Source: Lacibacter cauensis (GTDB taxonomy: Bacteria > Bacteroidota > Bacteroidia > Chitinophagales > Chitinophagaceae). Taken from it: a stretch of 64,000 bases of DNA. The position numbers were made by a program, and so were the translations under genes. This document shows positions 1 through 64,000 of this stretch, one piece after another; the stretch's first letter is position 1; every line of letters starts with the position of its first letter. Below the pieces are notes generated by a model, which saw nothing but the letters and a program-made list of their open reading frames with translations, made no database searches and had not been told where the DNA came from. The stretch is taken from assembly GCF_007830055.1 (NCBI RefSeq), contig NZ_VLLE01000002.1, forward strand, positions 631,953 through 695,952, given 5' to 3'.

Positions 1-216
1 TTCAATAATGGCATATTGTTCGGCATAATCGGCTATTAAAATTTTCAGGTAGAGTGTACGGCTGCCGAATTCATCCCATTGCGGATGGATATAATAGTTG
101 TAAACCGTTTGGGAAAATTCAAATTCAGAATACTGGCGACCGAAAAAAGGAGATCGTTCGTCTTCTTCACTCGTATAAATGTGGCGCCAGTTATAAAAAG
201 GTTCAATATCGTGCAT
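1..216 (-). CDS. Conserved hypothetical protein, 3' end cut by window edge
   Basis: Reading frame open from an ATG at 216 to the window edge (72 codons seen). It begins MHDIEPFYNWRHIYTSEEDE and is rich in Tyr, Phe, Trp, Glu and Asp, with no signal peptide or membrane segment, so it is probably a soluble cytoplasmic protein. The N-terminus resembles a short hypothetical protein common in Chitinophagaceae (family recalled, not searched). The function is unknown. Confidence rests on the protein-like composition and the uninterrupted frame. Confidence 0.6.
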   Translation of the reverse strand, partial: MHDIEPFYNWRHIYTSEEDERSPFFGRQYSEFEFSQTVYNYYIHPQWDEFGSRTLYLKILIADYAEQYAIIE

Positions 217-287
217 ACCTCAAATCAACAACAATCATTTAGCGATTGTTGCTGCAAATTTCAAATTTGCACGTAAAAGAAAAAATA

Positions 288-539
288 TTAATTCTCGTTC
301 GACTCGTTGTAGTAGTTTGCCATTTGCAAAAGCGTGCAGGGGTGCACGTAATTAAACAGGGTTGTGCTGATGAGTTCGGCAAGCTCCCTGCGGTTTACAC
401 AAAACGCTTCGCTGCTGAGTGATAGTTTGTATGCATGAATTTTGTGATACGCAAGAAATGCAAGACGACTGGTGTGATCTTCGTTGAGGGTGAATGATTC
501 TGCAATGTGAGCATGATCATCGTAATAATGGCGTTTCAT
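288..539 (-). CDS. Small hypothetical protein, 83 aa
   Basis: An 83-residue frame starting MKRHYYDDHAHIAESF. It is His- and Tyr-rich at the N-terminus, with a leucine-rich middle (residues about 26-75) that could be helical. No signal peptide, membrane segment or motif I recognise. It lies in the same direction as the flanking genes, with about 70 bp to the next gene and 114 bp of non-coding sequence upstream. Composition looks protein-like, but I cannot name a family and it could be spurious. Confidence 0.45.
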   Translation of the reverse strand: MKRHYYDDHAHIAESFTLNEDHTSRLAFLAYHKIHAYKLSLSSEAFCVNRRELAELISTTLFNYVHPCTLLQMANYYNESNEN

Positions 540-653
540 CGGACTGAAAGATTTTGGTTTACAGATAGTGGATGCGATTACAACGTAAATGTAAACAGGA
601 AAATTGCCTTCGCCTGTAGTAAAACGTCGACTCTTTTGTAAATAAATGAAGGA

Positions 654-1604
654 CTATTGCTGCTGTTGCTGCTGCTCCTCTTCCAACGCCAGCTGACGAT
701 CAGCCTCTTTTTCGGTTTCGGATACAATCATTTGTACATCATTTACCTCTTCAAACACATGCCCATCTTCGTAACCAACCGAAACATAAACTGATAAGGT
801 TTGGCGGGAAATGCCTTTGAAGGTGCCTTTTACCGGTGAGCAATCATTAAAATTACGGCCTACAGCCAATTTAACGTGGTGCGAGGTTGCCCATACGTTA
901 TTGGTTGGGTCAATACCCGACCAACCCAATTGTGGTATGTAGGCCTCAACCCAGGCATGCGTTGCACCTTCGCCACGCATGCCGTTTTTGTTGGGACAGA
1001 TATAACCGCTTACATAACGGGATGGAATGCCCATGCTCCGTAGTAATTGCAAAAGCACATGTGCAAAATCCTGGCATACACCGCTGCGGTGTTGCAGAAT
1101 CTCATCAACCGTTGTTTCAATATTGGTAATGCCTTTAATGTATTTGAACTGCGAAAAAATATAGGCTGAACAGGCTTCCACAATCTGCATCACCGTTTTA
1201 TGTTCACAAGCTAACTCATCAAGAATATGCTGCAATGCCTGCGTAGCTTTAATTTCTTCGGGCCGTGATAATTCAAGTAAATGAAAATCGTTTTCAATTA
1301 ACGTAAGCAACTCTTCTCTGCTGCTGTTTACATCCGGAATTGTTTCCAGGCCGATGGTACGAACCACTACCCTGCTGTCGATAACCAGTGAGGTGTGCGC
1401 ATCCAGCACGCTGAAATCCGCACAACGGTTTCCCCAATAATCGATAAAGAAAAAAGGTTCCGGATCGGAAGAAATGGTTACATCTTGCTGCAGAATTTCC
1501 TGCTGGGCAGAGGCAACCGGATAAATACGGATTTGGTTTACACTTTCCTTTACAGGGCGGCTGTAATGATATTTTGTTACGTGCTGTATTTTAAAAACGG
1601 GCAT
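654..1604 (-). CDS. Transglutaminase-like cysteine protease-fold protein
   Basis: 316 aa. The N-terminal part (residues 1-80, MPVFKIQHVTKYHYSRPV) matches the bacterial transglutaminase N-terminal beta domain. The core domain carries the papain-like triad: Cys in HRSGVCQDFAHV (about 175), His in GATHAWVEAYIP (about 215) and Asp in GIDPTNN (about 232). The family cleaves or forms peptide bonds; the substrate here is unknown. It ends in an unusual run of Glu and six Gln. It is the last gene of a trio with the alpha-E and ATP-grasp genes upstream, a widely conserved neighbourhood thought to make or process a peptide. Confidence 0.88.
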   Translation of the reverse strand: MPVFKIQHVTKYHYSRPVKESVNQIRIYPVASAQQEILQQDVTISSDPEPFFFIDYWGNRCADFSVLDAHTSLVIDSRVVVRTIGLETIPDVNSSREELLTLIENDFHLLELSRPEEIKATQALQHILDELACEHKTVMQIVEACSAYIFSQFKYIKGITNIETTVDEILQHRSGVCQDFAHVLLQLLRSMGIPSRYVSGYICPNKNGMRGEGATHAWVEAYIPQLGWSGIDPTNNVWATSHHVKLAVGRNFNDCSPVKGTFKGISRQTLSVYVSVGYEDGHVFEEVNDVQMIVSETEKEADRQLALEEEQQQQQQ

Positions 1605-1614
1605 TCAGTTGATA

Positions 1615-2556
1615 CTATGTGTACGAGAAAAATTGTTGACCGAGCATGTATGAAAAATTCAAAAGATCGGTTTTTGTGTCCTGCAAAAAGCGCTGCAATG
1701 TAACTTGTTTAATGGAGCTTTCGTCTGCAAATTTTATACGGCTGTAAATGCGTCCAAACTCACGGTACATCGCTTGTTTTTGCGGAGGCTCATTATCTTC
1801 CAATACATCTTTTAAATATTTTTCTGTACGTGACAGGGAATACACAACCGAACGTGGGTATAAATGATTGAGCATAGCTTGGTGCAAGACGTTGGAGTTG
1901 ATGTTGCTGCCCTGGTAACTTTTCAGGTGTAACTCATAGCCAGACAAAGAGAACAAAAGATTACGCCAGAACAGAATGTCTTTAGTATCGTCGAGGTTAA
2001 AACCAATTTGCTCGAAATGTTTGGTTGTTACATCGGTGGTAAGTATAGCTCTTTCGATGAAACGGCCAAGGCTCATAAAGTTCCAGCCCATACCACGGGG
2101 CATGGTTGTATCGGTTACACCTACGTATGTAAGGCAAAGCTTTAAAAAATGATCAAGTGTAGGTAAAGCTTCCGAACCGGTAAGTTTTTTATCGAGGCCG
2201 GCCTGGTTAACGGTGTGGTAAATAAGATTTACTTCTTCCCATACTTCTTTGGTTATATGATCCTGCATGCCACGGGCATTCTCTCTTGCTTTGGTGATAA
2301 TGCTACGCAACGAATTTTGGTTTGATGGACGCATGATGAGGTATTGCAAGGAATCTGCCGCAGAATATTCCATTGCTTTTACTTCATCGGACGTTAATGT
2401 ACCAAACATTTCCAGCACGGGTTTCCACGAGTACACACCATGTGGTCCTTTATCGAGCGAAATAATATAATTCGTCAGCAATACACGCAACAAACCTTCG
2501 GCCCGTTCCATATAACGGTTCATCCAGAACATTGAATCGGCAACACGGGATAACAT
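1615..2556 (-). CDS. Alpha-E domain-containing protein
   Basis: 313 aa, the usual length for the all-helical alpha-E family (DUF403), starting MLSRVADSMFWMNRYMERAE, the characteristic N-terminus with its conserved Arg-Tyr-Met-Glu-Arg-Ala stretch. The protein is helical throughout, without signal peptide. Its biochemical role is unknown; in many bacteria it is encoded beside a circularly permuted ATP-grasp protein and a transglutaminase-like protein, as here. The gap to the downstream gene is only 10 bp, so the two are very likely co-transcribed. Confidence 0.9.
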   Translation of the reverse strand: MLSRVADSMFWMNRYMERAEGLLRVLLTNYIISLDKGPHGVYSWKPVLEMFGTLTSDEVKAMEYSAADSLQYLIMRPSNQNSLRSIITKARENARGMQDHITKEVWEEVNLIYHTVNQAGLDKKLTGSEALPTLDHFLKLCLTYVGVTDTTMPRGMGWNFMSLGRFIERAILTTDVTTKHFEQIGFNLDDTKDILFWRNLLFSLSGYELHLKSYQGSNINSNVLHQAMLNHLYPRSVVYSLSRTEKYLKDVLEDNEPPQKQAMYREFGRIYSRIKFADESSIKQVTLQRFLQDTKTDLLNFSYMLGQQFFSYT

Positions 2557-2710
2557 GTATGATGTTTGATTTTTGATTTATGATTTTGTTTCTGGTTTCA
2601 AGTTTCCGGTTTCTGGTTAGGGGGCAATTTTGAGGATTTTCCTACCTGTAACTTGCAACTGGCAACCTGTAACTTTTCTTCTTTCGTACTTCCAACTTTG
2701 TACCTTGTAC
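2557..2710. repeat. Intergenic stretch with degenerate short repeats
   Basis: Between the ATP-grasp and alpha-E genes the sequence is T-rich and repetitive: related words such as ttgatttttgatttatgatttt, tctggtttcaagtttccggtttctgg, and gtaacttgcaactggcaacctgtaactt recur with small changes. It contains no reading frame. This looks like slippage-type, low-complexity intergenic DNA of a kind common in this phylum. No promoter box was evident. Confidence 0.45.
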
Positions 2711-4156
2711 TTAATCGATGACCCAGGTGTCTTTACTTCCGCCACCCTGCGATGAGTTTACAACGAGCGAACCTTCTTTGAGTGCAACACGTGTTAAACC
2801 ACCGGGAACAATTTTTACACCATCGGGTCCGCATAACGCATACGGACGCAGATCGACATGTCGTGCTTTCAATTGCCCATCAATAAAACAGGGAACAGTT
2901 GACAACTGAATAATGGGCTGTGCAATAAACTCTCTGGGGTTCTTTTCAATTTCATTTTTGAACAAACGTATTTCCTCGTCCGTTGCTTTATTGCCCATCA
3001 ACATACCATAACCGCCACTTTGGTTGGTACGCTTCACCACCATCTTGTGCATATTGTCGAACACGTGTTTGCGTTCGTCTTCATTGCTCATCTGGTAGGT
3101 AGGTACATTCTGCAGAATGGGTTCTTCGTTGAGATAGTATTTGATCATAGCAGGCACATAGGCATACACCGCTTTATCATCCGCCACACCGTTGCCCACT
3201 GCATTGGCTAACGCAACAGTTCCTTTCCGGTACGCACCCATAATGCCGGGCACGCCCAACATACTATCAGGTCGGAACAACAACGGATCCATAAATTCAT
3301 CATCAATGCGGCGATAGATCACATCTACCTGTTGCAGACCACCGGTTGTTTTCATGTACACTTTATGGTTATCAATCACAAGGTCTCTTCCTTCAACTAA
3401 CTGTATTCCCATTTGCCGTGCAAGAAAGGTATGCTCGTAATACGCCGAATTGTACACACCTGGTGTAAGCAACACCACAGTGGGTTTGCTTACTGCACGT
3501 GGTGACAATGCCATTAAGTTGTTGTGCAGCAACAATGGGTAATTATTCACCATGCGTACATTCGCCTTCGCCAACAAATCGGGGAACAGGCGTTTGGTTA
3601 CTTCCCTGTTTTCTAACATGTACGATACACCTGATGGTGTACGCAGGTTATCTTCCAGGATGTAGAAGGTTCCATCTTCGCCACGAATCAAATCAATACC
3701 GGAGATGTGTACATAAATATCATGCGGTACTTTAATGCCCGCTACTTCACGCAGGTAATGCTGACAGGATGCAATCAGTTCGGCAGGAATAACTTTGTCT
3801 TTAATAATCTGCTGTTCACTGTAAATGTCTTTTAGAAAAAGATTCAACGCTTTTAACCGTTGTGTAATGCCTTTTTCTACATGATCCCATTCGGCAGCAG
3901 TAATAATGCGGGGCAGAATATCAAAAGGAAAAATGCGTTCAATGCCGGCATTATCGCTGTACACGGTGAAAGTAATACCCTGGTTCATGAATAATTCAGC
4001 CGCCAGTTTATCTTTCAGTTTCAGTTCGTCAATACTGTGTGTACGCAACGCCTCCATCAACTTTTGATACGGTATACGGATCTCTCCGTTCTGCTGCATC
4101 TCATCAAACAAAGCAGGGTTTGTGTGATAGTTTTGTATCAGGGTTTCGCTGTTCAT
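2711..4156 (-). CDS. Circularly permuted type 2 ATP-grasp protein
   Basis: About 481 aa from the ATG at 4156; an upstream in-frame ATG at 4198 would add 14 residues that do not look conserved. The sequence matches circularly permuted ATP-grasp proteins: RGEDGTFYILEDNLRTPSGVS near residue 170, RRIDDEFMDPL, VKRTNQSGGYGMLMG near 390, and HVDLRPYALCGPDGVKIVPGG near the C-terminus. ATP-grasp enzymes ligate a carboxylate to an amine through an acyl-phosphate, so a peptide-like ligation is expected; the substrate is unknown. First gene of the trio with alpha-E and transglutaminase-like proteins. Confidence 0.92.
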   Translation of the reverse strand: MNSETLIQNYHTNPALFDEMQQNGEIRIPYQKLMEALRTHSIDELKLKDKLAAELFMNQGITFTVYSDNAGIERIFPFDILPRIITAAEWDHVEKGITQRLKALNLFLKDIYSEQQIIKDKVIPAELIASCQHYLREVAGIKVPHDIYVHISGIDLIRGEDGTFYILEDNLRTPSGVSYMLENREVTKRLFPDLLAKANVRMVNNYPLLLHNNLMALSPRAVSKPTVVLLTPGVYNSAYYEHTFLARQMGIQLVEGRDLVIDNHKVYMKTTGGLQQVDVIYRRIDDEFMDPLLFRPDSMLGVPGIMGAYRKGTVALANAVGNGVADDKAVYAYVPAMIKYYLNEEPILQNVPTYQMSNEDERKHVFDNMHKMVVKRTNQSGGYGMLMGNKATDEEIRLFKNEIEKNPREFIAQPIIQLSTVPCFIDGQLKARHVDLRPYALCGPDGVKIVPGGLTRVALKEGSLVVNSSQGGGSKDTWVID

Positions 4157-4262
4157 GCTGGATTTTAGTGTTAATAAAAAAGAGTTGCGTTCGCACATGA
4201 ATTTGTACGGCAGGCAACTCTTCGCCCAATTTAGGGAAAAAGCAGAGACGCTGATGAAAAAA

Positions 4263-5600
4263 TTATCGATTCGTCAATAAAAAATCTTTCAGTTGTTCAA
4301 ACGAAGGATCGATGCATGTGGATTGCTTCGGCAGATCAATAATCGCTTTTACTGATTCGGGTAATGGTATTGTTTGATGTAACACCGGTTCTACCACATC
4401 ATAAAACTTTACCGGGTGTGCTGTTTCAAGGAACATTCCTTTCGATGCCTGATGTTGTTGAAGATATTGTTCCAATGCCAGGTAACCAACAGCACCATGC
4501 GGATCGAGGGTATAACCTGTTGCATCAAACACACGCTTCATAGTTTGTTTTGTTGCTTCATCAGTAATGCTTATACTGCTGAATTTTTCTTTCAACTGCG
4601 GAACCTGCTGATGAAATAATTCGAGGATGCGTACAAAGTTACTGGGGTTGCCTACATCCATGGCATTGCTGATGGTGGCAACAGCAGCCTTGGGTTGGTA
4701 TTGCTGACTTTGCATGTAATTCGGTACTACATCGTTGGCATTGCAGGCTGCAATGAAATGCTGCACCGGTAAACCACTCATGTGTGCTAAGATGCCGGCA
4801 CAGATATTACCAAAGTTGCCGCTTGGTACACAAATAACTGGTGGCTGGCCCCCAACCCCTGAAGGGGTGCAAATCCATTGTTTGTAGGCAAAGAAATAAT
4901 AAAACTGTTGTGGTAACCATCTTGCTACATTAATGGAATTAGCTGATGTAAGAAATAATTGTTTGTTGAGTTCTGCATCTGTAAACGCCTGCTTCACCAT
5001 TTGCTGACAATCATCAAAAGTTCCATTTACTTCCAATGCATGAATGTTTTTGCCAAGCGTGGTGAGTTGTTTTTCCTGCACACTGCTTACTTTACCGCTG
5101 GGGTAAAGTATCACTACATCCACTCCTTCCACATCATAAAAACCATTGGCAACAGCACCGCCTGTATCGCCGCTGGTAGCAACGAGTACAGTAACCTTAC
5201 CGGTCTGGCCGCTTTGAGTGGCCTGACCTTCACGAACAAATTGCCCCAGACATCTGCTCATAAAACGTGCGCCCACATCTTTAAACGCCAGTGTTGGTCC
5301 GTGAAATAATTCAAGCGAAGAGATGTTATCTGTTACCGGTACCAACGGGATGGGAAAGTTGACTGTTTCAGACACGATGCGCATCAGTTCCTCTTCCTTT
5401 ATCTCGTTACCCACATACGGCTTAATCACACGAAAAGCAATTTCTTCGTTGCTGATGTGTTCGATATTGTTGATTAAATCTTTATCAATCTGTGGAATGG
5501 TTTCCGGAAAATACAATCCTTTATCAGGTGCCTGTCCGAGTATGGTTGCTTCCTTAAACGAAGCAATGGGCGATTGTTTATGTAAACTGTAGTACTTCAA
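4263..5600 (-). CDS. thrC: Threonine synthase
   Basis: 445 aa. Converts O-phosphohomoserine to L-threonine using pyridoxal phosphate, the last step of threonine synthesis. The cofactor lysine is in FHGPTLAFKDVGARF (about residue 107), followed by ATSGDTGGAVANGF, the phosphate-binding turn, and VPSGNFGNICAG further on. The length fits the family. Third gene of thrA-thrB-thrC, separated from thrB by 136 bp that hold an imperfect palindromic repeat, so its expression relative to thrAB may be tuned. Confidence 0.96.
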   Translation of the reverse strand: MKYYSLHKQSPIASFKEATILGQAPDKGLYFPETIPQIDKDLINNIEHISNEEIAFRVIKPYVGNEIKEEELMRIVSETVNFPIPLVPVTDNISSLELFHGPTLAFKDVGARFMSRCLGQFVREGQATQSGQTGKVTVLVATSGDTGGAVANGFYDVEGVDVVILYPSGKVSSVQEKQLTTLGKNIHALEVNGTFDDCQQMVKQAFTDAELNKQLFLTSANSINVARWLPQQFYYFFAYKQWICTPSGVGGQPPVICVPSGNFGNICAGILAHMSGLPVQHFIAACNANDVVPNYMQSQQYQPKAAVATISNAMDVGNPSNFVRILELFHQQVPQLKEKFSSISITDEATKQTMKRVFDATGYTLDPHGAVGYLALEQYLQQHQASKGMFLETAHPVKFYDVVEPVLHQTIPLPESVKAIIDLPKQSTCIDPSFEQLKDFLLTNR

Positions 5601-5631
5601 TTTGAAAAAGTTTTTTGTTGTTTGAATTTGA

Positions 5632-5714
5632 ACGTCATATCGAGGACCGAGATATCTCTGCAGTTACAGCCATCATCAATTTTTAGAGACCTCTCCTTCG
5701 TCGAGGTGACGGGA
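5632..5714. repeat. Imperfect dispersed palindrome between thrC and thrB
   Basis: Two arms, cgtcatatcgaggaccgaga and agagacctctccttcgtcga (extending into ggtgacg), are roughly reverse complements across a spacer of about 35 bp. A related copy of the right arm lies near 53240-53266 (gagatgtttcctgcgtcgac followed by atgacg). Two similar copies in one window suggest a dispersed palindromic family of the REP or small MITE kind. In the thr transcript it would fold as an intergenic hairpin. Confidence 0.5.
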
Positions 5715-5736
5715 GAATTTTCGTACCTCGTCCTTC

Positions 5737-6663
5737 TTACTTCGTACTTATCTCACTCACTCCTTCCTGTGCAATCGATGTAACATATGTCTTATAATCG
5801 ATGCCCAGGCGCTGAAACACTTCCTGCATAATGGCTTCCACACTTTTTGCCGTTGCTTCGTTTGTGCTCAGCATAAAAATCGATGGACCGCTGCCGGAAA
5901 TACCACCACCCAATGCACCTGCCTCTTTGCTTCTTGTTTTAATTTCATCAAAACCCGGAATTAAAATACTGCGTACGGGCTCAATGATTACATCTTCCAG
6001 GCTGCGGCCGATAAGGTCTGTATCACCTTTTTCAAAACCGGCTACCAAACCTGCAATATTGCCCCATTGTTTAATGGCATCTTTCAGCAATACTTCTTTG
6101 CGGAGTATTTGCCGTGCATCGCTGGTCTTTACTTCTATCTGCGGATGTACTACTGTTACAAACAAGGATGGTGAGTTAAGCGGCACAATATCCAGCGGAT
6201 GAATCGAACGGATAAGCGTTACACCACCTGTTATGCATGGTGTAATATTATCGGCATGTTTTACACCACTCGCCAGCTTTTCACCATTCATGGCAAACTG
6301 CACCAACTCATCTTTCGTAAAGCGATTGTCTAATAACAGATTTGCTGCAACAGCTGCGCCTGCTGCACTGGCCGCACTGGAACCAAGGCCACTTCCCGGT
6401 TTAATCTGTTTTTCAATTTCTACTTCAAAACCAATGTTTCCGCCAAGCTTCTCCATGATCGACAGTAACACTACACCAGCCACATTTTTTTCGGCTTCGG
6501 TGGGTAAGTTGTAATCGTCTTTGTTGGTGATGACAACTTTCGGTTCATCGATTAACTTCAGTTTCATGATATCGTAGGGCTCTTTCAGGGCCATACCTAA
6601 AATATCGAAACCGCAAACGAGGTTGGCAACAGTGGCCGGACATTTCACTACTACTTCTTTCAT
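5737..6663 (-). CDS. thrB: Homoserine kinase
   Basis: 308 aa, a GHMP-family kinase that phosphorylates L-homoserine with ATP to O-phosphohomoserine. The ATP-binding motif KPGSGLGSSAASAAGAA lies near residues 88-105, and the C-terminal GHMP motif GALGGGISGSGPSIFML near 250-266. Typical length, cytoplasmic. It follows thrA with only 5 bp between the stop of thrA and its start, so the two are surely co-transcribed and probably translationally coupled. Confidence 0.96.
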   Translation of the reverse strand: MKEVVVKCPATVANLVCGFDILGMALKEPYDIMKLKLIDEPKVVITNKDDYNLPTEAEKNVAGVVLLSIMEKLGGNIGFEVEIEKQIKPGSGLGSSAASAAGAAVAANLLLDNRFTKDELVQFAMNGEKLASGVKHADNITPCITGGVTLIRSIHPLDIVPLNSPSLFVTVVHPQIEVKTSDARQILRKEVLLKDAIKQWGNIAGLVAGFEKGDTDLIGRSLEDVIIEPVRSILIPGFDEIKTRSKEAGALGGGISGSGPSIFMLSTNEATAKSVEAIMQEVFQRLGIDYKTYVTSIAQEGVSEISTK

Positions 6664-6668
6664 CAGAA

Positions 6669-9110
6669 TTATTTTTGAGCTGCTCTTAATATATCTGCAA
6701 ATACACCACTGGCTGTAACTTCAGCACCGGCTCCGGCACCTTTCACCACCATCGGTTGTTCTTTATAACGATCGGTATAGAATAACACCACGTTGTCTTT
6801 ACCGTACAAATGATAAAGATCGTGTTGCGGCGGAATATGCTGTAAGCCCACACCTGCTTTACCATCGGCAAAGCTTGCTACAAATTTCAGCTTGCAATTT
6901 TCTGCATGAGCTTTATCATAGATGGCTTTAAAATGTGCTTCTTCTTTTTTCATGGCTTCATAAAAATTGGCAACACTGCCCTGCATGCAACTGTCGGGCA
7001 GGAAACCATTGCAACTGATCTCTTCCATTTCCATCTGCACTCCTGCTTCACGTGAAAGAATAAGAATCTTGCGCATTACATCAGTACCACTCAAATCCAA
7101 ACGTGGATCGGGTTCGGTATATCCTTCGTCCTGTGCCTGTTTCACCACATCAGCAAAGGGTCTGCTGCCATCGTAGTTGTTAAACACAAAGTTGAGTGTG
7201 CCGCTCAACACGGCTTCCATGCGATGTACACGATCGCCGCTGCGCATCAGATCGTTCAATGTACCAATGATGGGCAAGCCTGCACCAACATTTGTTTCAA
7301 ACAAAAACGGCGCATTAAACTCGGCCGAAAGATGTTTCAGTTTTTTATAGTTGCTTAGTTGCGATGAGGCCGCTACTTTATTACACGCCACCACCGCAAT
7401 ACTTTTTTCGAGCAGCGATGCATATACATCGGCTATAGCTGCATTGGCAGTTACATCAACAAAAACTGAGTTTCGCAAATTGCGTTTAATGATCGATTGT
7501 ACAAATGCCTGCAGATCGGCTTGTTCTGCATTGGCTAAACTGTCTTCCCAATTCGCTACATTAATGCCGTTTTCATCAATCAACATTTTGCGGCTGTTGC
7601 TTAAACCAACAATGTTTACCTGTAAACGTAATTGCTGTTCAAGAAAAATTTGCTGTTGCTTTAACTGATCGAGTAATTTCTTGCCTACATTACCGGTACC
7701 TACTATAAAAAGGTTTACCTGTTTCTTTGTTGTTTCAAAAAACTCTTCGTGTAAAACGTTGACTGCTTTGCGTACATCGGCTGCTGCAACAACTGCAGAA
7801 ATATTTCGTTCGGTAGAACCTTGTGCAATTGCACGGATGTTGATACCGTTGCGCCCAAGTGCAGAAAACATGCGTCCGCTGATACCGGTGTGATGACGCA
7901 TTTGATCGCCTACCAATGCCACGATCGATAATTGTTCTTCGATCTGCAAGGGTTCAACTTTATCGCTGTTGATCTCGTATTCAAATGCTTTGTCTACCAC
8001 TTCTTTTGCACGACCAGCAGAAGCTGCATCTACACCCACACAAATACTATGTTCAGAAGAACCTTGTGTAATAAGAATAACATTGATTTGTGCATTGGCT
8101 AAAGCAGCAAACAAACGGCTGCTGAAACCGGGAATACCAATCATACCACTTCCTTCCAAACTTAACAGTGCAAGTGAGTTGATGCTTGATATACCGGTAA
8201 TAATATTGCTCGATTCTGATTTGAATTCAATCACCGTTCCATGATCATTCGGTGCAAATGTGTTCTTGATCCACGTAGGAATATTTTTCGACAACACCGG
8301 TTGAATGGTTGGCGGATAGATCACTTTTGCACCAAAGTGCGAAAGTTCCATTGCTTCCTGGTAAGAAATGGAAGGGATGATCTTTGCATTGGCAACCCAA
8401 CGTGGGTCGGCTGTCATCATACCACTTACATCAGTCCATATTTCCAAAGCACCTGCATCCACAGCTGCTGCAAGAATAGCAGCTGTATAATCAGAACCAC
8501 CACGACCTAATGTAGTGGTAATCTGTTCTGCATTGGCTGCAATAAAACCGGGTACAACAATCAGTCTGGCGTTCGATTGCTGTACGTATTCTTTAATCTG
8601 CTGGTTGGTTACTGCAAAGTCAACAGCAGCATTACCGTAGTTGGCATTGGTGCGGATGAGTTCACGTGCATCTTTCCAAACAGATGCAACACCTGCATGA
8701 TTTAATGCAGCGTTGATGATGGTAGATGAAAGCAACTCACCATAGCTTACCAGTTTATCTTTTGTGCGTAAAGATGATTCGCTGAGGAGATAAATGCCGT
8801 TACAGATATCTTCAATTTCGTTGCAGTATTTCTTCACCATACTCAGTACACTGCTTTGATGCTGTACAGGTATGAGTGCTTTCACTGCTTCGAGATGTCT
8901 TGTTTCAATCTGCTTTAAGAGTTCTTTGTACGATTCATCGTCTGCAGCTGCTTTTGCACCGCAGTTTAATAACAGATCGGTTGTGCCGCTCATGGCACTT
9001 ACCACTAAAAATAAATTATTGTGTTGGAGCTTTTCTTTTACAATGTCAGCAACCTGCTTCATTGCTTCTGCACTTCCCATTGAAGTGCCGCCAAATTTTA
9101 AAACCAGCAT
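6669..9110 (-). CDS. thrA: Bifunctional aspartokinase / homoserine dehydrogenase
   Basis: 813 aa, a fusion catalysing the first and third steps from aspartate to homoserine. The aspartokinase domain starts at KFGGTSMGSAE (residues 5-15) and includes TTLGRGGSDYTAA near 200. Two ACT-type regulatory segments follow (about 305-455), the usual site of allosteric threonine feedback. The homoserine dehydrogenase domain begins with the NAD(P) turn FIVGTGNVGKK (about 470) and includes GTLNFVFNNYDG. First gene of the thr operon; 85 nt upstream ends a Thr-rich leader peptide, implying transcript-level control by charged tRNA-Thr. Confidence 0.97.
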   Translation of the reverse strand: MLVLKFGGTSMGSAEAMKQVADIVKEKLQHNNLFLVVSAMSGTTDLLLNCGAKAAADDESYKELLKQIETRHLEAVKALIPVQHQSSVLSMVKKYCNEIEDICNGIYLLSESSLRTKDKLVSYGELLSSTIINAALNHAGVASVWKDARELIRTNANYGNAAVDFAVTNQQIKEYVQQSNARLIVVPGFIAANAEQITTTLGRGGSDYTAAILAAAVDAGALEIWTDVSGMMTADPRWVANAKIIPSISYQEAMELSHFGAKVIYPPTIQPVLSKNIPTWIKNTFAPNDHGTVIEFKSESSNIITGISSINSLALLSLEGSGMIGIPGFSSRLFAALANAQINVILITQGSSEHSICVGVDAASAGRAKEVVDKAFEYEINSDKVEPLQIEEQLSIVALVGDQMRHHTGISGRMFSALGRNGINIRAIAQGSTERNISAVVAAADVRKAVNVLHEEFFETTKKQVNLFIVGTGNVGKKLLDQLKQQQIFLEQQLRLQVNIVGLSNSRKMLIDENGINVANWEDSLANAEQADLQAFVQSIIKRNLRNSVFVDVTANAAIADVYASLLEKSIAVVACNKVAASSQLSNYKKLKHLSAEFNAPFLFETNVGAGLPIIGTLNDLMRSGDRVHRMEAVLSGTLNFVFNNYDGSRPFADVVKQAQDEGYTEPDPRLDLSGTDVMRKILILSREAGVQMEMEEISCNGFLPDSCMQGSVANFYEAMKKEEAHFKAIYDKAHAENCKLKFVASFADGKAGVGLQHIPPQHDLYHLYGKDNVVLFYTDRYKEQPMVVKGAGAGAEVTASGVFADILRAAQK

Positions 9111-9178
9111 ATAAGATAAACGTTAAATGATCAGTAGAGTTTCTGTTCTTGCAGCAATATGTGCCCTTGGGGTAATAT

Positions 9179-9249
9179 GGTACTATACAATCCGCTTAGC
9201 GGATCGTAGTTGTAAACGTAGTTGTACCTGTAGCCGAAATAGCTACCGG
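9179..9249 (-). promoter_or_regulatory. Leader RNA structures ahead of thrA
   Basis: Three pairings are visible in the thr leader transcript. (1) A hairpin at 9227-9249 inside the leader reading frame: CCGGTAGC pairs with GCTACAGG with one mismatch. (2) A 9-bp stem ACGATCCGC / GCGGATTGT with loop TAA, which is the leader stop codon. (3) GGTAC (9224-9228) with GTACC (9179-9183), enclosing stem 2. A segment ACCATAT (9175-9181) could also pair imperfectly with the thrA start region. Stalled or moving ribosomes on the Thr codons would switch these folds. Which fold is productive is not decidable by eye. Confidence 0.5.
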
Positions 9250-9282
9250 AGTGGAGATTGTATGTACAACTGTCTGTTTCAT
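9196..9282 (-). CDS. thrL: Putative threonine-operon leader peptide, 28 aa
   Basis: A complete 28-codon frame between the upstream terminator and thrA. It has 10 Thr (codons 4, 8, 11, 18, 20, 21, 22, 24, 25, 26) and 3 Ile (9, 15, 27); the last third reads TGTTTFTTTIR before TAA. Such density of Thr and Ile codons directly ahead of thrA is the signature of a leader peptide read by the ribosome to sense tRNA-Thr (and perhaps tRNA-Ile), as known for the E. coli thr operon. The stop codon sits in the loop of a stable hairpin. The name is by analogy; I see no clear T-tract terminator after it, so the mechanism is open. Confidence 0.72.
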   Translation of the reverse strand: MKQTVVHTISTPVAISATGTTTFTTTIR

Positions 9283-9344
9283 TATGGGTGTGAAGTTAAA
9301 TAGCTGTTTTCATGCAACAAGCGTTAGTCTTAAAATAAATTTCA

Positions 9345-9374
9345 AACAAATAAAAAGGCTGCATTGCTGCAGCC
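9345..9374 (-). terminator. Intrinsic terminator of the T9SS protein gene
   Basis: Read on the minus strand: stem GGCTGCA / TGCAGCC (7 bp) with a 4-nt loop, directly followed by TTTTTATTTG. It lies 24 bp after the stop of the secreted protein gene and just upstream of the thr leader, so it separates the two transcripts. Confidence 0.85.
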
Positions 9375-9397
9375 CTTCACCCTATTGATTTTTCGTT

Positions 9398-10609
9398 TTA
9401 TTGTAAAATGAATTTCGAAGTATAAACTGCTTTCATTTCATTGTTAAGCACTTTTACAAAGTACATGCCTTTGCTCATTTTTTTGCTAAGCTCAACTCCT
9501 TCAAATTGCCCGGGCCCGCTGATATTTACAACTTTGTTCAGCAATAATTTTCCTGAAAGATCCATTACCTGAATCGTATGTATTCCTGTTGTTGTTTCTT
9601 CGAAGTTTAATTGAAAACGATATTCGGTTACGGGGTTGGGATACATGCTGATCTTTTGATTCGCAGTTTCAAACGGAGATCGGCCCTGTACATATTGACC
9701 TTTATTGATCGCCGGACGAAGTGCAAGATTGCTGCTCGCCAGATCGGAGGCGTTGATGCGTTGTTCTTTTGTAAAGGCAAGCTTTGCCTGCAACTGATCG
9801 AGTTCAAGTTGATAGAAAGGTTGGTTGCCTATGCTGCAGGAAAGTAAGATCGTTCCATCGTTGTTTACTGCAGCACCGTTAACGGTAAAGTTTTCCGGAA
9901 GTCCTTTGATTGTGCCGAGGTTCGTTGTTATTCTTGTTGCCGGGTCAATTGAAAATACCTGATGCCGTTGACTGATGAGGTAAAGCAAACCATCGGTACC
10001 AGCCACCACATCGCCACCCCAGCTGCTGCACTGGCTGTGTACCGACATGGCGCCGTTATCAGCTGCATCAACCAAATTTCCTAAATCGGTCAACTGTGGT
10101 TTTTTGCCTGTAGTAAAGCGATAGAGATGATTGCCATCGTTGGTAATAGCATAACCATAGCCATCTGCTGCAATCACCATCCTGGTAATATGATTAGCAG
10201 GATCGTTTAGATTAAGTTCATTTAATATCGGAGATGATATTGTGTAATATTTAGCTTCAGCAGGTGTGCGTACATCTGCCCAACGTAATTCTGCAATGCG
10301 CATCGGAATAAAAAACATGCGTTGTGTTTTACCATCGTAAGCAGCAGCTGCAACACTGGTATAAGTTGGAAAAGATCCACCAGAACTTGTCCGTTGTCTA
10401 TTTGTTTCAACATCAATTACTGCCGGGTGTTGTTTCCGGTAATCGTAAATGGTTTGTACCAACTCTCCTTTTTTGCTGTTCATCAGTTGTAGGTTCATCC
10501 AGCTTGCCTCGTTTTCGGCAGCGTTGATCACATACACAAACGATGATTTTTGTGCGGCTAATGAACAGGTGATGAAAAGGAAAGCGGAGAGTAAAAAATG
10601 CTCTTTCAT
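9398..10609 (-). CDS. Secreted protein with type IX secretion (T9SS type A) sorting domain
   Basis: About 403 aa from the ATG at 10609, chosen because it begins a clean signal peptide (MKEHFLLSAFLFITCSLAAQ); an in-frame ATG at 10678 would bury it. The middle looks like a beta-propeller (repeated blades such as GYGYAITNDGNHLYRF and DGLLYLISQRHQVFSID). The last 80 residues form a sorting domain: MYPNPVTEYRFQLNF, then GIHTIQVMDLSGKLL, then KGMYFVKVLNN. The expected route is Sec export, then T9SS export and surface attachment. The role is unknown. Monocistronic, ended by an intrinsic terminator. Confidence 0.88.
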   Translation of the reverse strand: MKEHFLLSAFLFITCSLAAQKSSFVYVINAAENEASWMNLQLMNSKKGELVQTIYDYRKQHPAVIDVETNRQRTSSGGSFPTYTSVAAAAYDGKTQRMFFIPMRIAELRWADVRTPAEAKYYTISSPILNELNLNDPANHITRMVIAADGYGYAITNDGNHLYRFTTGKKPQLTDLGNLVDAADNGAMSVHSQCSSWGGDVVAGTDGLLYLISQRHQVFSIDPATRITTNLGTIKGLPENFTVNGAAVNNDGTILLSCSIGNQPFYQLELDQLQAKLAFTKEQRINASDLASSNLALRPAINKGQYVQGRSPFETANQKISMYPNPVTEYRFQLNFEETTTGIHTIQVMDLSGKLLLNKVVNISGPGQFEGVELSKKMSKGMYFVKVLNNEMKAVYTSKFILQ

Positions 10610-10728
10610 AATGTGCAGTTTTAGTGGTGTTTGCCGAAATGGAATGTATAAGTTACAACCATTCATTGCCAATTGCAACCCTTTTGAGGCACATTTTTAT
10701 GAACGAGAAAATGAGGAAGCAGAGTGGT

Positions 10729-11550
10729 TTATCCGCCAATAGCGGTAAGTGCTTTTTTCACAGTGCCATGCGTAAGCAGCAGGTCTTTGGCCGCTTCGTA
10801 ATTATTGATGCCGCTGCGAAGCATCAGCATTTTTACACCCCGGTCCACCAGTTTTTCGTTGCTCAGCTGCATATTGACCATGCGGTTGTCTTCTACCCTT
10901 CCCAGCTGGATCATAATAGATGTGGAGATCATGTTCAACACCAGTTTTTGTGCTGTGCCGCTTTTCATACGGGTACTGCCGGTTACAAACTCGGGCCCAA
11001 CAATTACTTCAATTGGAAAATCTGCGGCTTTCGATACGGGTGAGTTGGGGTTGCAACTGATGCTGCCTGTAATAATGTTGCGCTTGCGGCATTCTTCGAG
11101 TGCGCCGATAACATAAGGTGTGGTGCCGCTGGCAGCAATGCCAATTACCACATCTTTATCGGAAATATTGTGTGCTTCAAGATCGGCCCAGCCCTGTTCT
11201 TTACTGTCCTCGGCAAACTCTACAGCGTTGGTAATAGCTTTTTCGCCACCGGCAATAATACCAATCACCAAACCATAAGGCACACCGTACGTTGGCGGAC
11301 ATTCGCTGGCATCTACAATACCTAAACGACCGCTTGTGCCGGCGCCAATATAAAACAATCGGCCGCCCATGAGCATTTTATCGGTAATGGCAGAAACCAA
11401 CGGTTCTATTTGTGGAATTGCTTTTTCAACAGCTGCGGGAACAATGCTGTCTTCTTTATTGATGTTGTGGAGCAATTCCGCAACGCTCATGTTTTCGAGA
11501 TGATGATAATTCGATTCCTGTTCTGTAATCCGTACAAATTGTTCTGCCAT
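10729..11550 (-). CDS. murQ: N-acetylmuramic acid 6-phosphate etherase
   Basis: 273 aa. Cleaves the D-lactyl ether of MurNAc-6-phosphate to GlcNAc-6-phosphate and D-lactate in cell-wall recycling. The SIS sugar-isomerase domain is clear: GGRLFYIGAGTSGRLGI near residues 62-78, DASECPPTYG, GIAASGTTPYVIGAL near 138, and GSTRMKSGTAQKLVLNMIST near 190-209. Only 9 bp from the upstream kinase gene, so the two form an operon in which the kinase product is probably the MurQ substrate. Confidence 0.95.
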   Translation of the reverse strand: MAEQFVRITEQESNYHHLENMSVAELLHNINKEDSIVPAAVEKAIPQIEPLVSAITDKMLMGGRLFYIGAGTSGRLGIVDASECPPTYGVPYGLVIGIIAGGEKAITNAVEFAEDSKEQGWADLEAHNISDKDVVIGIAASGTTPYVIGALEECRKRNIITGSISCNPNSPVSKAADFPIEVIVGPEFVTGSTRMKSGTAQKLVLNMISTSIMIQLGRVEDNRMVNMQLSNEKLVDRGVKMLMLRSGINNYEAAKDLLLTHGTVKKALTAIGG

Positions 11551-11559
11551 GCTGCAAAA

Positions 11560-12405
11560 TTAGCTATGATATTCGATTAAACCCTGCATTGGATTTTTAA
11601 GGATACGTCCCGGTTGTAATTCGTACGTATGACACATTGCTTTCAACACATCACGAAATGCATAAGCAACGCTGCCTGTAAAGTGGATGGGATACAACCA
11701 GCTTTCCCTGAACTTATACAGGTGGTTAAAGAAAAAATCATTGAAGGAGTCTTCAATAATATTTTCAACCATGTAATGTCCCCTGTTTTCGCTCAGGAAG
11801 AGTGCAAAGGATGCCATGTACCTGTTGGGCATCGGCTGGCGGTACACCTTATCCAGAATTTCTACACGGTCGGTGTTGTACTTGGCATCAAAACGGGCTT
11901 TCAGCTCTTCATCAAATGTATTGTAGAGATAATGTTGGATTACCTTTCTGCCAAGATAAGCACCGCTTCCTTCATCGCCCAGCACATAACCCAAACCCGG
12001 ACTTCCCTTTACGATGCGTTTACCATTGTAATAACAGGTGTTGGAGCCGGTACCCAATATGCATGCAATCCCTTTTTCGTGGCCGCATAACGCCTTCGCA
12101 GCGCCCATCATATCATTATCAACCTTAATTTTTTGTGCCGATGGAAATACTTCCTTCAACGCCTGCTTAATGCTTTTAATATTCTGCTCGCTGCTGCAGC
12201 CAGTGCCATAGAAGTCAATTTCGTCCACCTGCGTTTTTGCTAATTTCTTTTTCAGTTCTTTCTGTAACAAGCTGCTTATCTGTTCGCTGCTCATCAAAAA
12301 AGGACTGATGCCTTGGGTAAAAATGGTCTTTTTCTTTTTTCCCTTCAACAGGCACCATTCTGCCTTTGTTGCTCCGCTGTCTGCAATTAGTTTAGTCGAA
12401 CTCAT
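11560..12405 (-). CDS. BadF/BadG-type N-acetyl amino-sugar kinase, probable MurNAc or GlcNAc kinase
   Basis: 281 aa with the actin-like ATPase fold: LIADSGATKAEWCLLKG at residues 5-21 (phosphate-1), DNDMMGAAKALCG near 97, and ACILGTGSNTCYYNG near 114. This family includes bacterial N-acetylglucosamine kinases and, in Bacteroidota such as Tannerella, a MurNAc kinase encoded beside murQ. That neighbourhood makes MurNAc kinase the preferred reading, by inference. Cytoplasmic, no signal peptide. Divergent from the protease gene at 12522. Confidence 0.82.
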   Translation of the reverse strand: MSSTKLIADSGATKAEWCLLKGKKKKTIFTQGISPFLMSSEQISSLLQKELKKKLAKTQVDEIDFYGTGCSSEQNIKSIKQALKEVFPSAQKIKVDNDMMGAAKALCGHEKGIACILGTGSNTCYYNGKRIVKGSPGLGYVLGDEGSGAYLGRKVIQHYLYNTFDEELKARFDAKYNTDRVEILDKVYRQPMPNRYMASFALFLSENRGHYMVENIIEDSFNDFFFNHLYKFRESWLYPIHFTGSVAYAFRDVLKAMCHTYELQPGRILKNPMQGLIEYHS

Positions 12406-12521
12406 ACCGTTATTACGTTTTTCGGGCCTTTACTGTAATTTATTAAAATCGGGATAAATGTAGGAAGACAATATGCTTTATTTTCATGAAATTTGCGGGT
12501 CTTTTATCTGATATTAAGTTC

Positions 12522-14117
12522 ATGAATCAAAAGAAAGTTCAAGTTTGGTTGCCTGTCGTGTTATCCGTTACCCTCGTTTTGGGGATGTTTTTCGGTTATA
12601 AACTCCGGGATAATATGGGCAGCTACGCCCCTTCTTTCTTCCATCGGGCCAAGAAAAATCCCGTTCAGGAAATTCTTACACTCATACAGCAGAAATATGT
12701 GGATACGGTGAATGTTGATTCGCTTGGCGAATTTGCCATCCAGGATTTACTCAGCCAGCTCGATCCGCATTCTACTTACATTCCTCCCGTTGAACTGGAT
12801 ATGGTGAATGAAAAGATGCAGGGTAATTTCCAGGGTGTAGGTATCGAGTTCGGGATGTTGAACGATACGCTGAACATTTTATATGTGATGCCCGGCGGTC
12901 CGTCGGCTGAAGCAGGTTTACAAGTGGGCGATCAGATTATTACTGCGAACGATTCTATCATATCGGGCAAAAAACGCAAAGGCGATGAAATACGCCGCAT
13001 TTTCCGTGGCCCGAAAGGAACAGAAGTGAAAGGTGAGTTAATCCGTGATGGAAAGAAAGTACAATACAGCATTGTACGCAACATTATTCCTATTAAAAGT
13101 ATTGATGCGGCCTACATGATAGAGCCAGCTGTAGCGTATATCCGTTTAAACAAGTTCTCCAGCACTACTTACGAAGAGTTTATGGAAAACCTGGAACGTT
13201 TGCAGAAGGAAGGCATGCAAAAGCTCATTCTCGATTTACGTGGCAATGGTGGTGGTATGCTGGATGATGCCGTTCAGATTGCCGATGAGTTTTTAGACGG
13301 TAATAAGGAAATCGTTTATACCGAAGGCAAATCGTATCCCAAGCAAATCTATTCTGCCCGTCGCCCGGGTTTATTTGAAAAAGGAAAGTTGGTGTTGCTG
13401 CTTGATGAAAACTCAGCTTCGGCAAGTGAGGTGTTGGCAGGTGCATTGCAGGATTGGGACAGGGCAACGATCATCGGCCGCCGTTCGTTTGGTAAAGGGT
13501 TGGTACAGGAACAGTTTAGTTTAAGCGATGGCAGTGCTGTGCGTTTAACCGTATCACGCTATTTTACGCCGATTGGCCGCAGCATTCAAAAGCCCTATAG
13601 CAGAACCGATCGTGATAAATATGAGGAAGAAGTGCAGAACCGATTTACCAACGGTGAAGTGTTTCATGGCGATTCATCGGCACATAATGGTAAAGCTTAC
13701 AAAACAAAAGGCGGACGAATTGTTTATGGTGGCGGTGGTATTTCGCCCGATGTATATGTAGCAATCGATACATCAGCTTCCCTGCCCCGCAATAAACGTC
13801 CGAAAATAAGAGGTTTTGTGAGTGACGCTGCCTACTTGTATTTTATCAAAAACAAAAAGCAAATCAGCTCGTTTAAATCTGCATCACAACTGCAGCAATA
13901 TCTAGCAGTCAATACAGATGCACTTTCTTTTCTTTCAACCAACCTTGCTAAAGACAGTGTAAATCTTTCTGCATTTACAGTTCCTCAGCAGAAAAATCTT
14001 ACAGAGAATTTTATCAGTATGATCAGCTGGTACGTTTGGTACAACGAAGGATATGCCCGTGTAAAAAACAGCAGCGATCCTATTGTGCTAAAAGCATTGG
14101 AAGAAATAAAGAAGTAA
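12522..14117 (+). CDS. S41 family C-terminal processing peptidase
   Basis: 531 aa from the ATG at 12522. An earlier in-frame ATG (12486) overlaps a promoter-like box (gaaatttgcggg), so the later start is preferred. Residues 6-25 form an uncleaved membrane anchor. A PDZ domain spans about 80-165 and the S41 catalytic domain about 180-360, with Ser in ENSASASEVLAGALQD and Lys in RRSFGKGLVQ forming the Ser-Lys dyad. Such enzymes trim C-termini of envelope proteins in the periplasm. The C-terminal 170 residues are an extension common in Bacteroidota copies. Transcribed alone, divergent from the amino-sugar kinase. Confidence 0.93.
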   Translation: MNQKKVQVWLPVVLSVTLVLGMFFGYKLRDNMGSYAPSFFHRAKKNPVQEILTLIQQKYVDTVNVDSLGEFAIQDLLSQLDPHSTYIPPVELDMVNEKMQGNFQGVGIEFGMLNDTLNILYVMPGGPSAEAGLQVGDQIITANDSIISGKKRKGDEIRRIFRGPKGTEVKGELIRDGKKVQYSIVRNIIPIKSIDAAYMIEPAVAYIRLNKFSSTTYEEFMENLERLQKEGMQKLILDLRGNGGGMLDDAVQIADEFLDGNKEIVYTEGKSYPKQIYSARRPGLFEKGKLVLLLDENSASASEVLAGALQDWDRATIIGRRSFGKGLVQEQFSLSDGSAVRLTVSRYFTPIGRSIQKPYSRTDRDKYEEEVQNRFTNGEVFHGDSSAHNGKAYKTKGGRIVYGGGGISPDVYVAIDTSASLPRNKRPKIRGFVSDAAYLYFIKNKKQISSFKSASQLQQYLAVNTDALSFLSTNLAKDSVNLSAFTVPQQKNLTENFISMISWYVWYNEGYARVKNSSDPIVLKALEEIKK

Positions 14118-14185
14118 TCTCTCCTTTTACTTTGTTACTTTGTTAAGAACGGTGCTACTAACCGTTAGTGTACAGTTATTCCTTG

Positions 14186-14193
14186 TACATTTG
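14186..14193 (+). promoter_or_regulatory. Promoter -7 box for the cystathionine beta-synthase gene
   Basis: TACATTTG is an exact match to the Bacteroidota -7 consensus TAnnTTTG, placing transcription start near 14200, 17 nt before the ATG at 14217. No good -33 TTTG is seen; TTAG at 14165 is the nearest. The position also argues against the earlier start at 14193. Confidence 0.55.
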
Positions 14194-14216
14194 TGCACTT
14201 AACAGAAGAAAATACT

Positions 14217-15575
14217 ATGGACATTAAGAATAATATTCTTGAAACAATTGGAAACACCCCGCTTATTCGGTTAAATAAAATAACCCGCAATCTCCCCTGC
14301 ACTGTGGTTGCAAAGGTTGATTATTTCAATCCCGGCAATTCTATTAAGGACCGCATGGCGTTGAAGATGGTTGAGATTGCCGAACAGGAAGGTAAGTTAA
14401 AACCAGGCGGAACAATTATAGAAGGCACCAGTGGTAATACAGGTATGGGCTTGGCTTTGGCTGCTGTTGTGAAAGGCTACAAATGCATTTTTGTTACCAC
14501 AGATAAACAATCGAAAGAGAAAGCAGATATTCTTAAAGCTGTTGGTGCAGAAGTAATTGTTTGCCCAACCAATGTTGCACCCGAAGATCCCCGCAGTTAC
14601 TACAGTGTTGCAGCACGTTTGGCAAAGGAAATTCCGAACTCATATCACATGAATCAATACGACAACCTCGCAAACAGGTTGGCGCATTACGAAACAACGG
14701 GTCCGGAAATCTGGAAGCAAACCGATGGCAAAATTACACACTTGGTTTGTACAGCTGGTACCGGTGGAACCATTACCGGTACGGCGATGTACTTGAAAGA
14801 AAAAAATCCTGACATACAAATATGGGCCATTGATGTGTATGGCTCACTACTCACCAAGTATTTCCGAACTGGCGAAATTGATATGGGTGAAGTACATCCT
14901 TACATCAGCGAAGGTTTTGGCGAAGACTTTGTGCCGAAGAATTATGATATGAGTGTTATCGACCACTTCGAACAGGTAACGGATAAAGATGGTGCGGTGA
15001 TGGCCCGTCGTTTAGCAAAGGAAGAAGGATTGTTCTGCGGTTACAGTGCAGGCAGTTGTTTGCAAGGCCTCATACAGTTGAAAGACCGTTTGAAAAAAGA
15101 TGACCTGGTGGTTGCTATTCTGCACGACCATGGAAGCCGTTATGTAGGAAAGATATACAACGATCAATGGATGATGGAACGTGGTTTTCTGGATGTGAAA
15201 ACCTTTAAAGACATTGTTTCATCCCGTGCACATAATCGTTTAATCAGTGTAGATCCGTCTACTACTGTTGCTGAAACAGTAGAGTTGATGAAGAAGTATG
15301 ATATCGAGCATTTGCCTGTACTGAAGGATGGCGAACCTGTAGGTTCTATTTCGGAAAATGGATTGTTCAATAAAGTTTTTTCGAATCCTGAAATAAAGAA
15401 TGCAGCTGTAGCAGATGTAATAGAAACAACGTTGCCGATTGTTGCCTTTGATACGCCGATTGAACGTATCAGTTCGCTCATAACAAAAGAAAACGGTGCA
15501 GTCCTGAGTAAAGATGAGGCAGGCAACTACCATATTGTTACGAAATACGATATTATACAGTCGCTTACTAAATAG
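14217..15575 (+). CDS. cbs: Cystathionine beta-synthase (PLP enzyme with CBS pair)
   Basis: 452 aa from the ATG at 14217. The N-terminal 320 residues are a PLP-dependent cysteine-synthase-fold enzyme: the Schiff-base lysine is in NPGNSIKDRMA (about residue 44), EGTSGNTGMGLA follows, and CTAGTGGTITG binds phosphate. The C-terminal 120 residues are two CBS motifs (ISVDPSTTVAETVELMKK and LPIVAFDTPIERISSLI), which may sense adenosyl ligands. The reaction condenses serine, or activated serine, with homocysteine. A cysteine synthase role cannot be excluded by eye. Monocistronic with its own terminator. Confidence 0.88.
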   Translation: MDIKNNILETIGNTPLIRLNKITRNLPCTVVAKVDYFNPGNSIKDRMALKMVEIAEQEGKLKPGGTIIEGTSGNTGMGLALAAVVKGYKCIFVTTDKQSKEKADILKAVGAEVIVCPTNVAPEDPRSYYSVAARLAKEIPNSYHMNQYDNLANRLAHYETTGPEIWKQTDGKITHLVCTAGTGGTITGTAMYLKEKNPDIQIWAIDVYGSLLTKYFRTGEIDMGEVHPYISEGFGEDFVPKNYDMSVIDHFEQVTDKDGAVMARRLAKEEGLFCGYSAGSCLQGLIQLKDRLKKDDLVVAILHDHGSRYVGKIYNDQWMMERGFLDVKTFKDIVSSRAHNRLISVDPSTTVAETVELMKKYDIEHLPVLKDGEPVGSISENGLFNKVFSNPEIKNAAVADVIETTLPIVAFDTPIERISSLITKENGAVLSKDEAGNYHIVTKYDIIQSLTK

Positions 15576-15599
15576 CGAATACCGCAAAAACGAAACGTA

Positions 15600-15627
15600 A
15601 AGGCCGCTGTAAAGCGGCTTTTCTTTT
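15600..15627 (+). terminator. Intrinsic terminator after cbs
   Basis: Stem GCCGCT / AGCGGC, extended by A-T and G-T pairs, loop of 4 nt, followed by TTTTCTTTT. It lies 25 bp beyond the stop codon of the cystathionine beta-synthase gene. Confidence 0.85.
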
Positions 15628-15747
15628 GTAAGAGTGTTCATTTTATGCCTAAAACAGGCTTATTTACGTAAGTACACGCTCAGAATACACGTAGTTTTAC
15701 GTTTTGCGGGGTAAATACCGATGGTTCGAAAAAGAGAAATACTGCTC

Positions 15748-15778
15748 TTGTACAGCTTTAACAATGCTTATACTTTTG
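15748..15778 (+). promoter_or_regulatory. Strong Bacteroidota-type promoter of the candidate ncRNA
   Basis: TTG at 15748-15750 and TACTTTTG at 15771-15778 are separated by 20 bp, matching the primary sigma-factor consensus of the phylum (TTG near -33, TAnnTTTG near -7). The predicted start is about 15783-15786. No reading frame starts downstream for 560 bp, so this promoter serves something other than an adjacent protein gene. Confidence 0.65.
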
Positions 15779-15784
15779 TATCGG

Positions 15785-16198
15785 AAGTTGATTGAAACAC
15801 AATCAATGTTAACCAAGAGAAATAACTGAGAAAATATCCAAATCCATTAAAAAACCAAAGTAACAAATCCAATATCAGTTGACTTCCAATTTGAAAAACC
15901 AACAGTAAATCCAATAGCCCTGTAAGAAAACCAAAAGAACCGTTGAAAAATCCAAATGAAATCCTAACTGAAAGAACCACACCAAATCCTAAAGAAAGAC
16001 CAAACGCAAAATCCAAGCGTCCTAGGAAGAAAGACCAATCCTAGTCCTGAAAGACCAAAAAAAGCCAACCGGATCAGAACTAATCCCTCTGTTGCGGAAA
16101 CCAAGAGACCAAAAAAGGCTTTATCTAAAAGATCTGGATCCTAAGAAAACCAACGTAAAATCCAAACGTAATATCCTCTGAAATCCAGATCTTTTTTT
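15785..16198 (+). ncRNA. Candidate A-rich, CCAA-repeat non-coding RNA, about 414 nt
   Basis: Delimited by the promoter at 15748-15778 and a terminator ending at 16198. The 5' end forms a perfect 7-bp hairpin (TTGATTG 15788-15794, loop AAACA, CAATCAA 15800-15806) that would cap the RNA. The body is about half A, poor in G, and has 19 CCAA words, usually in contexts AAAAYCCAAA, AAAGACCAAA or AAAACCAAA; counting all CC pairs, neighbours are often 10-14 nt apart. Stops occur in all plus frames. An internal hairpin CTAGGA / TCCTAG (16022-16044) displays one ACCAA in its loop. The build suggests a largely single-stranded multi-site RNA; the partner and role are unknown. I recognise no Rfam family. 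Confidence 0.6.
16127..16198 (+). terminator. Terminator of the candidate ncRNA
   Basis: AAAAGATCTGGAT (16127-16139) pairs perfectly with ATCCAGATCTTTT (16183-16195), 13 bp, and the T run continues to 16198 (seven T in all, then CCTTTT). The 43-nt loop is unusually long and carries two more CCAA words. The stem is far too long to be chance. Confidence 0.7.
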
Positions 16199-16325
16199 CC
16201 TTTTATCTGTCATTAACCGAAGATATTTTGAAAAAAAGTTGGAACGTGTTTCCAAAATCCTTTGAATGAGCTACCTGATTTCGTACCAAGAAAACATAAA
16301 CACCAAAGGAACCGTTCAATTAATT
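16199..16325. other. Non-coding stretch between ncRNA and metal-receptor gene
   Basis: No gene seen. It keeps the A-rich, CCAA-bearing texture (tttccaaaatcc near 16250, taccaagaaaac near 16284, caccaaagg near 16301). A 6-bp hairpin TTGGAA / TTCCAA lies at 16239-16255; read on the minus strand it is followed by CTTTTTTT, but no minus-strand gene feeds it. Confidence 0.4.
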
Positions 16326-16380
16326 AATTTGCCTGTTTGAAAAATGAAATGAGTCAATTTCACGATCAAACAGGCAAATT
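16326..16380 (+). promoter_or_regulatory. 15-bp perfect inverted repeat enclosing the start codon
   Basis: AATTTGCCTGTTTGA (16326-16340) and TCAAACAGGCAAATT (16366-16380) are exact reverse complements, 25 nt apart; the loop holds the presumed ATG (16349). The second arm is followed by TGTTTTTATT. In RNA this could hide or present the start codon, or act as an intragenic attenuator; in DNA it could be an operator. The second arm encodes residues of the conserved protein start, so only the first arm is free to vary. Confidence 0.55.
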
Positions 16381-17179
16381 TGTTTTTATTCAATCCTCTC
16401 CTCCCCGCAGGGTTGTATCTCTTGTGCCATCACTCACCGAGTTGTTGTATTCGCTGCAGCTAGAAGATGAAGTTGTGGGGATTACCAAGTTTTGTGTTCA
16501 TCCCGAACATTGGTTCAGAACAAAACAACGGGTTGGTGGAACTAAAAATGCCGACATAGCAGCAATCCAGTCTTTACAGCCCGATCTTGTAATTGCCAGC
16601 AAAGAAGAAAATGTAAGAGAGCAGGTGGAAGCAATTGAAGCTTTTTGCCCGGTTTATTGTTCAGATATCAGCAACCTGGAAGATGCATACCAAGCAATAG
16701 CACAAATCGGCATGCTTACACATCGTTCAGCGAAGGCAGAAGAGCTGATTGAGCAGCTTAAAGCAAACTTTGCGCAATTAAAACCGGCAACAAAAAAAAT
16801 GCGCTGTGTCTATCTTATCTGGAACAATCCGTACATGAGTGTCGGTGGCGATACATTTATTAACGACATGCTTACCAAAGCCGGATTTGAAAATGTGTTG
16901 CAGGAAAAACTGCGTTACCCTGAAATCGATTTGGAGCAAATAGCATCGCTGGATGTTGAGGTTATACTTTTTTCATCGGAACCATTTCCATTTAAGCAAC
17001 AACATCTCGAAGCACTTGCAACAGCCTGGCAACAACAAATACCGCAGCAAAACCTACCCTTGTTACGAAATGTAGATGGCGAAATGTTTAGCTGGTATGG
17101 AAGCCGTTTGCTTTATGCAACAGAATATTTTAAAAAACTCCGGGAAAGCTTATTTTTAAGCGATGAACTTATTGTATAA
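16349..17179 (+). CDS. Helical backbone metal receptor / ABC substrate-binding-like protein
   Basis: 276 aa from ATG 16349; a TTG at 16337 is also in frame but lies in the first arm of the inverted repeat. The start QFHDQTGKFVFIQSSPPRRVVSLVPSLTELLYSLQ and GITKFCVHPEHW near residue 50 match the periplasmic-binding-protein-like (BtuF/FhuD fold) family, which binds cobalamin or metal chelates. There is no signal peptide, so unlike true BtuF it seems cytoplasmic; such leaderless forms are common in Bacteroidota and their ligand is unsettled. The 3' end overlaps the next gene by 17 bp. Confidence 0.8.
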   Translation: MSQFHDQTGKFVFIQSSPPRRVVSLVPSLTELLYSLQLEDEVVGITKFCVHPEHWFRTKQRVGGTKNADIAAIQSLQPDLVIASKEENVREQVEAIEAFCPVYCSDISNLEDAYQAIAQIGMLTHRSAKAEELIEQLKANFAQLKPATKKMRCVYLIWNNPYMSVGGDTFINDMLTKAGFENVLQEKLRYPEIDLEQIASLDVEVILFSSEPFPFKQQHLEALATAWQQQIPQQNLPLLRNVDGEMFSWYGSRLLYATEYFKKLRESLFLSDELIV

Positions 17180-18674
17180 GCAACGCCTCCCGTTTTCTCT
17201 TGCAACGTTTTGTATCCTTTTTGCAGTAACATGGCCACTCTATCAATACGTTTCCGATCTGGATGCAATTGGCTATATGGAAGTAGCTCATCATTATCTC
17301 AATGGCGAATGGAAGCTGGCTGTAAATGGTTTCTGGAATCCTTTACATTCCTGGCTGGTGCTGCCATTACTGAAATTAGGGTTGAATGATTGGGCTGCAT
17401 TTAAAATCAGCAACCTGTTTTTTTCATTGGGTTCGTTGTGGATGCTGTATTCGTTGCTCAATAAGTTTGAATTGTCGCTGTGGTTAAAAGCAGCCATACA
17501 ATATTGCAGTATCATTATCCTGTTGCACTATTGTTATTTTGAATTGGCAGCCGACGCCCTGCTTGTTTTTTTGTTGTTGATCTATTTCAACCTGCTTAAG
17601 CAGGATAATTTTTATACCAGCTATAGTAAAAATATTCTGGCCGGATTTATTGGTGCATTACTCTACCTGAACAAATCTTATGGATTCCCTTTTTTCATTT
17701 TTCATTTTACGGTTATTCACCTGTTGTTTAACAGACTGAAAATTGTAAAACAATTTGCAGTTGGATTATTGATATTTTTTGTCTGCATTTTTCCATGGTT
17801 GTATGTCCTGCATTGGAAATACGGAGAGTGGATAATTGCATTTGGAAAATTTAATGCACACTGGCAGTTTGGCGATGCACCTCTGCCCGGCCCTATTCTG
17901 CATCCTCCGCCCCACGAAGGTTCTTCTTCTGTTTGGGAAGACCCATGGCATATGCGTAGAGATAATCTTGCATCAGCTTCATTTGTAACTCTTGCATTAC
18001 ACCAGATGCGTGTAATACTGTTTAATTTTCAGCAATGGTTAAAATGTATTCATGAGTTGTCGTTTCTTGCATCCGGAATTCTTTTTTTGTCAGGCTATAT
18101 GTATTTCAAGCACCGATCGAATCAATGGTTGTATTTATTGGTTGGAATGCTGCTATTACCTTCGGGTTATTTGTTGCTTCATTTAGAAACAAGATTTATT
18201 TGGGCAACAACATTTGTGTTTTTCATTGCCGGTGCATTATTGCTGCAGCAACTTGCTGCAGCGTATCCTATACGTAAGCTGCAACAGGCATTCATGTGGC
18301 TTATTTTCTTTGGCAGTTTTCTTGTTGAACCTGTTAATCTTTTGAAAGATCAGATTCATCAACACAAGAGTATTTTTGAAACTGCTGCAGCAATGAAACG
18401 ACAAAATATCCAGGGACGCTTCACCTCCAATCAACGTGTTGATGAGTGCATGGTGTATGCTTATCTTAGTGGAAATCCTTTCTACACTATTAATAAACCA
18501 ACCTATGCAGTAGCCGATCTTCTTACTGAGTTCAAACAAACTAAAATCAGATATTATTTCTTTTACTACATCACGCAACAGGATAAAGAAGAATTTTTAA
18601 AAGGAAGCATAGCGTCGATGGGTATAAAACAACTGGAGCTGTTACCCGGCTTACTCGTTATACAGCTTTACTAA
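17163..18674 (+). CDS. Multi-pass membrane protein, glycosyltransferase-39-like
   Basis: 503 aa with about 10-12 hydrophobic segments. The N-terminal pattern (a first membrane helix, then YVSDLDAIGYMEVAHHYLNGEW near residues 28-47) resembles PMT/ArnT-type GT-C glycosyltransferases, in which an acidic pair in the first outer loop is catalytic. Such enzymes transfer sugars from polyprenyl phosphate donors at the membrane. The rest is divergent, so specificity is unknown. It overlaps the metal-receptor gene in another frame, implying translational coupling. Confidence 0.65.
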   Translation: MNLLYKQRLPFSLATFCILFAVTWPLYQYVSDLDAIGYMEVAHHYLNGEWKLAVNGFWNPLHSWLVLPLLKLGLNDWAAFKISNLFFSLGSLWMLYSLLNKFELSLWLKAAIQYCSIIILLHYCYFELAADALLVFLLLIYFNLLKQDNFYTSYSKNILAGFIGALLYLNKSYGFPFFIFHFTVIHLLFNRLKIVKQFAVGLLIFFVCIFPWLYVLHWKYGEWIIAFGKFNAHWQFGDAPLPGPILHPPPHEGSSSVWEDPWHMRRDNLASASFVTLALHQMRVILFNFQQWLKCIHELSFLASGILFLSGYMYFKHRSNQWLYLLVGMLLLPSGYLLLHLETRFIWATTFVFFIAGALLLQQLAAAYPIRKLQQAFMWLIFFGSFLVEPVNLLKDQIHQHKSIFETAAAMKRQNIQGRFTSNQRVDECMVYAYLSGNPFYTINKPTYAVADLLTEFKQTKIRYYFFYYITQQDKEEFLKGSIASMGIKQLELLPGLLVIQLY

Positions 18675-18724
18675 TGTGTGTTTGCAAAATGAAATTTCCT
18701 AAGGGTTTAAAGCCTCAATTTAAC

Positions 18725-18732
18725 TATCTTAG
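18725..18732 (+). promoter_or_regulatory. Promoter -7 box for fructose-bisphosphate aldolase
   Basis: TATCTTAG followed by CGGCGC resembles the common Bacteroidota start-site pattern TATCTTTGCGGC (one mismatch). GTTT near 18706 could serve as the -33 element. The predicted start near 18738 gives a 5' UTR of about 47 nt. Confidence 0.5.
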
Positions 18733-18743
18733 CGGCGCTTAAT

Positions 18744-18765
18744 ACAGATGTTAATCTGTCTTTTT
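18744..18765 (+). terminator. Terminator-like hairpin ahead of fba
   Basis: ACAGAT / ATCTGT (6 bp, loop GTTA) followed by C and TTTTT. It may end the upstream glycosyltransferase operon. If the promoter at 18725 is real, it instead lies at the very 5' end of the aldolase mRNA. Confidence 0.45.
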
Positions 18766-18784
18766 CAACTATTAATACTTAACT

Positions 18785-19852
18785 ATGAGCAAGTACAAAG
18801 CCGGCGTCCTTTTCGGCGAAGAACTGGAAGCTTTATTACAAGATGCAAAAGATAACCAGTTTGCATTGCCAGCAGTAAACACAATTGGCACCAACACAAT
18901 TAACGCTACACTGGAAACAGCTGCGAAAGTAAACTCGCCTGTTATCGTTCAGTTTTCGAATGGTGGTGCGCAATTTATTGCAGGTAAAGGCATGCCGAAC
19001 GATCAGCTGCAAGGCAATATCCGTGGTGCTATTTCAGGTGCTTTACATATTCACAACGTGGCAAAATATTATGGTGTGCCTGTTGTATTGCATACCGATC
19101 ATGCTGCAAAAAAATGGTTGCCCTGGATCAGCGGATTGATTGATGCTGGTGTTGAATTCAAAAAAGAAAAAGGCCAGCCACTTTTCAGCTCGCACATGTT
19201 GGATTTAAGCGAAGAACCAATTGAAGAGAATATCAAAACATCCGTAGAATATTTCAAACGCATGGCTCCTTTAGGCATGGGTATTGAAATTGAGTTGGGT
19301 GTAACCGGTGGTGAAGAAGATGGTGTTGATAACAGCGATATCGAAAACGATAAGCTTTATACGCAACCTGAGCATGTAGAATATGCCTATACTGAATTAA
19401 GCAAAGTAGGTAAGCTCTTTACTGTTGCAGCTGCTTTTGGTAACGTACACGGTGTATATAAGTCAGGTAATGTACAGTTAACCCCAATCATCTTGCATAA
19501 CAGTCAGGTACACATTGAGAAAAAATTAGGTACCGGACCTAAGCCTGTTTACTTCGTATTTCACGGCGGTAGCGGTTCTCCTCAACACCAAATCCGTGAA
19601 GCCATCAGTTACGGCGCTATTAAAATGAATATTGATACCGATCTGCAGTGGGCTTTCTGGGAAGGTGTTCTCAACAATTACAAGAAAAATGAAGGCTATC
19701 TGCAAGGCCAGTTGGGTAACCCCGAAGGTCCGGACAGCCCCAATAAAAAATACTACGATCCCCGTGTTTGGTTACGTAAAGGAGAAGAAAGTTTCATTAA
19801 GCGCCTCGAAGTTGCCTTCGAAGATCTGAACTGTGTGAACAGAAACGCTTAA
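18785..19852 (+). CDS. fbaA: Class II fructose-bisphosphate aldolase
   Basis: 355 aa, the length of the class IIA zinc-dependent aldolases. Splits fructose-1,6-bisphosphate into glyceraldehyde-3-phosphate and dihydroxyacetone phosphate in glycolysis, and runs in reverse in gluconeogenesis. Metal-ligand histidines appear in VVLHTDHAAKKWLPW (about residues 103-117) and FVFHGGSGSPQHQI (about 257-270); GNVHGVYKSGNVQL is the third signature. IKMNIDTDLQWAF binds phosphate near 280. Its stop lies 36 bp before accD; the two may be co-transcribed. Confidence 0.96.
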   Translation: MSKYKAGVLFGEELEALLQDAKDNQFALPAVNTIGTNTINATLETAAKVNSPVIVQFSNGGAQFIAGKGMPNDQLQGNIRGAISGALHIHNVAKYYGVPVVLHTDHAAKKWLPWISGLIDAGVEFKKEKGQPLFSSHMLDLSEEPIEENIKTSVEYFKRMAPLGMGIEIELGVTGGEEDGVDNSDIENDKLYTQPEHVEYAYTELSKVGKLFTVAAAFGNVHGVYKSGNVQLTPIILHNSQVHIEKKLGTGPKPVYFVFHGGSGSPQHQIREAISYGAIKMNIDTDLQWAFWEGVLNNYKKNEGYLQGQLGNPEGPDSPNKKYYDPRVWLRKGEESFIKRLEVAFEDLNCVNRNA

Positions 19853-19888
19853 TTGCTTACTTTTACCCACTTTTCAAATCAAAGAACG

Positions 19889-20806
19889 ATGGCTAAAAAA
19901 GAAGAGGATATTGAGAAAAACCTGACGGGTGACGATTTGCCACAGGCAGATGCAATCCGCTCATCCTGGTTTAAACGGGTACAAAAAGGAATTCTTACTT
20001 CAACGTCTGAAAAGAAAGAAATCCAGGAAGGACTTTGGACGAAATGCCCTGAGTGTAAGTATACCTGTACTACAACTGAACTTTCGGAAAATAAATATGT
20101 ATGTCCGAAATGTAATTATCACCACCGCATTGGTAGTGCTGAATACTTCGACATTTTATTTGATGGCGATGAATACACCGAGCTTTATGCCAATATCCGC
20201 TCAAAAGATTATCTGGGCTTTACCGATTTAAAGCCATATGATAAGCGTTTGGAAGATATCTGGAAAAAGTCTGATCTGCACGATTCTATTCGAGTTGCAG
20301 TTGGTAAAATTGAAGGACATGAAGTACTCATCTGTTGTATGGACTTTGATTTTATTGGTGGATCGCTGGGTAGTGTAATGGGCGAAAAAGTTGCCCGTGG
20401 TGCAGACTATTGTATTGCGAACAACATCCCCATGATCATGATCTGTAAAAGTGGTGGTGCCCGTATGATGGAAAGTGCATTTTCGTTAATGCAGCTCGCT
20501 AAAATTTCGGGAAAGCTTTCGCAAATGAGCGATGCCAAACTCCCGTACATATCGCTGTTAACCGACCCAACCTTTGGCGGTGTTACTGCTTCGTTTGGAA
20601 TGTTGGGCGATCTGAACATTGGTGAGCCTGGCGCATTGATCGGCTTTGCAGGTCCACGTGTAATCAAAGAAACCATTAAAAAAGATTTGCCCGAGGGTTT
20701 CCAACGCAGCGAATTTTTACTTGAACATGGTTTCCTCGATATGATCATCGACCGCAAGGAAATGAAACAAAAATTCGGGGTAATTTTTACGTTGTTTAAG
20801 AACTGA
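19889..20806 (+). CDS. accD: Acetyl-CoA carboxylase carboxyltransferase subunit beta
   Basis: 305 aa from the ATG at 19889 (MAKKEEDIEKNL); a start 36 bp earlier lacks support. With AccA it transfers the carboxyl group from carboxybiotin to acetyl-CoA to make malonyl-CoA. A zinc ribbon of two Cys pairs (CPEC and CPKC, near residues 52-74) is followed by the crotonase-like carboxyltransferase domain with CKSGGARMMES near 190 and DPTFGGVTASFG near 230. The length matches the family. A strong terminator follows at once. Confidence 0.96.
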   Translation: MAKKEEDIEKNLTGDDLPQADAIRSSWFKRVQKGILTSTSEKKEIQEGLWTKCPECKYTCTTTELSENKYVCPKCNYHHRIGSAEYFDILFDGDEYTELYANIRSKDYLGFTDLKPYDKRLEDIWKKSDLHDSIRVAVGKIEGHEVLICCMDFDFIGGSLGSVMGEKVARGADYCIANNIPMIMICKSGGARMMESAFSLMQLAKISGKLSQMSDAKLPYISLLTDPTFGGVTASFGMLGDLNIGEPGALIGFAGPRVIKETIKKDLPEGFQRSEFLLEHGFLDMIIDRKEMKQKFGVIFTLFKN

Positions 20807-20824
20807 TTGAACCTTCTATATTTG
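20792..20824 (+). promoter_or_regulatory. smpB promoter nested in the accD 3' end
   Basis: TTG at 20792-20794 and TATATTTG at 20817-20824 (exact TAnnTTTG), 22 bp apart. The -33 part lies inside the last codons of accD, and the predicted start near 20831 falls within the first arm of the accD terminator. Confidence 0.6.
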
Positions 20825-20870
20825 CAATCAGTAAAAGGATGTTCCTTTTGCTGATTGCTTTTTTATTTAT
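20824..20870 (+). terminator. Strong terminator of accD, abutting smpB
   Basis: GCAATCAG + AAAAGGA pair with TCCTTTT + CTGATTGC (15 Watson-Crick pairs plus one T-G), loop TGT, followed by TTTTTTATTTATT. The smpB start codon is at 20874, only a few bases after the T tract, so an smpB mRNA started at the nested promoter would retain only the inner half of the stem. Confidence 0.85.
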
Positions 20871-20873
20871 TAC

Positions 20874-21308
20874 ATGGAACTGAAGAACAGAAGCGCCTTT
20901 CACGAATATTACATCGAGGATAAACTCGTGGCGGGCATGGTATTGGTGGGAACGGAAGTAAAATCGATTCGTGACGGCAAAGTGAGTTTTGCAGATGCTT
21001 ATTGTTTTTTTGATAAGCACGAATTGTGGGTAAAGGGTTTGCATATTGCAGAGTACCGACTTGGTACAACCAATAACCACATTGCGGTACACGATCGTAA
21101 ACTCCTGCTTAATAAACGGGAGATCAAAAAATGGGAAAATAAACTCAAGGATAAAGGTTACACCGTTGTTCCGCTGCGTATTTTCTTTAATGAAAATAAC
21201 CTGGCAAAAATGGAAGTTGGTTTGGCAAAAGGTAAAAAACTGCACGATAAACGGGAAACAATCAAGAGTAGGGATGCGGAACGTGAAATGAAACGTTACT
21301 TAAAATAA
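20874..21308 (+). CDS. smpB: SsrA-binding protein SmpB
   Basis: 144 aa. Binds tmRNA and delivers it to stalled ribosomes for trans-translation. The family opening is clear (NRSAFHEYYIEDKLVAGMVL, residues 4-23), with GTEVKSIRDGKVSFADAY near 24-41. The C-terminal tail KKLHDKRETIKSRDAEREMKR is the conserved basic helix that enters the mRNA channel. Length is typical. Probably transcribed from its own promoter at 20792-20824, and followed by a terminator. Confidence 0.96.
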   Translation: MELKNRSAFHEYYIEDKLVAGMVLVGTEVKSIRDGKVSFADAYCFFDKHELWVKGLHIAEYRLGTTNNHIAVHDRKLLLNKREIKKWENKLKDKGYTVVPLRIFFNENNLAKMEVGLAKGKKLHDKRETIKSRDAEREMKRYLK

Positions 21309-21315
21309 CAACGAT

Positions 21316-21338
21316 AGCCGGCGAATGCCGGCTTTTTT
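21316..21338 (+). terminator. Intrinsic terminator after smpB
   Basis: AGCCGGC / GCCGGCT (7 bp, loop GAAT) followed by a run of T. It lies 8 bp after the smpB stop and 12 bp before the SET-domain gene. Confidence 0.88.
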
Positions 21339-21350
21339 ATACATTCGGAT

Positions 21351-21761
21351 ATGACGAAAGAACAACTGCTGCACGAACTGAAATACGATACCTGGGTTAT
21401 GATGAAACCCTCTCCCATTCATGGCAACGGTGTGTTTGCCTTGCGGGATATTCCGAAAGGCCAGCGTGGATTGTTTTCGAAAAATATCGGCGAATGGATC
21501 AAGATTGAACGCAGTGAAATTGATGCACTGCCTGCACACAGCAAAGGGTTGGTAGAAACCTACTGTTTATTTGATGAAGACTTTTACTATGTTCCTGATT
21601 ATGGATTTAAAGTGATGGATATTGTCAACTTCCTCAATCATTCCGATACACCGAATATCATTTCTATTAATGATGGCGAAGATTTTGAAACAATTCGTGC
21701 AATACAAGCTGGGGAAGAATTGTTTATTGATTATGGTGAGATTGTGGAGAGTGATGAATGA
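21351..21761 (+). CDS. Small SET domain protein, putative lysine methyltransferase
   Basis: 136 aa consisting almost solely of a SET domain: PSPIHGNGVFALRDIPKGQ (about residues 21-39), NFLNHSDTPNI (about 90-100, the conserved Asn-His pair), and AGEELFIDYGEI (about 120-131, the catalytic Tyr region). SET enzymes transfer a methyl group from S-adenosylmethionine to protein lysines. Bacterial stand-alone SET proteins of this size are known, with mostly unidentified substrates. It may be transcribed with smpB by read-through. Confidence 0.85.
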   Translation: MTKEQLLHELKYDTWVMMKPSPIHGNGVFALRDIPKGQRGLFSKNIGEWIKIERSEIDALPAHSKGLVETYCLFDEDFYYVPDYGFKVMDIVNFLNHSDTPNIISINDGEDFETIRAIQAGEELFIDYGEIVESDE

Positions 21762-21807
21762 TGTACCCCGTCAGCGGTTGCAAACCCTGACAGCGGTTCG
21801 CATAGAT

Positions 21808-21841
21808 AAAAAAAACGATGATGCCGGGTACTGCATCATCG
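21808..21841 (-). terminator. Terminator of the porin-like gene
   Basis: Read on the minus strand: CGATGATGC / GCATCATCG (9 bp, loop 8 nt) followed by eight T. It lies 35 bp past the stop of the outer-membrane protein gene. Confidence 0.85.
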
Positions 21842-21876
21842 GTAAAGGTTTTCTAAGTTGATATTCTTAAGACTTA

Positions 21877-22545
21877 TTAGAATTTGAATGTTAACCCTGC
21901 TTTATATCCTTCATTAAATGCTTTGAAGTTTTGATTCTTATCCAATCGCTGAAAGCCCCGTTCGTACGACGCCATCAGACCAAGACCATTTGCAAATTCG
22001 TAACCCACACCACCTGTTACACCTACATCCCAACGGTTAAATTGATCGGTAATATCCATATCGCTGTTGATGAGTGAAAAGCCAAGTACGGCAACATCGG
22101 CCCGTAAATTATTCTTCACCAAATATGAAACCTGCGGGCCGGCAAACAGCTGCAAACCTGCAGCAGGCTTTACTTTCAGCAGTACAGGCAAATCAATATA
22201 ATGCATTTGTGCAGTTGCCCTTGCATCCAGTGCATCGATCTTCATATCGTTAATGGTGAGGTTTCCTTTAATGCCATAACCTCTTTGTGTGTATATGAGC
22301 GAAGGTTCAATAGAAACAACATCGCCCATTGGTAATTCAATACCTGCACCAACATAAAACGCAGTGCGGTTGCGTGTGGTAATGTAGCCATTGGCTTTGT
22401 CAACTAACTGATCGAATGATTGTCGGGCTTCTCCTTTCCATGTTGATTGAATAATACCTGCTTTGATAACAGGTTTCACTTGTGCGTTGCCGGCAATGGT
22501 TACTGCAGTAAATGCTACGAGTAAGCTCAGGTATGTAGTCCTCAT
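21877..22545 (-). CDS. Outer-membrane beta-barrel (PorT-like) protein
   Basis: 222 aa. Signal peptide at residues 1-21 (MRTTYLSLLVAFTAVTIAGNAQ), then alternating beta strands and a C-terminal aromatic ending (AGLTFKF), as in outer-membrane barrels. Features such as VKPVIKAGIIQSTWKG, GIELPMGDVVSIEPSLIYTQRGYG and LPVLLKVKPAAGLQLFAGPQ are typical of the porin/PorT beta-barrel domain family in Bacteroidota. The function within the family is varied and unknown here. Monocistronic. Confidence 0.82.
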   Translation of the reverse strand: MRTTYLSLLVAFTAVTIAGNAQVKPVIKAGIIQSTWKGEARQSFDQLVDKANGYITTRNRTAFYVGAGIELPMGDVVSIEPSLIYTQRGYGIKGNLTINDMKIDALDARATAQMHYIDLPVLLKVKPAAGLQLFAGPQVSYLVKNNLRADVAVLGFSLINSDMDITDQFNRWDVGVTGGVGYEFANGLGLMASYERGFQRLDKNQNFKAFNEGYKAGLTFKF

Positions 22546-22666
22546 ATAAATGGTTGCAGGGTTTTAAATAACTGCTTGCTCATTCAGATGCAGGAAAATT
22601 TTCAACAGATGTATCGTGGTTTCTAAACTTTTGTTAACGGGTAAAGCTCTTAACAAATTCTTGTAA

Positions 22667-22703
22667 ACTAAAACGGCGATTGCAAAGCAATCGCCGTTTT
22701 AGT
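22667..22703 (-). terminator. Long-stem terminator after the small membrane protein gene
   Basis: ACTAAAACGGCGATTGC pairs perfectly with GCAATCGCCGTTTTAGT (17 bp, 3-nt loop). It lies 14 bp past the stop of the minus-strand gene at 22717. The T-rich flank (TTTTAGTTT) makes it work in either direction. Confidence 0.8.
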
Positions 22704-22716
22704 TTTAAATCAATAT

Positions 22717-23085
22717 TTATTCATCTGTTTCTATATCTCCATCAAACTTGTTACTTGGTTTTAGTATGCAGAATTCTTTAAGATACAAGTGCCATTCTAA
22801 AAATGTGAATAATGCAATAGCTCCCAATCCCATGTCTTGTAGAGCAAGTGCACTAATAAACATAAAAGAGAATTCCTTCTCCAACGTTTTAAGGTAGTTG
22901 CCAAAGGTTCTTGCCCCACGAAACTTTAAAACGGATGTTATTACAAATAGCAAAAATGCAAGGACGTATAGCAGAATCTGTTTTCCGGTAAAATTAATTG
23001 TCTCCCAAAAGAAGAAATTTAATACAGTAAAAACAAAAATCTTTACAGCCAAAGAAATCCAAAAGAAGGTATAAATATTTCTCAT
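22717..23085 (-). CDS. Small hypothetical membrane protein, 122 aa
   Basis: Four hydrophobic segments are visible (about residues 6-25, 33-50, 75-90 and 92-105), with short charged loops and an acidic C-terminus (KFDGDIETDE). No motif or family recognised. It lies between the terminator of parC and its own terminator, so it is probably a single-gene unit. The composition and hydropathy make it a credible gene. Confidence 0.6.
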   Translation of the reverse strand: MRNIYTFFWISLAVKIFVFTVLNFFFWETINFTGKQILLYVLAFLLFVITSVLKFRGARTFGNYLKTLEKEFSFMFISALALQDMGLGAIALFTFLEWHLYLKEFCILKPSNKFDGDIETDE

Positions 23086-23096
23086 TTCGAACTGTT

Positions 23097-23136
23097 TAAA
23101 AATAAGGTTGCCAACTTCTAAAAAGTTGGCAACCTT
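23097..23136 (-). terminator. Terminator of parC
   Basis: AAGGTTGCCAACTT / AAGTTGGCAACCTT (14 bp, 5-nt loop), with ATTTTTAAA after it on the minus strand. It follows the parC stop by 30 bp. Confidence 0.85.
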
Positions 23137-23165
23137 TATACTGATTACTCCTTATTCATTCTTCA

Positions 23166-25679
23166 TCACCCAAACAACTCCGGTTGTGCATTCGGGTCTT
23201 CTTTGATCCACTCCATTTCAATGCTCTTGTTGTAATCGGTAAGTTTTGCGCCTACTGCTTTCCAACCCATCACCTCTGCTACTTTCGCCAGCTTTATCTT
23301 TGCGCTACGAACCTGTGCGCCTTTACCACTCTGGACAGAAAGAACAGGTTCTTCATCTGTTGTTACTGCTTCCACATAATTCTTCGCTCCTTCTTTAATA
23401 AAGAAGAATTTATTGCGGAGTGTGGTTGTTTCAATTTTAAAACGCTTCACATTGTACTGCAGTTTGTCGTTATCTAAATAAACAGCAGTGATGATACGAT
23501 CGGGTTTAAACAATTCGATTAGCAGAATATTTTCCGGATCGAATTTCTGCGTCATTTCCTGATCGGTAATTTCATAGTTCCCATCTTTGTACACTACGAG
23601 GATACGATCATCCGGTTCAAACTTGCCGAGGTACTGGCCTTTCTCTTCGGTATTCAAACGACCAAACTTATCATCGAACCACATTTTCTTTCCGCTCAAT
23701 GTGGCACGGCCTTTCTCTTTAAACTTCACACTCTTCACCGCATACTTGGTCACCTGGTTACCCATGCTGCTGCGGCCTTTGATATCGAGTTCTTCAAAAT
23801 AAAAATCAAACTCTTTAATACGGGCACTTGCACTCGGACTCAGCAATACCTTCACCACTTCGGCTTCTCCATTCGGATTCACTGTGAAATAATGGACCTT
23901 ACTCTTTGGATCGCCTTTGGTAAGATCATATTCCTTATCACGTGTAACACCGGTTACATTAAAACGCTTGGCATAGCTGATGCCTGTTTTACCATCCACA
24001 TAAATCATGTTGTACGTGGTACGTTCATCGTTCTTTTGGAAAACGGCAGCATGGATGATGTCTTTGCCGATATAGGCTTTGTCGCTCACCTTCACCACTT
24101 TCATTATACCACGTTTGGTAAACACGATGATGTCGTCAAAGTCCGAACAGTCGGTAATAAACTCATCTTTCTTTAAGGATGTACCAACAAAACCATCTTC
24201 ACGGTTCATGTACAGTTTGGTGTTGGCAATGGCTACCTGCTTCACCTGAATCACTTCAAACGGTTTGATCTCCGTTTTACGCTCACGGCCTTTGCCGTAT
24301 TTCTTTAGCAGATTTTCGTAATAAGCAACTGCATAATCAACAAGATTATCCAGGTCATATTTCACCTGTTTAATATCTGCCTCCAAACTTTTGATCTGTT
24401 CATTCAGCTCAGCAATATCCAAACGATAAATACGACGTACAGGTTTCTCCGTCAGCTTTAGAATATCTTCTCTTGTTATATCACGCTTGAGCTGTTTCTT
24501 AAATGGAACAAAGGCTTTATCAATCGCTTCAATTACTTTATCCCATGTCTCATGTTTCTTCTCCAGCTCTTTGTAAATCTGTTCTTCAAAGAAGATTTTT
24601 TCCAGTGAAGTATAATGCCATTTTTCCTGTAATTCACCCAGCTTGATCTCGAGTTCTTTCTGCAACAAGCCTTTTGTTTGCTCTGCAGAGAATCGCAATA
24701 ATTCGCTTACCGATAAAAACTGTGGTTTATCGTTTACAATTACACATGCATTGGGAGAGATTGATACTTCACAATCCGTAAATGCATACAAGGCATCAAT
24801 GGTGATATCGGGAGAAATGCCGGGTGCAAGATCAACCTGTATCTCTACTTCAGCAGCCGTATTATCAGTTACCTTTTTGATCTTGATTTTTCCCTGGTCA
24901 TTTGCTTTTACAATACTTTCCATTAACTGTGTGGTGGTAACACCGTAAGGCACATCTTTAATCAGTAAGGTCTTCTTATCAAACTCTTCAATGTGTGCAC
25001 GTACTCTTACTTTGCCGCCACGCTTACCATCGTTGTAGTTGCTTGCATCGATCATGCCTCCCGTTTGAAAATCGGGTAACAGTTCAAAACGTTTGCCACG
25101 CAACGATTTAATAGAAGCTTCGATCAATTCGCAAAAGTTATGCGGAAGAATTTTTGTTGACAGTCCAACCGCAATACCATCTGCACCTTGCGCCAGCAAC
25201 AACGGAAACTTCATCGGTAATACCACCGGTTCATTCTTACGACCATCATAGCTTAATTGCCATTCGGTAGTTTTATTGTTGAACGCAACATCTAATGCAA
25301 ATTTCGATAAGCGTGCTTCAATATAACGTGGAGCCGCAGCATCATCACCTGTACGAACATCGCCCCAGTTACCCTGGGTTTCAACCAACAGATCTTTTTG
25401 GCCCATGTTCACCAACGCATCCCCGATACTTGCATCACCATGTGGGTGGTATTGCATCGCCTGGCCAATGATGTTCGCTACTTTGTTGAAGCGGCCATCA
25501 TCCATTTCTTTCATGGCATGCAGGATACGGCGTTGCACCGGCTTCAAGCCATCTTCAATGGCAGGTACGGCACGCTCAAGAATTACATACGATGCGTAAT
25601 CGAGGAACCAGTTTTTATACTGCCCTTGCACACCACCATCGTTGTCAAAAACATTTTCTTTCTTTTTCGATGCACTCAT
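23166..25679 (-). CDS. parC: DNA topoisomerase IV subunit A
   Basis: 837 aa. The breakage-reunion domain has the catalytic tyrosine in AAAPRYIEARLSKF (about residue 119) and the GyrA-type core YVILERAVPAIEDGLKPVQRR (about 30-50). A coiled segment (about 385-470) and a C-terminal beta-pinwheel follow. It cuts and passes DNA duplexes to unlink daughter chromosomes, with ParE supplying ATPase. Assigned to ParC rather than GyrA because parE lies upstream in the same transcription direction and the ParC-like form is typical of Bacteroidota. Confidence 0.92.
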   Translation of the reverse strand: MSASKKKENVFDNDGGVQGQYKNWFLDYASYVILERAVPAIEDGLKPVQRRILHAMKEMDDGRFNKVANIIGQAMQYHPHGDASIGDALVNMGQKDLLVETQGNWGDVRTGDDAAAPRYIEARLSKFALDVAFNNKTTEWQLSYDGRKNEPVVLPMKFPLLLAQGADGIAVGLSTKILPHNFCELIEASIKSLRGKRFELLPDFQTGGMIDASNYNDGKRGGKVRVRAHIEEFDKKTLLIKDVPYGVTTTQLMESIVKANDQGKIKIKKVTDNTAAEVEIQVDLAPGISPDITIDALYAFTDCEVSISPNACVIVNDKPQFLSVSELLRFSAEQTKGLLQKELEIKLGELQEKWHYTSLEKIFFEEQIYKELEKKHETWDKVIEAIDKAFVPFKKQLKRDITREDILKLTEKPVRRIYRLDIAELNEQIKSLEADIKQVKYDLDNLVDYAVAYYENLLKKYGKGRERKTEIKPFEVIQVKQVAIANTKLYMNREDGFVGTSLKKDEFITDCSDFDDIIVFTKRGIMKVVKVSDKAYIGKDIIHAAVFQKNDERTTYNMIYVDGKTGISYAKRFNVTGVTRDKEYDLTKGDPKSKVHYFTVNPNGEAEVVKVLLSPSASARIKEFDFYFEELDIKGRSSMGNQVTKYAVKSVKFKEKGRATLSGKKMWFDDKFGRLNTEEKGQYLGKFEPDDRILVVYKDGNYEITDQEMTQKFDPENILLIELFKPDRIITAVYLDNDKLQYNVKRFKIETTTLRNKFFFIKEGAKNYVEAVTTDEEPVLSVQSGKGAQVRSAKIKLAKVAEVMGWKAVGAKLTDYNKSIEMEWIKEDPNAQPELFG

Positions 25680-25682
25680 AAT

Positions 25683-26057
25683 TTATTTCTTTCCTATTTC
25701 ACCTAAATGCGTAAACTTAAATCCGTTTTCGTATTTCAAACCATAGCCGAATATTCTGTCCATCGATGCATGGCCAAACAACACAATGCCCGCTTGCACA
25801 AACGGATCGGGATCAAAAAAAGGCAATTGCAGTTTTGCAATCAGTGTAACAGCAATCAGCAATATGGCGATTCCTTTATGATGAAAAATATTGTACAACA
25901 CTGCTCCTGTTTTATTGCCTGCCAAATAGCCAAGCATGCTTATATCCGGACCAATAAACATCAACAGATACCACCACCATTCCACATTCGAGATGTATAA
26001 CATTGCAATCGATACAAGCAACATTGCCAGCTCTTCCAGTTTCAGTATTGTTTTCAT
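25683..26057 (-). CDS. DUF4260 family membrane protein
   Basis: 124 aa with four hydrophobic segments. The start (KLEELAMLLVSIAMLY), the central WWWYLLMFIGPDISMLGYL, NIFHHKGIAILL and the ending LFGHASMDRIFGYGLKY are hallmarks of DUF4260, a family of unknown function. It ends 3 bp before parC and follows the DUF1835 gene by 15 bp, so it is part of the parE-parC transcript. Confidence 0.82.
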   Translation of the reverse strand: MKTILKLEELAMLLVSIAMLYISNVEWWWYLLMFIGPDISMLGYLAGNKTGAVLYNIFHHKGIAILLIAVTLIAKLQLPFFDPDPFVQAGIVLFGHASMDRIFGYGLKYENGFKFTHLGEIGKK

Positions 26058-26072
26058 GTTTACTTTTTAGCG

Positions 26073-26918
26073 TTATTGTTCTGCTGGCTGAGCGGTTTCA
26101 AACAGCTGTCCCGATTTTTTCTTTAGCTCAAAATCTTTCAGGTTCTTCAATTCGCCCTGTACATCGTATAAATCAGTTGCGATAAGTTGTTTCAAACGCC
26201 ACAGCAAATACATATCGCCGGTAGTGTGTTTGTTCTTACTCAAAAACTGGTTGATGACTTTGTTTGCTTTTTGCCAATCGCCGGTAATAAAATTCTTGAG
26301 ATCGGCGTCATAAAAATCATAATCCTTTTGTCCGAGTTTTTTACCGCCTTCCAGCAAACGCACACCTTTTTCTTCGTTGCAGAGTTTTGTCCACTCATCC
26401 GGATCAACTTCAAACTCACTTGGCGTAACCAAACGTGCAAGCTTCTTTGCCTTCGTCATTTCCTTTGGCTGAATAGTGCTGATCCACTCCGGGTAAAACA
26501 ACTGCCCTTTCTCATTAATGAAGGGCAGATTGTTGAGGTACAGAATATAAATGCGGCCCTGGAAATCTTTCAGCTGACTGATGAGCCAGTAATAACCACT
26601 TACATCGTGTTTGTTTTGTGCAGCCCAGATCCACACTTTCTCTTCTTCATCTTTCTGCAATCGCTCAATTAAAAACGCAACGAGTTTATTATCGTCCACT
26701 TCACCTTCATCCACTTTCTTTTCCTGGTCTGTTCCAGCCAATACTTCTTTCCACCATGCACGGCGTGCAGCAATACCTTCTTCGGTATAAATATCTTTCA
26801 AAGGACCAACTGCATAATCATCTTCTACCTGCAATACTTCGCCTTGCAGGGTTTCATCCAGTTCAAAGGCTTTTTGCAGCACCTCAATATCGGGTTCGTT
26901 AAAAACAATATGTATCAT
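26073..26918 (-). CDS. DUF1835 domain-containing protein
   Basis: 281 aa from the ATG at 26918 (MIHIVFNEPDIEVLQKAFEL). The N-terminal 100 residues, with GEVLQVEDDYAVGPLKDIY, match DUF1835, and a DUF3658-like C-terminal region follows (YDFYDADLKNFITGDWQKANKVI). The function is unknown. Cytoplasmic. It begins 6 bp after the stop of the methyltransferase gene, which rules out the longer in-frame start at 26960 as likely. Confidence 0.82.
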   Translation of the reverse strand: MIHIVFNEPDIEVLQKAFELDETLQGEVLQVEDDYAVGPLKDIYTEEGIAARRAWWKEVLAGTDQEKKVDEGEVDDNKLVAFLIERLQKDEEEKVWIWAAQNKHDVSGYYWLISQLKDFQGRIYILYLNNLPFINEKGQLFYPEWISTIQPKEMTKAKKLARLVTPSEFEVDPDEWTKLCNEEKGVRLLEGGKKLGQKDYDFYDADLKNFITGDWQKANKVINQFLSKNKHTTGDMYLLWRLKQLIATDLYDVQGELKNLKDFELKKKSGQLFETAQPAEQ

Positions 26919-26923
26919 AAAAT

Positions 26924-27712
26924 CTAGTTCTGTTTTACCTGTATCAAATAATAAACACAAGTGGTGAAAAAGTTCCGTACAAACGGAAGAGCTTTTACAA
27001 AACCAAACTGTTCTTTCGGTTTCCAGCCAAACTTGTATTCGTAGATCGGGTTAATTAAAAAATGTGTTTGGTTTATGAGTTTGTATCCTTTCGCCTTACA
27101 AATACGTTCAAAACGCTCAATGGAAATTCCTGTTTCTTTTATCTCCAGCATTTCCTCCCAGTTCTCGCCATTCGATTTCAACAGCCATTTGTAAATGGGC
27201 GTTGGCAGCAAATGATAGTAAGGAATTTTGCTCAACCACTTTCCTTTACAGATCTGTTGGTGCCCGCCAAACGGCATATACCAAGGAGGAAAGCCAAAGA
27301 AGATCACGCCATTCGTTGTCAAAAAGGTTTTCATCCATTCAATCAGTTTTGGTTGATCGTGGATGTGCTCAATAACATCCTTCAGCACAATTACATCAAA
27401 CGCACCACCAAAATCAGCATCGGTTGCTTTGTAAATATCTTTTGAATGAAAGGTGACTTTGCCTTGTGCTATTTCATTCTTCATCCATTCTCTTGCATTC
27501 ACCAAACGGGTTTCATCCAGTTCAATACCAACACCTGTGCAGCCTTTATCAATAAAGGCTTTTAACACACCGCCTTCGCCACAACCGATTTCCAAAACAC
27601 GCATGCCTGGCTTCAATGAGAATTCCTTCTCAATAAAGGGCAACACATACTTTTCAGTATTCAGTATCTGTATGTCGAAATAACGTTTCCTGTCGGCGTG
27701 AAATTCAAACAT
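26924..27712 (-). CDS. Class I SAM-dependent methyltransferase
   Basis: 262 aa. The SAM-binding motif I is MRVLEIGCGEGGVLKAF (about residues 37-53), the acidic end of strand 2 is GIELDE, and motif II lies in FDVIVLKDVIEHIHDQ (about 103-118). The C-terminal half, with FFGFPPWYMPFGGHQQ, resembles small-molecule or lipid methyltransferases; the substrate is unknown. It lies downstream of parE and directly upstream of the DUF1835 gene in the same direction. Confidence 0.86.
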   Translation of the reverse strand: MFEFHADRKRYFDIQILNTEKYVLPFIEKEFSLKPGMRVLEIGCGEGGVLKAFIDKGCTGVGIELDETRLVNAREWMKNEIAQGKVTFHSKDIYKATDADFGGAFDVIVLKDVIEHIHDQPKLIEWMKTFLTTNGVIFFGFPPWYMPFGGHQQICKGKWLSKIPYYHLLPTPIYKWLLKSNGENWEEMLEIKETGISIERFERICKAKGYKLINQTHFLINPIYEYKFGWKPKEQFGFVKALPFVRNFFTTCVYYLIQVKQN

Positions 27713-27715
27713 AAA

Positions 27716-27819
27716 ACACGAATTACACGAATCACACGAATTGATTCGCTGTAATTATTTTAACGGTTGTTCTTTTAATTCTCCATGTATTCATTCGTGC
27801 TAATTGGTGTAATTCGTGG
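27716..27819. repeat. Imperfect palindrome of cacgaatta words
   Basis: Left arm acacgaattacacgaatcac (continuing acgaat) and right arm attcgtgctaattggtgtaa (continuing ttcgtgg) are near-perfect reverse complements of about 26 nt, with about 50 bp between. It fills the gap between parE and the methyltransferase gene and would form an intergenic mRNA hairpin. This word family is a common dispersed repeat in the phylum. Confidence 0.6.
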
Positions 27820-29712
27820 TTACACTTCTTCTTCCACTTTATCCAGTTCCACTTTCAGGTTATCAATAATAAACTCCTGACGGTCGGGTGTGTTCTTACC
27901 CATGTAATATTCCAGCACCTGCTGGATATGTGTTTCGGGCAACAGCATCACCGGTTGCTTGCGCATTTCTGCACCAATGAATCGGCCAAACTCTTCCGGA
28001 CTGATTTCACCCAAACCTTTAAAACGTGTGATCTCCGGTTTGCCACCGAGCTTTTTAATTGCAGCCTGTTTCTCTCCTTCATCGTAGCAATAAATGGTTT
28101 CCTGTTTATTCCGTACACGAAACAGCGGTGTTTCCAGAATAAACACATGTCCGTTCTTTACGAGATCGGGGAAGAATTGCAGGAAGAAGGTCATCAACAA
28201 CAAACGGATGTGCATACCATCCACATCGGCATCGGTTGCAATTACAATATTGTTGTAACGCAAATCTTCATAGCTGTCTTCAATATTTAGTGCATGTTGC
28301 AACAGGTTGAACTCTTCATTCTCATACACCACTTTTTTGGTAAGCCCGTAACAGTTTAACGGCTTACCACGTAAGCTGAATACCGCCTGCGTTTCTACAT
28401 TGCGGCTTTTGGTAATACTTCCACTCGCACTGTCACCCTCGGTAATAAAGATGGTCGTCTCTTTCTGCTTCTCAATAATTTTATCCTTGTCTTTACCTGT
28501 TACTTCATCGTTGTAATGAAAACGGCAGTCTCTTAATTTTTTATTATGAAGATTGGCTTTCTTCGCTCGTTCGTTCGCCAGCTTTTTAATACCGGCTAAC
28601 TCTTTCCGTTCTTTTTCGTTTTGCTCAATGCGTTTTTTCAACGCTTCTGCAACCGATGGATTTTTGTGCAGGAATAAATCCAGATCACGTGCAAGAAATT
28701 CCCCTACAAAATTTTTCATAGTAGGCCCACCTTCATACACCACACTCGAGCCAAGTTTGGTTTTTGTCTGACTTTCAAACACCGGCTCCTGGACACGCAC
28801 ACTTACAGCAGCACAAATGCTTCCACGTATATCAGCAGCATCGTAATCCTTTTTGTAAAACTCACGGATGGTTTTTACAAAGCCCTCACGGAAAGCAGCG
28901 AGGTGCGTACCACCCTGTGTAGTAAACTGTCCGTTTACAAACGAGTAATATTCTTCACCGTATTGATTTTCGTGGGTAATGGCAACTTCAATATCCTCAC
29001 CTTTTAAATGAATGATGGGATAACGCAGTTCATCTTCGTTGGTTTTGCGTTGCAACAAATCGAGCAAACCATTTTTAGAAACGTATTTCTTTCCGTTGAA
29101 GTTGATCACCAGTCCGGCATTGAGGTAACAGTAGTTCCAGAACTGGTTATCCATGTACTCATGGATGTAATGGTAGTTTTTAAACACAGAATCGTCTGGA
29201 ATAAACGTTACTTCTGTTCCGTTGCTTTCGGTTGTTTTTTCTTCTTTATGTTCTTTCTTGAGAATACCTTTTTCAAATTCGGCAGTCTTCATTTTTCCAT
29301 CACGGTAGGCTGTTACTTTAAAATAACTGCTTAAAGCGTTTACGGCCTTTGTACCCACACCGTTCAAACCAACCGATTTTTGAAACACTTTGCTGTCGTA
29401 CTTGGCGCCGGTGTTGATCTTGCTCACTACATCCACCACTTTACCCAGCGGAATACCACGGCCATAGTCACGAATGGTAACTGTTCCTTTTTCAATGGTC
29501 ACATCCACCGATTTACCGTAACCCATCGTGTGTTCGTCAATACAATTGTCCAGCACCTCTTTTAGTAAAACATAAATACCATCGTCGGCACTGCTGCCAT
29601 CGCCCAGCTTACCAATATACATACCGGGTCGCAGACGAATATGTTCCTGCCAGTCGAGGGTTTTAATGGAGCTCTCGTCGTAATCAAACAAATTCTTTTT
29701 TTCTTCAGCCAT
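27820..29712 (-). CDS. parE: DNA topoisomerase IV subunit B
   Basis: 630 aa, the ATPase partner of ParC. GHKL ATP-binding motifs: [10 protein letters not shown] (about residues 51-60), [10 protein letters not shown] (about 80-89) and [15 protein letters not shown] (about 114-128). The TOPRIM domain carries [11 protein letters not shown] (about 424-434) and the Mg-binding [10 protein letters not shown] (about 493-502). The length fits ParE without the GyrB insert. It starts the parE - methyltransferase - DUF1835 - DUF4260 - parC series. Confidence 0.94.
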
Positions 29713-29860
29713 TGCTCAGTTTATAGTTTGTTGTTCTCAGTTTTTGTTACCGGCAGCAGAAAGCCTGTCAGCCGCATTGGCGTCGCACCCTTGTACAGGA
29801 GTACAATATTGAACAACTGCTCATGATCGTACTTCCTTCCTTCTTCCTTACCGGAACGGG

Positions 29861-29868
29861 CAAATATA
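29861..29868 (-). promoter_or_regulatory. Promoter -7 box for parE
   Basis: On the minus strand TATATTTG exactly matches TAnnTTTG, about 150 bp upstream of the parE start. A TTTG lies 26 bp further up, longer than the usual spacing, so the assignment is moderate. The remaining 5' UTR shows no other feature. Confidence 0.45.
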
Positions 29869-29974
29869 ACAAAACCGACCTCCCCTTCCATTCCCAAATT
29901 TGTTCACAGCCCTGTGAATAATTTTTGGCCTGTAACTGATTATTTCTCAATTTCGCAGCATAAAAATCACAATC

Positions 29975-30157
29975 ATGGATAAAAAGATTTATACCCTGCT
30001 TACCATCTACATCATCTACCTGGTAATTGCTTTATCAATGGTATTATCAACAGGTGCACAAAAAGTGTTAACAGCGCTCATTTTCGGTGGCGCAGGTATT
30101 GTGGTTTTCCTGATTGCATTCTTTATCTGGATGCTAAACCGCAAGCACGAAGGTTAA
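29975..30157 (+). CDS. Small two-helix membrane protein, 60 aa
   Basis: 60 residues with two clear membrane helices (about 6-25 and 33-53: TLLTIYIIYLVIALSMVL and TALIFGGAGIVVFLIAFFIW), a short loop and a basic C-terminus (MLNRKHEG). No family recognised. The high hydrophobic regularity, its own terminator and the position after a long intergenic gap support a real small gene. Confidence 0.65.
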   Translation: MDKKIYTLLTIYIIYLVIALSMVLSTGAQKVLTALIFGGAGIVVFLIAFFIWMLNRKHEG

Positions 30158-30185
30158 AACATACATCTCCACAGATAATTTATTT

Positions 30186-30224
30186 GTAGCCTTAAGCCAT
30201 GCTTAAGGCTACTTTATTATATTT
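30186..30224 (+). terminator. Terminator after the small membrane protein
   Basis: GTAGCCTTAAGC / GCTTAAGGCTAC (12 bp, loop CAT), followed by the T-rich TTTATTATATTT. It lies 28 bp past the stop and 17 bp before the next start. Confidence 0.7.
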
Positions 30225-30229
30225 ACTTC

Positions 30230-30676
30230 ATGAAATCAGTCTTATCCCTTATCCTCTTTTTCTCCGTTTTATCTGCTGCAGCACAACAGCAACAGGAAGT
30301 TTACAAACTCGACAGCTGTGTTCAATTTGGCGCCAATGCCTTCGACGATGTAGTGGTACGTGTGCAACAGCCTGCCAAATGGAAAACCAAAAAGCCTTCT
30401 CTTGATTCGCATATTGAAAAATTCTTTGATGTATACACGCAAAAACGGGCAGGTGGAAAAATAACCATCAGTCTGCTGATAAATAGCGATGGCAAGCCCT
30501 GTACTTACGAAGTGCGCCCCAACAGCAATGTACGCCCAGATATGGCCAAGCTCAAAGCCTGGATGGATCTATACGAATGGCAACCCGCCATTAACAACGG
30601 CCAACCCGTACGATCGTACAAAATTTTGCAGATCAGCTTCGAAGGCAAGAAGATAACCATCACCGAACTTGATTAA
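30230..30676 (+). CDS. Secreted protein with TonB C-terminal-like domain, 148 aa
   Basis: Signal peptide at 1-19 (MKSVLSLILFFSVLSAAAQ), then a domain with GKITISLLINSDGKPCTYEV and WQPAINNGQPVRSYKIL, the strand pattern of the TonB C-terminal fold seen in many periplasmic Bacteroidota proteins. Without an N-terminal anchor it is unlikely to be a true energy transducer. The role is unknown. Confidence 0.65.
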   Translation: MKSVLSLILFFSVLSAAAQQQQEVYKLDSCVQFGANAFDDVVVRVQQPAKWKTKKPSLDSHIEKFFDVYTQKRAGGKITISLLINSDGKPCTYEVRPNSNVRPDMAKLKAWMDLYEWQPAINNGQPVRSYKILQISFEGKKITITELD

Positions 30677-30875
30677 GTGTAAATTATTGGTTTACAATAG
30701 CCACTAATTAAATTTTTGTAAATGCGCTGTTTGTGACAGATTAACAGCTCTGCCAATTTCGAAACATGCTACATTTGTTTTGTGCTTAACCCGTACTTAC
30801 AAAACCCCGCCCGGTTACTTTACAACCCATTACAATTCCGGATTAACCTATTGTTGAATTTTTAAACGGAGAGCT

Positions 30876-31142
30876 ATGTTTACGTACGAACTTTTAGAGG
30901 CAGGGTGCCATTATCTTATTCAGGAAAAAGAGAGCGATCAGCTGAAATTGATCAAGCTGCATTTCAAAAGTGATCATGCTGTTTGTGTGTCTACTTTTGT
31001 AGAGGGCGAAGAAATTGTGTGGAAGAAAAAAGCAGATACCATACATGACATTGTTGAATGTTTGGATGACAAGGCTGTTGCTGCCTGGGAAAAACTCTAC
31101 TATAGCCAGGATGCTTATTACGAAGAGGATGATGAAGAATAA
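30876..31142 (+). CDS. Small acidic hypothetical protein, 88 aa
   Basis: 88 residues, MFTYELLEAGCHYLIQEK at the start and an acidic tail (DAYYEEDDEE). The middle alternates hydrophobic and charged residues (LKLIKLHFKSDHAVCVSTFV), suggesting a small alpha/beta fold. No family recognised and no signal. It is preceded by a TACATTTG promoter-like box at 30770-30777 and followed by a strong terminator, which supports a genuine single-gene unit. Confidence 0.65.
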   Translation: MFTYELLEAGCHYLIQEKESDQLKLIKLHFKSDHAVCVSTFVEGEEIVWKKKADTIHDIVECLDDKAVAAWEKLYYSQDAYYEEDDEE

Positions 31143-31201
31143 GCGCAAAAGAGAATGTGCAGTTAATCGTTGTTTGAATGATTTGGCTTTTAAATGTATT
31201 G

Positions 31202-31227
31202 ACAGGTTGCTTTTGCAACCTGTTTTT
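31202..31227 (+). terminator. Terminator after the 88-aa gene
   Basis: ACAGGTTGC / GCAACCTGT (9 bp perfect, loop TTTT), continuing into TTTTTA. Confidence 0.88.
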
Positions 31228-31528
31228 ACTTTATACATTTTTGTTTTATCATTACACAGGCTTTTGTTTTAATATTGAACAAAGCTTGCATTTATTTCGC
31301 CTAACTTGTACGTTTAATGAAACAACATCTATATGCCGAAACTACCTAGCATACTTTCACCTTCTCCTGCTGCTTTTCATTTTTATTTTCCGATTATCAA
31401 ACAAGCTGCAGCAATCAATCTCAGTAAGATGCTTGGTTAAATGCTAACAAATTGCCAAAACGAATCAGTTACAGTTATCATTTTATGTAAAGTCAATGGC
31501 AGTTACATCCATCACTAAATTCAAGGTT
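31228..31528. other. Intergenic region without recognisable gene
   Basis: About 300 bp of AT-rich sequence between the terminator and the META-domain gene. Short frames on either strand are of poor composition and I reject them. No clear TAnnTTTG box or strong hairpin was found; the promoter of the META gene should lie here. Confidence 0.5.
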
Positions 31529-32371
31529 ATGAAGTATATTGTTATCAGTCTGTCGGTATGTTTAGGTTTATTGCAGGCAACGTCATGTAAAACAAGTAAA
31601 ACAAACAAAACAGTTGCTTCTTCGAACACAGTGGTTAACCCGCCCAACATTGCAGTTCCTGTGGTGAGCGAAGGTAGCGAATACTTATACATGTATCGTT
31701 GGTATGTTAGCGAAATCAACGGCAAAGCTGTTACGTTGGCCGATCAGGCAAAAGCAGCACATCTTATTTTTTCTCCCGGCCAGGTGAGCACTGTTGCAGG
31801 CTCTACAGGTTGCAATCGTTTAACCGGCAGTTTTGAATTGATGAAAGACAATGCGATTAAGTTTTCGCCGCTGGCTGTTACAAAAATGGCTTGTATGAAT
31901 AGCGGCGATGTAGAATCAAATTTTTTGTCTGCGCTCAGTAAAACAAGCAAATGGATTATCCGCAACCGGGAACTTTATTTCTATGAAGAGGATAAACTGT
32001 TGGTGAAGTTTGCATCTGTTGATGCAGCTGTTGCCAAGCTGGAAGGTAACTGGGAGTTGAATTATATTTCGGGTAGCCGAATTGCATTTGATGGTCTGTA
32101 CCCGGAGAAAAAACCGTTTATCCGTTTCGACTTAGCCAACAGTCAAATCAACGGTAATACCAGTTGCAATGGTTTCAGCAGTAAGTACACAATCAACGGA
32201 AACAATATCAAATTTGCACCGGGTATTTCAACCATGATGGCCTGTCCCGGCAACGGTGAAAAAGCGTTTAATGAAATGCTCTTGAAAGTAAACCGCTACG
32301 CCTTGAGCGATGATAATGCACTTACCTTTTTAATGGGTGATATTGCCGTGATGCGCTTTGTACGAAAATAA
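31529..32371 (+). CDS. META domain-containing lipoprotein (two META domains)
   Basis: 280 aa from the ATG at 31529, chosen because it opens a lipoprotein signal (MKYIVISLSVCLGLLQATSC, lipidated Cys at 20); the upstream ATG at 31496 would precede it by 11 residues. Two META (HslJ-like) domains follow, each with the GST/GNTSCN motif: AGSTGCNRLTGSFEL near 90 and GNTSCNGFSSKYTI near 210, each followed by an ACMN/MACPG segment. META proteins are envelope proteins of poorly known role, linked to stress or heat resistance in E. coli HslJ. Confidence 0.86.
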   Translation: MKYIVISLSVCLGLLQATSCKTSKTNKTVASSNTVVNPPNIAVPVVSEGSEYLYMYRWYVSEINGKAVTLADQAKAAHLIFSPGQVSTVAGSTGCNRLTGSFELMKDNAIKFSPLAVTKMACMNSGDVESNFLSALSKTSKWIIRNRELYFYEEDKLLVKFASVDAAVAKLEGNWELNYISGSRIAFDGLYPEKKPFIRFDLANSQINGNTSCNGFSSKYTINGNNIKFAPGISTMMACPGNGEKAFNEMLLKVNRYALSDDNALTFLMGDIAVMRFVRK

Positions 32372-32380
32372 ACCACTCAC

Positions 32381-34804
32381 TTATTTTTTAATGCTCTTCA
32401 ACACATCCACTGTTTTACGTTTAACAGTGGATGTTTTATTAAAGTTATAGCTGAGTGTAATGCGGTAATTTCTTGTTTGCGTACGGCTGTAACTTTCTAA
32501 GTTAAAATTAGGGCCGTAGGTAAACACCCTGTTTTGCTGCTGAATAAACGGATCGGTTGTGTTGATGCTGATAATGACTTTCTTTTTAAACAGTTTGTAT
32601 TGTGCTCCGATGTTCATGGAGATGTTGCTGCGTACTGTTCCCTGTGGATTGGCAAAACGGTTGAATGAAAATGCTCCGGTAAACGTCCACAAATCGGTTG
32701 GGTTATAGTTGGTGCTGAAGTTGGAAGTGAAGGTGCCACCATCACGAAACTTACGCACCAGTTTGTCGAAGCTTCCATACTTGTTGTACGAATAGCTTGC
32801 ACTGAGGTTGGTTCTTAATTTACGGCTGATGGTAAGCCCGGCCCATGTACTTGCTTCAAACTCCTGGCGGTTGCTTACATTATCCCATGTAACAATGGTT
32901 TTGCCATCGGTTTGCAACGTGCGTATCTGGCTAAATACATCTTCTACCAGATTATAGCCGATACTTACATTGGCAAAATATTTACTTTTTGTTTTACCTG
33001 CTACCAAATCAAACGTATGCGATTGCGATGGCAACAGATCGGGATTACCGTAACGGAGATTGTACGGATCGCCATAATCTATGGCCGGATTTAATTCACC
33101 AATTCCCGGTCTGCGTATTGTGCGTCGATAGGAAAACGTAAGATTCGTACCGTTTTTCCAGCTTCGGTTTACATTGGCAAAGGGCAGAAAATTAATGTAA
33201 CGGTTGTATTCTTTTTTTTGATCTCTGAATAATTCAAATAAAAAATTTGTCTGCTCAACTGCTGATCCTGCTGTAACCGAAAAGCCAGGCTTAAAAATGT
33301 GCTTCATTGAAATGCGTGCACTGATGATGTCTTGGTGAAACATAAAATCATTGCTCAGTAAATCCGATTTCAGGAAAGTATACTCCGGCTTTTTCATAAA
33401 CTCGGTTACCAGCAACACATCGCTGTTGGTACGATAGTAAGCCACACCTGTTGAAAGACTGGTTTTTTTATTGCTCAACTGGCGATCATACATCACATTG
33501 ATGCTGTAGCCATTGTTCCGGGTTTTGTTGGTTTGCCGTTGTGTACTATCAACACCTGTTGGCGTATCATCTGCATTTAAAAATTCCTGGAAATAGTTAC
33601 GGATGTTTTTACTCCAGCCAAAGTTTGCTGCGGAGATGATGCGAATCGATTCGCCGGGTCGTTTGCTTTTGTGGATATAAGTAAAGTTGATCGATGGGTT
33701 TTGATTGGCACCTGCTGAGGCAATGGTACGTTCGCTCAGTCGTGAAATGGCATCGAAACGGTTGATATTGGTATAGCGGTTAAATCCGCTATTGTTGCTG
33801 TTGCTTTGATTGTACTGTGCAACAAAATTGAAGCTGTTCCATTTGTTTACTTCGTAATCAATATTTAAACGAAGATTGGGACGAATACTCCTGTTGAACG
33901 AATTGTTGATGGTGTTCAACTGATTGCTGGAGTCTTTGTAAATATTGGTGCGGTTGCTGTACCCTTCCGATTGAAATTCGTTGTAACCAACTCCTGCATT
34001 GAGGTTTACTGCAAAACCTTGTCTGCGGTAGTTGAAGTTGGTGCTGATGCCGGTTTGTCCTCTTGTACCTGCATACAAATTCACTCTTGCTCCAAAACCT
34101 ACCCTTCCTTTTTTTGTAACGATGTTGATGACACCGCCTTGTTCGTTGGCATATTGCGGTGGTGGATTGGTGAGTACTTCAATCTTTTCAATCATACTGC
34201 CGGGCATACTTTCTAAAAGATCCTGCAGTTGCTGCGCATTTAATTCAACCGGTTTGTCATCAATTAAAATTTTCGGCTCTTTTCCACGCACTGCTATTTT
34301 TCCATCCGCATCGGTTGTAACCAGTGGTGTTTGTTTTAGTAATTCAGTAGCGTTGCTGCCATTGCTCAAAGCACTTTCGCCTACATTGAAGGTGATATTT
34401 CCTTCTTTCGATTCAATCAATGGCTTCTCTACGAATATCACCACTTCCGAAAGTTCTATCGATTGGTTGCTCAGCGGAAGATCATTCAGGTTAAAATCAG
34501 CCCGGTCGGCCCGCAGGTGAATACTGTCGATGGTAAGTGTGCGGTAGCCCACGGCACTGATGCGTACCCGGTAATAACCCAGCTGCAGGTTGCTCAAGGT
34601 AAATCCGCCATTCTTATCGGTTAAAAAAACGGTTTGTTTGCTGGTATCGGTATATGGTATAGCTGCAACAGTTGCGCCCATAATGGCCTTTTGATTACTA
34701 GTATCAATCACCGTTCCCACAATCAGCCCGTCTTTTTTCAACTGCTGGGCTGTGCCTGTGAGGGCTGCAAGGGTAAGGACAAGAAGGAGGAAACGAAATT
34801 TCAA
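32381..34804 (-). CDS. TonB-dependent receptor-like outer-membrane barrel protein
   Basis: 807 aa. Signal peptide (1-18), then a carboxypeptidase-regulatory-like beta domain (GLIVGTVIDTSNQKAIMGAT, about 26-105), a plug-like segment (DDKPVELNAQQLQDLLESMP and NPPPQYANEQGGVINIVTKKG, about 175-230) and a long outer-membrane barrel of the OMP_b-brl_3 type. It lacks a SusD partner nearby. The family takes up or secretes large molecules, but the ligand is unknown. It faces the META gene convergently with a 9-bp gap. Confidence 0.87.
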   Translation of the reverse strand: MKFRFLLLVLTLAALTGTAQQLKKDGLIVGTVIDTSNQKAIMGATVAAIPYTDTSKQTVFLTDKNGGFTLSNLQLGYYRVRISAVGYRTLTIDSIHLRADRADFNLNDLPLSNQSIELSEVVIFVEKPLIESKEGNITFNVGESALSNGSNATELLKQTPLVTTDADGKIAVRGKEPKILIDDKPVELNAQQLQDLLESMPGSMIEKIEVLTNPPPQYANEQGGVINIVTKKGRVGFGARVNLYAGTRGQTGISTNFNYRRQGFAVNLNAGVGYNEFQSEGYSNRTNIYKDSSNQLNTINNSFNRSIRPNLRLNIDYEVNKWNSFNFVAQYNQSNSNNSGFNRYTNINRFDAISRLSERTIASAGANQNPSINFTYIHKSKRPGESIRIISAANFGWSKNIRNYFQEFLNADDTPTGVDSTQRQTNKTRNNGYSINVMYDRQLSNKKTSLSTGVAYYRTNSDVLLVTEFMKKPEYTFLKSDLLSNDFMFHQDIISARISMKHIFKPGFSVTAGSAVEQTNFLFELFRDQKKEYNRYINFLPFANVNRSWKNGTNLTFSYRRTIRRPGIGELNPAIDYGDPYNLRYGNPDLLPSQSHTFDLVAGKTKSKYFANVSIGYNLVEDVFSQIRTLQTDGKTIVTWDNVSNRQEFEASTWAGLTISRKLRTNLSASYSYNKYGSFDKLVRKFRDGGTFTSNFSTNYNPTDLWTFTGAFSFNRFANPQGTVRSNISMNIGAQYKLFKKKVIISINTTDPFIQQQNRVFTYGPNFNLESYSRTQTRNYRITLSYNFNKTSTVKRKTVDVLKSIKK

Positions 34805-34915
34805 ATTGCCGGGTTGTTTCGGGTAAAGATAATTTTCAAAGCATCATCAAAAGCCGGGTATTCCATCAGCGGTATCTTTTGCTGTCAATCTGTCACTACT
34901 TCGGGATTCTTTCGC

Positions 34916-34923
34916 TAACTTTG
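34916..34923 (+). promoter_or_regulatory. Promoter -7 box for miaB
   Basis: TAACTTTG exactly matches TAnnTTTG, followed by CCTGC; start expected near 34930. This fits a miaB start at 34940 or the nearby ATGs at 34946/34949 and argues against an upstream TTG. Confidence 0.55.
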
Positions 34924-34939
34924 CCTGCTCAATTTGCGA

Positions 34940-36370
34940 ATGAATATGATGGATCTGATGACAGACAACAAGGTACACGACGAAAGCCGCCAGGGTGAAG
35001 CTTATGCGCCTTTTGCCAACGACCCTAATCAATACAAAAAGAAGTTTTATATCGAGAGTTACGGCTGCCAGATGAATTTCAGCGACAGTGAAATTGTAGC
35101 CAGCATCCTCAATAGTGCGGGCTATGGGGCCACACGGGATACAGAAGAGGCCGACCTCGTTCTGCTCAACACCTGTTCTATCCGGGAAAAAGCCGAGCAA
35201 ACCATCCGTAAACGATTAACCGAATTCCGCAAAGCCAAAATGCGCAGGCCCGGCATGCTGGTGGGCGTACTGGGTTGTATGGCCGAGCGCTTAAAAGCCA
35301 ATTTGCTGGAAGAAGAAAAGCTGGTAGATATGGTGGTTGGTCCAGATGCTTATCGCACACTGCCCGGCCTTATCGAAGAAGCAGAAGGTGGACAAAAATC
35401 GGTAAACGTATTGTTGAGCCGTGATGAAACCTATGCCGATATTTCGCCGGTACGTTTGGAAAGTAATGGTATGAGTGCCTTTATTTCCATTATGCGTGGT
35501 TGTAATAATATGTGCAGTTTCTGCGTGGTGCCCTTTACACGTGGCCGTGAACGTAGTCGTGATGCGAAATCGATTATAGCTGAAGCACAGGATCTGTTCG
35601 ATCGTGGTTTCCGTGAGGTAACGTTACTCGGACAGAATGTAGACAGCTATTATTTTGTTGATGAAAAAAGTAATGAGACCGTCTCATTCGCCATGCTTAT
35701 GGAACGAGTGGCGTTGATTTCTCCAGACCTGCGTGTGCGTTTTTCCACTTCTCACCCGAAAGACATTACGGATGAAGTATTGTACACGATGGCCAAATAC
35801 GAGAACATCTGTAAATACATTCACCTGCCGGTACAAAGTGGTAACACACGTGTATTGCAGCTGATGAACAGAACATACACCCGTGAATGGTATATGAAGA
35901 AGGTGGATCGCATCAAGGAAATTCTTCCCGATTGCGGCATCAGCTCCGATATCATTGCCGGTTTTTGCAGCGAAACAGAAGAAGAGCACCAGGATACGCT
36001 GAGCATTATGGATTACAGTCAGTACGATTATAGCTATATGTTCTTCTACAGCGAACGCCCGGGAACTTTGGCTGCACGCCGTTATAAAGATGATGTACCG
36101 GAAGAAGTGAAAAAACGTCGCTTACAGGAGATTGTAGATAAACAATATCATCTTTCGTTAGAAAGCAATAAACGTGATGTGGGTAAAACATACAAAGTGT
36201 TGATTGAAGGCGAAAGTAAGAAAGATGAAAATGCCTGGATGGGCCGCAACTCGCAAAACAAAGTAATTGTGTTTGCGAAAGAGCAGTATAACTTAAAGAA
36301 AGGCGATTACGTGTATGTAACCGTAACAGATTGCACCAAAGGAACATTGCTTGGTGTAATAGAAAAATAA
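34940..36370 (+). CDS. miaB: tRNA-2-methylthio-N6-dimethylallyladenosine synthase
   Basis: About 476 aa; exact start uncertain among ATGs at 34940, 34946 and 34949. Radical-SAM methylthiotransferase for A37 of tRNAs reading UNN codons. The N-terminal cluster cysteines are in [22 protein letters not shown] and [10 protein letters not shown]. The radical-SAM CX3CX2C motif is in [14 protein letters not shown] (near residue 190). A C-terminal TRAM domain includes [11 protein letters not shown]. It leads a run of genes with the sigma-54 activator 5 bp downstream. Confidence 0.95.
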
Positions 36371-36375
36371 CAACC

Positions 36376-37629
36376 ATGGATTTACAAACAATAAAGAACA
36401 GGTTTGGCATTATAGGTAACTCCCCTGCCCTCAATCATGCGTTGAATGTGGCGGTACAAGTGAGTGCTACGGATTTAACGGTATTGATCAATGGGGAAAG
36501 TGGTGTTGGTAAAGAAGTGTTTTCACAAATCATTCATTCATTATCGGCCCGCAAGCACAACCCGTTTATTGCGGTAAACTGTGGCGCCATTCCGGAAGGA
36601 ACAATTGATTCAGAATTATTCGGTCATGAAAAAGGATCGTTTACCGGTGCGGTAGATGCACGTAAAGGTTATTTTGAAACCGTAAGCGGCGGTACTATTT
36701 TCCTGGATGAAATTGGCGAAATGCCGCTGGGCACACAGGCCCGTTTGCTGCGTGTGTTGGAAACAGGTGAGTTTATCCGTGTAGGTTCATCGAAAGTACA
36801 GAAGACCGATGTGCGTGTAATTGCAGCTACTAACAAAGAGTTGTTTGAGTTTACACAAACCAATAAGTTCCGGGAAGATTTGTACTATCGGTTAAATACT
36901 GTACCGATTCGTGTACCTGCCTTGCGTGACAGAAAGGAAGATATTCCTCTCCTCTTCCGTAAGTTTTCGGTTGATTTTGCAGAGCGTTACAAAACATCGC
37001 CTGTACAGCTGGAAGAGGATGCGAAAAATCTGTTAATCAGTTATCCGTTTCCCGGTAATGTGCGGGAATTGAAGAATATTGCAGAACAGATTTCCGTTCT
37101 TTCAACCAATAAAATTGTATCGGCAAAAGACCTGTCTGTTTTTTTACCCGAACGCAGCTTTAACCGTTTGCCTGTGCTGGCACATCAGCAACCGGTTGCA
37201 GGAAGTGGAACAGAATTTGCAAACGAACGGGAAATTTTGTACAAGCTCTTTTTCGATATGAAACGTGATGTAACCGAACTGAAGAAGATGTTCCTGGAAG
37301 TGTTACAACACGGAGGCGCAGCGGTACAAATGCCCGGCAACTTTTTTAATGATGCACTGATGCCTGAGCATAAACCCATGGAAGTTGCACAGCAACCTGT
37401 CATCAGCCAGGCACAACCAAGTCAGCCAATGATTATTGGTGGCAACGGCGATATTCAGGAACATGTGGAGGTGGAAGAAAGCCTCAACATCATGGATAAA
37501 GAAAAAGAACTGATTATTAAAGCACTGAAGAAACATAAAAGCAAACGCAGAGATGCGGCACTCGATCTCGGCATCAGCGAACGCACACTGTACAGAAAAC
37601 TGAAGGAGTATGATATTGAAGAACTTTAA
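36376..37629 (+). CDS. Sigma-54 interacting transcriptional activator, Fis-type HTH
   Basis: 417 aa from the ATG at 36376, just after miaB. AAA+ domain: Walker A GESGVGKEVF (about 36-45), sigma-54 contact loop GSFTGA (Ser in place of the usual Ala of GAFTGA), Walker B GGTIFLDEIGEM, and arginine-finger region DLYYRLNTVPIRVP. A C-terminal Fis-type HTH (AALDLGISERTLYRKLKEY) binds DNA. There is no receiver, GAF or PAS domain, so its activity must be controlled otherwise. It overlaps lptE by 20 bp, tying it to envelope assembly genes. Confidence 0.92.
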   Translation: MDLQTIKNRFGIIGNSPALNHALNVAVQVSATDLTVLINGESGVGKEVFSQIIHSLSARKHNPFIAVNCGAIPEGTIDSELFGHEKGSFTGAVDARKGYFETVSGGTIFLDEIGEMPLGTQARLLRVLETGEFIRVGSSKVQKTDVRVIAATNKELFEFTQTNKFREDLYYRLNTVPIRVPALRDRKEDIPLLFRKFSVDFAERYKTSPVQLEEDAKNLLISYPFPGNVRELKNIAEQISVLSTNKIVSAKDLSVFLPERSFNRLPVLAHQQPVAGSGTEFANEREILYKLFFDMKRDVTELKKMFLEVLQHGGAAVQMPGNFFNDALMPEHKPMEVAQQPVISQAQPSQPMIIGGNGDIQEHVEVEESLNIMDKEKELIIKALKKHKSKRRDAALDLGISERTLYRKLKEYDIEEL

Positions 37630-38161
37630 ATACAAGCCGGTAGACGATAGTTTAAAGTTGTCAGCCATTATCAGGCTAGCGACTATCGTCTTAGTACTAT
37701 CGGCTTTCTTTGCTTCCTGCTATTCCTTCAAAGATGTTTCGATAGAACCTGAAGCAAAAACAGTACGCATCAGTTATATCGATAACCGTGCACGCATCAT
37801 CAATCCTAATCTCAGTCAGCGGTTAACCGATAAGCTGCGGCAGAAAGTGATCAACCAAACACGTTTATCACAAACCAACAGCGATGAAGCACATTACGAT
37901 ATCAGTGGACAAATCACCGACTACTATGTAACTACATCGGGTATATCCAATCAACAGGCTGCAACCAACCGTTTGAACGTAACGGTGCATATTATCTTCA
38001 AGAACCGCATCGATGATAAGAAAAGTTTTGAAACAGACTTTACACGCAACTTCGATTTTTCGGCAAGTCTTTCGTTAAACCAGGCCGAAGCATCGTTAAC
38101 CGATCTTGTTGTACAAAACTTAACCGACGAAATTTTTAACCGCATTTTTTCTAACTGGTAA
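37610..38161 (+). CDS. lptE: LptE family LPS-assembly lipoprotein
   Basis: 183 aa. After a hydrophilic stretch, residues 18-37 form a lipoprotein signal (IVLVLSAFFASC, Cys near 37). The mature part, with YSFKDVSIEPEAKTVRISYI and NQTRLSQTNSDEAHYDISGQITDYYVT, matches the Bacteroidota LptE group. LptE plugs the LptD barrel that inserts lipopolysaccharide in the outer membrane. It starts inside the 3' end of the activator gene, suggesting coupled translation. The start is slightly uncertain because the pre-signal stretch is long. Confidence 0.87.
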   Translation: MILKNFKYKPVDDSLKLSAIIRLATIVLVLSAFFASCYSFKDVSIEPEAKTVRISYIDNRARIINPNLSQRLTDKLRQKVINQTRLSQTNSDEAHYDISGQITDYYVTTSGISNQQAATNRLNVTVHIIFKNRIDDKKSFETDFTRNFDFSASLSLNQAEASLTDLVVQNLTDEIFNRIFSNW

Positions 38162-38183
38162 CTTTTTCGTTTACTTTGCCGCA

Positions 38184-39185
38184 ATGATGAATGCAGATGC
38201 TTTTAACCGATTGCTGCAACAACCCTCTTTACTAAAAGAAACTTCACTTGCAGAACTCGAACAGCTGGCCTATGAATATCCATGGTTCAGCACCGCACAT
38301 TTATTGATTGCTGCAAAAAAACAACAGAACGATGTAGCCGTTTCTGATCAGGATTTTCAAAAGGCAGTTGCTTATACTGCAAAATCTTTATGGCTTGCCA
38401 ACCGGTACAAATTGTTTACTGAAGCCTTGGGGGGTAAACAATCGGTCGTAGCAAACGAAACGATGACAACCGATGAAACGGATGCAGCAATTGATGCAAT
38501 GGCATTGGTTGAAGCTGAAGATACACGTGAAAAAGTAGAACTCGCAGAAGATGAAACAGCGTTTGATGCAGCCATAGTGTTGGATGCAGAGGCTGAAATA
38601 GAAGCTGCCAAATTAATAGAAGAAGCAGAAGCCGAAGCTGCTGCTGAAGCAATAATTGCTGCTGATGCCGAGCGTGAAGTAGCTGATTTTATTGAAAAGA
38701 CCGATGCCGAGCTGGCTGCGGATGCTGCCATTGAAGCTGCAGATGCCAACGAGGCTCTACAGGAACCCATCATCAAACCGTTTGTGATGCCCGACCTGTC
38801 TGCACCAGCCCAGGAACCTGTTATTACATTCGAGCCTTTTCATACAGTCGATTATTTTGCATCGCAGGGCATTAAACTGCAGGAAGACCGTTTGGGCAAT
38901 GATGCATTGGGTAAACAGGTGAAAAGCTTTACCCAATGGCTCCGCAGCATGAAGAAGATCTATGTGGAAGAAAAGAAACAGCTCGATTCAAACGAGGAAG
39001 AGAAAGTGGTGAACAAGGCTACCCAAAGCAACCTGCAGGAAGATGTAATCACCGAAACGATGGCCGAAGTACTGGCCAAACAGGGTAAAAAGGCACAAGC
39101 CATTGATTTGTACAGCAAATTAAGTTTGTTGCATCCCGAAAAAAGCGTTTATTTTGCCTCCCGTATTGAAGAATTAAAACAATAA
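38184..39185 (+). CDS. Hypothetical protein with long Ala/Glu-rich coiled segment
   Basis: 333 aa. The N-terminus (FNRLLQQPSLLKETSLAELEQ, then YEYPWFSTAHLLIAAKKQ) is typical of a Bacteroidota hypothetical family. Residues about 100-195 are an Ala/Glu/Asp-rich, repetitive helix or coiled coil; the C-terminus (ETMAEVLAKQGKKAQAIDLYSKLSLLHPEKSVYFASRIEELKQ, read in part) looks like one TPR unit. Probably cytoplasmic, role unknown. It is 3 bp from secG. The promoter-like TTACTTTGCCGC just before its start could give a nearly leaderless mRNA. Confidence 0.8.
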   Translation: MMNADAFNRLLQQPSLLKETSLAELEQLAYEYPWFSTAHLLIAAKKQQNDVAVSDQDFQKAVAYTAKSLWLANRYKLFTEALGGKQSVVANETMTTDETDAAIDAMALVEAEDTREKVELAEDETAFDAAIVLDAEAEIEAAKLIEEAEAEAAAEAIIAADAEREVADFIEKTDAELAADAAIEAADANEALQEPIIKPFVMPDLSAPAQEPVITFEPFHTVDYFASQGIKLQEDRLGNDALGKQVKSFTQWLRSMKKIYVEEKKQLDSNEEEKVVNKATQSNLQEDVITETMAEVLAKQGKKAQAIDLYSKLSLLHPEKSVYFASRIEELKQ

Positions 39186-39188
39186 ACA

Positions 39189-39530
39189 ATGACTTGGTTA
39201 TTCATTATACTGGTAGTTTTGGCCAGTGCATTATTAGGATTTGTGGTGTTGGTGCAAAACCCAAAAGGCGGTGGCCTTAGCGGTTCTGTAGCCGGTTTCA
39301 GCAACCAGTTTATGGGTGTTAAACAAACAACCGATGTATTGGAAAAAGGTACTTGGTTATTTGCTTCCATCATTGCTGTACTTTGCCTGGTTTCTTCTTT
39401 GTTCATCTCCGAAGTAGAAGGTTCAGGTGGTTCCGGTAATCTTGATAAAGTTCCTGCAACACAACAAAGCCGTCCGGCAACAAATAACACAACTACTCCT
39501 GCAGTTCCTGCTCCGGCACCTGCAAAGTAA
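39189..39530 (+). CDS. secG: Preprotein translocase subunit SecG
   Basis: 113 aa with two membrane helices (about 3-22 and 55-74) and the conserved SecG stretch VLVQNPKGGGLSGSVAGFSN between them. It forms part of the SecYEG channel. The C-terminal tail is Pro/Ala/Thr-rich and low complexity, as in other members of the phylum. It begins 3 bp after the preceding gene, so co-transcribed, and is ended by a terminator. Confidence 0.92.
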   Translation: MTWLFIILVVLASALLGFVVLVQNPKGGGLSGSVAGFSNQFMGVKQTTDVLEKGTWLFASIIAVLCLVSSLFISEVEGSGGSGNLDKVPATQQSRPATNNTTTPAVPAPAPAK

Positions 39531-39552
39531 TTGTTGACAAATTATTTTTACA

Positions 39553-39590
39553 AACCTCGACCTTGCGTCGGGGTTTTTTGTTTTATTTTG
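39553..39590 (+). terminator. Terminator after secG
   Basis: CCTCGAC / GTCGGGG (7 bp with one T-G, loop 5 nt) flanked by AA/TT pairs and followed by TTTTTTG. Confidence 0.82.
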
Positions 39591-39678
39591 AAACACCTGA
39601 AATGATTGCATTACTCTTTCGAAATGGCACGATCATTTCTTTAACACCAGTTCTTTTGAAAACAATTTGTTTTAGCAG

Positions 39679-40701
39679 ATGAAAAAAATACTTGGCTATA
39701 GTTTACTTATTCTTTTGGTGGTTGCTTTATTTTTTGCATGGCGTGTAGCCGGCAGTGCAACCAATTTTTCCGAGTCCCGCAAATTCCTTTATATCCATAC
39801 AGGCGCTGCCAGTGAAAAAGCAGTGATGCAAACACTGCAGGATTCAGGTTTTTTAAAACACCCCGGTATGTTTAACTGGCTGGCGAGTAAATTAAAGGTG
39901 TGGGAAAGATTACGACCGGGTAAATACGAAATTGAAAAAGGAGCATCCATCCTCACCCTTGCACGTAAGCTGCGTAACGGTTCGCAATCGCCGGTTAATC
40001 TTGTAATCACCAAGCTGCGTACACGCAATGATTTTGCAGGATTAGTAGGTCGAAAGTTTGAATCGGATTCAACAGCGATGTTACATTTCATGCAAAGCAA
40101 TGATTCGCTGAAGAAATTTAATTTAGATACGAATACTGTTATGACGGCTGTTTTTCCAAACACCTATTCCCTGCTTTGGAACTCCGAGCCGCAAAAGATC
40201 TTCCGTAAGCTCAACGAACAGCGGACTAAGTTCTGGACGGATGAACGAAAGCAAAAAGCAAAACAGCTGGGCTTAACACCTGAGCAGGTGTATGTACTTG
40301 CATCGATTGTGGAAGAAGAAACTTTGCGTAACGATGAGAAGCCAACTGTTGCCAGTGTGTACCTGAACCGTTTAAATAGAGGCATGAACCTCGGCGCTGA
40401 TCCAACCATCAAGTTTGCTGTTGGTGATTTTTCCATTAAACGTGTTTTGTTTGGGCACATTAATTCTACCGCATCATCGCCGTACAATACTTACAAAAAC
40501 AAAGGATTGCCACCCGGTCCCATCTGCACACCAAGCGAAACAACCATTGATGCAGTTTTAAATGCTGCAAAAACCGATTACCTGTTTTTTTGCGCCAAGC
40601 CTAACGGTAACGGATACCATGCTTTTGCATCGAACGATATTGAGCATGCAAAAAATGCAAAGGCTTATCAGCAATGGCTCGATAGTTTGAATATAAAGTA
40701 A
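39679..40701 (+). CDS. mltG: Endolytic peptidoglycan transglycosylase MltG
   Basis: 340 aa. N-terminal membrane anchor (about 5-22), then a LysM-like region (GMFNWLASKLKVWERLRPGKYEI) and the YceG/MltG catalytic domain with the essential Glu in LASIVEEETLRNDEK (about residue 216), NRGMNLGADPTIKF and NTYKNKGLPPGPICTPS. It cleaves nascent glycan strands and is thought to end their elongation. Periplasmic domain, inner-membrane anchored. 27 bp before the BrkB gene. Confidence 0.94.
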   Translation: MKKILGYSLLILLVVALFFAWRVAGSATNFSESRKFLYIHTGAASEKAVMQTLQDSGFLKHPGMFNWLASKLKVWERLRPGKYEIEKGASILTLARKLRNGSQSPVNLVITKLRTRNDFAGLVGRKFESDSTAMLHFMQSNDSLKKFNLDTNTVMTAVFPNTYSLLWNSEPQKIFRKLNEQRTKFWTDERKQKAKQLGLTPEQVYVLASIVEEETLRNDEKPTVASVYLNRLNRGMNLGADPTIKFAVGDFSIKRVLFGHINSTASSPYNTYKNKGLPPGPICTPSETTIDAVLNAAKTDYLFFCAKPNGNGYHAFASNDIEHAKNAKAYQQWLDSLNIK

Positions 40702-40728
40702 GCGTTAAAACAAGTACTTTCGGTATAC

Positions 40729-41697
40729 ATGACCTTTGGTGAATTTATATATCAGTTGCCCCTCGTGCGTTCGCTGGTGCGTTTCAGTAAACGTTTTCGT
40801 CCGCCTGGCTTCGAGGGTGTAACCTTGTATGAAGTAACCAATTTCTTTATAAGGCAGATTCAGCAAGGCAGGTTAAACCAACGTGCTGCTGCTATTTCGT
40901 TCAATTTCATTATGGCACTGCCACCTGCCTGTATCTTCCTGTTTTCGCTGGTGCCTCTGTTCCCGATTGCCGATCAGTTTTATTATGAGGTCAATTCGTT
41001 TGTGCGTGACCTTACACCGAATGCAGCAACAAGAGATATTGTAGAAAATTTTCTGGATGATTTTTTTAAGCGTCCGAAAAACAGTCTGCTGTCGATCGGT
41101 TTCTTAACGTCGTTGTACTTTTCTTCGAATGCGGTGCTGGGGATCATTCATAGTTTTAATCAGTCCATTCACGAAGTGGAAAGCAAAAACTTTTTTGCTT
41201 ACAGATGGAAAGCAATCAGGTTAACTTTTGTAATTATTCTCATTTTTATTGCAAGTATGATTTTGCTGATTACCCAGGGAGCCTTGTTTAACTGGTTACT
41301 GGCGCAATTAAATATTGATAATGCATTGGTAAAATGGCTCATCATTATTTTACGTTGGGTTGTTATTATTGGCTTGTTCTTTTATTCCATTGCATTTATT
41401 TATAAACACGCACCATCGGTTGAAAAAAAATGGAAATTGATTTCACCCGGTTCTATTGTTGCCTGTTTGCTGATTATCCTGTTTACCTTTCTCTTCTCGT
41501 ACTGGATTAACAATTTTGCAGCCTATTCTATTTATGGTTCTATCGGCACCATCCTCATCCTCATGATCTTTATCAATTTTATTTCGCTGGTATTGCTTAT
41601 TGGTTTTGAACTGAACCTGAGTATAAAATTACTCAAGCGCCAGAGCGATAAAAGATTGAAAGATGAAATAAGTAGTACGACGAAAGAGCTGCAATAA
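40729..41697 (+). CDS. YihY/BrkB family membrane protein
   Basis: 322 aa with six membrane segments. The family core QRAAAISFNFIMALPPACIFLFSLVPL (read in part, about residues 52-78), FLTSLYFSSNAVLGIIHSFN and the late SIYGSIGTILILMIFINFISLVLLIGFELN identify BrkB/YihY. Once called RNase BN, the family is now regarded as inner-membrane proteins of unknown function. It ends 6 bp from the convergent trmH-like gene. Confidence 0.9.
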   Translation: MTFGEFIYQLPLVRSLVRFSKRFRPPGFEGVTLYEVTNFFIRQIQQGRLNQRAAAISFNFIMALPPACIFLFSLVPLFPIADQFYYEVNSFVRDLTPNAATRDIVENFLDDFFKRPKNSLLSIGFLTSLYFSSNAVLGIIHSFNQSIHEVESKNFFAYRWKAIRLTFVIILIFIASMILLITQGALFNWLLAQLNIDNALVKWLIIILRWVVIIGLFFYSIAFIYKHAPSVEKKWKLISPGSIVACLLIILFTFLFSYWINNFAAYSIYGSIGTILILMIFINFISLVLLIGFELNLSIKLLKRQSDKRLKDEISSTTKELQ

Positions 41698-41703
41698 ATT
41701 TTG

Positions 41704-42345
41704 TTATTGTTCTTCTTTGTTGATCGCATCCAGGTCATCAGCTCTGAATCCCCACTCATCCAATAAAGCGTTAAACGTTGGGTCATCTAGCCGCTGCTTA
41801 TCGTAATGGCCTGCATTTTTCTTCTGCCGCATGGCTTCGTAAATACTCACAGCGCATGCAACAGAAATATTCAGCGATTGAATAATGCCCATTTGCGGAA
41901 TAATAAAATTGCCATCAGCCTTTGCTATAATTTCTTCGCTTACACCGGCATGCTCGTTGCCAAACACAAGCGCTACACTTTCAGTAAAATCAATGTCATG
42001 CAGACTAACTGCATCGCTGCTGAGATGCGTGGTGTAGATTTTAGTATACTTCTTTCGCAAAGCAGCAAAACATTCTTCAGCGCTTTCAAACTGGTGAACC
42101 GTTAACCATTTCGCTGCACTGGATGAACTTCTTGCTCCCCATTTTTTATGCCGGGGAATTTTATTCGTCAGCACATAAATTTCCTGGATGCCCACAGCAT
42201 CGCAGGTGCGCATGACTGCGGAAATATTGTGCGGATCAAACACATTTTCCAATACAACGGTAAGATCGGGTTGACGTTTGCGTAATACTGATAGTAAACG
42301 TTCTCTGCGTTCGGGAGTCATACCACGAAAATAATGCATTTGCAT
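41704..42345 (-). CDS. TrmH-family tRNA/rRNA 2'-O-ribose methyltransferase
   Basis: 213 aa SpoU/TrmH enzyme with the knotted SAM-binding fold: motif 1 VLENVFDPHNISAVMRTCDAVGI (read in part, about 31-53), motif 2 LVFGNEHAGVSEEII and motif 3 MGIIQSLNISVACAVSIYEA. The size and the N-terminal RRERLLSVLRKRQPDLTVV fit tRNA (Gm18) methyltransferase TrmH. The exact target is not provable from sequence. Confidence 0.88.
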   Translation of the reverse strand: MQMHYFRGMTPERRERLLSVLRKRQPDLTVVLENVFDPHNISAVMRTCDAVGIQEIYVLTNKIPRHKKWGARSSSSAAKWLTVHQFESAEECFAALRKKYTKIYTTHLSSDAVSLHDIDFTESVALVFGNEHAGVSEEIIAKADGNFIIPQMGIIQSLNISVACAVSIYEAMRQKKNAGHYDKQRLDDPTFNALLDEWGFRADDLDAINKEEQ

Positions 42346-42426
42346 GCTGCAACGACTAATAGGTATTTAAAAGGGAATTGGAATTTGGATTTTGTTTTTT
42401 GGAGCTTGATTTTTTCTATTTGGTAT

Positions 42427-43038
42427 TTAAGCGGGACGTTTATATTTTTTAAAAGGCCGCAGGTACTTTGCTCCTTTTCTTGTAAGAAAACGTGTGCCGA
42501 TCTGCCGCCAGTTGCCTGCTTCCGATTTCCAGACAATAAAGTGTAAATGCGGAAATGCAGTGTAGCCGGTATTGCCGCTGTAACCGATGAGTTGTCCCTG
42601 TTGCACCGTATCGCCCACATTTACAACAATTCCATTGTGCTGTAAATGCCAGTATCCGGCTCTGGTTCCATCGCTATGATTAATAATGATATTGTTGCCG
42701 AATTGCCGGTAAGCCGCATCCAAACCTCCTTTATCGCCATCTTCTTTTACCCGTGCTACTACACCGCCACGTGCCGCATAAATAGCTGTTCCTTTTTTCA
42801 TTTTGAAATCGAGTGCAGCCCTGTTGCGGTGGGTAAACCTGCTGAAATATCCTTGTACCAACCGATGCTTCGTGCCAACGGCATACGGCAATGCATACAC
42901 GTAACTGCTGTCGTCTTTTACTTTTCCTTTTTGCAAAGCACGGAAACGAAAAGCCTCCGGACTTTTGTTAACCGCACAACTGCTCAACAAAAGCAAAAAG
43001 GAAAAGAATACAATAAGGTACAAGGTTGCTTTGTACAT
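42427..43038 (-). CDS. M23 family peptidoglycan endopeptidase, lipoprotein
   Basis: 203 aa from the ATG at 43038, preferred because it opens a lipoprotein signal (MYKATLYLIVFFSFLLLLSSC). LytM/M23 zinc motifs are visible: first His and Asp in FTHRNRAALDFKMKKG, and HLHF in AFPHLHFIVWKSE, with GYWHLQHNG between. Such enzymes cut peptide cross-links in the periplasm. The upstream L,D-transpeptidase gene ends 37 bp earlier in the same direction, so the two form a cell-wall pair. Confidence 0.87.
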   Translation of the reverse strand: MYKATLYLIVFFSFLLLLSSCAVNKSPEAFRFRALQKGKVKDDSSYVYALPYAVGTKHRLVQGYFSRFTHRNRAALDFKMKKGTAIYAARGGVVARVKEDGDKGGLDAAYRQFGNNIIINHSDGTRAGYWHLQHNGIVVNVGDTVQQGQLIGYSGNTGYTAFPHLHFIVWKSEAGNWRQIGTRFLTRKGAKYLRPFKKYKRPA

Positions 43039-43075
43039 AAAGTACAAATGTAAGGGATGGTCTCTTTCACTTTCG

Positions 43076-43720
43076 TCAGGATTCATAAATCCATAATAAA
43101 ACCGGTTGTCGGGATGTGTTGATGATTTTTTTTAAGTGTTGAAGAAAGCCCGGTGAAACGGTGGGACATCCATCGCTCTGACAGATCTCCGACCATACTT
43201 CTTCTTCGGGTACACATTCGTGTGCATGTAGTACCACAAAACGTTCAAAGGCTTTATTGTTGGATGATTCAAGGCCATGCAGTTTGTAAGCAAGCCCAAA
43301 ACGACCGTTGTATGCATTGCCGATTTTATATTTCCCTAATGAGGTGCAACCACAACCCGGCTCATTTCCATATTTGCGACCAACCAGCCAGCGTTCATTA
43401 CACCGCCCATGTGTTACTACGCCGGAAGTAATGACTGTATCGGCTTTCAGATCGTACACAAAAAAGCGTTCTGCACCTGAGCGTATTTTCATGTCGATCA
43501 AAAAACAAACCTGTTCGTTGTACTTATTCTTTTTTACAAATTGCTTTGCTGTTTTGGCTTTGCTCAGCAACGTTTTTGTTGTAACATTTTCCGGTTCTTC
43601 TTTTTTTAACGCTTTGTTGATATGAACAGGCGAATCTGTTGTGTAAACAGTATTGTATAGATAGTATGCAATGGTTGCAAGTAGCAGCACGCAGAGCAGC
43701 AGGATGATGGGTTTCTTCAT
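43076..43720 (-). CDS. Murein L,D-transpeptidase catalytic-domain protein
   Basis: 214 aa. N-terminal membrane anchor or signal (about 5-23), then a YkuD_2-type catalytic domain: VVTHGRCNERWLVGRKYGNE, KYKIGNAYNGRFGLAYKLHGLESSNNKAF (read in part) and the active-site region VLHAHECVPEE ... SDGCPTVSP, where Cys of SDGC is the nucleophile. These enzymes form or edit 3-3 cross-links or attach proteins to peptidoglycan. The Cys-rich NEPGCGCTSLG is unusual but seen in this subgroup. Confidence 0.85.
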   Translation of the reverse strand: MKKPIILLLCVLLLATIAYYLYNTVYTTDSPVHINKALKKEEPENVTTKTLLSKAKTAKQFVKKNKYNEQVCFLIDMKIRSGAERFFVYDLKADTVITSGVVTHGRCNERWLVGRKYGNEPGCGCTSLGKYKIGNAYNGRFGLAYKLHGLESSNNKAFERFVVLHAHECVPEEEVWSEICQSDGCPTVSPGFLQHLKKIINTSRQPVLLWIYES

Positions 43721-43861
43721 GCGATTGTTTGACGGGAAGGATGCAGTATCAGTATAATTCCACAGAAGAAAACGCCGGATAAAAACAGAACAGCATCTGC
43801 AAAACTCTTTTTCACAAAAGCTTTACAAATGCTGTTCAATTGGCTGCTGTTACTTCAGCAG

Positions 43862-45196
43862 TTATTGCAACTGTAACTCCAGGATCGTATCAATCGCATC
43901 CCAACTTACGCCGTTAAGATAGATAAATGTTCCTTCGGGTTGTTGTTTGAATTTGATGACTGTCTTGCCATCAAACGAAGTAGCTTTTTTTATCTTTTGC
44001 TTTAACTCCGGAATAAAAATATAATCGCCTTCCTGTTTTTGCAAAATGTGCATGTACACGGTCTTGTCTTTTTGTGTAAAGCCGCCCCAGGTTTTTGGTG
44101 TTGTAATCGCTCCTCTTGTGCCGTAAACCGTTGCACCATATTGTTGCAGCCATTTGCCCATCAATGCCAGTGTATCGGTAAACTCCGGTTGAATCGTACC
44201 GTCGGGCATGGGTCCAACATTCAATAAAAAGTTGGCGTTGTAACACGCCGCTTTCACCATGTACTGAATCAGATTCTTAGAAGATTTATAATTACGATCA
44301 GTAATGTTGAAACCCCAGCTGTCGTTCATTGTTTCACATGTTTCCAATGGAAGCTGCGAAACGGATTGTCCGCCGAAGCCTGTTGTATTATGGCCGGGCA
44401 GATCTTTTTCAAATGCCTGAAAATCTTCGCCGGGAATTGGTAACAGGTGATGATTGTTACTGATGAGGCATTGCGGTTGCAAACGATGAATGAGTTCATA
44501 AATTTCATCGTAGTGCCAGTTTACTTTCGATTTGAGTGTTTTGTCAACATCATTATCCAACTGATCCCAATGTCCATCGAACCAGATACCGGAAATTTCG
44601 CCATAGTTGGTGAGCAGTTCAGTTAACTGTGCTTTCATGAAACGGATATAACTTTCCCAATCACTTTTTTGTTTGCGACCTGTGCCCTTTCCTGTTTTAC
44701 CTGTTTCGTATTGATAATCGCTGCGGTACCAATCGAGCAATGAATAGTAACAATAGAGTTTGATACCTTGCTTATGACATTCATCCGCCAGTTGTTTCAA
44801 CGCATCTTTTGCATAAGGCGTATTGGTGATTTTCCAATCACTTTGCTTCGTATCCCAGTTACTGAAACCATCATGATGACGAGTGATGAAGGTGATATAC
44901 TTCATGCCCGCTGCTTTTGCAGTGGCTACCCATTTGGCTGCATCAAAGTTTTGCGGATTGAAAATGTTGATGAGGCGTTGGTATTCTTTTACGTGGATGT
45001 TGCGTTGATTCATCACCCACTCACCACTGCCAAGCACACTTGATGCACCCCAATGGATGAACATCCCGAACTTATCGTTTTGAAATTCTTCCCTTGCTGC
45101 AAGGTTAGTTGCAGAAGGCGTGTAGGTTTGTGCAATAGCACTACTTGCTATGCTCAGCATTGCACAGCAGGTAAACAGCAATCGAAACAGTTTCAT
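43862..45196 (-). CDS. Alpha-L-fucosidase, GH29
   Basis: 444 aa. Signal peptide (1-22, ending AIAQ). The catalytic barrel shows FGMFIHWGASSVLGSGEW (about 43-60), MKYITFITRHHDGFSNWDT (about 98-116) and the nucleophile Asp in EISGIWFDGHW (about residue 207). GH29 enzymes release L-fucose from glycans by a retaining mechanism. The export signal places it in the periplasm or at the surface. It is the last gene of the fucose region and supplies its substrate. Confidence 0.93.
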   Translation of the reverse strand: MKLFRLLFTCCAMLSIASSAIAQTYTPSATNLAAREEFQNDKFGMFIHWGASSVLGSGEWVMNQRNIHVKEYQRLINIFNPQNFDAAKWVATAKAAGMKYITFITRHHDGFSNWDTKQSDWKITNTPYAKDALKQLADECHKQGIKLYCYYSLLDWYRSDYQYETGKTGKGTGRKQKSDWESYIRFMKAQLTELLTNYGEISGIWFDGHWDQLDNDVDKTLKSKVNWHYDEIYELIHRLQPQCLISNNHHLLPIPGEDFQAFEKDLPGHNTTGFGGQSVSQLPLETCETMNDSWGFNITDRNYKSSKNLIQYMVKAACYNANFLLNVGPMPDGTIQPEFTDTLALMGKWLQQYGATVYGTRGAITTPKTWGGFTQKDKTVYMHILQKQEGDYIFIPELKQKIKKATSFDGKTVIKFKQQPEGTFIYLNGVSWDAIDTILELQLQ

Positions 45197-45280
45197 GTTT
45201 TATGGTTTAAAGATTGATTACAAACAGCAATGAGTAACCAGACGAATTATAGTCTATCAGACGAGGGTGTCAGACGGACA

Positions 45281-46069
45281 TTACGCATTCGCCATCGCTC
45301 TGTCGAGATGCACATAACCACCATCCACATAAATCAACTGACCGGTTGTATGGCTCGATACAGGCGATAATAAAAACACCGTCATATTCGCTATTTCCTC
45401 AGCGGTGGTAAAGCGTTGTTCGAACGGAATTTTTGATGTGATCTCTTTTAATTTCTCTTCAGGGTTCGGTAATGTTTTGATCCATTTATCGTACAACGGT
45501 GTATAACATTCGGCCACCACCAATGCATTTACACGAATTGAATATTTCGCCAACTCCACCGCCCACTCTCTTGTCAACGCATTACGACCACCGTTGGCCG
45601 CAGCATAAGCTGATGTATTTCCCTGTCCTGTCTCTGCAGTTTTGGATGTGATGTTGACAATGCTGCCTTTTGATTTTTTTAATTCAGGTAAGGCGAAATG
45701 CGCCATCAGGTAATAATGCACCACGTTCTTATGCAGACTTTCCATAAAACGTTTGTAATCGCCATTTTCCAAACCCACACCATCGTTTACGCCGGCATTG
45801 TTGATGAGTCCATCGATGCGGTTGAATTTTTCAATGACGGCTTTTACCGCTTTCTCACATTCTTCCGGCTGCGATAATTCGGCAACAACCTGCCAGGCTT
45901 TACCACCGGCCGTTTCAATTTCTTTTACCGTTGCAAGATTATCGGCTTCACTCCTGCCAACAATAACAGGAATAGCTCCTTCTTTTGCTAATACTTCTAC
46001 AATGCCTTTGCCGATGCCCTTTGCACCACCTGTTACAATGACTACTTTATCTGCTAATTGAAGATTCAT
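45281..46069 (-). CDS. SDR oxidoreductase, probable L-fucose dehydrogenase
   Basis: 262 aa. Rossmann motif VTGGAKGIGKGI (about 12-23), NNAGV (90-94) and Ser142 in NITSKTAE are normal, but the YxxxK catalytic pair is Y155-A-A-A-N159 (SAYAAANGGRNALTREW): Asn replaces Lys. The position between lactonase and fucosidase suggests oxidation of L-fucose to L-fucono-lactone, an inference from context. Either another residue replaces Lys, or the enzyme has a different chemistry. Confidence 0.75.
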   Translation of the reverse strand: MNLQLADKVVIVTGGAKGIGKGIVEVLAKEGAIPVIVGRSEADNLATVKEIETAGGKAWQVVAELSQPEECEKAVKAVIEKFNRIDGLINNAGVNDGVGLENGDYKRFMESLHKNVVHYYLMAHFALPELKKSKGSIVNITSKTAETGQGNTSAYAAANGGRNALTREWAVELAKYSIRVNALVVAECYTPLYDKWIKTLPNPEEKLKEITSKIPFEQRFTTAEEIANMTVFLLSPVSSHTTGQLIYVDGGYVHLDRAMANA

Positions 46070-46097
46070 ATTGTGTAAGCTATAAGTTGAATGTTAT

Positions 46098-46199
46098 GAG
46101 TTATTTGTGTGCTTCGTGCTGCCTTTTCTTCGTGCCCTCTGTGCTATGTTTTAGCACAAAGAACACTGAGTTAATTTTCACAAAGTGCACAAAGAATTT
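46098..46199. repeat. Intergenic palindromic repeat, cttcgtg/cacaaag type, copy 1
   Basis: Words cttcgtgctgcc, cttcgtgccctctgtgct, agcacaaagaacactgag and cacaaagtgcacaaag form an imperfect inverted repeat with central TTTTAGCAC. A sister copy is at 49581-49662. It lies between the lactonase and SDR genes, both on the minus strand, and would fold in their transcript. Confidence 0.55.
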
Positions 46200-47030
46200 T
46201 TATAGTTGATAAAATTTAATTGCATTGCCACTGAAAATTTTTTCCTGCTCGTCTGCTGAATACGAACTGAAATAATCTTTTACTGTTTCGATCCATTTGT
46301 TGTAAGATGATGCGACTAAGCACACCGGCCAATCGCTGCCGTACATGATGCGGTCGATGCCGAAACTTTCAACCACAATATCGATGTATGGTTTCAATTG
46401 TTCTGCCTTCCATTTCTTCCAGTCTGCTTCGGTAACCATGCCACTGATTTTGCAATTGACATTATTGTGTTTTGCAAGCTGCTGCATACCTGTTTTCCAT
46501 TCATCGATTTTACCATCTTTGATGTACGGCTTCGCTACATGATCTACAACAAAACGCTGTTGCGGAAATTGTTTCACCAATTGCAAGGCCGCTTCAAGAT
46601 GTTGGGGGAAGATGAGAATGTCATAGGCAAAACCATACTCATTGAGTTTACTGATGCCGTTGAGAAAACTTTCCTGCAACATGAACGAAGGTTCTTCTCC
46701 CTGCAACACATGACGGAAGCCTTTCAGTTTGCTGAACTGCTGATAATACTGCAAACGCTCTTCAATATGGCTGCTCCGAAGCTCAACCCAACCAACAACG
46801 CCTTTAATGAAATCATTTTTTGCTGCAAGTTGTAACAGCCAATCAGTTTCGGTTTCTGTCTGGTCGGCTTGAACTGCAACAGTGCCAAGCAGTTTTTCTT
46901 CATTCACAACAACGGCAAGGTCACCCGGTAAAAAGTCTTTTCTGATCACCTGCATCTCATCAGTGATCCAGCTGTAATTCACCGGATCGTATTTCCAAAA
47001 GTGCTGGTGTGTATCAATGATCGTCATCAC
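46200..47030 (-). CDS. Amidohydrolase, probable L-fuconolactonase
   Basis: 276 aa (start at 47030, with a second ATG at the next codon). Metal-dependent amidohydrolase of the sugar-lactonase type: IDTHQHFWKYDPVNYSW (about 5-21), FVVDHVAKPYIKDG (about 155) and IMYGSDWPVCLVASSY (about 235-250), where the His and Asp residues bind the metal. By context it opens L-fucono-1,5-lactone to L-fuconate. Its start overlaps the mutarotase stop by 4 bp (ATGA), so the pair is translationally coupled. Confidence 0.85.
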   Translation of the reverse strand: MMTIIDTHQHFWKYDPVNYSWITDEMQVIRKDFLPGDLAVVVNEEKLLGTVAVQADQTETETDWLLQLAAKNDFIKGVVGWVELRSSHIEERLQYYQQFSKLKGFRHVLQGEEPSFMLQESFLNGISKLNEYGFAYDILIFPQHLEAALQLVKQFPQQRFVVDHVAKPYIKDGKIDEWKTGMQQLAKHNNVNCKISGMVTEADWKKWKAEQLKPYIDIVVESFGIDRIMYGSDWPVCLVASSYNKWIETVKDYFSSYSADEQEKIFSGNAIKFYQL

Positions 47031-47365
47031 GAATGTTTTAAATCAAATATTTTTTTCATCAGCATCCACTTCTCTCCTTTCTTCGCTGTGGGTAATGCCT
47101 GCTGGTAGTTCCACATCAATGTTTCCCACTCCTGCACTTTTTCATTGGCGGTATCGGCTGCCGCTTTTGCTTCAAACGAAAACGAAGTCGTTGTTTCCAT
47201 GATCATGAACAAGCGGTTTTCGATGCGATAGATCTCCATGCTTACAATACCGGAATCTTTGATTGATGCTTCGATTTCCGGCCACACACGTTCGTGGTAT
47301 TGCTCATACTCTGCAATGAGCTTGGGATCATTTTTTAAATCACATGCAAGACAATAACGTTTCAT
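47027..47365 (-). CDS. L-rhamnose/L-fucose mutarotase
   Basis: 112 aa of the RhaM family, a dimeric alpha/beta barrel. MKRYCLACDLKNDPKLIAEY and HERVWPEIEASIKDSGIVSM carry the conserved His; the end WQ/WETLMWNYQQALP fits. It interconverts alpha and beta anomers of the deoxy-sugar. The position between fucP and the lactonase gene points to L-fucose as the substrate here, although the family was first described for rhamnose. Confidence 0.88.
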   Translation of the reverse strand: MKRYCLACDLKNDPKLIAEYEQYHERVWPEIEASIKDSGIVSMEIYRIENRLFMIMETTTSFSFEAKAAADTANEKVQEWETLMWNYQQALPTAKKGEKWMLMKKIFDLKHS

Positions 47366-47372
47366 GTTTTAC

Positions 47373-48626
47373 TTATTTATCAGTTGTAACAACTTTATGA
47401 CCTGTCCATCCAAACAACAGAATAACGGCAAAACAGATCAAGGGGATGATATAACCATGTTGAATGTTTCCTGTAGAATCAGCAATCATTCCAAAAAAAC
47501 GAGGAAGGATTGCACCACCTACAATTGACATGATAATTAAGCTGCTGCCATATTCTGTATCACCTTTCAGATCTTTAATGCCAAGAGAGAAAATTGTCGG
47601 GAACATAATTGACATAAAGAAACAAATACCGATTACAGCATAAACTGTAATCATACCTGTTGCAAAGATTGCGATTGCAGAAAGCAGAATACAAGCTGCT
47701 GCGTAAAAAGTGAGTAATCGTTCAGGAAGAATGTAGCGCATTAAAAATGTTCCGAGAAAACGCCCGATGAGGAATGCAATACCGCAAGCTCCCAGATAAT
47801 CAGCTGCTGTAACCTGCTCAAGTCCAGCTGATTTTTCTGCATACAAAATGAATAAGCTGAACACACAAACCTGCGCACCAACATAAAAAAATTGTGCAAT
47901 TACTCCCCAGGTTAAATGCTTGTGTTTAAACGCATGGAAAATATTTTTGCTGGGAGTATGTGCAGGATCTGTATTGAGTTTTGGTAAATGCGTAAGTGCA
48001 AATAAAATGGCAACTACTACCAGAACAATTCCCAAAATCATGTAGGGCATTTTTACAGAAGCCGCTTCTGATGCTAAGGCAAGTTTTCTTGCAGCTTCAG
48101 TCATTGCATTTAACTCGGCATCTGTATGTCCTTTCGTTAAAATAATTCTTGCACCAATTACAGGAGCTAATGCTGCAGCCAATCCATTAAAAGATTGTGC
48201 AAAATTTAATCGCTGTGTGGATGTTGCGGGATCTCCCAATACAGCCGCATAAGGATTGGCAGCTGTTTCAAGAATGGTTAAACCACATGCAATAATGAAC
48301 AAGGCAATCAGAAAATAATTGTACGATTGATAATCAGCTGCAGGCAGGAACATGAATGATCCAATGGCAAATAATAACAAACCTGTTATGATGCCGATTT
48401 TATACCCGAATTTCTTCATGATAAAACCAGCAGGAAGTGCCATTAGAAAATACGCAACATACACAGCAAAGTCGATAAGTGTGGACTGTGTTGTTGTTAA
48501 CGTGAATGATTTTTTCAGATGCGGAATGAGGATGGGATCAAGGTTGTGTACGAAACCCCACAGGAAAAATAAACTGGTTACTAATGCAAAGGCAAAGAGG
48601 TATGATTGACTTTTTTGGCTGGTCAT
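47373..48626 (-). CDS. fucP: L-fucose:H+ symporter permease
   Basis: 417 aa, a 12-helix MFS protein. The N-terminal FALVTSLFFLWGFVHNLDPILIPHLKKSF (read in part) with the conserved Asn-Asp-like pair, then AANPYAAVLGDPATSTQRLNFAQSFNGLA (read in part, about 121-149) are hallmarks of FucP. It imports L-fucose with a proton. Seven bp separate it from the mutarotase gene, so they share a transcript; a terminator-like hairpin lies upstream of it. Confidence 0.92.
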   Translation of the reverse strand: MTSQKSQSYLFAFALVTSLFFLWGFVHNLDPILIPHLKKSFTLTTTQSTLIDFAVYVAYFLMALPAGFIMKKFGYKIGIITGLLLFAIGSFMFLPAADYQSYNYFLIALFIIACGLTILETAANPYAAVLGDPATSTQRLNFAQSFNGLAAALAPVIGARIILTKGHTDAELNAMTEAARKLALASEAASVKMPYMILGIVLVVVAILFALTHLPKLNTDPAHTPSKNIFHAFKHKHLTWGVIAQFFYVGAQVCVFSLFILYAEKSAGLEQVTAADYLGACGIAFLIGRFLGTFLMRYILPERLLTFYAAACILLSAIAIFATGMITVYAVIGICFFMSIMFPTIFSLGIKDLKGDTEYGSSLIIMSIVGGAILPRFFGMIADSTGNIQHGYIIPLICFAVILLFGWTGHKVVTTDK

Positions 48627-48660
48627 TGGGCAATCGTTAAGGTTTAGTAAGAATTTGTAT

Positions 48661-48698
48661 TGAAAAAGAACCCCGTCCGACGAGGACGTCTGACGGGG
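48661..48698 (-). terminator. Terminator-like hairpin between the FAH-hydrolase and fucP genes
   Basis: CCCCGTC c GACG / CGTC t GACGGGG: two stems of 7 and 4 bp joined by a single mismatch, loop AGGA, followed on the minus strand by TTCTTTTTC. It splits the fucose genes into two segments and may cause partial termination. Confidence 0.65.
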
Positions 48699-48706
48699 CG
48701 TATTGT

Positions 48707-49552
48707 TTATTTTTTAAATGCAACTACTGTCTGCTTCGATGTACCTAAGCCATCAATACCCAGCTCCATTACATCGCCCGGCTTCAGATACACAGGTGGA
48801 TTCATTCCCAAACCCACACCTGCCGGTGTACCGGTAGAAATAATATCACCAGGCAGCAAGGTCATGAATTTGCTGACGTATGAAATAAGAAACGGTACAT
48901 TAAAGATGAGATTGGCTGTTGAACCATCCTGTACTTTTTGTCCGTTGAGTGTTAACCACAAACGCAGGTTGTGTACATTGCTTACTTCATCTTTGGTTAC
49001 TAACCATGGGCCGATGGGTGCAAACGTGTCGCAACCTTTTCCTTTATCCCATGTGCCGCCACGCTCTAATTGAAATTCACGTTCGCTGATATCGTTGTGC
49101 AGACAATAACCTGCAACATAGTCCATCGCTTCAGCTTCTTCAACATACGAAGCTTTTTTGCCGATCACTACAGCCAGCTCCACTTCCCAATCTGTTTTTA
49201 CCGAATCACGTGGAATCATCACTTCATCATTCGGGCCAATGAGTGCCGATGTTGATTTGAAAAAGATCACAGGTTCACTTGGAGGTGTTGCGCCTGTTTC
49301 TTTTGCATGATCGCTGTAGTTTAAACCAATACAAACAATCTTCGACGGACGCTTTACGGGGCAACCGTAACGCTCTACATTCACCACCGGCAGCTTTGCT
49401 GTAGCAACAAGTTGTTCTAATTTTTTCAAACCATCATTGGCAAAGAAGTCTTCATCGTAATCGCTCACATGCGCAGACACATCATAGCAAATGGTGCTTA
49501 ACATGACACCCGGTTTTTCTTTGCCGGCTTCTCCAAAACGTATCAGTTTCAT
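48707..49552 (-). CDS. FAH-family hydrolase, probable 2,4-diketo-3-deoxy-L-fuconate hydrolase
   Basis: 281 aa. The C-terminal FAH domain carries KIVCIGLNYSDHAKETG (about 71-87), EVELAVVIGKKASY (about 128-141, metal-binding Glu) and DIISTGTPAGVGLGMNPPVYL (about 233-253). The family hydrolyses C-C bonds of diketo acids. Next to two SDRs and a dehydratase, the expected reaction splits the diketo acid from L-fuconate to pyruvate and L-lactate. Substrate assignment is by context. Confidence 0.86.
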   Translation of the reverse strand: MKLIRFGEAGKEKPGVMLSTICYDVSAHVSDYDEDFFANDGLKKLEQLVATAKLPVVNVERYGCPVKRPSKIVCIGLNYSDHAKETGATPPSEPVIFFKSTSALIGPNDEVMIPRDSVKTDWEVELAVVIGKKASYVEEAEAMDYVAGYCLHNDISEREFQLERGGTWDKGKGCDTFAPIGPWLVTKDEVSNVHNLRLWLTLNGQKVQDGSTANLIFNVPFLISYVSKFMTLLPGDIISTGTPAGVGLGMNPPVYLKPGDVMELGIDGLGTSKQTVVAFKK

Positions 49553-49580
49553 TTCTTCAGTTTATATGTTTTATTTTGTT

Positions 49581-49662
49581 GTGTTCTTCGTGGCTCCTTC
49601 GTGAACTTTGTGTAATGCAATAGCACAGAGGACACAGAGGGTTGCACGAAGTACACAAAGTG
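49581..49662. repeat. Intergenic palindromic repeat, cttcgtg/cacaaag type, copy 2
   Basis: gttcttcgtggctccttcgt and gaactttgtgtaatgcaatag are mirrored by gcacagaggacacagaggg and tgcacgaagtacacaaagtg. Same word family as the copy at 46098-46199, again between minus-strand fucose genes. Confidence 0.55.
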
Positions 49663-49671
49663 TAAATCGTT

Positions 49672-50448
49672 TTAATTATTCAGTTTTATAAATCCACCAT
49701 CTAACGGATAATCGCAACCGGTTACAAATCCAGCTTCATCGCTGCAGAGATACAATGCTAAGTGCGCTACTTCATCTGTCGTTCCCATACGGCCAATCGG
49801 TTGACTCTTCGATAATTTGTCAAATATTTCTTCTTCTTTGCCCGGATAATTCTTCGCAATGAATCCTTCTACAAACGGTGTAAACACACGTGCAGGAGAA
49901 ATACAATTGACACGGATATTGTAAGCAAGATAATCACGTGCTGCAGAAAGCGTCATACCCAACACGGCACCCTTACTCATGCTGTACGCAAAACGATCGG
50001 TAATGCCAACCGTTGCTGCAATGGAACACATGTTCAGCACCACACCTTTTTGTTGTGCTTTCATAAAAGGAATGATCTCGTGCAGACAATTGTACACACC
50101 TTTTACATTGATGTTGAAGAGACGGGTAAAGTCTTCTTCCGTTGTTGAATCGGCAGTACCTACATGCGCCACACCTGCATTGTTCACTAGTATATCGATG
50201 CGTTGATGTTGATCAACAATTTTCTGTGCAGCAGTTTTGATGGCCTGTTGGTCGGTAATGTTGAGGATCACCGCTTCAGCCTTACCTCCTGCCTGTTGAA
50301 TTTCTGCAACGGTTGCAGCAGATCCGTTTTCATCAATATCAAATACAAAAACAAATGCACCCTGTTTTGCAAACATGGTGGAGATGGCTCGGCCAATACC
50401 GCTGCCGCCTCCGGTTACAATCGCTGTCTTTCCTGTAAATTGAAACAT
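49672..50448 (-). CDS. SDR oxidoreductase, probable 2-keto-3-deoxy-L-fuconate dehydrogenase
   Basis: 258 aa with a complete SDR set: TGGGSGIGRAIS (about 12-23), NNAGVAHVG (about 89), Ser in MCSIAATVG (about 137) and YSMSKGAVLG with the normal Tyr-x3-Lys (about 150). By position it oxidises 2-keto-3-deoxy-L-fuconate to the 2,4-diketo acid, the substrate of the neighbouring hydrolase. The role is inferred from context. Confidence 0.84.
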   Translation of the reverse strand: MFQFTGKTAIVTGGGSGIGRAISTMFAKQGAFVFVFDIDENGSAATVAEIQQAGGKAEAVILNITDQQAIKTAAQKIVDQHQRIDILVNNAGVAHVGTADSTTEEDFTRLFNINVKGVYNCLHEIIPFMKAQQKGVVLNMCSIAATVGITDRFAYSMSKGAVLGMTLSAARDYLAYNIRVNCISPARVFTPFVEGFIAKNYPGKEEEIFDKLSKSQPIGRMGTTDEVAHLALYLCSDEAGFVTGCDYPLDGGFIKLNN

Positions 50449-50469
50449 ATACGTAAAACAAAAAAATAG

Positions 50470-52113
50470 TTAGAGAGATACTCCACGTTTCCATGGAATG
50501 AAATCGTCCTGGTTGAGTAATACAGCTTTCGGAATCACTTCGCCACTTGCCGCACGGATCACATACTCCAGTATTTCTTCGCCCACTTCAGGAATTGTTT
50601 TTTCTCCTTCAATAATGCTGCCTGTGTCGATATCAATAATATCACCCATGCGTTTTGCAAGATTGGTATTGGTTGATACTTTAATAACCGGGCAAACAGG
50701 ATTTCCTGTTGGTGTACCTAAACCTGTTGTAAACAAAATCAACGTTGCACCACTTGCTGCTTTACCTGTGGTTGCTTCCACATCGTTACCGGGTGTACAT
50801 ACTAAATTTAAACCGGGCTTCACCGCTGGCTCTGTATAATCGAGTACATCAGTTACTGGTGATGTACCGCCTTTCTTACAGGCACCGTTGCTTTTAATGG
50901 CATCAGTAATCAAACCATCTTTGATATTACCGGGCGAAGGATTCATATGAAAACCTGAACCTGCTGCTAATGCCTGGTTATTGTAATCAGTCATCAGCTT
51001 CATAAACTTGCGTGCTGTGGGTTCGTTCACCGAACGATCAATCAAATCTTGTTCAGCACCACACAATTCAGGAAACTCTGCCAGCAATACTTTACCACCT
51101 AAACCAACAACAAGATCTGCACAATAACCAACAGCAGGGTTGGCAGAAATACCACTGAAACCATCGCTGCCGCCACATTTCACACCAACCACCAGTTCTG
51201 ATAAAGGTGCAGGTTTACGTTCGATCTTGTTTACTTCAATGAGGTTCACAAATGTTTGCTGTATAGCTTCAGCAATCATTTGCGGTTCGCTTCTGCTCTG
51301 TTGTTGTTCGTAAATAAGAATCGGTTTATCGAAGTTGGGATTACGTTCAGCAAGGTAACGTTCAAAATCACGCACCTGCAAATTCTGGCAACCCAAACTC
51401 AATACGGTTACGCCTGCAACGTTTGGATGATCGGCGTAAGATGCCAATAGTTTACCAAGCAATTCAGCATCCTGGCGTGTACCACCGCAACCGCCGGGAT
51501 GTGTTAGAAATTTAATGCCATCTACATTTTTAAATACACGGCTGCTGCCGGGTGTATTAAGCACAGATGAAATATCTATTTGCGTAATGTCCTGTCCTTG
51601 CTGATACGCATCAACCAGTTTGCGTGTATAGGTTTTGTATTTGTCGGTAACTGCATAACCGAGTTCGTTATGCATGGCTTCACGTATCACATCAAGATTT
51701 CTGTTTTCGCAAAACACCATCGGGATAAAGATCCAGTAATTGGCTGTACCCACACGGCCATCTTTGCGGTGATACCCCATGAAAGTTCTGTTGGCGAATT
51801 TTGAAACATCCGGAGCTGTCCACGTAAAGTTGCTGCCACGGTAATCGAACTGATCAGTTGCATGTTTGGTATTATCAGTACTCATACGTGCACCTTTTAA
51901 AACGGGCTGTGCAATAGTACCAACGGTTACACCATACATGATGATCTTTTCACCGGGCTGCATGTCCTGCATAAAGATTTTATGCTTGCCTGCAATATCT
52001 TCTGTAAGTGTGATGGATTCGTTTTCGAAGTTGATCGTTTCACCCTGTTTCAGGTCTTTCAACGCTACCAGTACATTGTCCGTAGGATGGACTTTTAACA
52101 CGTTTTGTTTCAT
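50470..52113 (-). CDS. UxaA/altronate-dehydratase family protein, probable L-fuconate dehydratase
   Basis: 547 aa. An N-terminal SAF domain (about 1-85) and the long UxaA domain with GYHRKDGRVGTANYW, LTHPGGCGGTRQDAELLG, VLSLGCQNLQVRDFERY, GVKCGGSDGFSGISANPAVG and PTGNPVCPVIKVSTNT. Conserved cysteines in GGCGG, LGCQN and KCGGSDG likely hold an iron-sulfur or metal centre. The family dehydrates sugar acids such as altronate and galactarate. No enolase-type fuconate dehydratase is present in the cluster, so I infer it takes that step. First gene of the operon, divergent from the AraC gene. Confidence 0.82.
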   Translation of the reverse strand: MKQNVLKVHPTDNVLVALKDLKQGETINFENESITLTEDIAGKHKIFMQDMQPGEKIIMYGVTVGTIAQPVLKGARMSTDNTKHATDQFDYRGSNFTWTAPDVSKFANRTFMGYHRKDGRVGTANYWIFIPMVFCENRNLDVIREAMHNELGYAVTDKYKTYTRKLVDAYQQGQDITQIDISSVLNTPGSSRVFKNVDGIKFLTHPGGCGGTRQDAELLGKLLASYADHPNVAGVTVLSLGCQNLQVRDFERYLAERNPNFDKPILIYEQQQSRSEPQMIAEAIQQTFVNLIEVNKIERKPAPLSELVVGVKCGGSDGFSGISANPAVGYCADLVVGLGGKVLLAEFPELCGAEQDLIDRSVNEPTARKFMKLMTDYNNQALAAGSGFHMNPSPGNIKDGLITDAIKSNGACKKGGTSPVTDVLDYTEPAVKPGLNLVCTPGNDVEATTGKAASGATLILFTTGLGTPTGNPVCPVIKVSTNTNLAKRMGDIIDIDTGSIIEGEKTIPEVGEEILEYVIRAASGEVIPKAVLLNQDDFIPWKRGVSL

Positions 52114-52115
52114 AT

Positions 52116-52157
52116 AGCAAATTGCTTAGTCAAAAATGAAAACACCCTTTGCAAAGG
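52116..52157. promoter_or_regulatory. Palindromes in the uxaA-araC divergent region
   Basis: AGCAAATTGCT (52116-52126) and the perfect 12-bp palindrome CCTTTGCAAAGG (52146-52157) lie just upstream of the dehydratase start, in the 166-bp gap shared with the AraC-type gene. They are plausible operator sites. AraC family members usually bind direct repeats, so another regulator is also possible. Confidence 0.35.
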
Positions 52158-52279
52158 TTGTTTTAAGAGAGGTAAAAATAGGTAAATGCCTGTCTTTTGC
52201 TTTTACTTTTATTGGCTTTGTGTTGTACTATTTTGGCAACCTGCTGGCATATTTCGTTATTTTGTGATAAAATACTGTA

Positions 52280-53158
52280 ATGAATCCTCATCTGCTTAAA
52301 GTAAGTACAGCGCCGCACCAGAGTTTCAACATCCGGCATGATGTGGTTCCTTACTTCTACAACCGCTGGCACTTTCATCCCGAAGTGGAGTTGCTGCACA
52401 TACAGAAAGGAACAGGCATCCAGTTTATCGGCGACTCCATCCAACGCTTTAAGAAAGATGATGTGATACTGGTCGGTGCCAATCTTCCCCACCTGTGGCG
52501 ATGTGATGATGCGTATTTTCAGAAAAGCAAAACATTGAAAGCGCAATCAACGGTGGCGCATTTTCGTGAAGACTTTTGGGGCGAAACATTTTTGGAATTA
52601 CCGGAGAACAAAAAACTGAAACAGTTGCTGGAAAAAGCAAAGCGTGGCATCAGCATCACCGGCGCTACCAAACAGTTTGTGATTGCGCATCTCGATAAAA
52701 TGCTGGAAGCGAAAGACAGCGAACGCATTGTGTTGCTGCTGCAGATACTTGGAAAGATTGCACAGAGCAAACAGCTGAAACTGATTTCATCTGCAGGGTT
52801 CAGTACACAGCTGGAACAGAAGTCAACGGACAAGATCAATTCCGTTTATGCGTACACACTGGCGCATTTTAAAGAGAAGATCAGTTTAAAAAAGATTGCT
52901 GAAGTATCGAATATCAGTCCCAATTCGTTTTGCCGTTATTTTAAAGTGCATACTCGTAAAACCTACAGTAACTTTTTACACGAGTTGCGTGTGGGGCATG
53001 CCAGTAAATTGTTGATTGAAAATAAGCTTTCTATTTCGCAGATCTGTTACGAAAGCGGGTTTAACAACGTAACCAACTTTTATAAAACATTTAAACGGTT
53101 TACCGGACAAACACCGTTGGCCTTTCAGCAGGCATATAATACGACAACGGTTGAGTAG
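52280..53158 (+). CDS. AraC family transcriptional regulator
   Basis: 292 aa. The N-terminal cupin domain (FNIRHDVVPYFYNRWHFHPEVELLHIQ, read in part, about 14-40) should bind a sugar. The C-terminal 100 residues have two HTH units (ISLKKIAEVSNISPNSFCRYFKVHT and LSISQICYESGFNNVTNFYKTFKRFTGQTPLAF, read in part). Divergent from the fucose operon, so most likely its activator, with L-fucose or a pathway intermediate as ligand (inference). Confidence 0.9.
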   Translation: MNPHLLKVSTAPHQSFNIRHDVVPYFYNRWHFHPEVELLHIQKGTGIQFIGDSIQRFKKDDVILVGANLPHLWRCDDAYFQKSKTLKAQSTVAHFREDFWGETFLELPENKKLKQLLEKAKRGISITGATKQFVIAHLDKMLEAKDSERIVLLLQILGKIAQSKQLKLISSAGFSTQLEQKSTDKINSVYAYTLAHFKEKISLKKIAEVSNISPNSFCRYFKVHTRKTYSNFLHELRVGHASKLLIENKLSISQICYESGFNNVTNFYKTFKRFTGQTPLAFQQAYNTTTVE

Positions 53159-53165
53159 AACTGTT

Positions 53166-53366
53166 TCCTTCATCCCGACGAAGGATGGGATCTCCCAATT
53201 TGCAGCGTTGTTAAAGTATGTAAACATCGTTAACGCTTGGAGATGTTTCCTGCGTCGACATGACGCAATGTAAAAACCGAAGCGTCATTTCCAGCCCTGT
53301 TGTTGGGCGAAGCAATCTGATTTGGCTAAGGTAGATTGCTTCGTTCCTCGCAATGACGTTCCAGGC
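53166..53366. repeat. Cluster of dispersed palindromic elements
   Basis: At least two units. Near 53166-53266: catcccgacgaaggatggga and gagatgtttcctgcgtcgac (then atgacg), the latter related to the repeat at 5632-5714. Near 53283-53354: cgtcatttccag ... gcgaagcaatct mirrored by agattgcttcgttcctcgca (then atgacg), a REP-like word found widely in Bacteroidota and other phyla. They lie between the convergent AraC and GH97 genes and hold no reading frame of note. Confidence 0.6.
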
Positions 53367-53370
53367 ATCA

Positions 53371-55299
53371 TTATTCCAGCACAACAACAAAACCACCTGC
53401 TGCAGGCATTGTAATTGTTTGCGGTTTCTTTGAATTTATTTGCTTTTCGGCAAACAGCTGGCCGCCTTCTCCTTCTGTGATCAATGTTGCTTTCTTTTTT
53501 TTGAATGAAGAAAGATCAAGCTGAATGGTTTTTGCTGCCGCATCGCCATTGATACCGGCGATATACCATTTGTTGCCAGAACGTCTTGCAATCACCACAT
53601 ATTTACCAGGGAAACCATCAACGAATTTCACATCATCCCAAGTGTTGGGCAGGTTGCGTAAAAACTGCTGAATGTTTTCGGGAACCTGCTGCATACCTTC
53701 CGGCGATTCTGCATAGTGTTGAATGCCGGATAGAAATAATATTGATGTTGCCAATTCAAATGCAGCGGTTGTTTTGCGTTGCACTTTTGTTTGCAGTTTG
53801 TACAAGTTCATCGGTGTAAAATCCATCGGGTCAAATGCATTGCGGGTAAACGGTAACATCGCACAATGCGTAGCTTCTTTATCCGCATCACCCTGACCAA
53901 ATGTGATCATTTCAAAACCACGCACTGCTTCCGTTGTCATTAAGTGCGGATAAGTGCGTGCCCATCCCCTTGGTAACGTAGCACCATGGAAATTTACCAG
54001 CAGTTCATGTTTCGCAGCGTCTTTTAAAATACTGTGATAGTATTCCATTACCGATTGACCGTCGCCTGCAAAGAAATCGATCTTCACACCTTTAATGCCC
54101 ATATCTTTCAAACGCTGAAATTCTTTTGCACGGCTTTCTGCGGTGAGGAGTAAATCCTTGGGTGTGTATTTCACCGTATTCCAATCGCCTGCAGAATTAT
54201 ACCACAACAGCAGACCAACATTTTTTGTCTTTGCATAGTCGGCCAGCTCTTTCATTTTTTCGTAGCCGATTTTTGTATCCCACGCAGCATCAACAAGACA
54301 GTATTGCCAGTTCATCTTCGCTGCAAAATCGATGTACTTGATCTGTTCATCATATACAATAAAATCATCTTTGGAATTGATCCAGCTCCAAGATGCTTTA
54401 CCAGGTAAAACAAAGGCTGTGTTTTTGATCACTGATGGTTTTGCCAGATCGGTTCCTGCTGTTGATTCGATGATGGTTGCTAAGCTTCCGATAGTGATGA
54501 TGCGCCACGGCGAAACATAAGTTGATTGAAATGTAGGCAACAATCCTTTACCGGTGATGATCTCACGTGGATCAGGAAAACCGATGCTGTACTCGCCATC
54601 AGGTGATTCTGCTTTTAACCGTGTTGCGCAGTCGTTTGGTTCCACTGATGCTTCGGTGATTAACGCCCACACATCGTTTGCACGGAACAAAGCCGGATAA
54701 ACCCAACCTGCCGCCGATGGTGATTTTGTACCCACAGGAACATCCTGTACATAATGTTCTTCATACGCAGGATTGGTTTGCTCCCATCCTGTTTTTGAAA
54801 CCTGCATCGGTTGTAACCATGCTTTGGCTGTTGTTGGAAAATGAAAACTTGTTAACTCGTTGGTGATGTTATCGGTAAAATTATTTCCTTCGTTGTAGTG
54901 GTAACGGAAAGCAACTGCATCGTTCGACACCTGGAAAATAATATCGAGTGCCTTGCCATTGTTGTTTTTGAATTGCACAATGCGTTTATTGGCTGTATAC
55001 GTACTTTGTTTTTTCTTGGCGTAAACCATACTATACGCATCGTTGATTGTTTGTACCGGTGTTGCACCAAGCAGATTGTTGCCTTTCGAAAAATCAACAG
55101 TAGCAGTTTGAATACCGAGTGATGAAGAGCGTAATACTTCTGTATCGAGATAACGTACACTGTATTTAATTTCTCCTGCTTTGTTTACAGAAACCTGAAC
55201 GGAAAGTTTTTTATCGGGACTGATAATGCCAACCTGGGCAGCAAGATGTTTTTGTACTGAAACGAGAAGAAAAACGGCAATCAACAAACGCATGAACAA
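53371..55299 (-). CDS. Glycoside hydrolase family 97 protein
   Basis: 642 aa with a signal peptide (1-21). N-terminal beta-sandwich (to about 290), a TIM barrel (about 300-560) and a C-terminal beta domain. The barrel has WSWINSKDDFIVYDEQIKYIDFA, YCLVDAAWDTKIGYEKM, and GVKIDFFAGDGQ, in which Asp about 408 occupies the nucleophile site of retaining GH97 enzymes; inverting members have Gly there. A retaining, alpha-galactosidase-like activity is therefore favoured. The likely location is periplasm. It sits between the fucose and rhamnose branches. Confidence 0.9.
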   Translation of the reverse strand: MFMRLLIAVFLLVSVQKHLAAQVGIISPDKKLSVQVSVNKAGEIKYSVRYLDTEVLRSSSLGIQTATVDFSKGNNLLGATPVQTINDAYSMVYAKKKQSTYTANKRIVQFKNNNGKALDIIFQVSNDAVAFRYHYNEGNNFTDNITNELTSFHFPTTAKAWLQPMQVSKTGWEQTNPAYEEHYVQDVPVGTKSPSAAGWVYPALFRANDVWALITEASVEPNDCATRLKAESPDGEYSIGFPDPREIITGKGLLPTFQSTYVSPWRIITIGSLATIIESTAGTDLAKPSVIKNTAFVLPGKASWSWINSKDDFIVYDEQIKYIDFAAKMNWQYCLVDAAWDTKIGYEKMKELADYAKTKNVGLLLWYNSAGDWNTVKYTPKDLLLTAESRAKEFQRLKDMGIKGVKIDFFAGDGQSVMEYYHSILKDAAKHELLVNFHGATLPRGWARTYPHLMTTEAVRGFEMITFGQGDADKEATHCAMLPFTRNAFDPMDFTPMNLYKLQTKVQRKTTAAFELATSILFLSGIQHYAESPEGMQQVPENIQQFLRNLPNTWDDVKFVDGFPGKYVVIARRSGNKWYIAGINGDAAAKTIQLDLSSFKKKKATLITEGEGGQLFAEKQINSKKPQTITMPAAGGFVVVLE

Positions 55300-55390
55300 T
55301 CGATTAAAGGGTTAACAATTACTCACGCAAAGAAACAGAAAGAATAGTATCAGAAAAAAATTAATACCCTAACGAATGTGTGCTAATAGA

Positions 55391-55469
55391 AACGCTGATG
55401 ACGCTGATGGATGCGGATGATAGCGGATCAAATCTGTGTACATCAGTTTAAATCCGTGTCATCCGTGAC
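55391..55469. repeat. Imperfect palindrome of gatgacgctgatggatg / catccgtgtc words
   Basis: Left part gctgatgacgctgatggatg continuing cggatgatagcggat; right part atctgtgtacatcagtttaa continuing atccgtgtcatccgtg. The two are approximate reverse complements. It fills the gap between GH97 and lutC and reaches the lutC stop. Confidence 0.55.
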
Positions 55470-55470
55470 T

Positions 55471-56055
55471 CTATCCAATAATATACACGATCAAACTTCT
55501 GGCACCGTGTGCACCAATCACCAACGATTGTTCAATGTCGGCTGTTTTGGATGGGCCGGCTAAGAAAACACCAAACCCTTCTTTAGCGCTTTCAATTTGT
55601 TTGTATGCATGATGCATAGTTGGCACGATATTCTTTCTTTCTATCACAATTACTAGGTGCTGACAAATAAATGGCAGCAAACGATTCCCCATCTGGCTTT
55701 CGTATAACCAGATAGCGCCATTCTCTGCCACAGCAACTGCTCCCTGCAGGTAAGCTGTATCAACAGCCGCAAGTTCATCTGCAGTAAGCGACGCAAGCGA
55801 ATCACTCACTTCGCCTAATGCAGCAATTCTGTTCACAACAAAATCACCTTTTGCTACTCTGCTTTCCAACTCCTGTTTAAGCGAAGCAAGATTCTGCAAC
55901 TCTACTGTGCCGCCACCAATACTTTGCAACACTGTTTTGTATTGCTGTACAAGATCACTGTATTGAATAACTGCATTGAGATCAATTGACGGAAGCTCTA
56001 CCAACTCTGGTTTATTCGCTGTAATATTTTTCAGTATTGTTTCTCTTGCACTCAT
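55471..56055 (-). CDS. lutC: LUD domain protein LutC-like
   Basis: 194 aa. The LUD fold (L-lactate utilisation) is recognisable from ILKNITANKPELVELPS, the DTAYLQGAVAVAENGAIWLYES region (read in part), and GPSKTADIEQSLVIGAHGARSLIVYII (read in part) at the C-terminus. With LutA and LutB it forms the iron-sulfur complex oxidising L-lactate to pyruvate. Its start overlaps the lutB stop by 4 bp (ATGA). Confidence 0.88.
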   Translation of the reverse strand: MSARETILKNITANKPELVELPSIDLNAVIQYSDLVQQYKTVLQSIGGGTVELQNLASLKQELESRVAKGDFVVNRIAALGEVSDSLASLTADELAAVDTAYLQGAVAVAENGAIWLYESQMGNRLLPFICQHLVIVIERKNIVPTMHHAYKQIESAKEGFGVFLAGPSKTADIEQSLVIGAHGARSLIVYIIG

Positions 56056-57431
56056 TGTTTCTTGTTTTGAAGATACCAGTCACGAAAACTTTGTTTCGGT
56101 GGCGCAGGCATTTCCCGTTGTTTGTACCAGGGATTAAGTTTGTTGTTCACGATCCACGGGAATAAACGCATCACGGCTCTTCCTGCTTTACCTGCAAAGC
56201 GATACAGTCCTGGCCTTGCCAACAGAAACGCCATTCCTTTCAGTCCAACTTTCTTGGTTGTATCAACATATCCTTCTGCAACCAAGACCTGTCGCCATTT
56301 CCACAACTGATCGTGTATGTCAATCTTCACCGGACAAACATTACTGCAACTGCCACAGAGTGTGGATGCAAACGGCAAATCAGCATTTGCACGCATATCA
56401 ATATTCGGATTGAGAATAGAACCGATTGGTCCTGCAACTGCTGTATGATAACTGTGTCCGCCACTTCTTCTGTATACCGGACAAGTATTGAAACATGCAG
56501 CACAACGGATACACTTCAACGAGTTTCTGAAATCAGCACGACCCAACTGTCTGCTACGTCCGTTATCAACAATCACAATGTGCATCTCCTGCCCTTGTCT
56601 TGGTTTGTGAAAATGACTGGAGTATGTTGTAATGGGTTGACCGGTTGCACTCCGTGCCAGCAAACGCAAAAACACAGAAAGATGTTCTGCTCTCGGAATC
56701 ATCTTTTCAAAACCCATACAGGCAATATGAATTTTCGCAGCGTGTGCACCCATATCGGCATTGCCTTCGTTGGTACAAACCACAAAGCCGCCTGTTTCTG
56801 CAATGGCAAAGTTTACGCCGGTGATGGCGAGTTCCGATTCAATAAATTTTTCACGCAAATGCTGCCTTGCAGCTTCGGTTAAATATTGCGGATCATTGTT
56901 TCCTTTTTCGGTGTTGAGATGTTCATGAAACGTATCACTTACATCCTGTTTCTTTAAATGAATGGCAGGTAATACAATATGGCTCGGCGGTTCATTTCTG
57001 AATTGTACAATGCGTTCGCCCAAATCTGTATCAACTGTTTCAATGCCTTTTGTGTGCAGGAATTCATTCAACCCGCATTCTTCGGTGAGCATACTCTTGC
57101 TCTTCACAATTTTTTTGATCTTGTGATGCGCAATGATGTCGTAAATGATTCTGTTGTGCTCTTCAGCATCTGCAGCCCAGTGTACAATCACTCCATTGTC
57201 CTGCGCTTTACTTTCAAATTCTTTTAAGTAATTATCAAGATTGGAAAGTGTATGATTTTTTACTTGCGAAGCCCATTCACGCAACTGCTCCCACTCGGGC
57301 AAACCGTGTGCGGCTTTATCTCTTTTCTGGCGAACAAACCAAAGTGTTTCATCGTGCCAGTTGGTACGTGGCTCATCGTTAATGAACTGTGCAGCAGCTT
57401 CGGCATGTTTTAATGTACTGTTATGGCTCAT
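56052..57431 (-). CDS. lutB: L-lactate utilisation iron-sulfur protein LutB
   Basis: 459 aa from the ATG at 57431, which overlaps the lutA stop by 4 bp; a frame opening at 57518 is inside lutA. The N-terminal LUD domain has KSKSMLTEECGLNEFL and ITGVNFAIAETGGFVVCTNEGN. Two [4Fe-4S] motifs follow: CIRCAACFNTCPVYRR and CGSCSNVCPVKIDIH (about 310-375). Electron-transfer subunit of the LutABC L-lactate oxidation complex. Confidence 0.93.
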   Translation of the reverse strand: MSHNSTLKHAEAAAQFINDEPRTNWHDETLWFVRQKRDKAAHGLPEWEQLREWASQVKNHTLSNLDNYLKEFESKAQDNGVIVHWAADAEEHNRIIYDIIAHHKIKKIVKSKSMLTEECGLNEFLHTKGIETVDTDLGERIVQFRNEPPSHIVLPAIHLKKQDVSDTFHEHLNTEKGNNDPQYLTEAARQHLREKFIESELAITGVNFAIAETGGFVVCTNEGNADMGAHAAKIHIACMGFEKMIPRAEHLSVFLRLLARSATGQPITTYSSHFHKPRQGQEMHIVIVDNGRSRQLGRADFRNSLKCIRCAACFNTCPVYRRSGGHSYHTAVAGPIGSILNPNIDMRANADLPFASTLCGSCSNVCPVKIDIHDQLWKWRQVLVAEGYVDTTKKVGLKGMAFLLARPGLYRFAGKAGRAVMRLFPWIVNNKLNPWYKQREMPAPPKQSFRDWYLQNKKQ

Positions 57432-58165
57432 GCGTTGCTGTTTAAAATTTCTGCAATATGAATGGTCTTCACCTTGCTGCCGTTGCGTTTTAAAATCCCT
57501 TCTAAATGCATGAGGCAACTGGTATCGCCACCGGTAATGTATTGTATATCGTTATTGGCATGATCAGCAATGCGATCTTTCCCCATCTTCACACTCACTG
57601 CTTCTTCAAACACACAAAACGTACCGCCAAAGCCACAACATTCATCGGGGCGTGAAGGCATTTTTAATTCGAGGCCCTTCACCATACTCAGCAATTGCTG
57701 CGGTTTAGAAAAGGCTGGTAAGTTTCGTTCGCTCATGGATGATAAATGCAATCCACGCTGACCATGACAGCTGTTGTGCAACCCCACTTTATACGGGAAA
57801 GATGCGTTGAGCTTTTCTACTTTCAATACATCCACCAAAAACTCAGTGAGTTCGTATACATGTTTACGGATATGCTCCGCTTCGCCGGAATGTTGTTCAA
57901 CGTGCAGGTGTTCTTTTAAATGCAATACACAACTACCCGATGGCCCAACGATATAATCGAAACCACGGAAGTTCGATACAAAATTTTTATCGCATGATTT
58001 ACTGAGTGAAGCGAAACCACTGTTGGCCATCGGTTGGCCGCAACAGGTTTGATTGAGCGGGAAACTTACGTTGCATCCCAGTTTTTCTAACAACTGTAAG
58101 GTGGCAATACCTACGTTTGGATAAAACTGATCGATATAACAGGGAATAAATAAACCAACATTCAT
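57428..58165 (-). CDS. lutA: L-lactate utilisation protein LutA
   Basis: 245 aa with two cysteine-rich CCG domains: NQTCCGQPMANSGF (about 38-51) and DECCGFGGTFCVFEE (about 173-187), plus GPSGSCVLHLKEH and HNSCHGQRGLHL. These ligate iron-sulfur or heterodisulfide-like centres. It starts the lutA-lutB-lutC set, which here lies downstream of the rhamnose genes on the same strand. Confidence 0.93.
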   Translation of the reverse strand: MNVGLFIPCYIDQFYPNVGIATLQLLEKLGCNVSFPLNQTCCGQPMANSGFASLSKSCDKNFVSNFRGFDYIVGPSGSCVLHLKEHLHVEQHSGEAEHIRKHVYELTEFLVDVLKVEKLNASFPYKVGLHNSCHGQRGLHLSSMSERNLPAFSKPQQLLSMVKGLELKMPSRPDECCGFGGTFCVFEEAVSVKMGKDRIADHANNDIQYITGGDTSCLMHLEGILKRNGSKVKTIHIAEILNSNA

Positions 58166-58216
58166 CTCTTCGTCTTTTTTTCTTACAACAACTTACCTGT
58201 AAAGTTATCTACAGAA

Positions 58217-59590
58217 TCATTTCGATTCGGAATAATATTTCAGTTCGATGATATCGGTGGGTAATGCTTTCGTGTTCCAGTTTTTATGAAACGCCAATGC
58301 TGCGCCTAACGATGAAGCCTGTGCAACTGATGCCGCAAATACTTCAATATTGGTAAAAGCATCGGCAAGCATATGCATAAAAATGGGATTCTTGCCAAAG
58401 CCGCCATCAACAAAAATGCGTTTCACTTTTGTTCCTTTCAGCACAAGGTTGGTGCTGTACACCTGTTGTGTAATAAGGTCTGCAATGAGCTGATGATAGG
58501 CATGTTCGTAACTGCTGAAATGTAGCAGCTCACGGTTGGCAAATGCCGATTCTTTGATCATCACCTCATCATTGCTTGTTTTGGCAAATGCTTTGGTTTC
58601 AATAATGCTCTGCACAATCGCCGGGTTGTATTCAACCTGTTTGTAATAATCGTTTGCTACATTGAAATATTCTGCCAATCGTTTTGTTTGCTGTTCGTGT
58701 TCGTAACCGGCAAACAAACGGGACGCTTTCACCGGGTTGCCTTCGTACGATAAATAACAAAGACAATCCTGGTGCAGTTCAAGATCACTCAGCTGCGAAT
58801 GATTGAACGGATTTAAAGTGATGCACCAGGTACCTGTTGAAAGCAATACAAACGGTTCGTGAAAAGATGCGAGGTAAGGAATGAGAGCCGATGAACTGTC
58901 GTGTAAACCGCCACCAACGGGAATCTCTTCTTGCGTATAACCTGCAACCGCATTACTCTTTAAGATGGGTGCAAATTTTTCAGCAACGTGTTCTTTTATA
59001 ACCCACTCATGGTATTTCTTTTCCTGGAAATCCCACAGGTTGGTATGGCAACCGATGCTGGTAATATCTGTATGCAATGTACCACTGAGAACAAAACAGA
59101 GATATTGTGGTAAATGCAATGCGTAATTGATCTGCGCAAACTTTTCCGGCTTCTCGTACCGTAAGCGATAAAGTTGCATTCCGGAGTTGAGATTACCCAG
59201 AACAGGTGATGCTGTTTCTTTCGACACCATGCTTTCGCCGCCATAAGTATCATAGAAAAATTTCTGTAACTCCGGTGCGTACGGCTTCAGGTAGTTGTAC
59301 AGCGGAAGAATGACTTCCTTGTTTTTATCGAGGTACACAAAGCTGGCCCCGTATGCAGAGAAGTTCACTGCCTTTACCTGGAAACGTTCGTCTTGTAAAA
59401 CTTTTTCAAACGTAGCTTTTACCCAGTTGGTCAGCAGTAGTACATCCTCGCAGGCAAACCCATCTTCATCAGTGGTTTCTTCGAGTTGCTGGCTTTCTTC
59501 GTGCACTACTTTGTAATGCTCATCGAACAGCAATAGCTTTTTATTGGTTTTACCAATATCAAAAATTGCTATAACCGGAAGCTTTGCCAT
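58217..59590 (-). CDS. FGGY family sugar kinase, probable L-rhamnulokinase
   Basis: 457 aa. The actin-like ATPase signatures are present: IAIFDIGKTNKKLLLFDEHY (about 7-26), GGGLHDSSSALIPYL (about 246) and IFVDGGFGKNPIFMHMLADAF (read in part, about 395). FGGY kinases phosphorylate sugars; the 1-nt TAATG overlap with the isomerase gene and the aldolase upstream make L-rhamnulose the expected substrate. Confidence 0.88.
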   Translation of the reverse strand: MAKLPVIAIFDIGKTNKKLLLFDEHYKVVHEESQQLEETTDEDGFACEDVLLLTNWVKATFEKVLQDERFQVKAVNFSAYGASFVYLDKNKEVILPLYNYLKPYAPELQKFFYDTYGGESMVSKETASPVLGNLNSGMQLYRLRYEKPEKFAQINYALHLPQYLCFVLSGTLHTDITSIGCHTNLWDFQEKKYHEWVIKEHVAEKFAPILKSNAVAGYTQEEIPVGGGLHDSSSALIPYLASFHEPFVLLSTGTWCITLNPFNHSQLSDLELHQDCLCYLSYEGNPVKASRLFAGYEHEQQTKRLAEYFNVANDYYKQVEYNPAIVQSIIETKAFAKTSNDEVMIKESAFANRELLHFSSYEHAYHQLIADLITQQVYSTNLVLKGTKVKRIFVDGGFGKNPIFMHMLADAFTNIEVFAASVAQASSLGAALAFHKNWNTKALPTDIIELKYYSESK

Positions 59591-60864
59591 TATAATCCTG
59601 TTGCAATAGTTTTTGTTCCACGTTCTTTTACCAGTTCTGCACGCAGTTGTTGCTCACGGAAGAATTGCAACGGATACAAGGCAGCGCCACTGCGTAATCT
59701 TGCTTCTGCAACTAACGGACGCAGATCGGTGCGGAATGTATTCTGCAAAATTTCCTGTGCTGCTACCACATCATTTGCATCCTGTGCAGCATTCAGCTTC
59801 ACTCTGTCAACAGTCAATGCCTGTGCATAAGCCAGCATAATAGCTTCAACAGATTGCAGTAAATCCTCCAGCGGATCTTTGACGTTATGGCTTGCATCAA
59901 TCATCCAGCCAAGATCTGTTGCATGATTCATGCCTCTTGCATCCATGCCTTCAACGAGTTCGTTAAAAATTAAGAACAGTTGATAAGGTTTGATGCTGCC
60001 CACCGTTAAATCATCATCACCGTACTTGCTATCATTGAAATGGAATCCGGCCAGTTTGCCTTCCATTAGCAACAAGGAAACGATTTGTTCGATGTTGGCA
60101 TTGGGAAGATGGTGGCCCAGATCAACCAATGTAGATGCCTTAGGTCCAAGCTTGGTAGCATACAATAACGATTGTCCCCAATCTCCTACTGTCATTGAGT
60201 AGAAGTTGGGTTCAAATGCTTTGTATTCTACAAATACTTTCCAATCTTCAGGTAGTGCTGCATAAATTTCCTGCAAGCTTTCCAATGTGTTTTGAAATGC
60301 TTTGCGGAAGTTTAACTGGCCGGGGAAGCAACTCCCATCGCTCAACCAAACGGTGAGTGATTTCGAACCCAACTCCACACCGTGTTTAATTACTTCAATG
60401 TTGTGTTCGATGGCTTGTTTACGCACTGCTTTGTTTACGTGTTGCAACGAACCGAATTTGTAACTCAGTTCCTGATCTTTCTGATCTTGAAACGTATTTG
60501 AATTCACAGCATCAAACTGCAAACCCAATTGTGCGGCCTGTGCTTTAATAGCTGCATAGTTCTCTGGAATATCCCATGGGATATGCAATGAGATTGCACC
60601 GCTCGATTGGTTGAGCGCATGCAGCAAACCAACATCTTCTAATTTTTGTTCTAAGCTGCCGGGCTCGCCTGCACCTGCAAAACGGCCAAAGCGTGTACCT
60701 CCTGTGCCTAATGCCCAGCTGGGAATGGCAACCTGGAAATCGATGAGCTTTTGCAGCACATCTTCCACATTGTTTATTTCTGAAGCAAGAAAATCGAATT
60801 TGCGTTTGTGTGATGCAGCATGCAATCCGTTAAACTCAGCAATTCTGTTTTTATCGAGAATCAT
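59590..60864 (-). CDS. rhaI: L-rhamnose isomerase (TIM-barrel sugar isomerase)
   Basis: 424 aa. The sequence resembles the Pseudomonas-type L-rhamnose isomerase/xylose-isomerase-like family: WALGTGGTRFGRFAGAGEPG (about 50-69), EYKAFEPNFYSMTVGDWGQS (about 213, metal-binding Glu), VDLGHHLPNANIEQI and GFHFNDSKYGDDDLTVGSI (about 274-292). It turns L-rhamnose into L-rhamnulose. Coupled to the kinase gene. Confidence 0.9.
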   Translation of the reverse strand: MILDKNRIAEFNGLHAASHKRKFDFLASEINNVEDVLQKLIDFQVAIPSWALGTGGTRFGRFAGAGEPGSLEQKLEDVGLLHALNQSSGAISLHIPWDIPENYAAIKAQAAQLGLQFDAVNSNTFQDQKDQELSYKFGSLQHVNKAVRKQAIEHNIEVIKHGVELGSKSLTVWLSDGSCFPGQLNFRKAFQNTLESLQEIYAALPEDWKVFVEYKAFEPNFYSMTVGDWGQSLLYATKLGPKASTLVDLGHHLPNANIEQIVSLLLMEGKLAGFHFNDSKYGDDDLTVGSIKPYQLFLIFNELVEGMDARGMNHATDLGWMIDASHNVKDPLEDLLQSVEAIMLAYAQALTVDRVKLNAAQDANDVVAAQEILQNTFRTDLRPLVAEARLRSGAALYPLQFFREQQLRAELVKERGTKTIATGL

Positions 60865-60954
60865 AAAATGATTTTAGAGTAATTAAATGAAGTTAAAAAA
60901 AGGGGTCGATAGGGAACTACCAACCCGTCAACTATTGATTATGAACAAAAAATC

Positions 60955-63075
60955 TTAGCGTACAAATGCATTGGCAACACCGCCATCTACATTCAATACG
61001 TTACCGGTTGATTTGTTGAGCAGGCCACCTACAAAGGCGTAACATGCATTCGCAATATCATCGGGTAAAATAATTTCATTTAATAAAGTTCTGCCTGCGT
61101 AATACGCCGGTAATTCTTCGATGGTAATACCGTAAGCTTTTGCACGACCTGCAGCCCAGCCACCACTCCAGATATTACTCCCTGCAATTACAGCATCAGG
61201 ATTTACTACGTTTACACGGATTTTATCCTTACCTAATTCAGCCGCATTCAACCGTGATAAGTGCAATTGTGCAGCTTTTGCAGAACCATAACCTGCATTG
61301 TTCGGGCCGCTTACCAAGGCATTCTTACTAACAATATTCAACACATCGCCACCAATGCCTTGTTTGCGCATTACTTCTACCGCTTTTTGGGTTACCACAA
61401 ATTGCCCTTTCACCAATACATCGTAAAGAATATCCCAATCTTTCTCTGTATGATCTTCGATCGATTTCGAAATAGATAAACCTGCATTGTTTACCACAAT
61501 ATCAACACCGCCAAACGCCAGTGCCGATGTGGTTAACGTATCAAGAACGGTATCTTCTTTGGTAACATCCAGTATATCGGCAGCTACTACATCTTTACCA
61601 AACAGTTTTACAAACTCATCTTTTGCTTCGGCCAAACGCTCTGCATTCATATCGTTCAGAATAACACAAGCGCCTTCTTCTGCAAATTTCTTTGCAATGG
61701 CTTTGCCAATACCGCCACCGCTGCCGGTGATCAATGCAACCTTACCACTCAAAGCTTTTGGCTTAGGCATACGTTGCAGTTTTGCTTCTTCCAGTAACCA
61801 GTATTCAATGTTGAATGCTTCCTGGCGAGGTAATGATGTGTATTCAGAAATGGCTTCTGCACCTTTCATTACGTTAATGGCATTGATATAAAACTCAGCA
61901 GCAACACGTGCAGTTTGTTTGTCTTTGGCAAACGTAAACATGCCAACACCGGGATAAATAATTACCACCGGATTTGTATCACGAATGGCAGGACTGTTTG
62001 GATGTTTACAGGTATTGTAATACTCTGTATACATGGCACGATATGCTTCAAACAGCGGTGCGATTTTTTCTTTGATCGCTTTTGTATCACTCAAATCTTC
62101 GCCTGCTGTAAGATTCAACACCAGCGGAGAAATTTTTGTGCGCAGGAAGTGGTCGGGACAGCTTGTGCCTAAAGGAGCCAAACGATCCAGATCGTTGGAG
62201 TTGATATATTCAAGCACACGTGCATCATCGGTAAAATGACCGATCATACGGTTTTGCGATGAGCAGAAACCACGCAGCACCGGTGCTAATGCAGCCGCCT
62301 GTTTTTTACGATCGGCTTCGGGCAAGGATTCAATTTTTGCACCACCGAAAATGGCTGTTTGTTTGCTGATGTTATCTTGTAAATATTCTGCACAACGCTC
62401 AATTACTTCGAGTGTGTTGATGTATGATTCGTAAGCAGTATCGCCCCAGGTAAATAAACCATGCGAGCCAAGCATGATACCACGGATGCCGGGGTTTTCA
62501 TCGAGACATTGCTTCAACTGCAAACCCAGATCAAAACCGGGCTTCTGCCATTTTACCCAACCAATGGTTCCGTTGAATAATTCTTTGGTGATCTTTTCGC
62601 CATCTTTGGCTGCAGCAATGGCAATCGCTGCATCGGGGTGTAAGTGATCAATATGTTTGAATGGAAGAAAACCATGCAACGGAGTGTCGATCGATGGAGC
62701 TTTCGAAGCCAGATCGTAAATACAATGGTTGAAAAGTTCCACCATTTCATCTTCGTGTTCAATACCACGATAGATATTTTTTAAGCTGCGTAAACGATCA
62801 ACATACAATGCAGCCAGGCCGCTGCGCTTCATGGTGCCGAGGTCGCCACCACTACCCTTCACCCACATTACTTCTGTTTCCTTACCTGTAAGCGGATCTT
62901 TCGCCATGGCTTTGCACGAAGTATTACCGCCACCATAGTTCGTTAAACGCAGATCGGCTCCCAATAAGTTTGAGCGATATACTAACAAAGCCACTTCATC
63001 ACCGGCTAATTCTGCAGCCTTTGCATCATCCCACAAATAGCTTACGTGTTTAAAATTCTTAGTTGCTACTGACAT
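60955..63075 (-). CDS. Bifunctional rhamnulose-1-phosphate aldolase / L-lactaldehyde dehydrogenase
   Basis: 706 aa fusion. The N-terminal half (about 1-430) is a class II aldolase (YGGGNTSCKAMAKDP, TPLHGFLPFKHIDHLHPDAAI with metal-binding His, GSHGLFTWGDTA). The C-terminal half is an SDR (LITGSGGGIGKAIAKKF, NNAGLSIS, GYGSAKAAQLHLSRL with Tyr-x3-Lys). It cleaves L-rhamnulose-1-phosphate to dihydroxyacetone phosphate and L-lactaldehyde, then oxidises the latter to L-lactate. This fusion is known in several phyla; the acid then feeds lutABC downstream. Confidence 0.93.
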   Translation of the reverse strand: MSVATKNFKHVSYLWDDAKAAELAGDEVALLVYRSNLLGADLRLTNYGGGNTSCKAMAKDPLTGKETEVMWVKGSGGDLGTMKRSGLAALYVDRLRSLKNIYRGIEHEDEMVELFNHCIYDLASKAPSIDTPLHGFLPFKHIDHLHPDAAIAIAAAKDGEKITKELFNGTIGWVKWQKPGFDLGLQLKQCLDENPGIRGIMLGSHGLFTWGDTAYESYINTLEVIERCAEYLQDNISKQTAIFGGAKIESLPEADRKKQAAALAPVLRGFCSSQNRMIGHFTDDARVLEYINSNDLDRLAPLGTSCPDHFLRTKISPLVLNLTAGEDLSDTKAIKEKIAPLFEAYRAMYTEYYNTCKHPNSPAIRDTNPVVIIYPGVGMFTFAKDKQTARVAAEFYINAINVMKGAEAISEYTSLPRQEAFNIEYWLLEEAKLQRMPKPKALSGKVALITGSGGGIGKAIAKKFAEEGACVILNDMNAERLAEAKDEFVKLFGKDVVAADILDVTKEDTVLDTLTTSALAFGGVDIVVNNAGLSISKSIEDHTEKDWDILYDVLVKGQFVVTQKAVEVMRKQGIGGDVLNIVSKNALVSGPNNAGYGSAKAAQLHLSRLNAAELGKDKIRVNVVNPDAVIAGSNIWSGGWAAGRAKAYGITIEELPAYYAGRTLLNEIILPDDIANACYAFVGGLLNKSTGNVLNVDGGVANAFVR

Positions 63076-63097
63076 ATTCTGTTCTTTTCAGTTGTTA

Positions 63098-64000
63098 TTA
63101 TATATGGAGGCTGTTACCACGTCCTACCAGTAATACCGACAGGATAATAATGATAATGCCTACTGTTATGGTTGTAATGGTTTTTTTGCTTACGCCTTTC
63201 CACTCACGCAACACAAGGCCCCACATGTTGGCAACAAGGATAATGAATGCCATGTGTAAGATCCATGAACTTGGACCATTGCCTAATTTGCTTTCGCCCA
63301 TTCCGTAAAAGAAAAATTGGAGGAACCAGGTTGTACCGGCCAATGCGGAGAAGAGATAGTTTTTTAATAACGGTGTTTTTTTGTTTGTGTAATCGCCGAA
63401 TGTTTTGTTACGTGCATTTAAAATCATGCACCAGATAAAGTTAGTGGATAAACCACCCCAAAGCAACACCACATAAATAACGTTGTTCCGGTAAAGGAAT
63501 TCACCTTCGCCGGGGTTGGCAGCTTTCCATGCTTCGTTGGCAACAGTGGCCATCTCCTGCCCTGCTTCCAAACCAAAGTTGAAACAGGCGCTCAGTACAC
63601 CTGAAACAATGGCCACAAACATACCCAGGCCAAATTTGTATTCGGTGCTTGTTTCGGCACCATGCGGATCGGTACCTGCTGTCTTCAGTTCTTTCTCCTT
63701 CATCATACCGGCTTTACCGCTGATGATGATACCGATTACACACACCAATAAACCGGCAATGATGGTTAGGCCCCAGTTAGAGCCAACCATTGCACTGAAT
63801 GTATCTTTTCCTGCAACAGGATTAAAATCGTAATAGATAGCGGGAATGATTGCGCCGAATACCATGCATAAACCAAGGATGATGCTGCTGCCCAACGATA
63901 CGCCAAGGTAGCGAACTCCAAGACCATAGGTTAAACCACCAATGCCCCAAAGCACGCCAAACATAAATGTAATTGCTAAAGCTGAGCCGGCTGCTCCGCT
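63098..64000 (-). CDS. rhaT: L-rhamnose/proton symporter RhaT, N-terminus beyond window
   Basis: Open to the window edge (301 codons seen); an ATG at 63964 is internal, since the frame continues upstream with SGAAGSALAITFMFGVLWGIG. At least eight membrane helices. GLTYGLGVRYLGVSLGSSIILG, LSACFNFGLEAGQEMA and TTWFLQFFFYGMGESKLG are signatures of RhaT. It imports L-rhamnose with a proton. First of the rhamnose genes on this strand, 22 bp before the aldolase gene. Confidence 0.92.
   Translation of the reverse strand, partial: SGAAGSALAITFMFGVLWGIGGLTYGLGVRYLGVSLGSSIILGLCMVFGAIIPAIYYDFNPVAGKDTFSAMVGSNWGLTIIAGLLVCVIGIIISGKAGMMKEKELKTAGTDPHGAETSTEYKFGLGMFVAIVSGVLSACFNFGLEAGQEMATVANEAWKAANPGEGEFLYRNNVIYVVLLWGGLSTNFIWCMILNARNKTFGDYTNKKTPLLKNYLFSALAGTTWFLQFFFYGMGESKLGNGPSSWILHMAFIILVANMWGLVLREWKGVSKKTITTITVGIIIIILSVLLVGRGNSLHI

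Follow-up and report, generated by a model that had tools for sequence, protein, structure and literature searches.

What occupies the intergenic region between a cbs-type gene and a periplasmic binding protein gene in Lacibacter cauensis? The window, that is, the whole 64,000-nt stretch of DNA analysed (GCF_007830055.1, NZ_VLLE01000002.1:631,953-695,952, forward strand), carries on its plus strand a gene with PALP (PF00291) and CBS (PF00571) domains in Pfam at 14220-15575 and a Peripla_BP_2 gene at 16337-17179, the latter listed with a TTG start and containing an in-frame ATG at 16349. A preliminary description had placed a candidate new non-coding RNA between the two, and since the cbs-type gene is followed by its own terminator-like site (15599-15622), this RNA is probably a separate transcription unit. 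Conservation in relatives, on which the preliminary description had made its proposal depend, was found: the promoter, the terminal stem and the CC-rich texture are seen again across 165 distinct copies. The stretch is almost certainly a real RNA gene and a member of a conserved family. On the sequence evidence, the RNA with its promoter and terminator had been recognised correctly; the long-range stem, two upstream dyads, multicopy family and link to response regulators described below are additions.

The extent of the family was determined by successive searches. Nucleotide-level searching detected similarity in 33 of 195 Chitinophagaceae genomes, counting the own genome; most of the matches were limited to part of the first 190 nt, and several were not at the cbs locus. 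The shared core was recognised from these loci together with loci downstream of cbs. Removal of five duplicates and two antisense artefacts reduced 68 modules to 61, and 43 of these formed alignment A1 (18 were left out as longer than 150 nt or near-duplicates), from which the covariance model R1 was built. R1 matched 89 of 244 Chitinophagaceae genomes, representing 38 of 101 genera, with 1-10 matches per genome. A class-wide draw of 395 genomes yielded four strong matches, all Chitinophagaceae, and two weak ones outside this family (E=0.0015 and 0.005), and an order-wide draw with model R2 gave matches in 33 of 298 genomes, again all Chitinophagaceae; because only the best first-pass candidates per genome were scored, absences in these searches are soft. 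Among 80 cbs loci from named records, 39 matched at E<=0.01 and 31 were used, as were 56 of the 66 matches of one locus search, with weak, cut and antisense matches excluded; in all, 176 matches collapsed to the 165 distinct core modules. One copy (L072) belongs to Terrimonas ferruginea. A second R2 match in the own genome (E=0.087) and weak R2 matches in three otherwise RNA-free genomes (E=0.001-0.06) were set aside. Weak model matches just downstream of cbs at four loci (L053, L055, L066 and L100; E=0.0002-0.007) may be remote family members. At four other loci, grouped with cbs (L011, L017, L128 and L178), three or four RNA copies stand in tandem, each with its own promoter. The search for plasmid carriage found no match. 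No Rfam 15 family matched the window above its gathering threshold, and when the window stretch and six loci were searched at lax settings, all scores were far below gathering; the open-access papers listed in literature searches contained no account of the family. Without an Rfam 15 match or a published description found, we regard the RNA family as new.

Both promoter elements named in the preliminary description lie where it had put them: the -33 element TTG at 15748-15750 and, 20 nt after it, the -7 element TACTTTTG at 15771-15778. The latter is of the Bacteroidota type TAnnTTTG and is perfect in 158 of the 164 copies that had enough upstream sequence to be counted (out of 165). A scan for the sigma-70 consensus, which does not cover other promoter types, gave 0 sites. 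The promoter extends beyond its first description, since conserved sequence starts further upstream, at 15696. There, conservation and a genome pattern search delineate a distal operator-like dyad, TTTAC-N10-GTAAA followed by TACC (15696-15719), and a proximal one, GAGAA-N4-TGCTC (15734-15747; family form GAGCA-N4-TGCTC), abuts the -33 region. At least 8 of the 10 bases of the proximal dyad are present in 108 of 164 copies and at none of the control positions, and in 141 of 164 copies its best TGCTCT match is positioned 28 nt upstream of the -10 start; for the distal dyad, about 38 bp further upstream, the same threshold of 8 bases is reached by 109 of 164 copies and by 2.2% of 820 control positions. 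Both keep near-fixed distances and occur in all three context groups (cbs, regulator, elsewhere), being rarest in the last (proximal 14/39, distal 19/39). Within the own genome, the window promoter is the sole match without mismatch to the proximal pattern GRGMAANNNTGCTCTTG and likewise to the distal pattern; with one mismatch allowed, the matches number 5 for the proximal pattern (3 for its reversed control) and 19 for the distal (13 for its reversed control). In 142 of 164 copies the distance from the -10 start to the beginning of GAAGTTG is 13 nt, and transcription is predicted to start at about the first base of the terminal stem, near 15783-15785 in the window.

The core of the RNA (about 95-150 nt in the family; 15783-15887 in the window, where R1 matches 15779-15897 with 76.1 bits) is defined by a long-range stem, formed between its 14 5'-terminal nt, GAAGUUGAUUGAUA, and a distant UAUCARUCAACUUC. 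In the window the 5' strand at 15783-15795 and the 3' strand TCAGTTGACTTCC at 15875-15887 form 13 bp in the minimum free energy (MFE) structure of the core, and at least 8 bp of this stem appear in the predicted MFE structure of 164 of the 165 cores. In A1, 96.3% of stem cells are paired, compared with 21-51% when the partner strand is slid; a second alignment, A2 (89 copies, some of which may be the same loci as A1 rows), gives 97.2%, a count that leans towards the stem since A2 was fitted to the model. A2 also contains 22 cells changed on both sides (shuffled mean 6.4). Six stem pairs are invariant and three have both-side changes, the number of such pairs not exceeding that in shuffles (182/500); one pair is UA in 67 copies and CG in 19, which may share descent and thus do not count as 19 independent events. 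In 160 of 165 cores at least five T occur among the 10 nt that begin with the last stem base. With a start at about the first base of the stem, the 5' end of the core would itself close the loop, and together with the T-rich stretch behind it the closing stem could also act as a terminator in most copies. The near-invariant AAAUCCARUAUCA lies 5' of the 3' stem strand and partly overlaps the stem.

A shorter structure at the same 5' end had been put forward initially, a 7-bp hairpin of TTGATTG (15788-15794) and CAATCAA (15800-15806) around the loop AAACA. This hairpin is present, but it does not hold as the main fold of the core: it excludes the full terminal stem, its 88.3% pairing in the family is not above shuffles, and cores with the long stem are on average about 10 kcal/mol more stable than those from which the 3' strand is missing. 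A stem at 15788-15806 also appears in a short fold, and it is plausible that the local hairpin, which can form before the 3' strand has been made, is an early folding intermediate.

Beyond the core, the window copy has lost the T-run (3 T of 10) and its transcript would continue through a CC-rich, G-poor extension of 239 nt (15888-16126) into a 3' domain (16127-16198), for an estimated length of about 416 nt. The perfect 13-bp stem of this domain, 16127-16139 with 16183-16195, and the seven T at 16192-16198 agree with the terminator described earlier; the stem encloses further CC words, and the whole forms a putative intrinsic terminator at the predicted RNA end. The stretch 15780-16200 has a folding z-score of -3.35, with 0 of 100 shuffles equally stable. 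Among nine aligned sequences (the window and eight relatives) the extension varies in length and retains its CC texture, and the stem words of the 3' domain are kept in 9 of 9, with one base differing in two. The small RNA would stand alone, with a length of about 416 nt in the window; elsewhere it would be the core (about 95-150 nt), which a similar extension follows in many copies. Relatives L039 and L041 keep the promoter, CC extension and 3' domain with no recognisable core stem. Another 3' domain, UCACCG ... CCUCCUGCUA ... UAGCRGGRGG ... CGGUGA, recurs downstream of the core in copies before the binding-protein gene (L018, L021, L026); L012 and L022 have its inner hairpin only.

The texture that first drew attention to the locus is genuine. 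The preliminary description had reported 19 CCAA words and roughly half-A sequence; 15780-16200 indeed contains 19 CCAA, a number that 0 of 1000 dinucleotide-preserving shuffles reach (mean 6.7), and is 45% A, 23% C and 13% G. Elsewhere in the window no 421-nt stretch on either strand has more than 12 (20-nt steps, starts >500 nt away). The CCAA excess is not due to chance. Across 83 copies (87 before removal of four antisense rows) the repeated word is CC flanked by A or U, namely UCCAA (223), UCCAG (81) and ACCAA (75); many such UCC/ACC words fill the A-rich, G-poor core loop, and the window RNA and its eight relatives, 370-480 nt long and 11-15% G, contain 26-37 CC runs each. In the extension, dinucleotide conservation is 0.71 for UC, 0.64 for CC, 0.61 for AA, 0.50 for AC and 0.47 for CA, so that CC is conserved little better than AA and better than AC or CA. 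Two properties ascribed to the words were not borne out. The suggested spacing of 10-14 nt was rejected as a fixed period, since nearest-CC gaps in the 83 copies are irregular, ranging from 3 to 66 nt and mostly 4-12. Enhanced single-strandedness was likewise rejected: the unpaired fraction of CC words is 0.782 compared with 0.780 in dinucleotide shuffles (100 of 165 copies), indicating that their openness follows from composition.

Genomic context connects the family to genes of signal transduction. Among 164 copies, 91 neighbour a cbs or binding-protein gene, 34 otherwise a NarL-family regulator and 39 neither; as the contexts combine loci from other searches with 80 regions hand-picked among the R1 match rows, these shares are not unbiased rates. 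In 31 distinct copies, from 25 genomes and 14 genera, the divergent neighbour is a NarL-family response regulator (gap 218-471 nt) of one of two related clades, one member of each having Response_reg and GerE domains in Pfam. The RNA and one regulator orthologue (E<=1e-80; query taken from beside an RNA copy) were both found in 86 of 244 genomes, the RNA alone in 3, the regulator alone in 11 and neither in 144 (Fisher P=3e-49, uncorrected for kinship). One of the three RNA-only genomes has a 76%-identical regulator fragment, and in 11 of the 97 regulator-bearing genomes no RNA was detectable, model R2 included; the co-occurrence may simply reflect membership of one clade. In the own genome, a cluster (L248:6394-11006) comprises two side-by-side NarL-type response regulators that are divergent from two small proteins for which Pfam gave no match, a HisKA_3 kinase and a third NarL-type regulator; searches with R1 and R2 found no RNA copy there. 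That RNA copies often stand beside genes of a signal-sensing system suggests an RNA-based control circuit.

The dedicated dyads, the existence of sibling copies, the linkage to a two-component cluster and the abundance of short words in G-poor RNA together point to protein titration on command. According to this model, a HisKA_3 kinase and NarL/LuxR-type response regulators would sense a signal, and a response regulator would bind one or both dyads and activate the RNA promoter. The RNA 5' end would then pair with its distant strand, stem and T-rich stretch being a possible terminator in most copies, and the closed loop would present many UCC/ACC words in A-rich, G-poor RNA, which would titrate an RNA-binding protein and free its mRNA targets. 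Of all this, the sequence itself shows the anatomy, the conservation, the copy number and the linkage, whereas the transcript ends, the sensing, the activation by a regulator and the titration are inferred. We consider the control of the promoter by the linked NarL-family regulators likely and give action by protein titration an even chance; for the whole reading, a two-component-controlled, protein-titrating small RNA, we estimate a probability of about 0.5. A sponge or scaffold for an RNA-binding protein, as proposed in the preliminary description, appears to be the best functional reading on the present sequence evidence. None of 22 RNA-bearing genomes yielded a match to CsrA (PF02599), whose profile matched 3 of 14 control genomes; a partner other than CsrA is therefore expected. 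RRM proteins are encoded in 22 of 22 RNA-bearing genomes (2-9 matches each), and in one genome with 10 RNA matches (G045) two copies lie near a cold-shock-domain gene and an RRM gene (L164 and L019); as a guess, an RRM or cold-shock protein would fit. To our knowledge, the global post-transcriptional regulators of Bacteroidota are poorly known, and an RNA family tied to a two-component cluster offers a defined entry point, with a taggable RNA, two dyads and two regulator clades.

The reading that competes best with titration, though we think it unlikely, is a base-pairing regulator whose single-stranded UCCAA/ACCAA words pair with UUGG-containing mRNAs, its paralogues sharing targets in the manner of FopS. 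A multicopy base-pairing sRNA family does exist in the phylum, according to the accessible part of its description (PMC11697453), and the near-invariant AAAUCCARUAUCA could serve as a seed; however, that stretch is partly taken up by the stem, and many short, degenerate words whose number and position vary do not resemble one or two conserved seeds. Less probable still is a Rho decoy or Rho-dependent element, a largely unstructured, untranslated, rut-like RNA with more C than G and a YC word every several nt that would bind the Rho hexamer. Rho prefers YC words. The C-rich composition (C 23%, G 13%) and UC and CC as the best-kept dinucleotides of the extension would fit this preference, but the CC spacing is irregular rather than periodic, a rut site has no need of a dedicated, regulator-linked promoter, and the terminator lying downstream in the window indicates that transcription gets through.

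Marginally weaker is a role in cis, as leader or attenuator of the gene downstream, in which the 5' strand would alternate between the local hairpin and the terminal stem with its T-run. The two structures are indeed mutually exclusive and 65 modules have the binding-protein gene (cluster c1) in their neighbourhood; yet 34 copies belong to the response-regulator group and 39 lie elsewhere, and for many the following gene is on the opposite strand. Pairing in the local hairpin is no higher than in shuffles, and in the window the core has lost its T-run and the listed gene start lies 139 nt beyond the end of a strong terminator. A short conserved stretch between this terminator and the gene (16246-16318), aligned among near relatives, is possibly the gene's own leader. 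Around the possible start codons, at 16326-16380, lies an inverted repeat, AATTTGCCTGTTTG / CAAACAGGCAAATT; L039 and L041 have a similar repeat followed by a terminator-like T-run. That the stretch is low-complexity intergenic DNA, or a coding gene that has decayed or runs antisense, is very improbable despite a minus-strand ORF of 82 codons (15768-16016), given promoter and stem conserved at fixed plus-strand places in 165 distinct copies, plus frames interrupted by stops as first described (longest stop-free runs 58, 51 and 49 codons in 15701-16400), and stop-free lengths that differ between frames and homologues and hence give no sign of a decayed gene.

The protein-titrating reading can finally be placed among known systems. 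FopS and GibS of Bacteroides thetaiotaomicron are likewise multicopy Bacteroidota small RNAs, and in the accessible part of their description they are tied to the RRM protein RbpB and FopS consists of a single-stranded 5' stretch and a terminator hairpin (PMC11697453); no terminal stem or CC-word array is described for FopS in that part, and the 5' end here lies in a stem. In Enterobacterales glmY stands beside qseE-qseG-qseF, whose regulator has sites in the glmY promoter (PMC8745638, accessible part); a small RNA gene next to two-component genes is common to both, with one operon and one RNA there and divergent, often several copies here. GacA is a response regulator of the NarL/FixJ kind. 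With RsmX/RsmY/RsmZ and CsrB, controlled by GacA/UvrY, our family shares sibling RNAs, a core-like size, repeated words, an upstream element and, if the proposed control holds, a response regulator; RsmY and RsmZ (118 and 133 nt) are described, in the accessible part of the source, as siblings with repeated short words and a conserved 18-bp upstream element (PMC4353343). In contrast, the word is UCC/ACC rather than GGA (G is 13% here), a terminal 5'-3' stem and two dyads of other sequence are present, regulator genes stand beside many RNA copies, and CsrA was found in none of the 22 genomes. There is no Rfam-level relation, a sub-threshold RsmY match (19.3 bits) lying outside the RNA copy at L031; if our reading is right, the systems work alike and are unrelated. 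We put forward tentatively, at somewhat less than even odds, that Chitinophagaceae independently evolved a counterpart of Gac/Rsm, in which a NarL-type cluster acts through one promoter type on sibling RNAs that titrate a CC-reading protein, without CsrA. The kind of circuit would then be one already known from gamma-proteobacteria, and its presence here would, if true, represent convergent evolution of a regulator-RNA-protein titration circuit.
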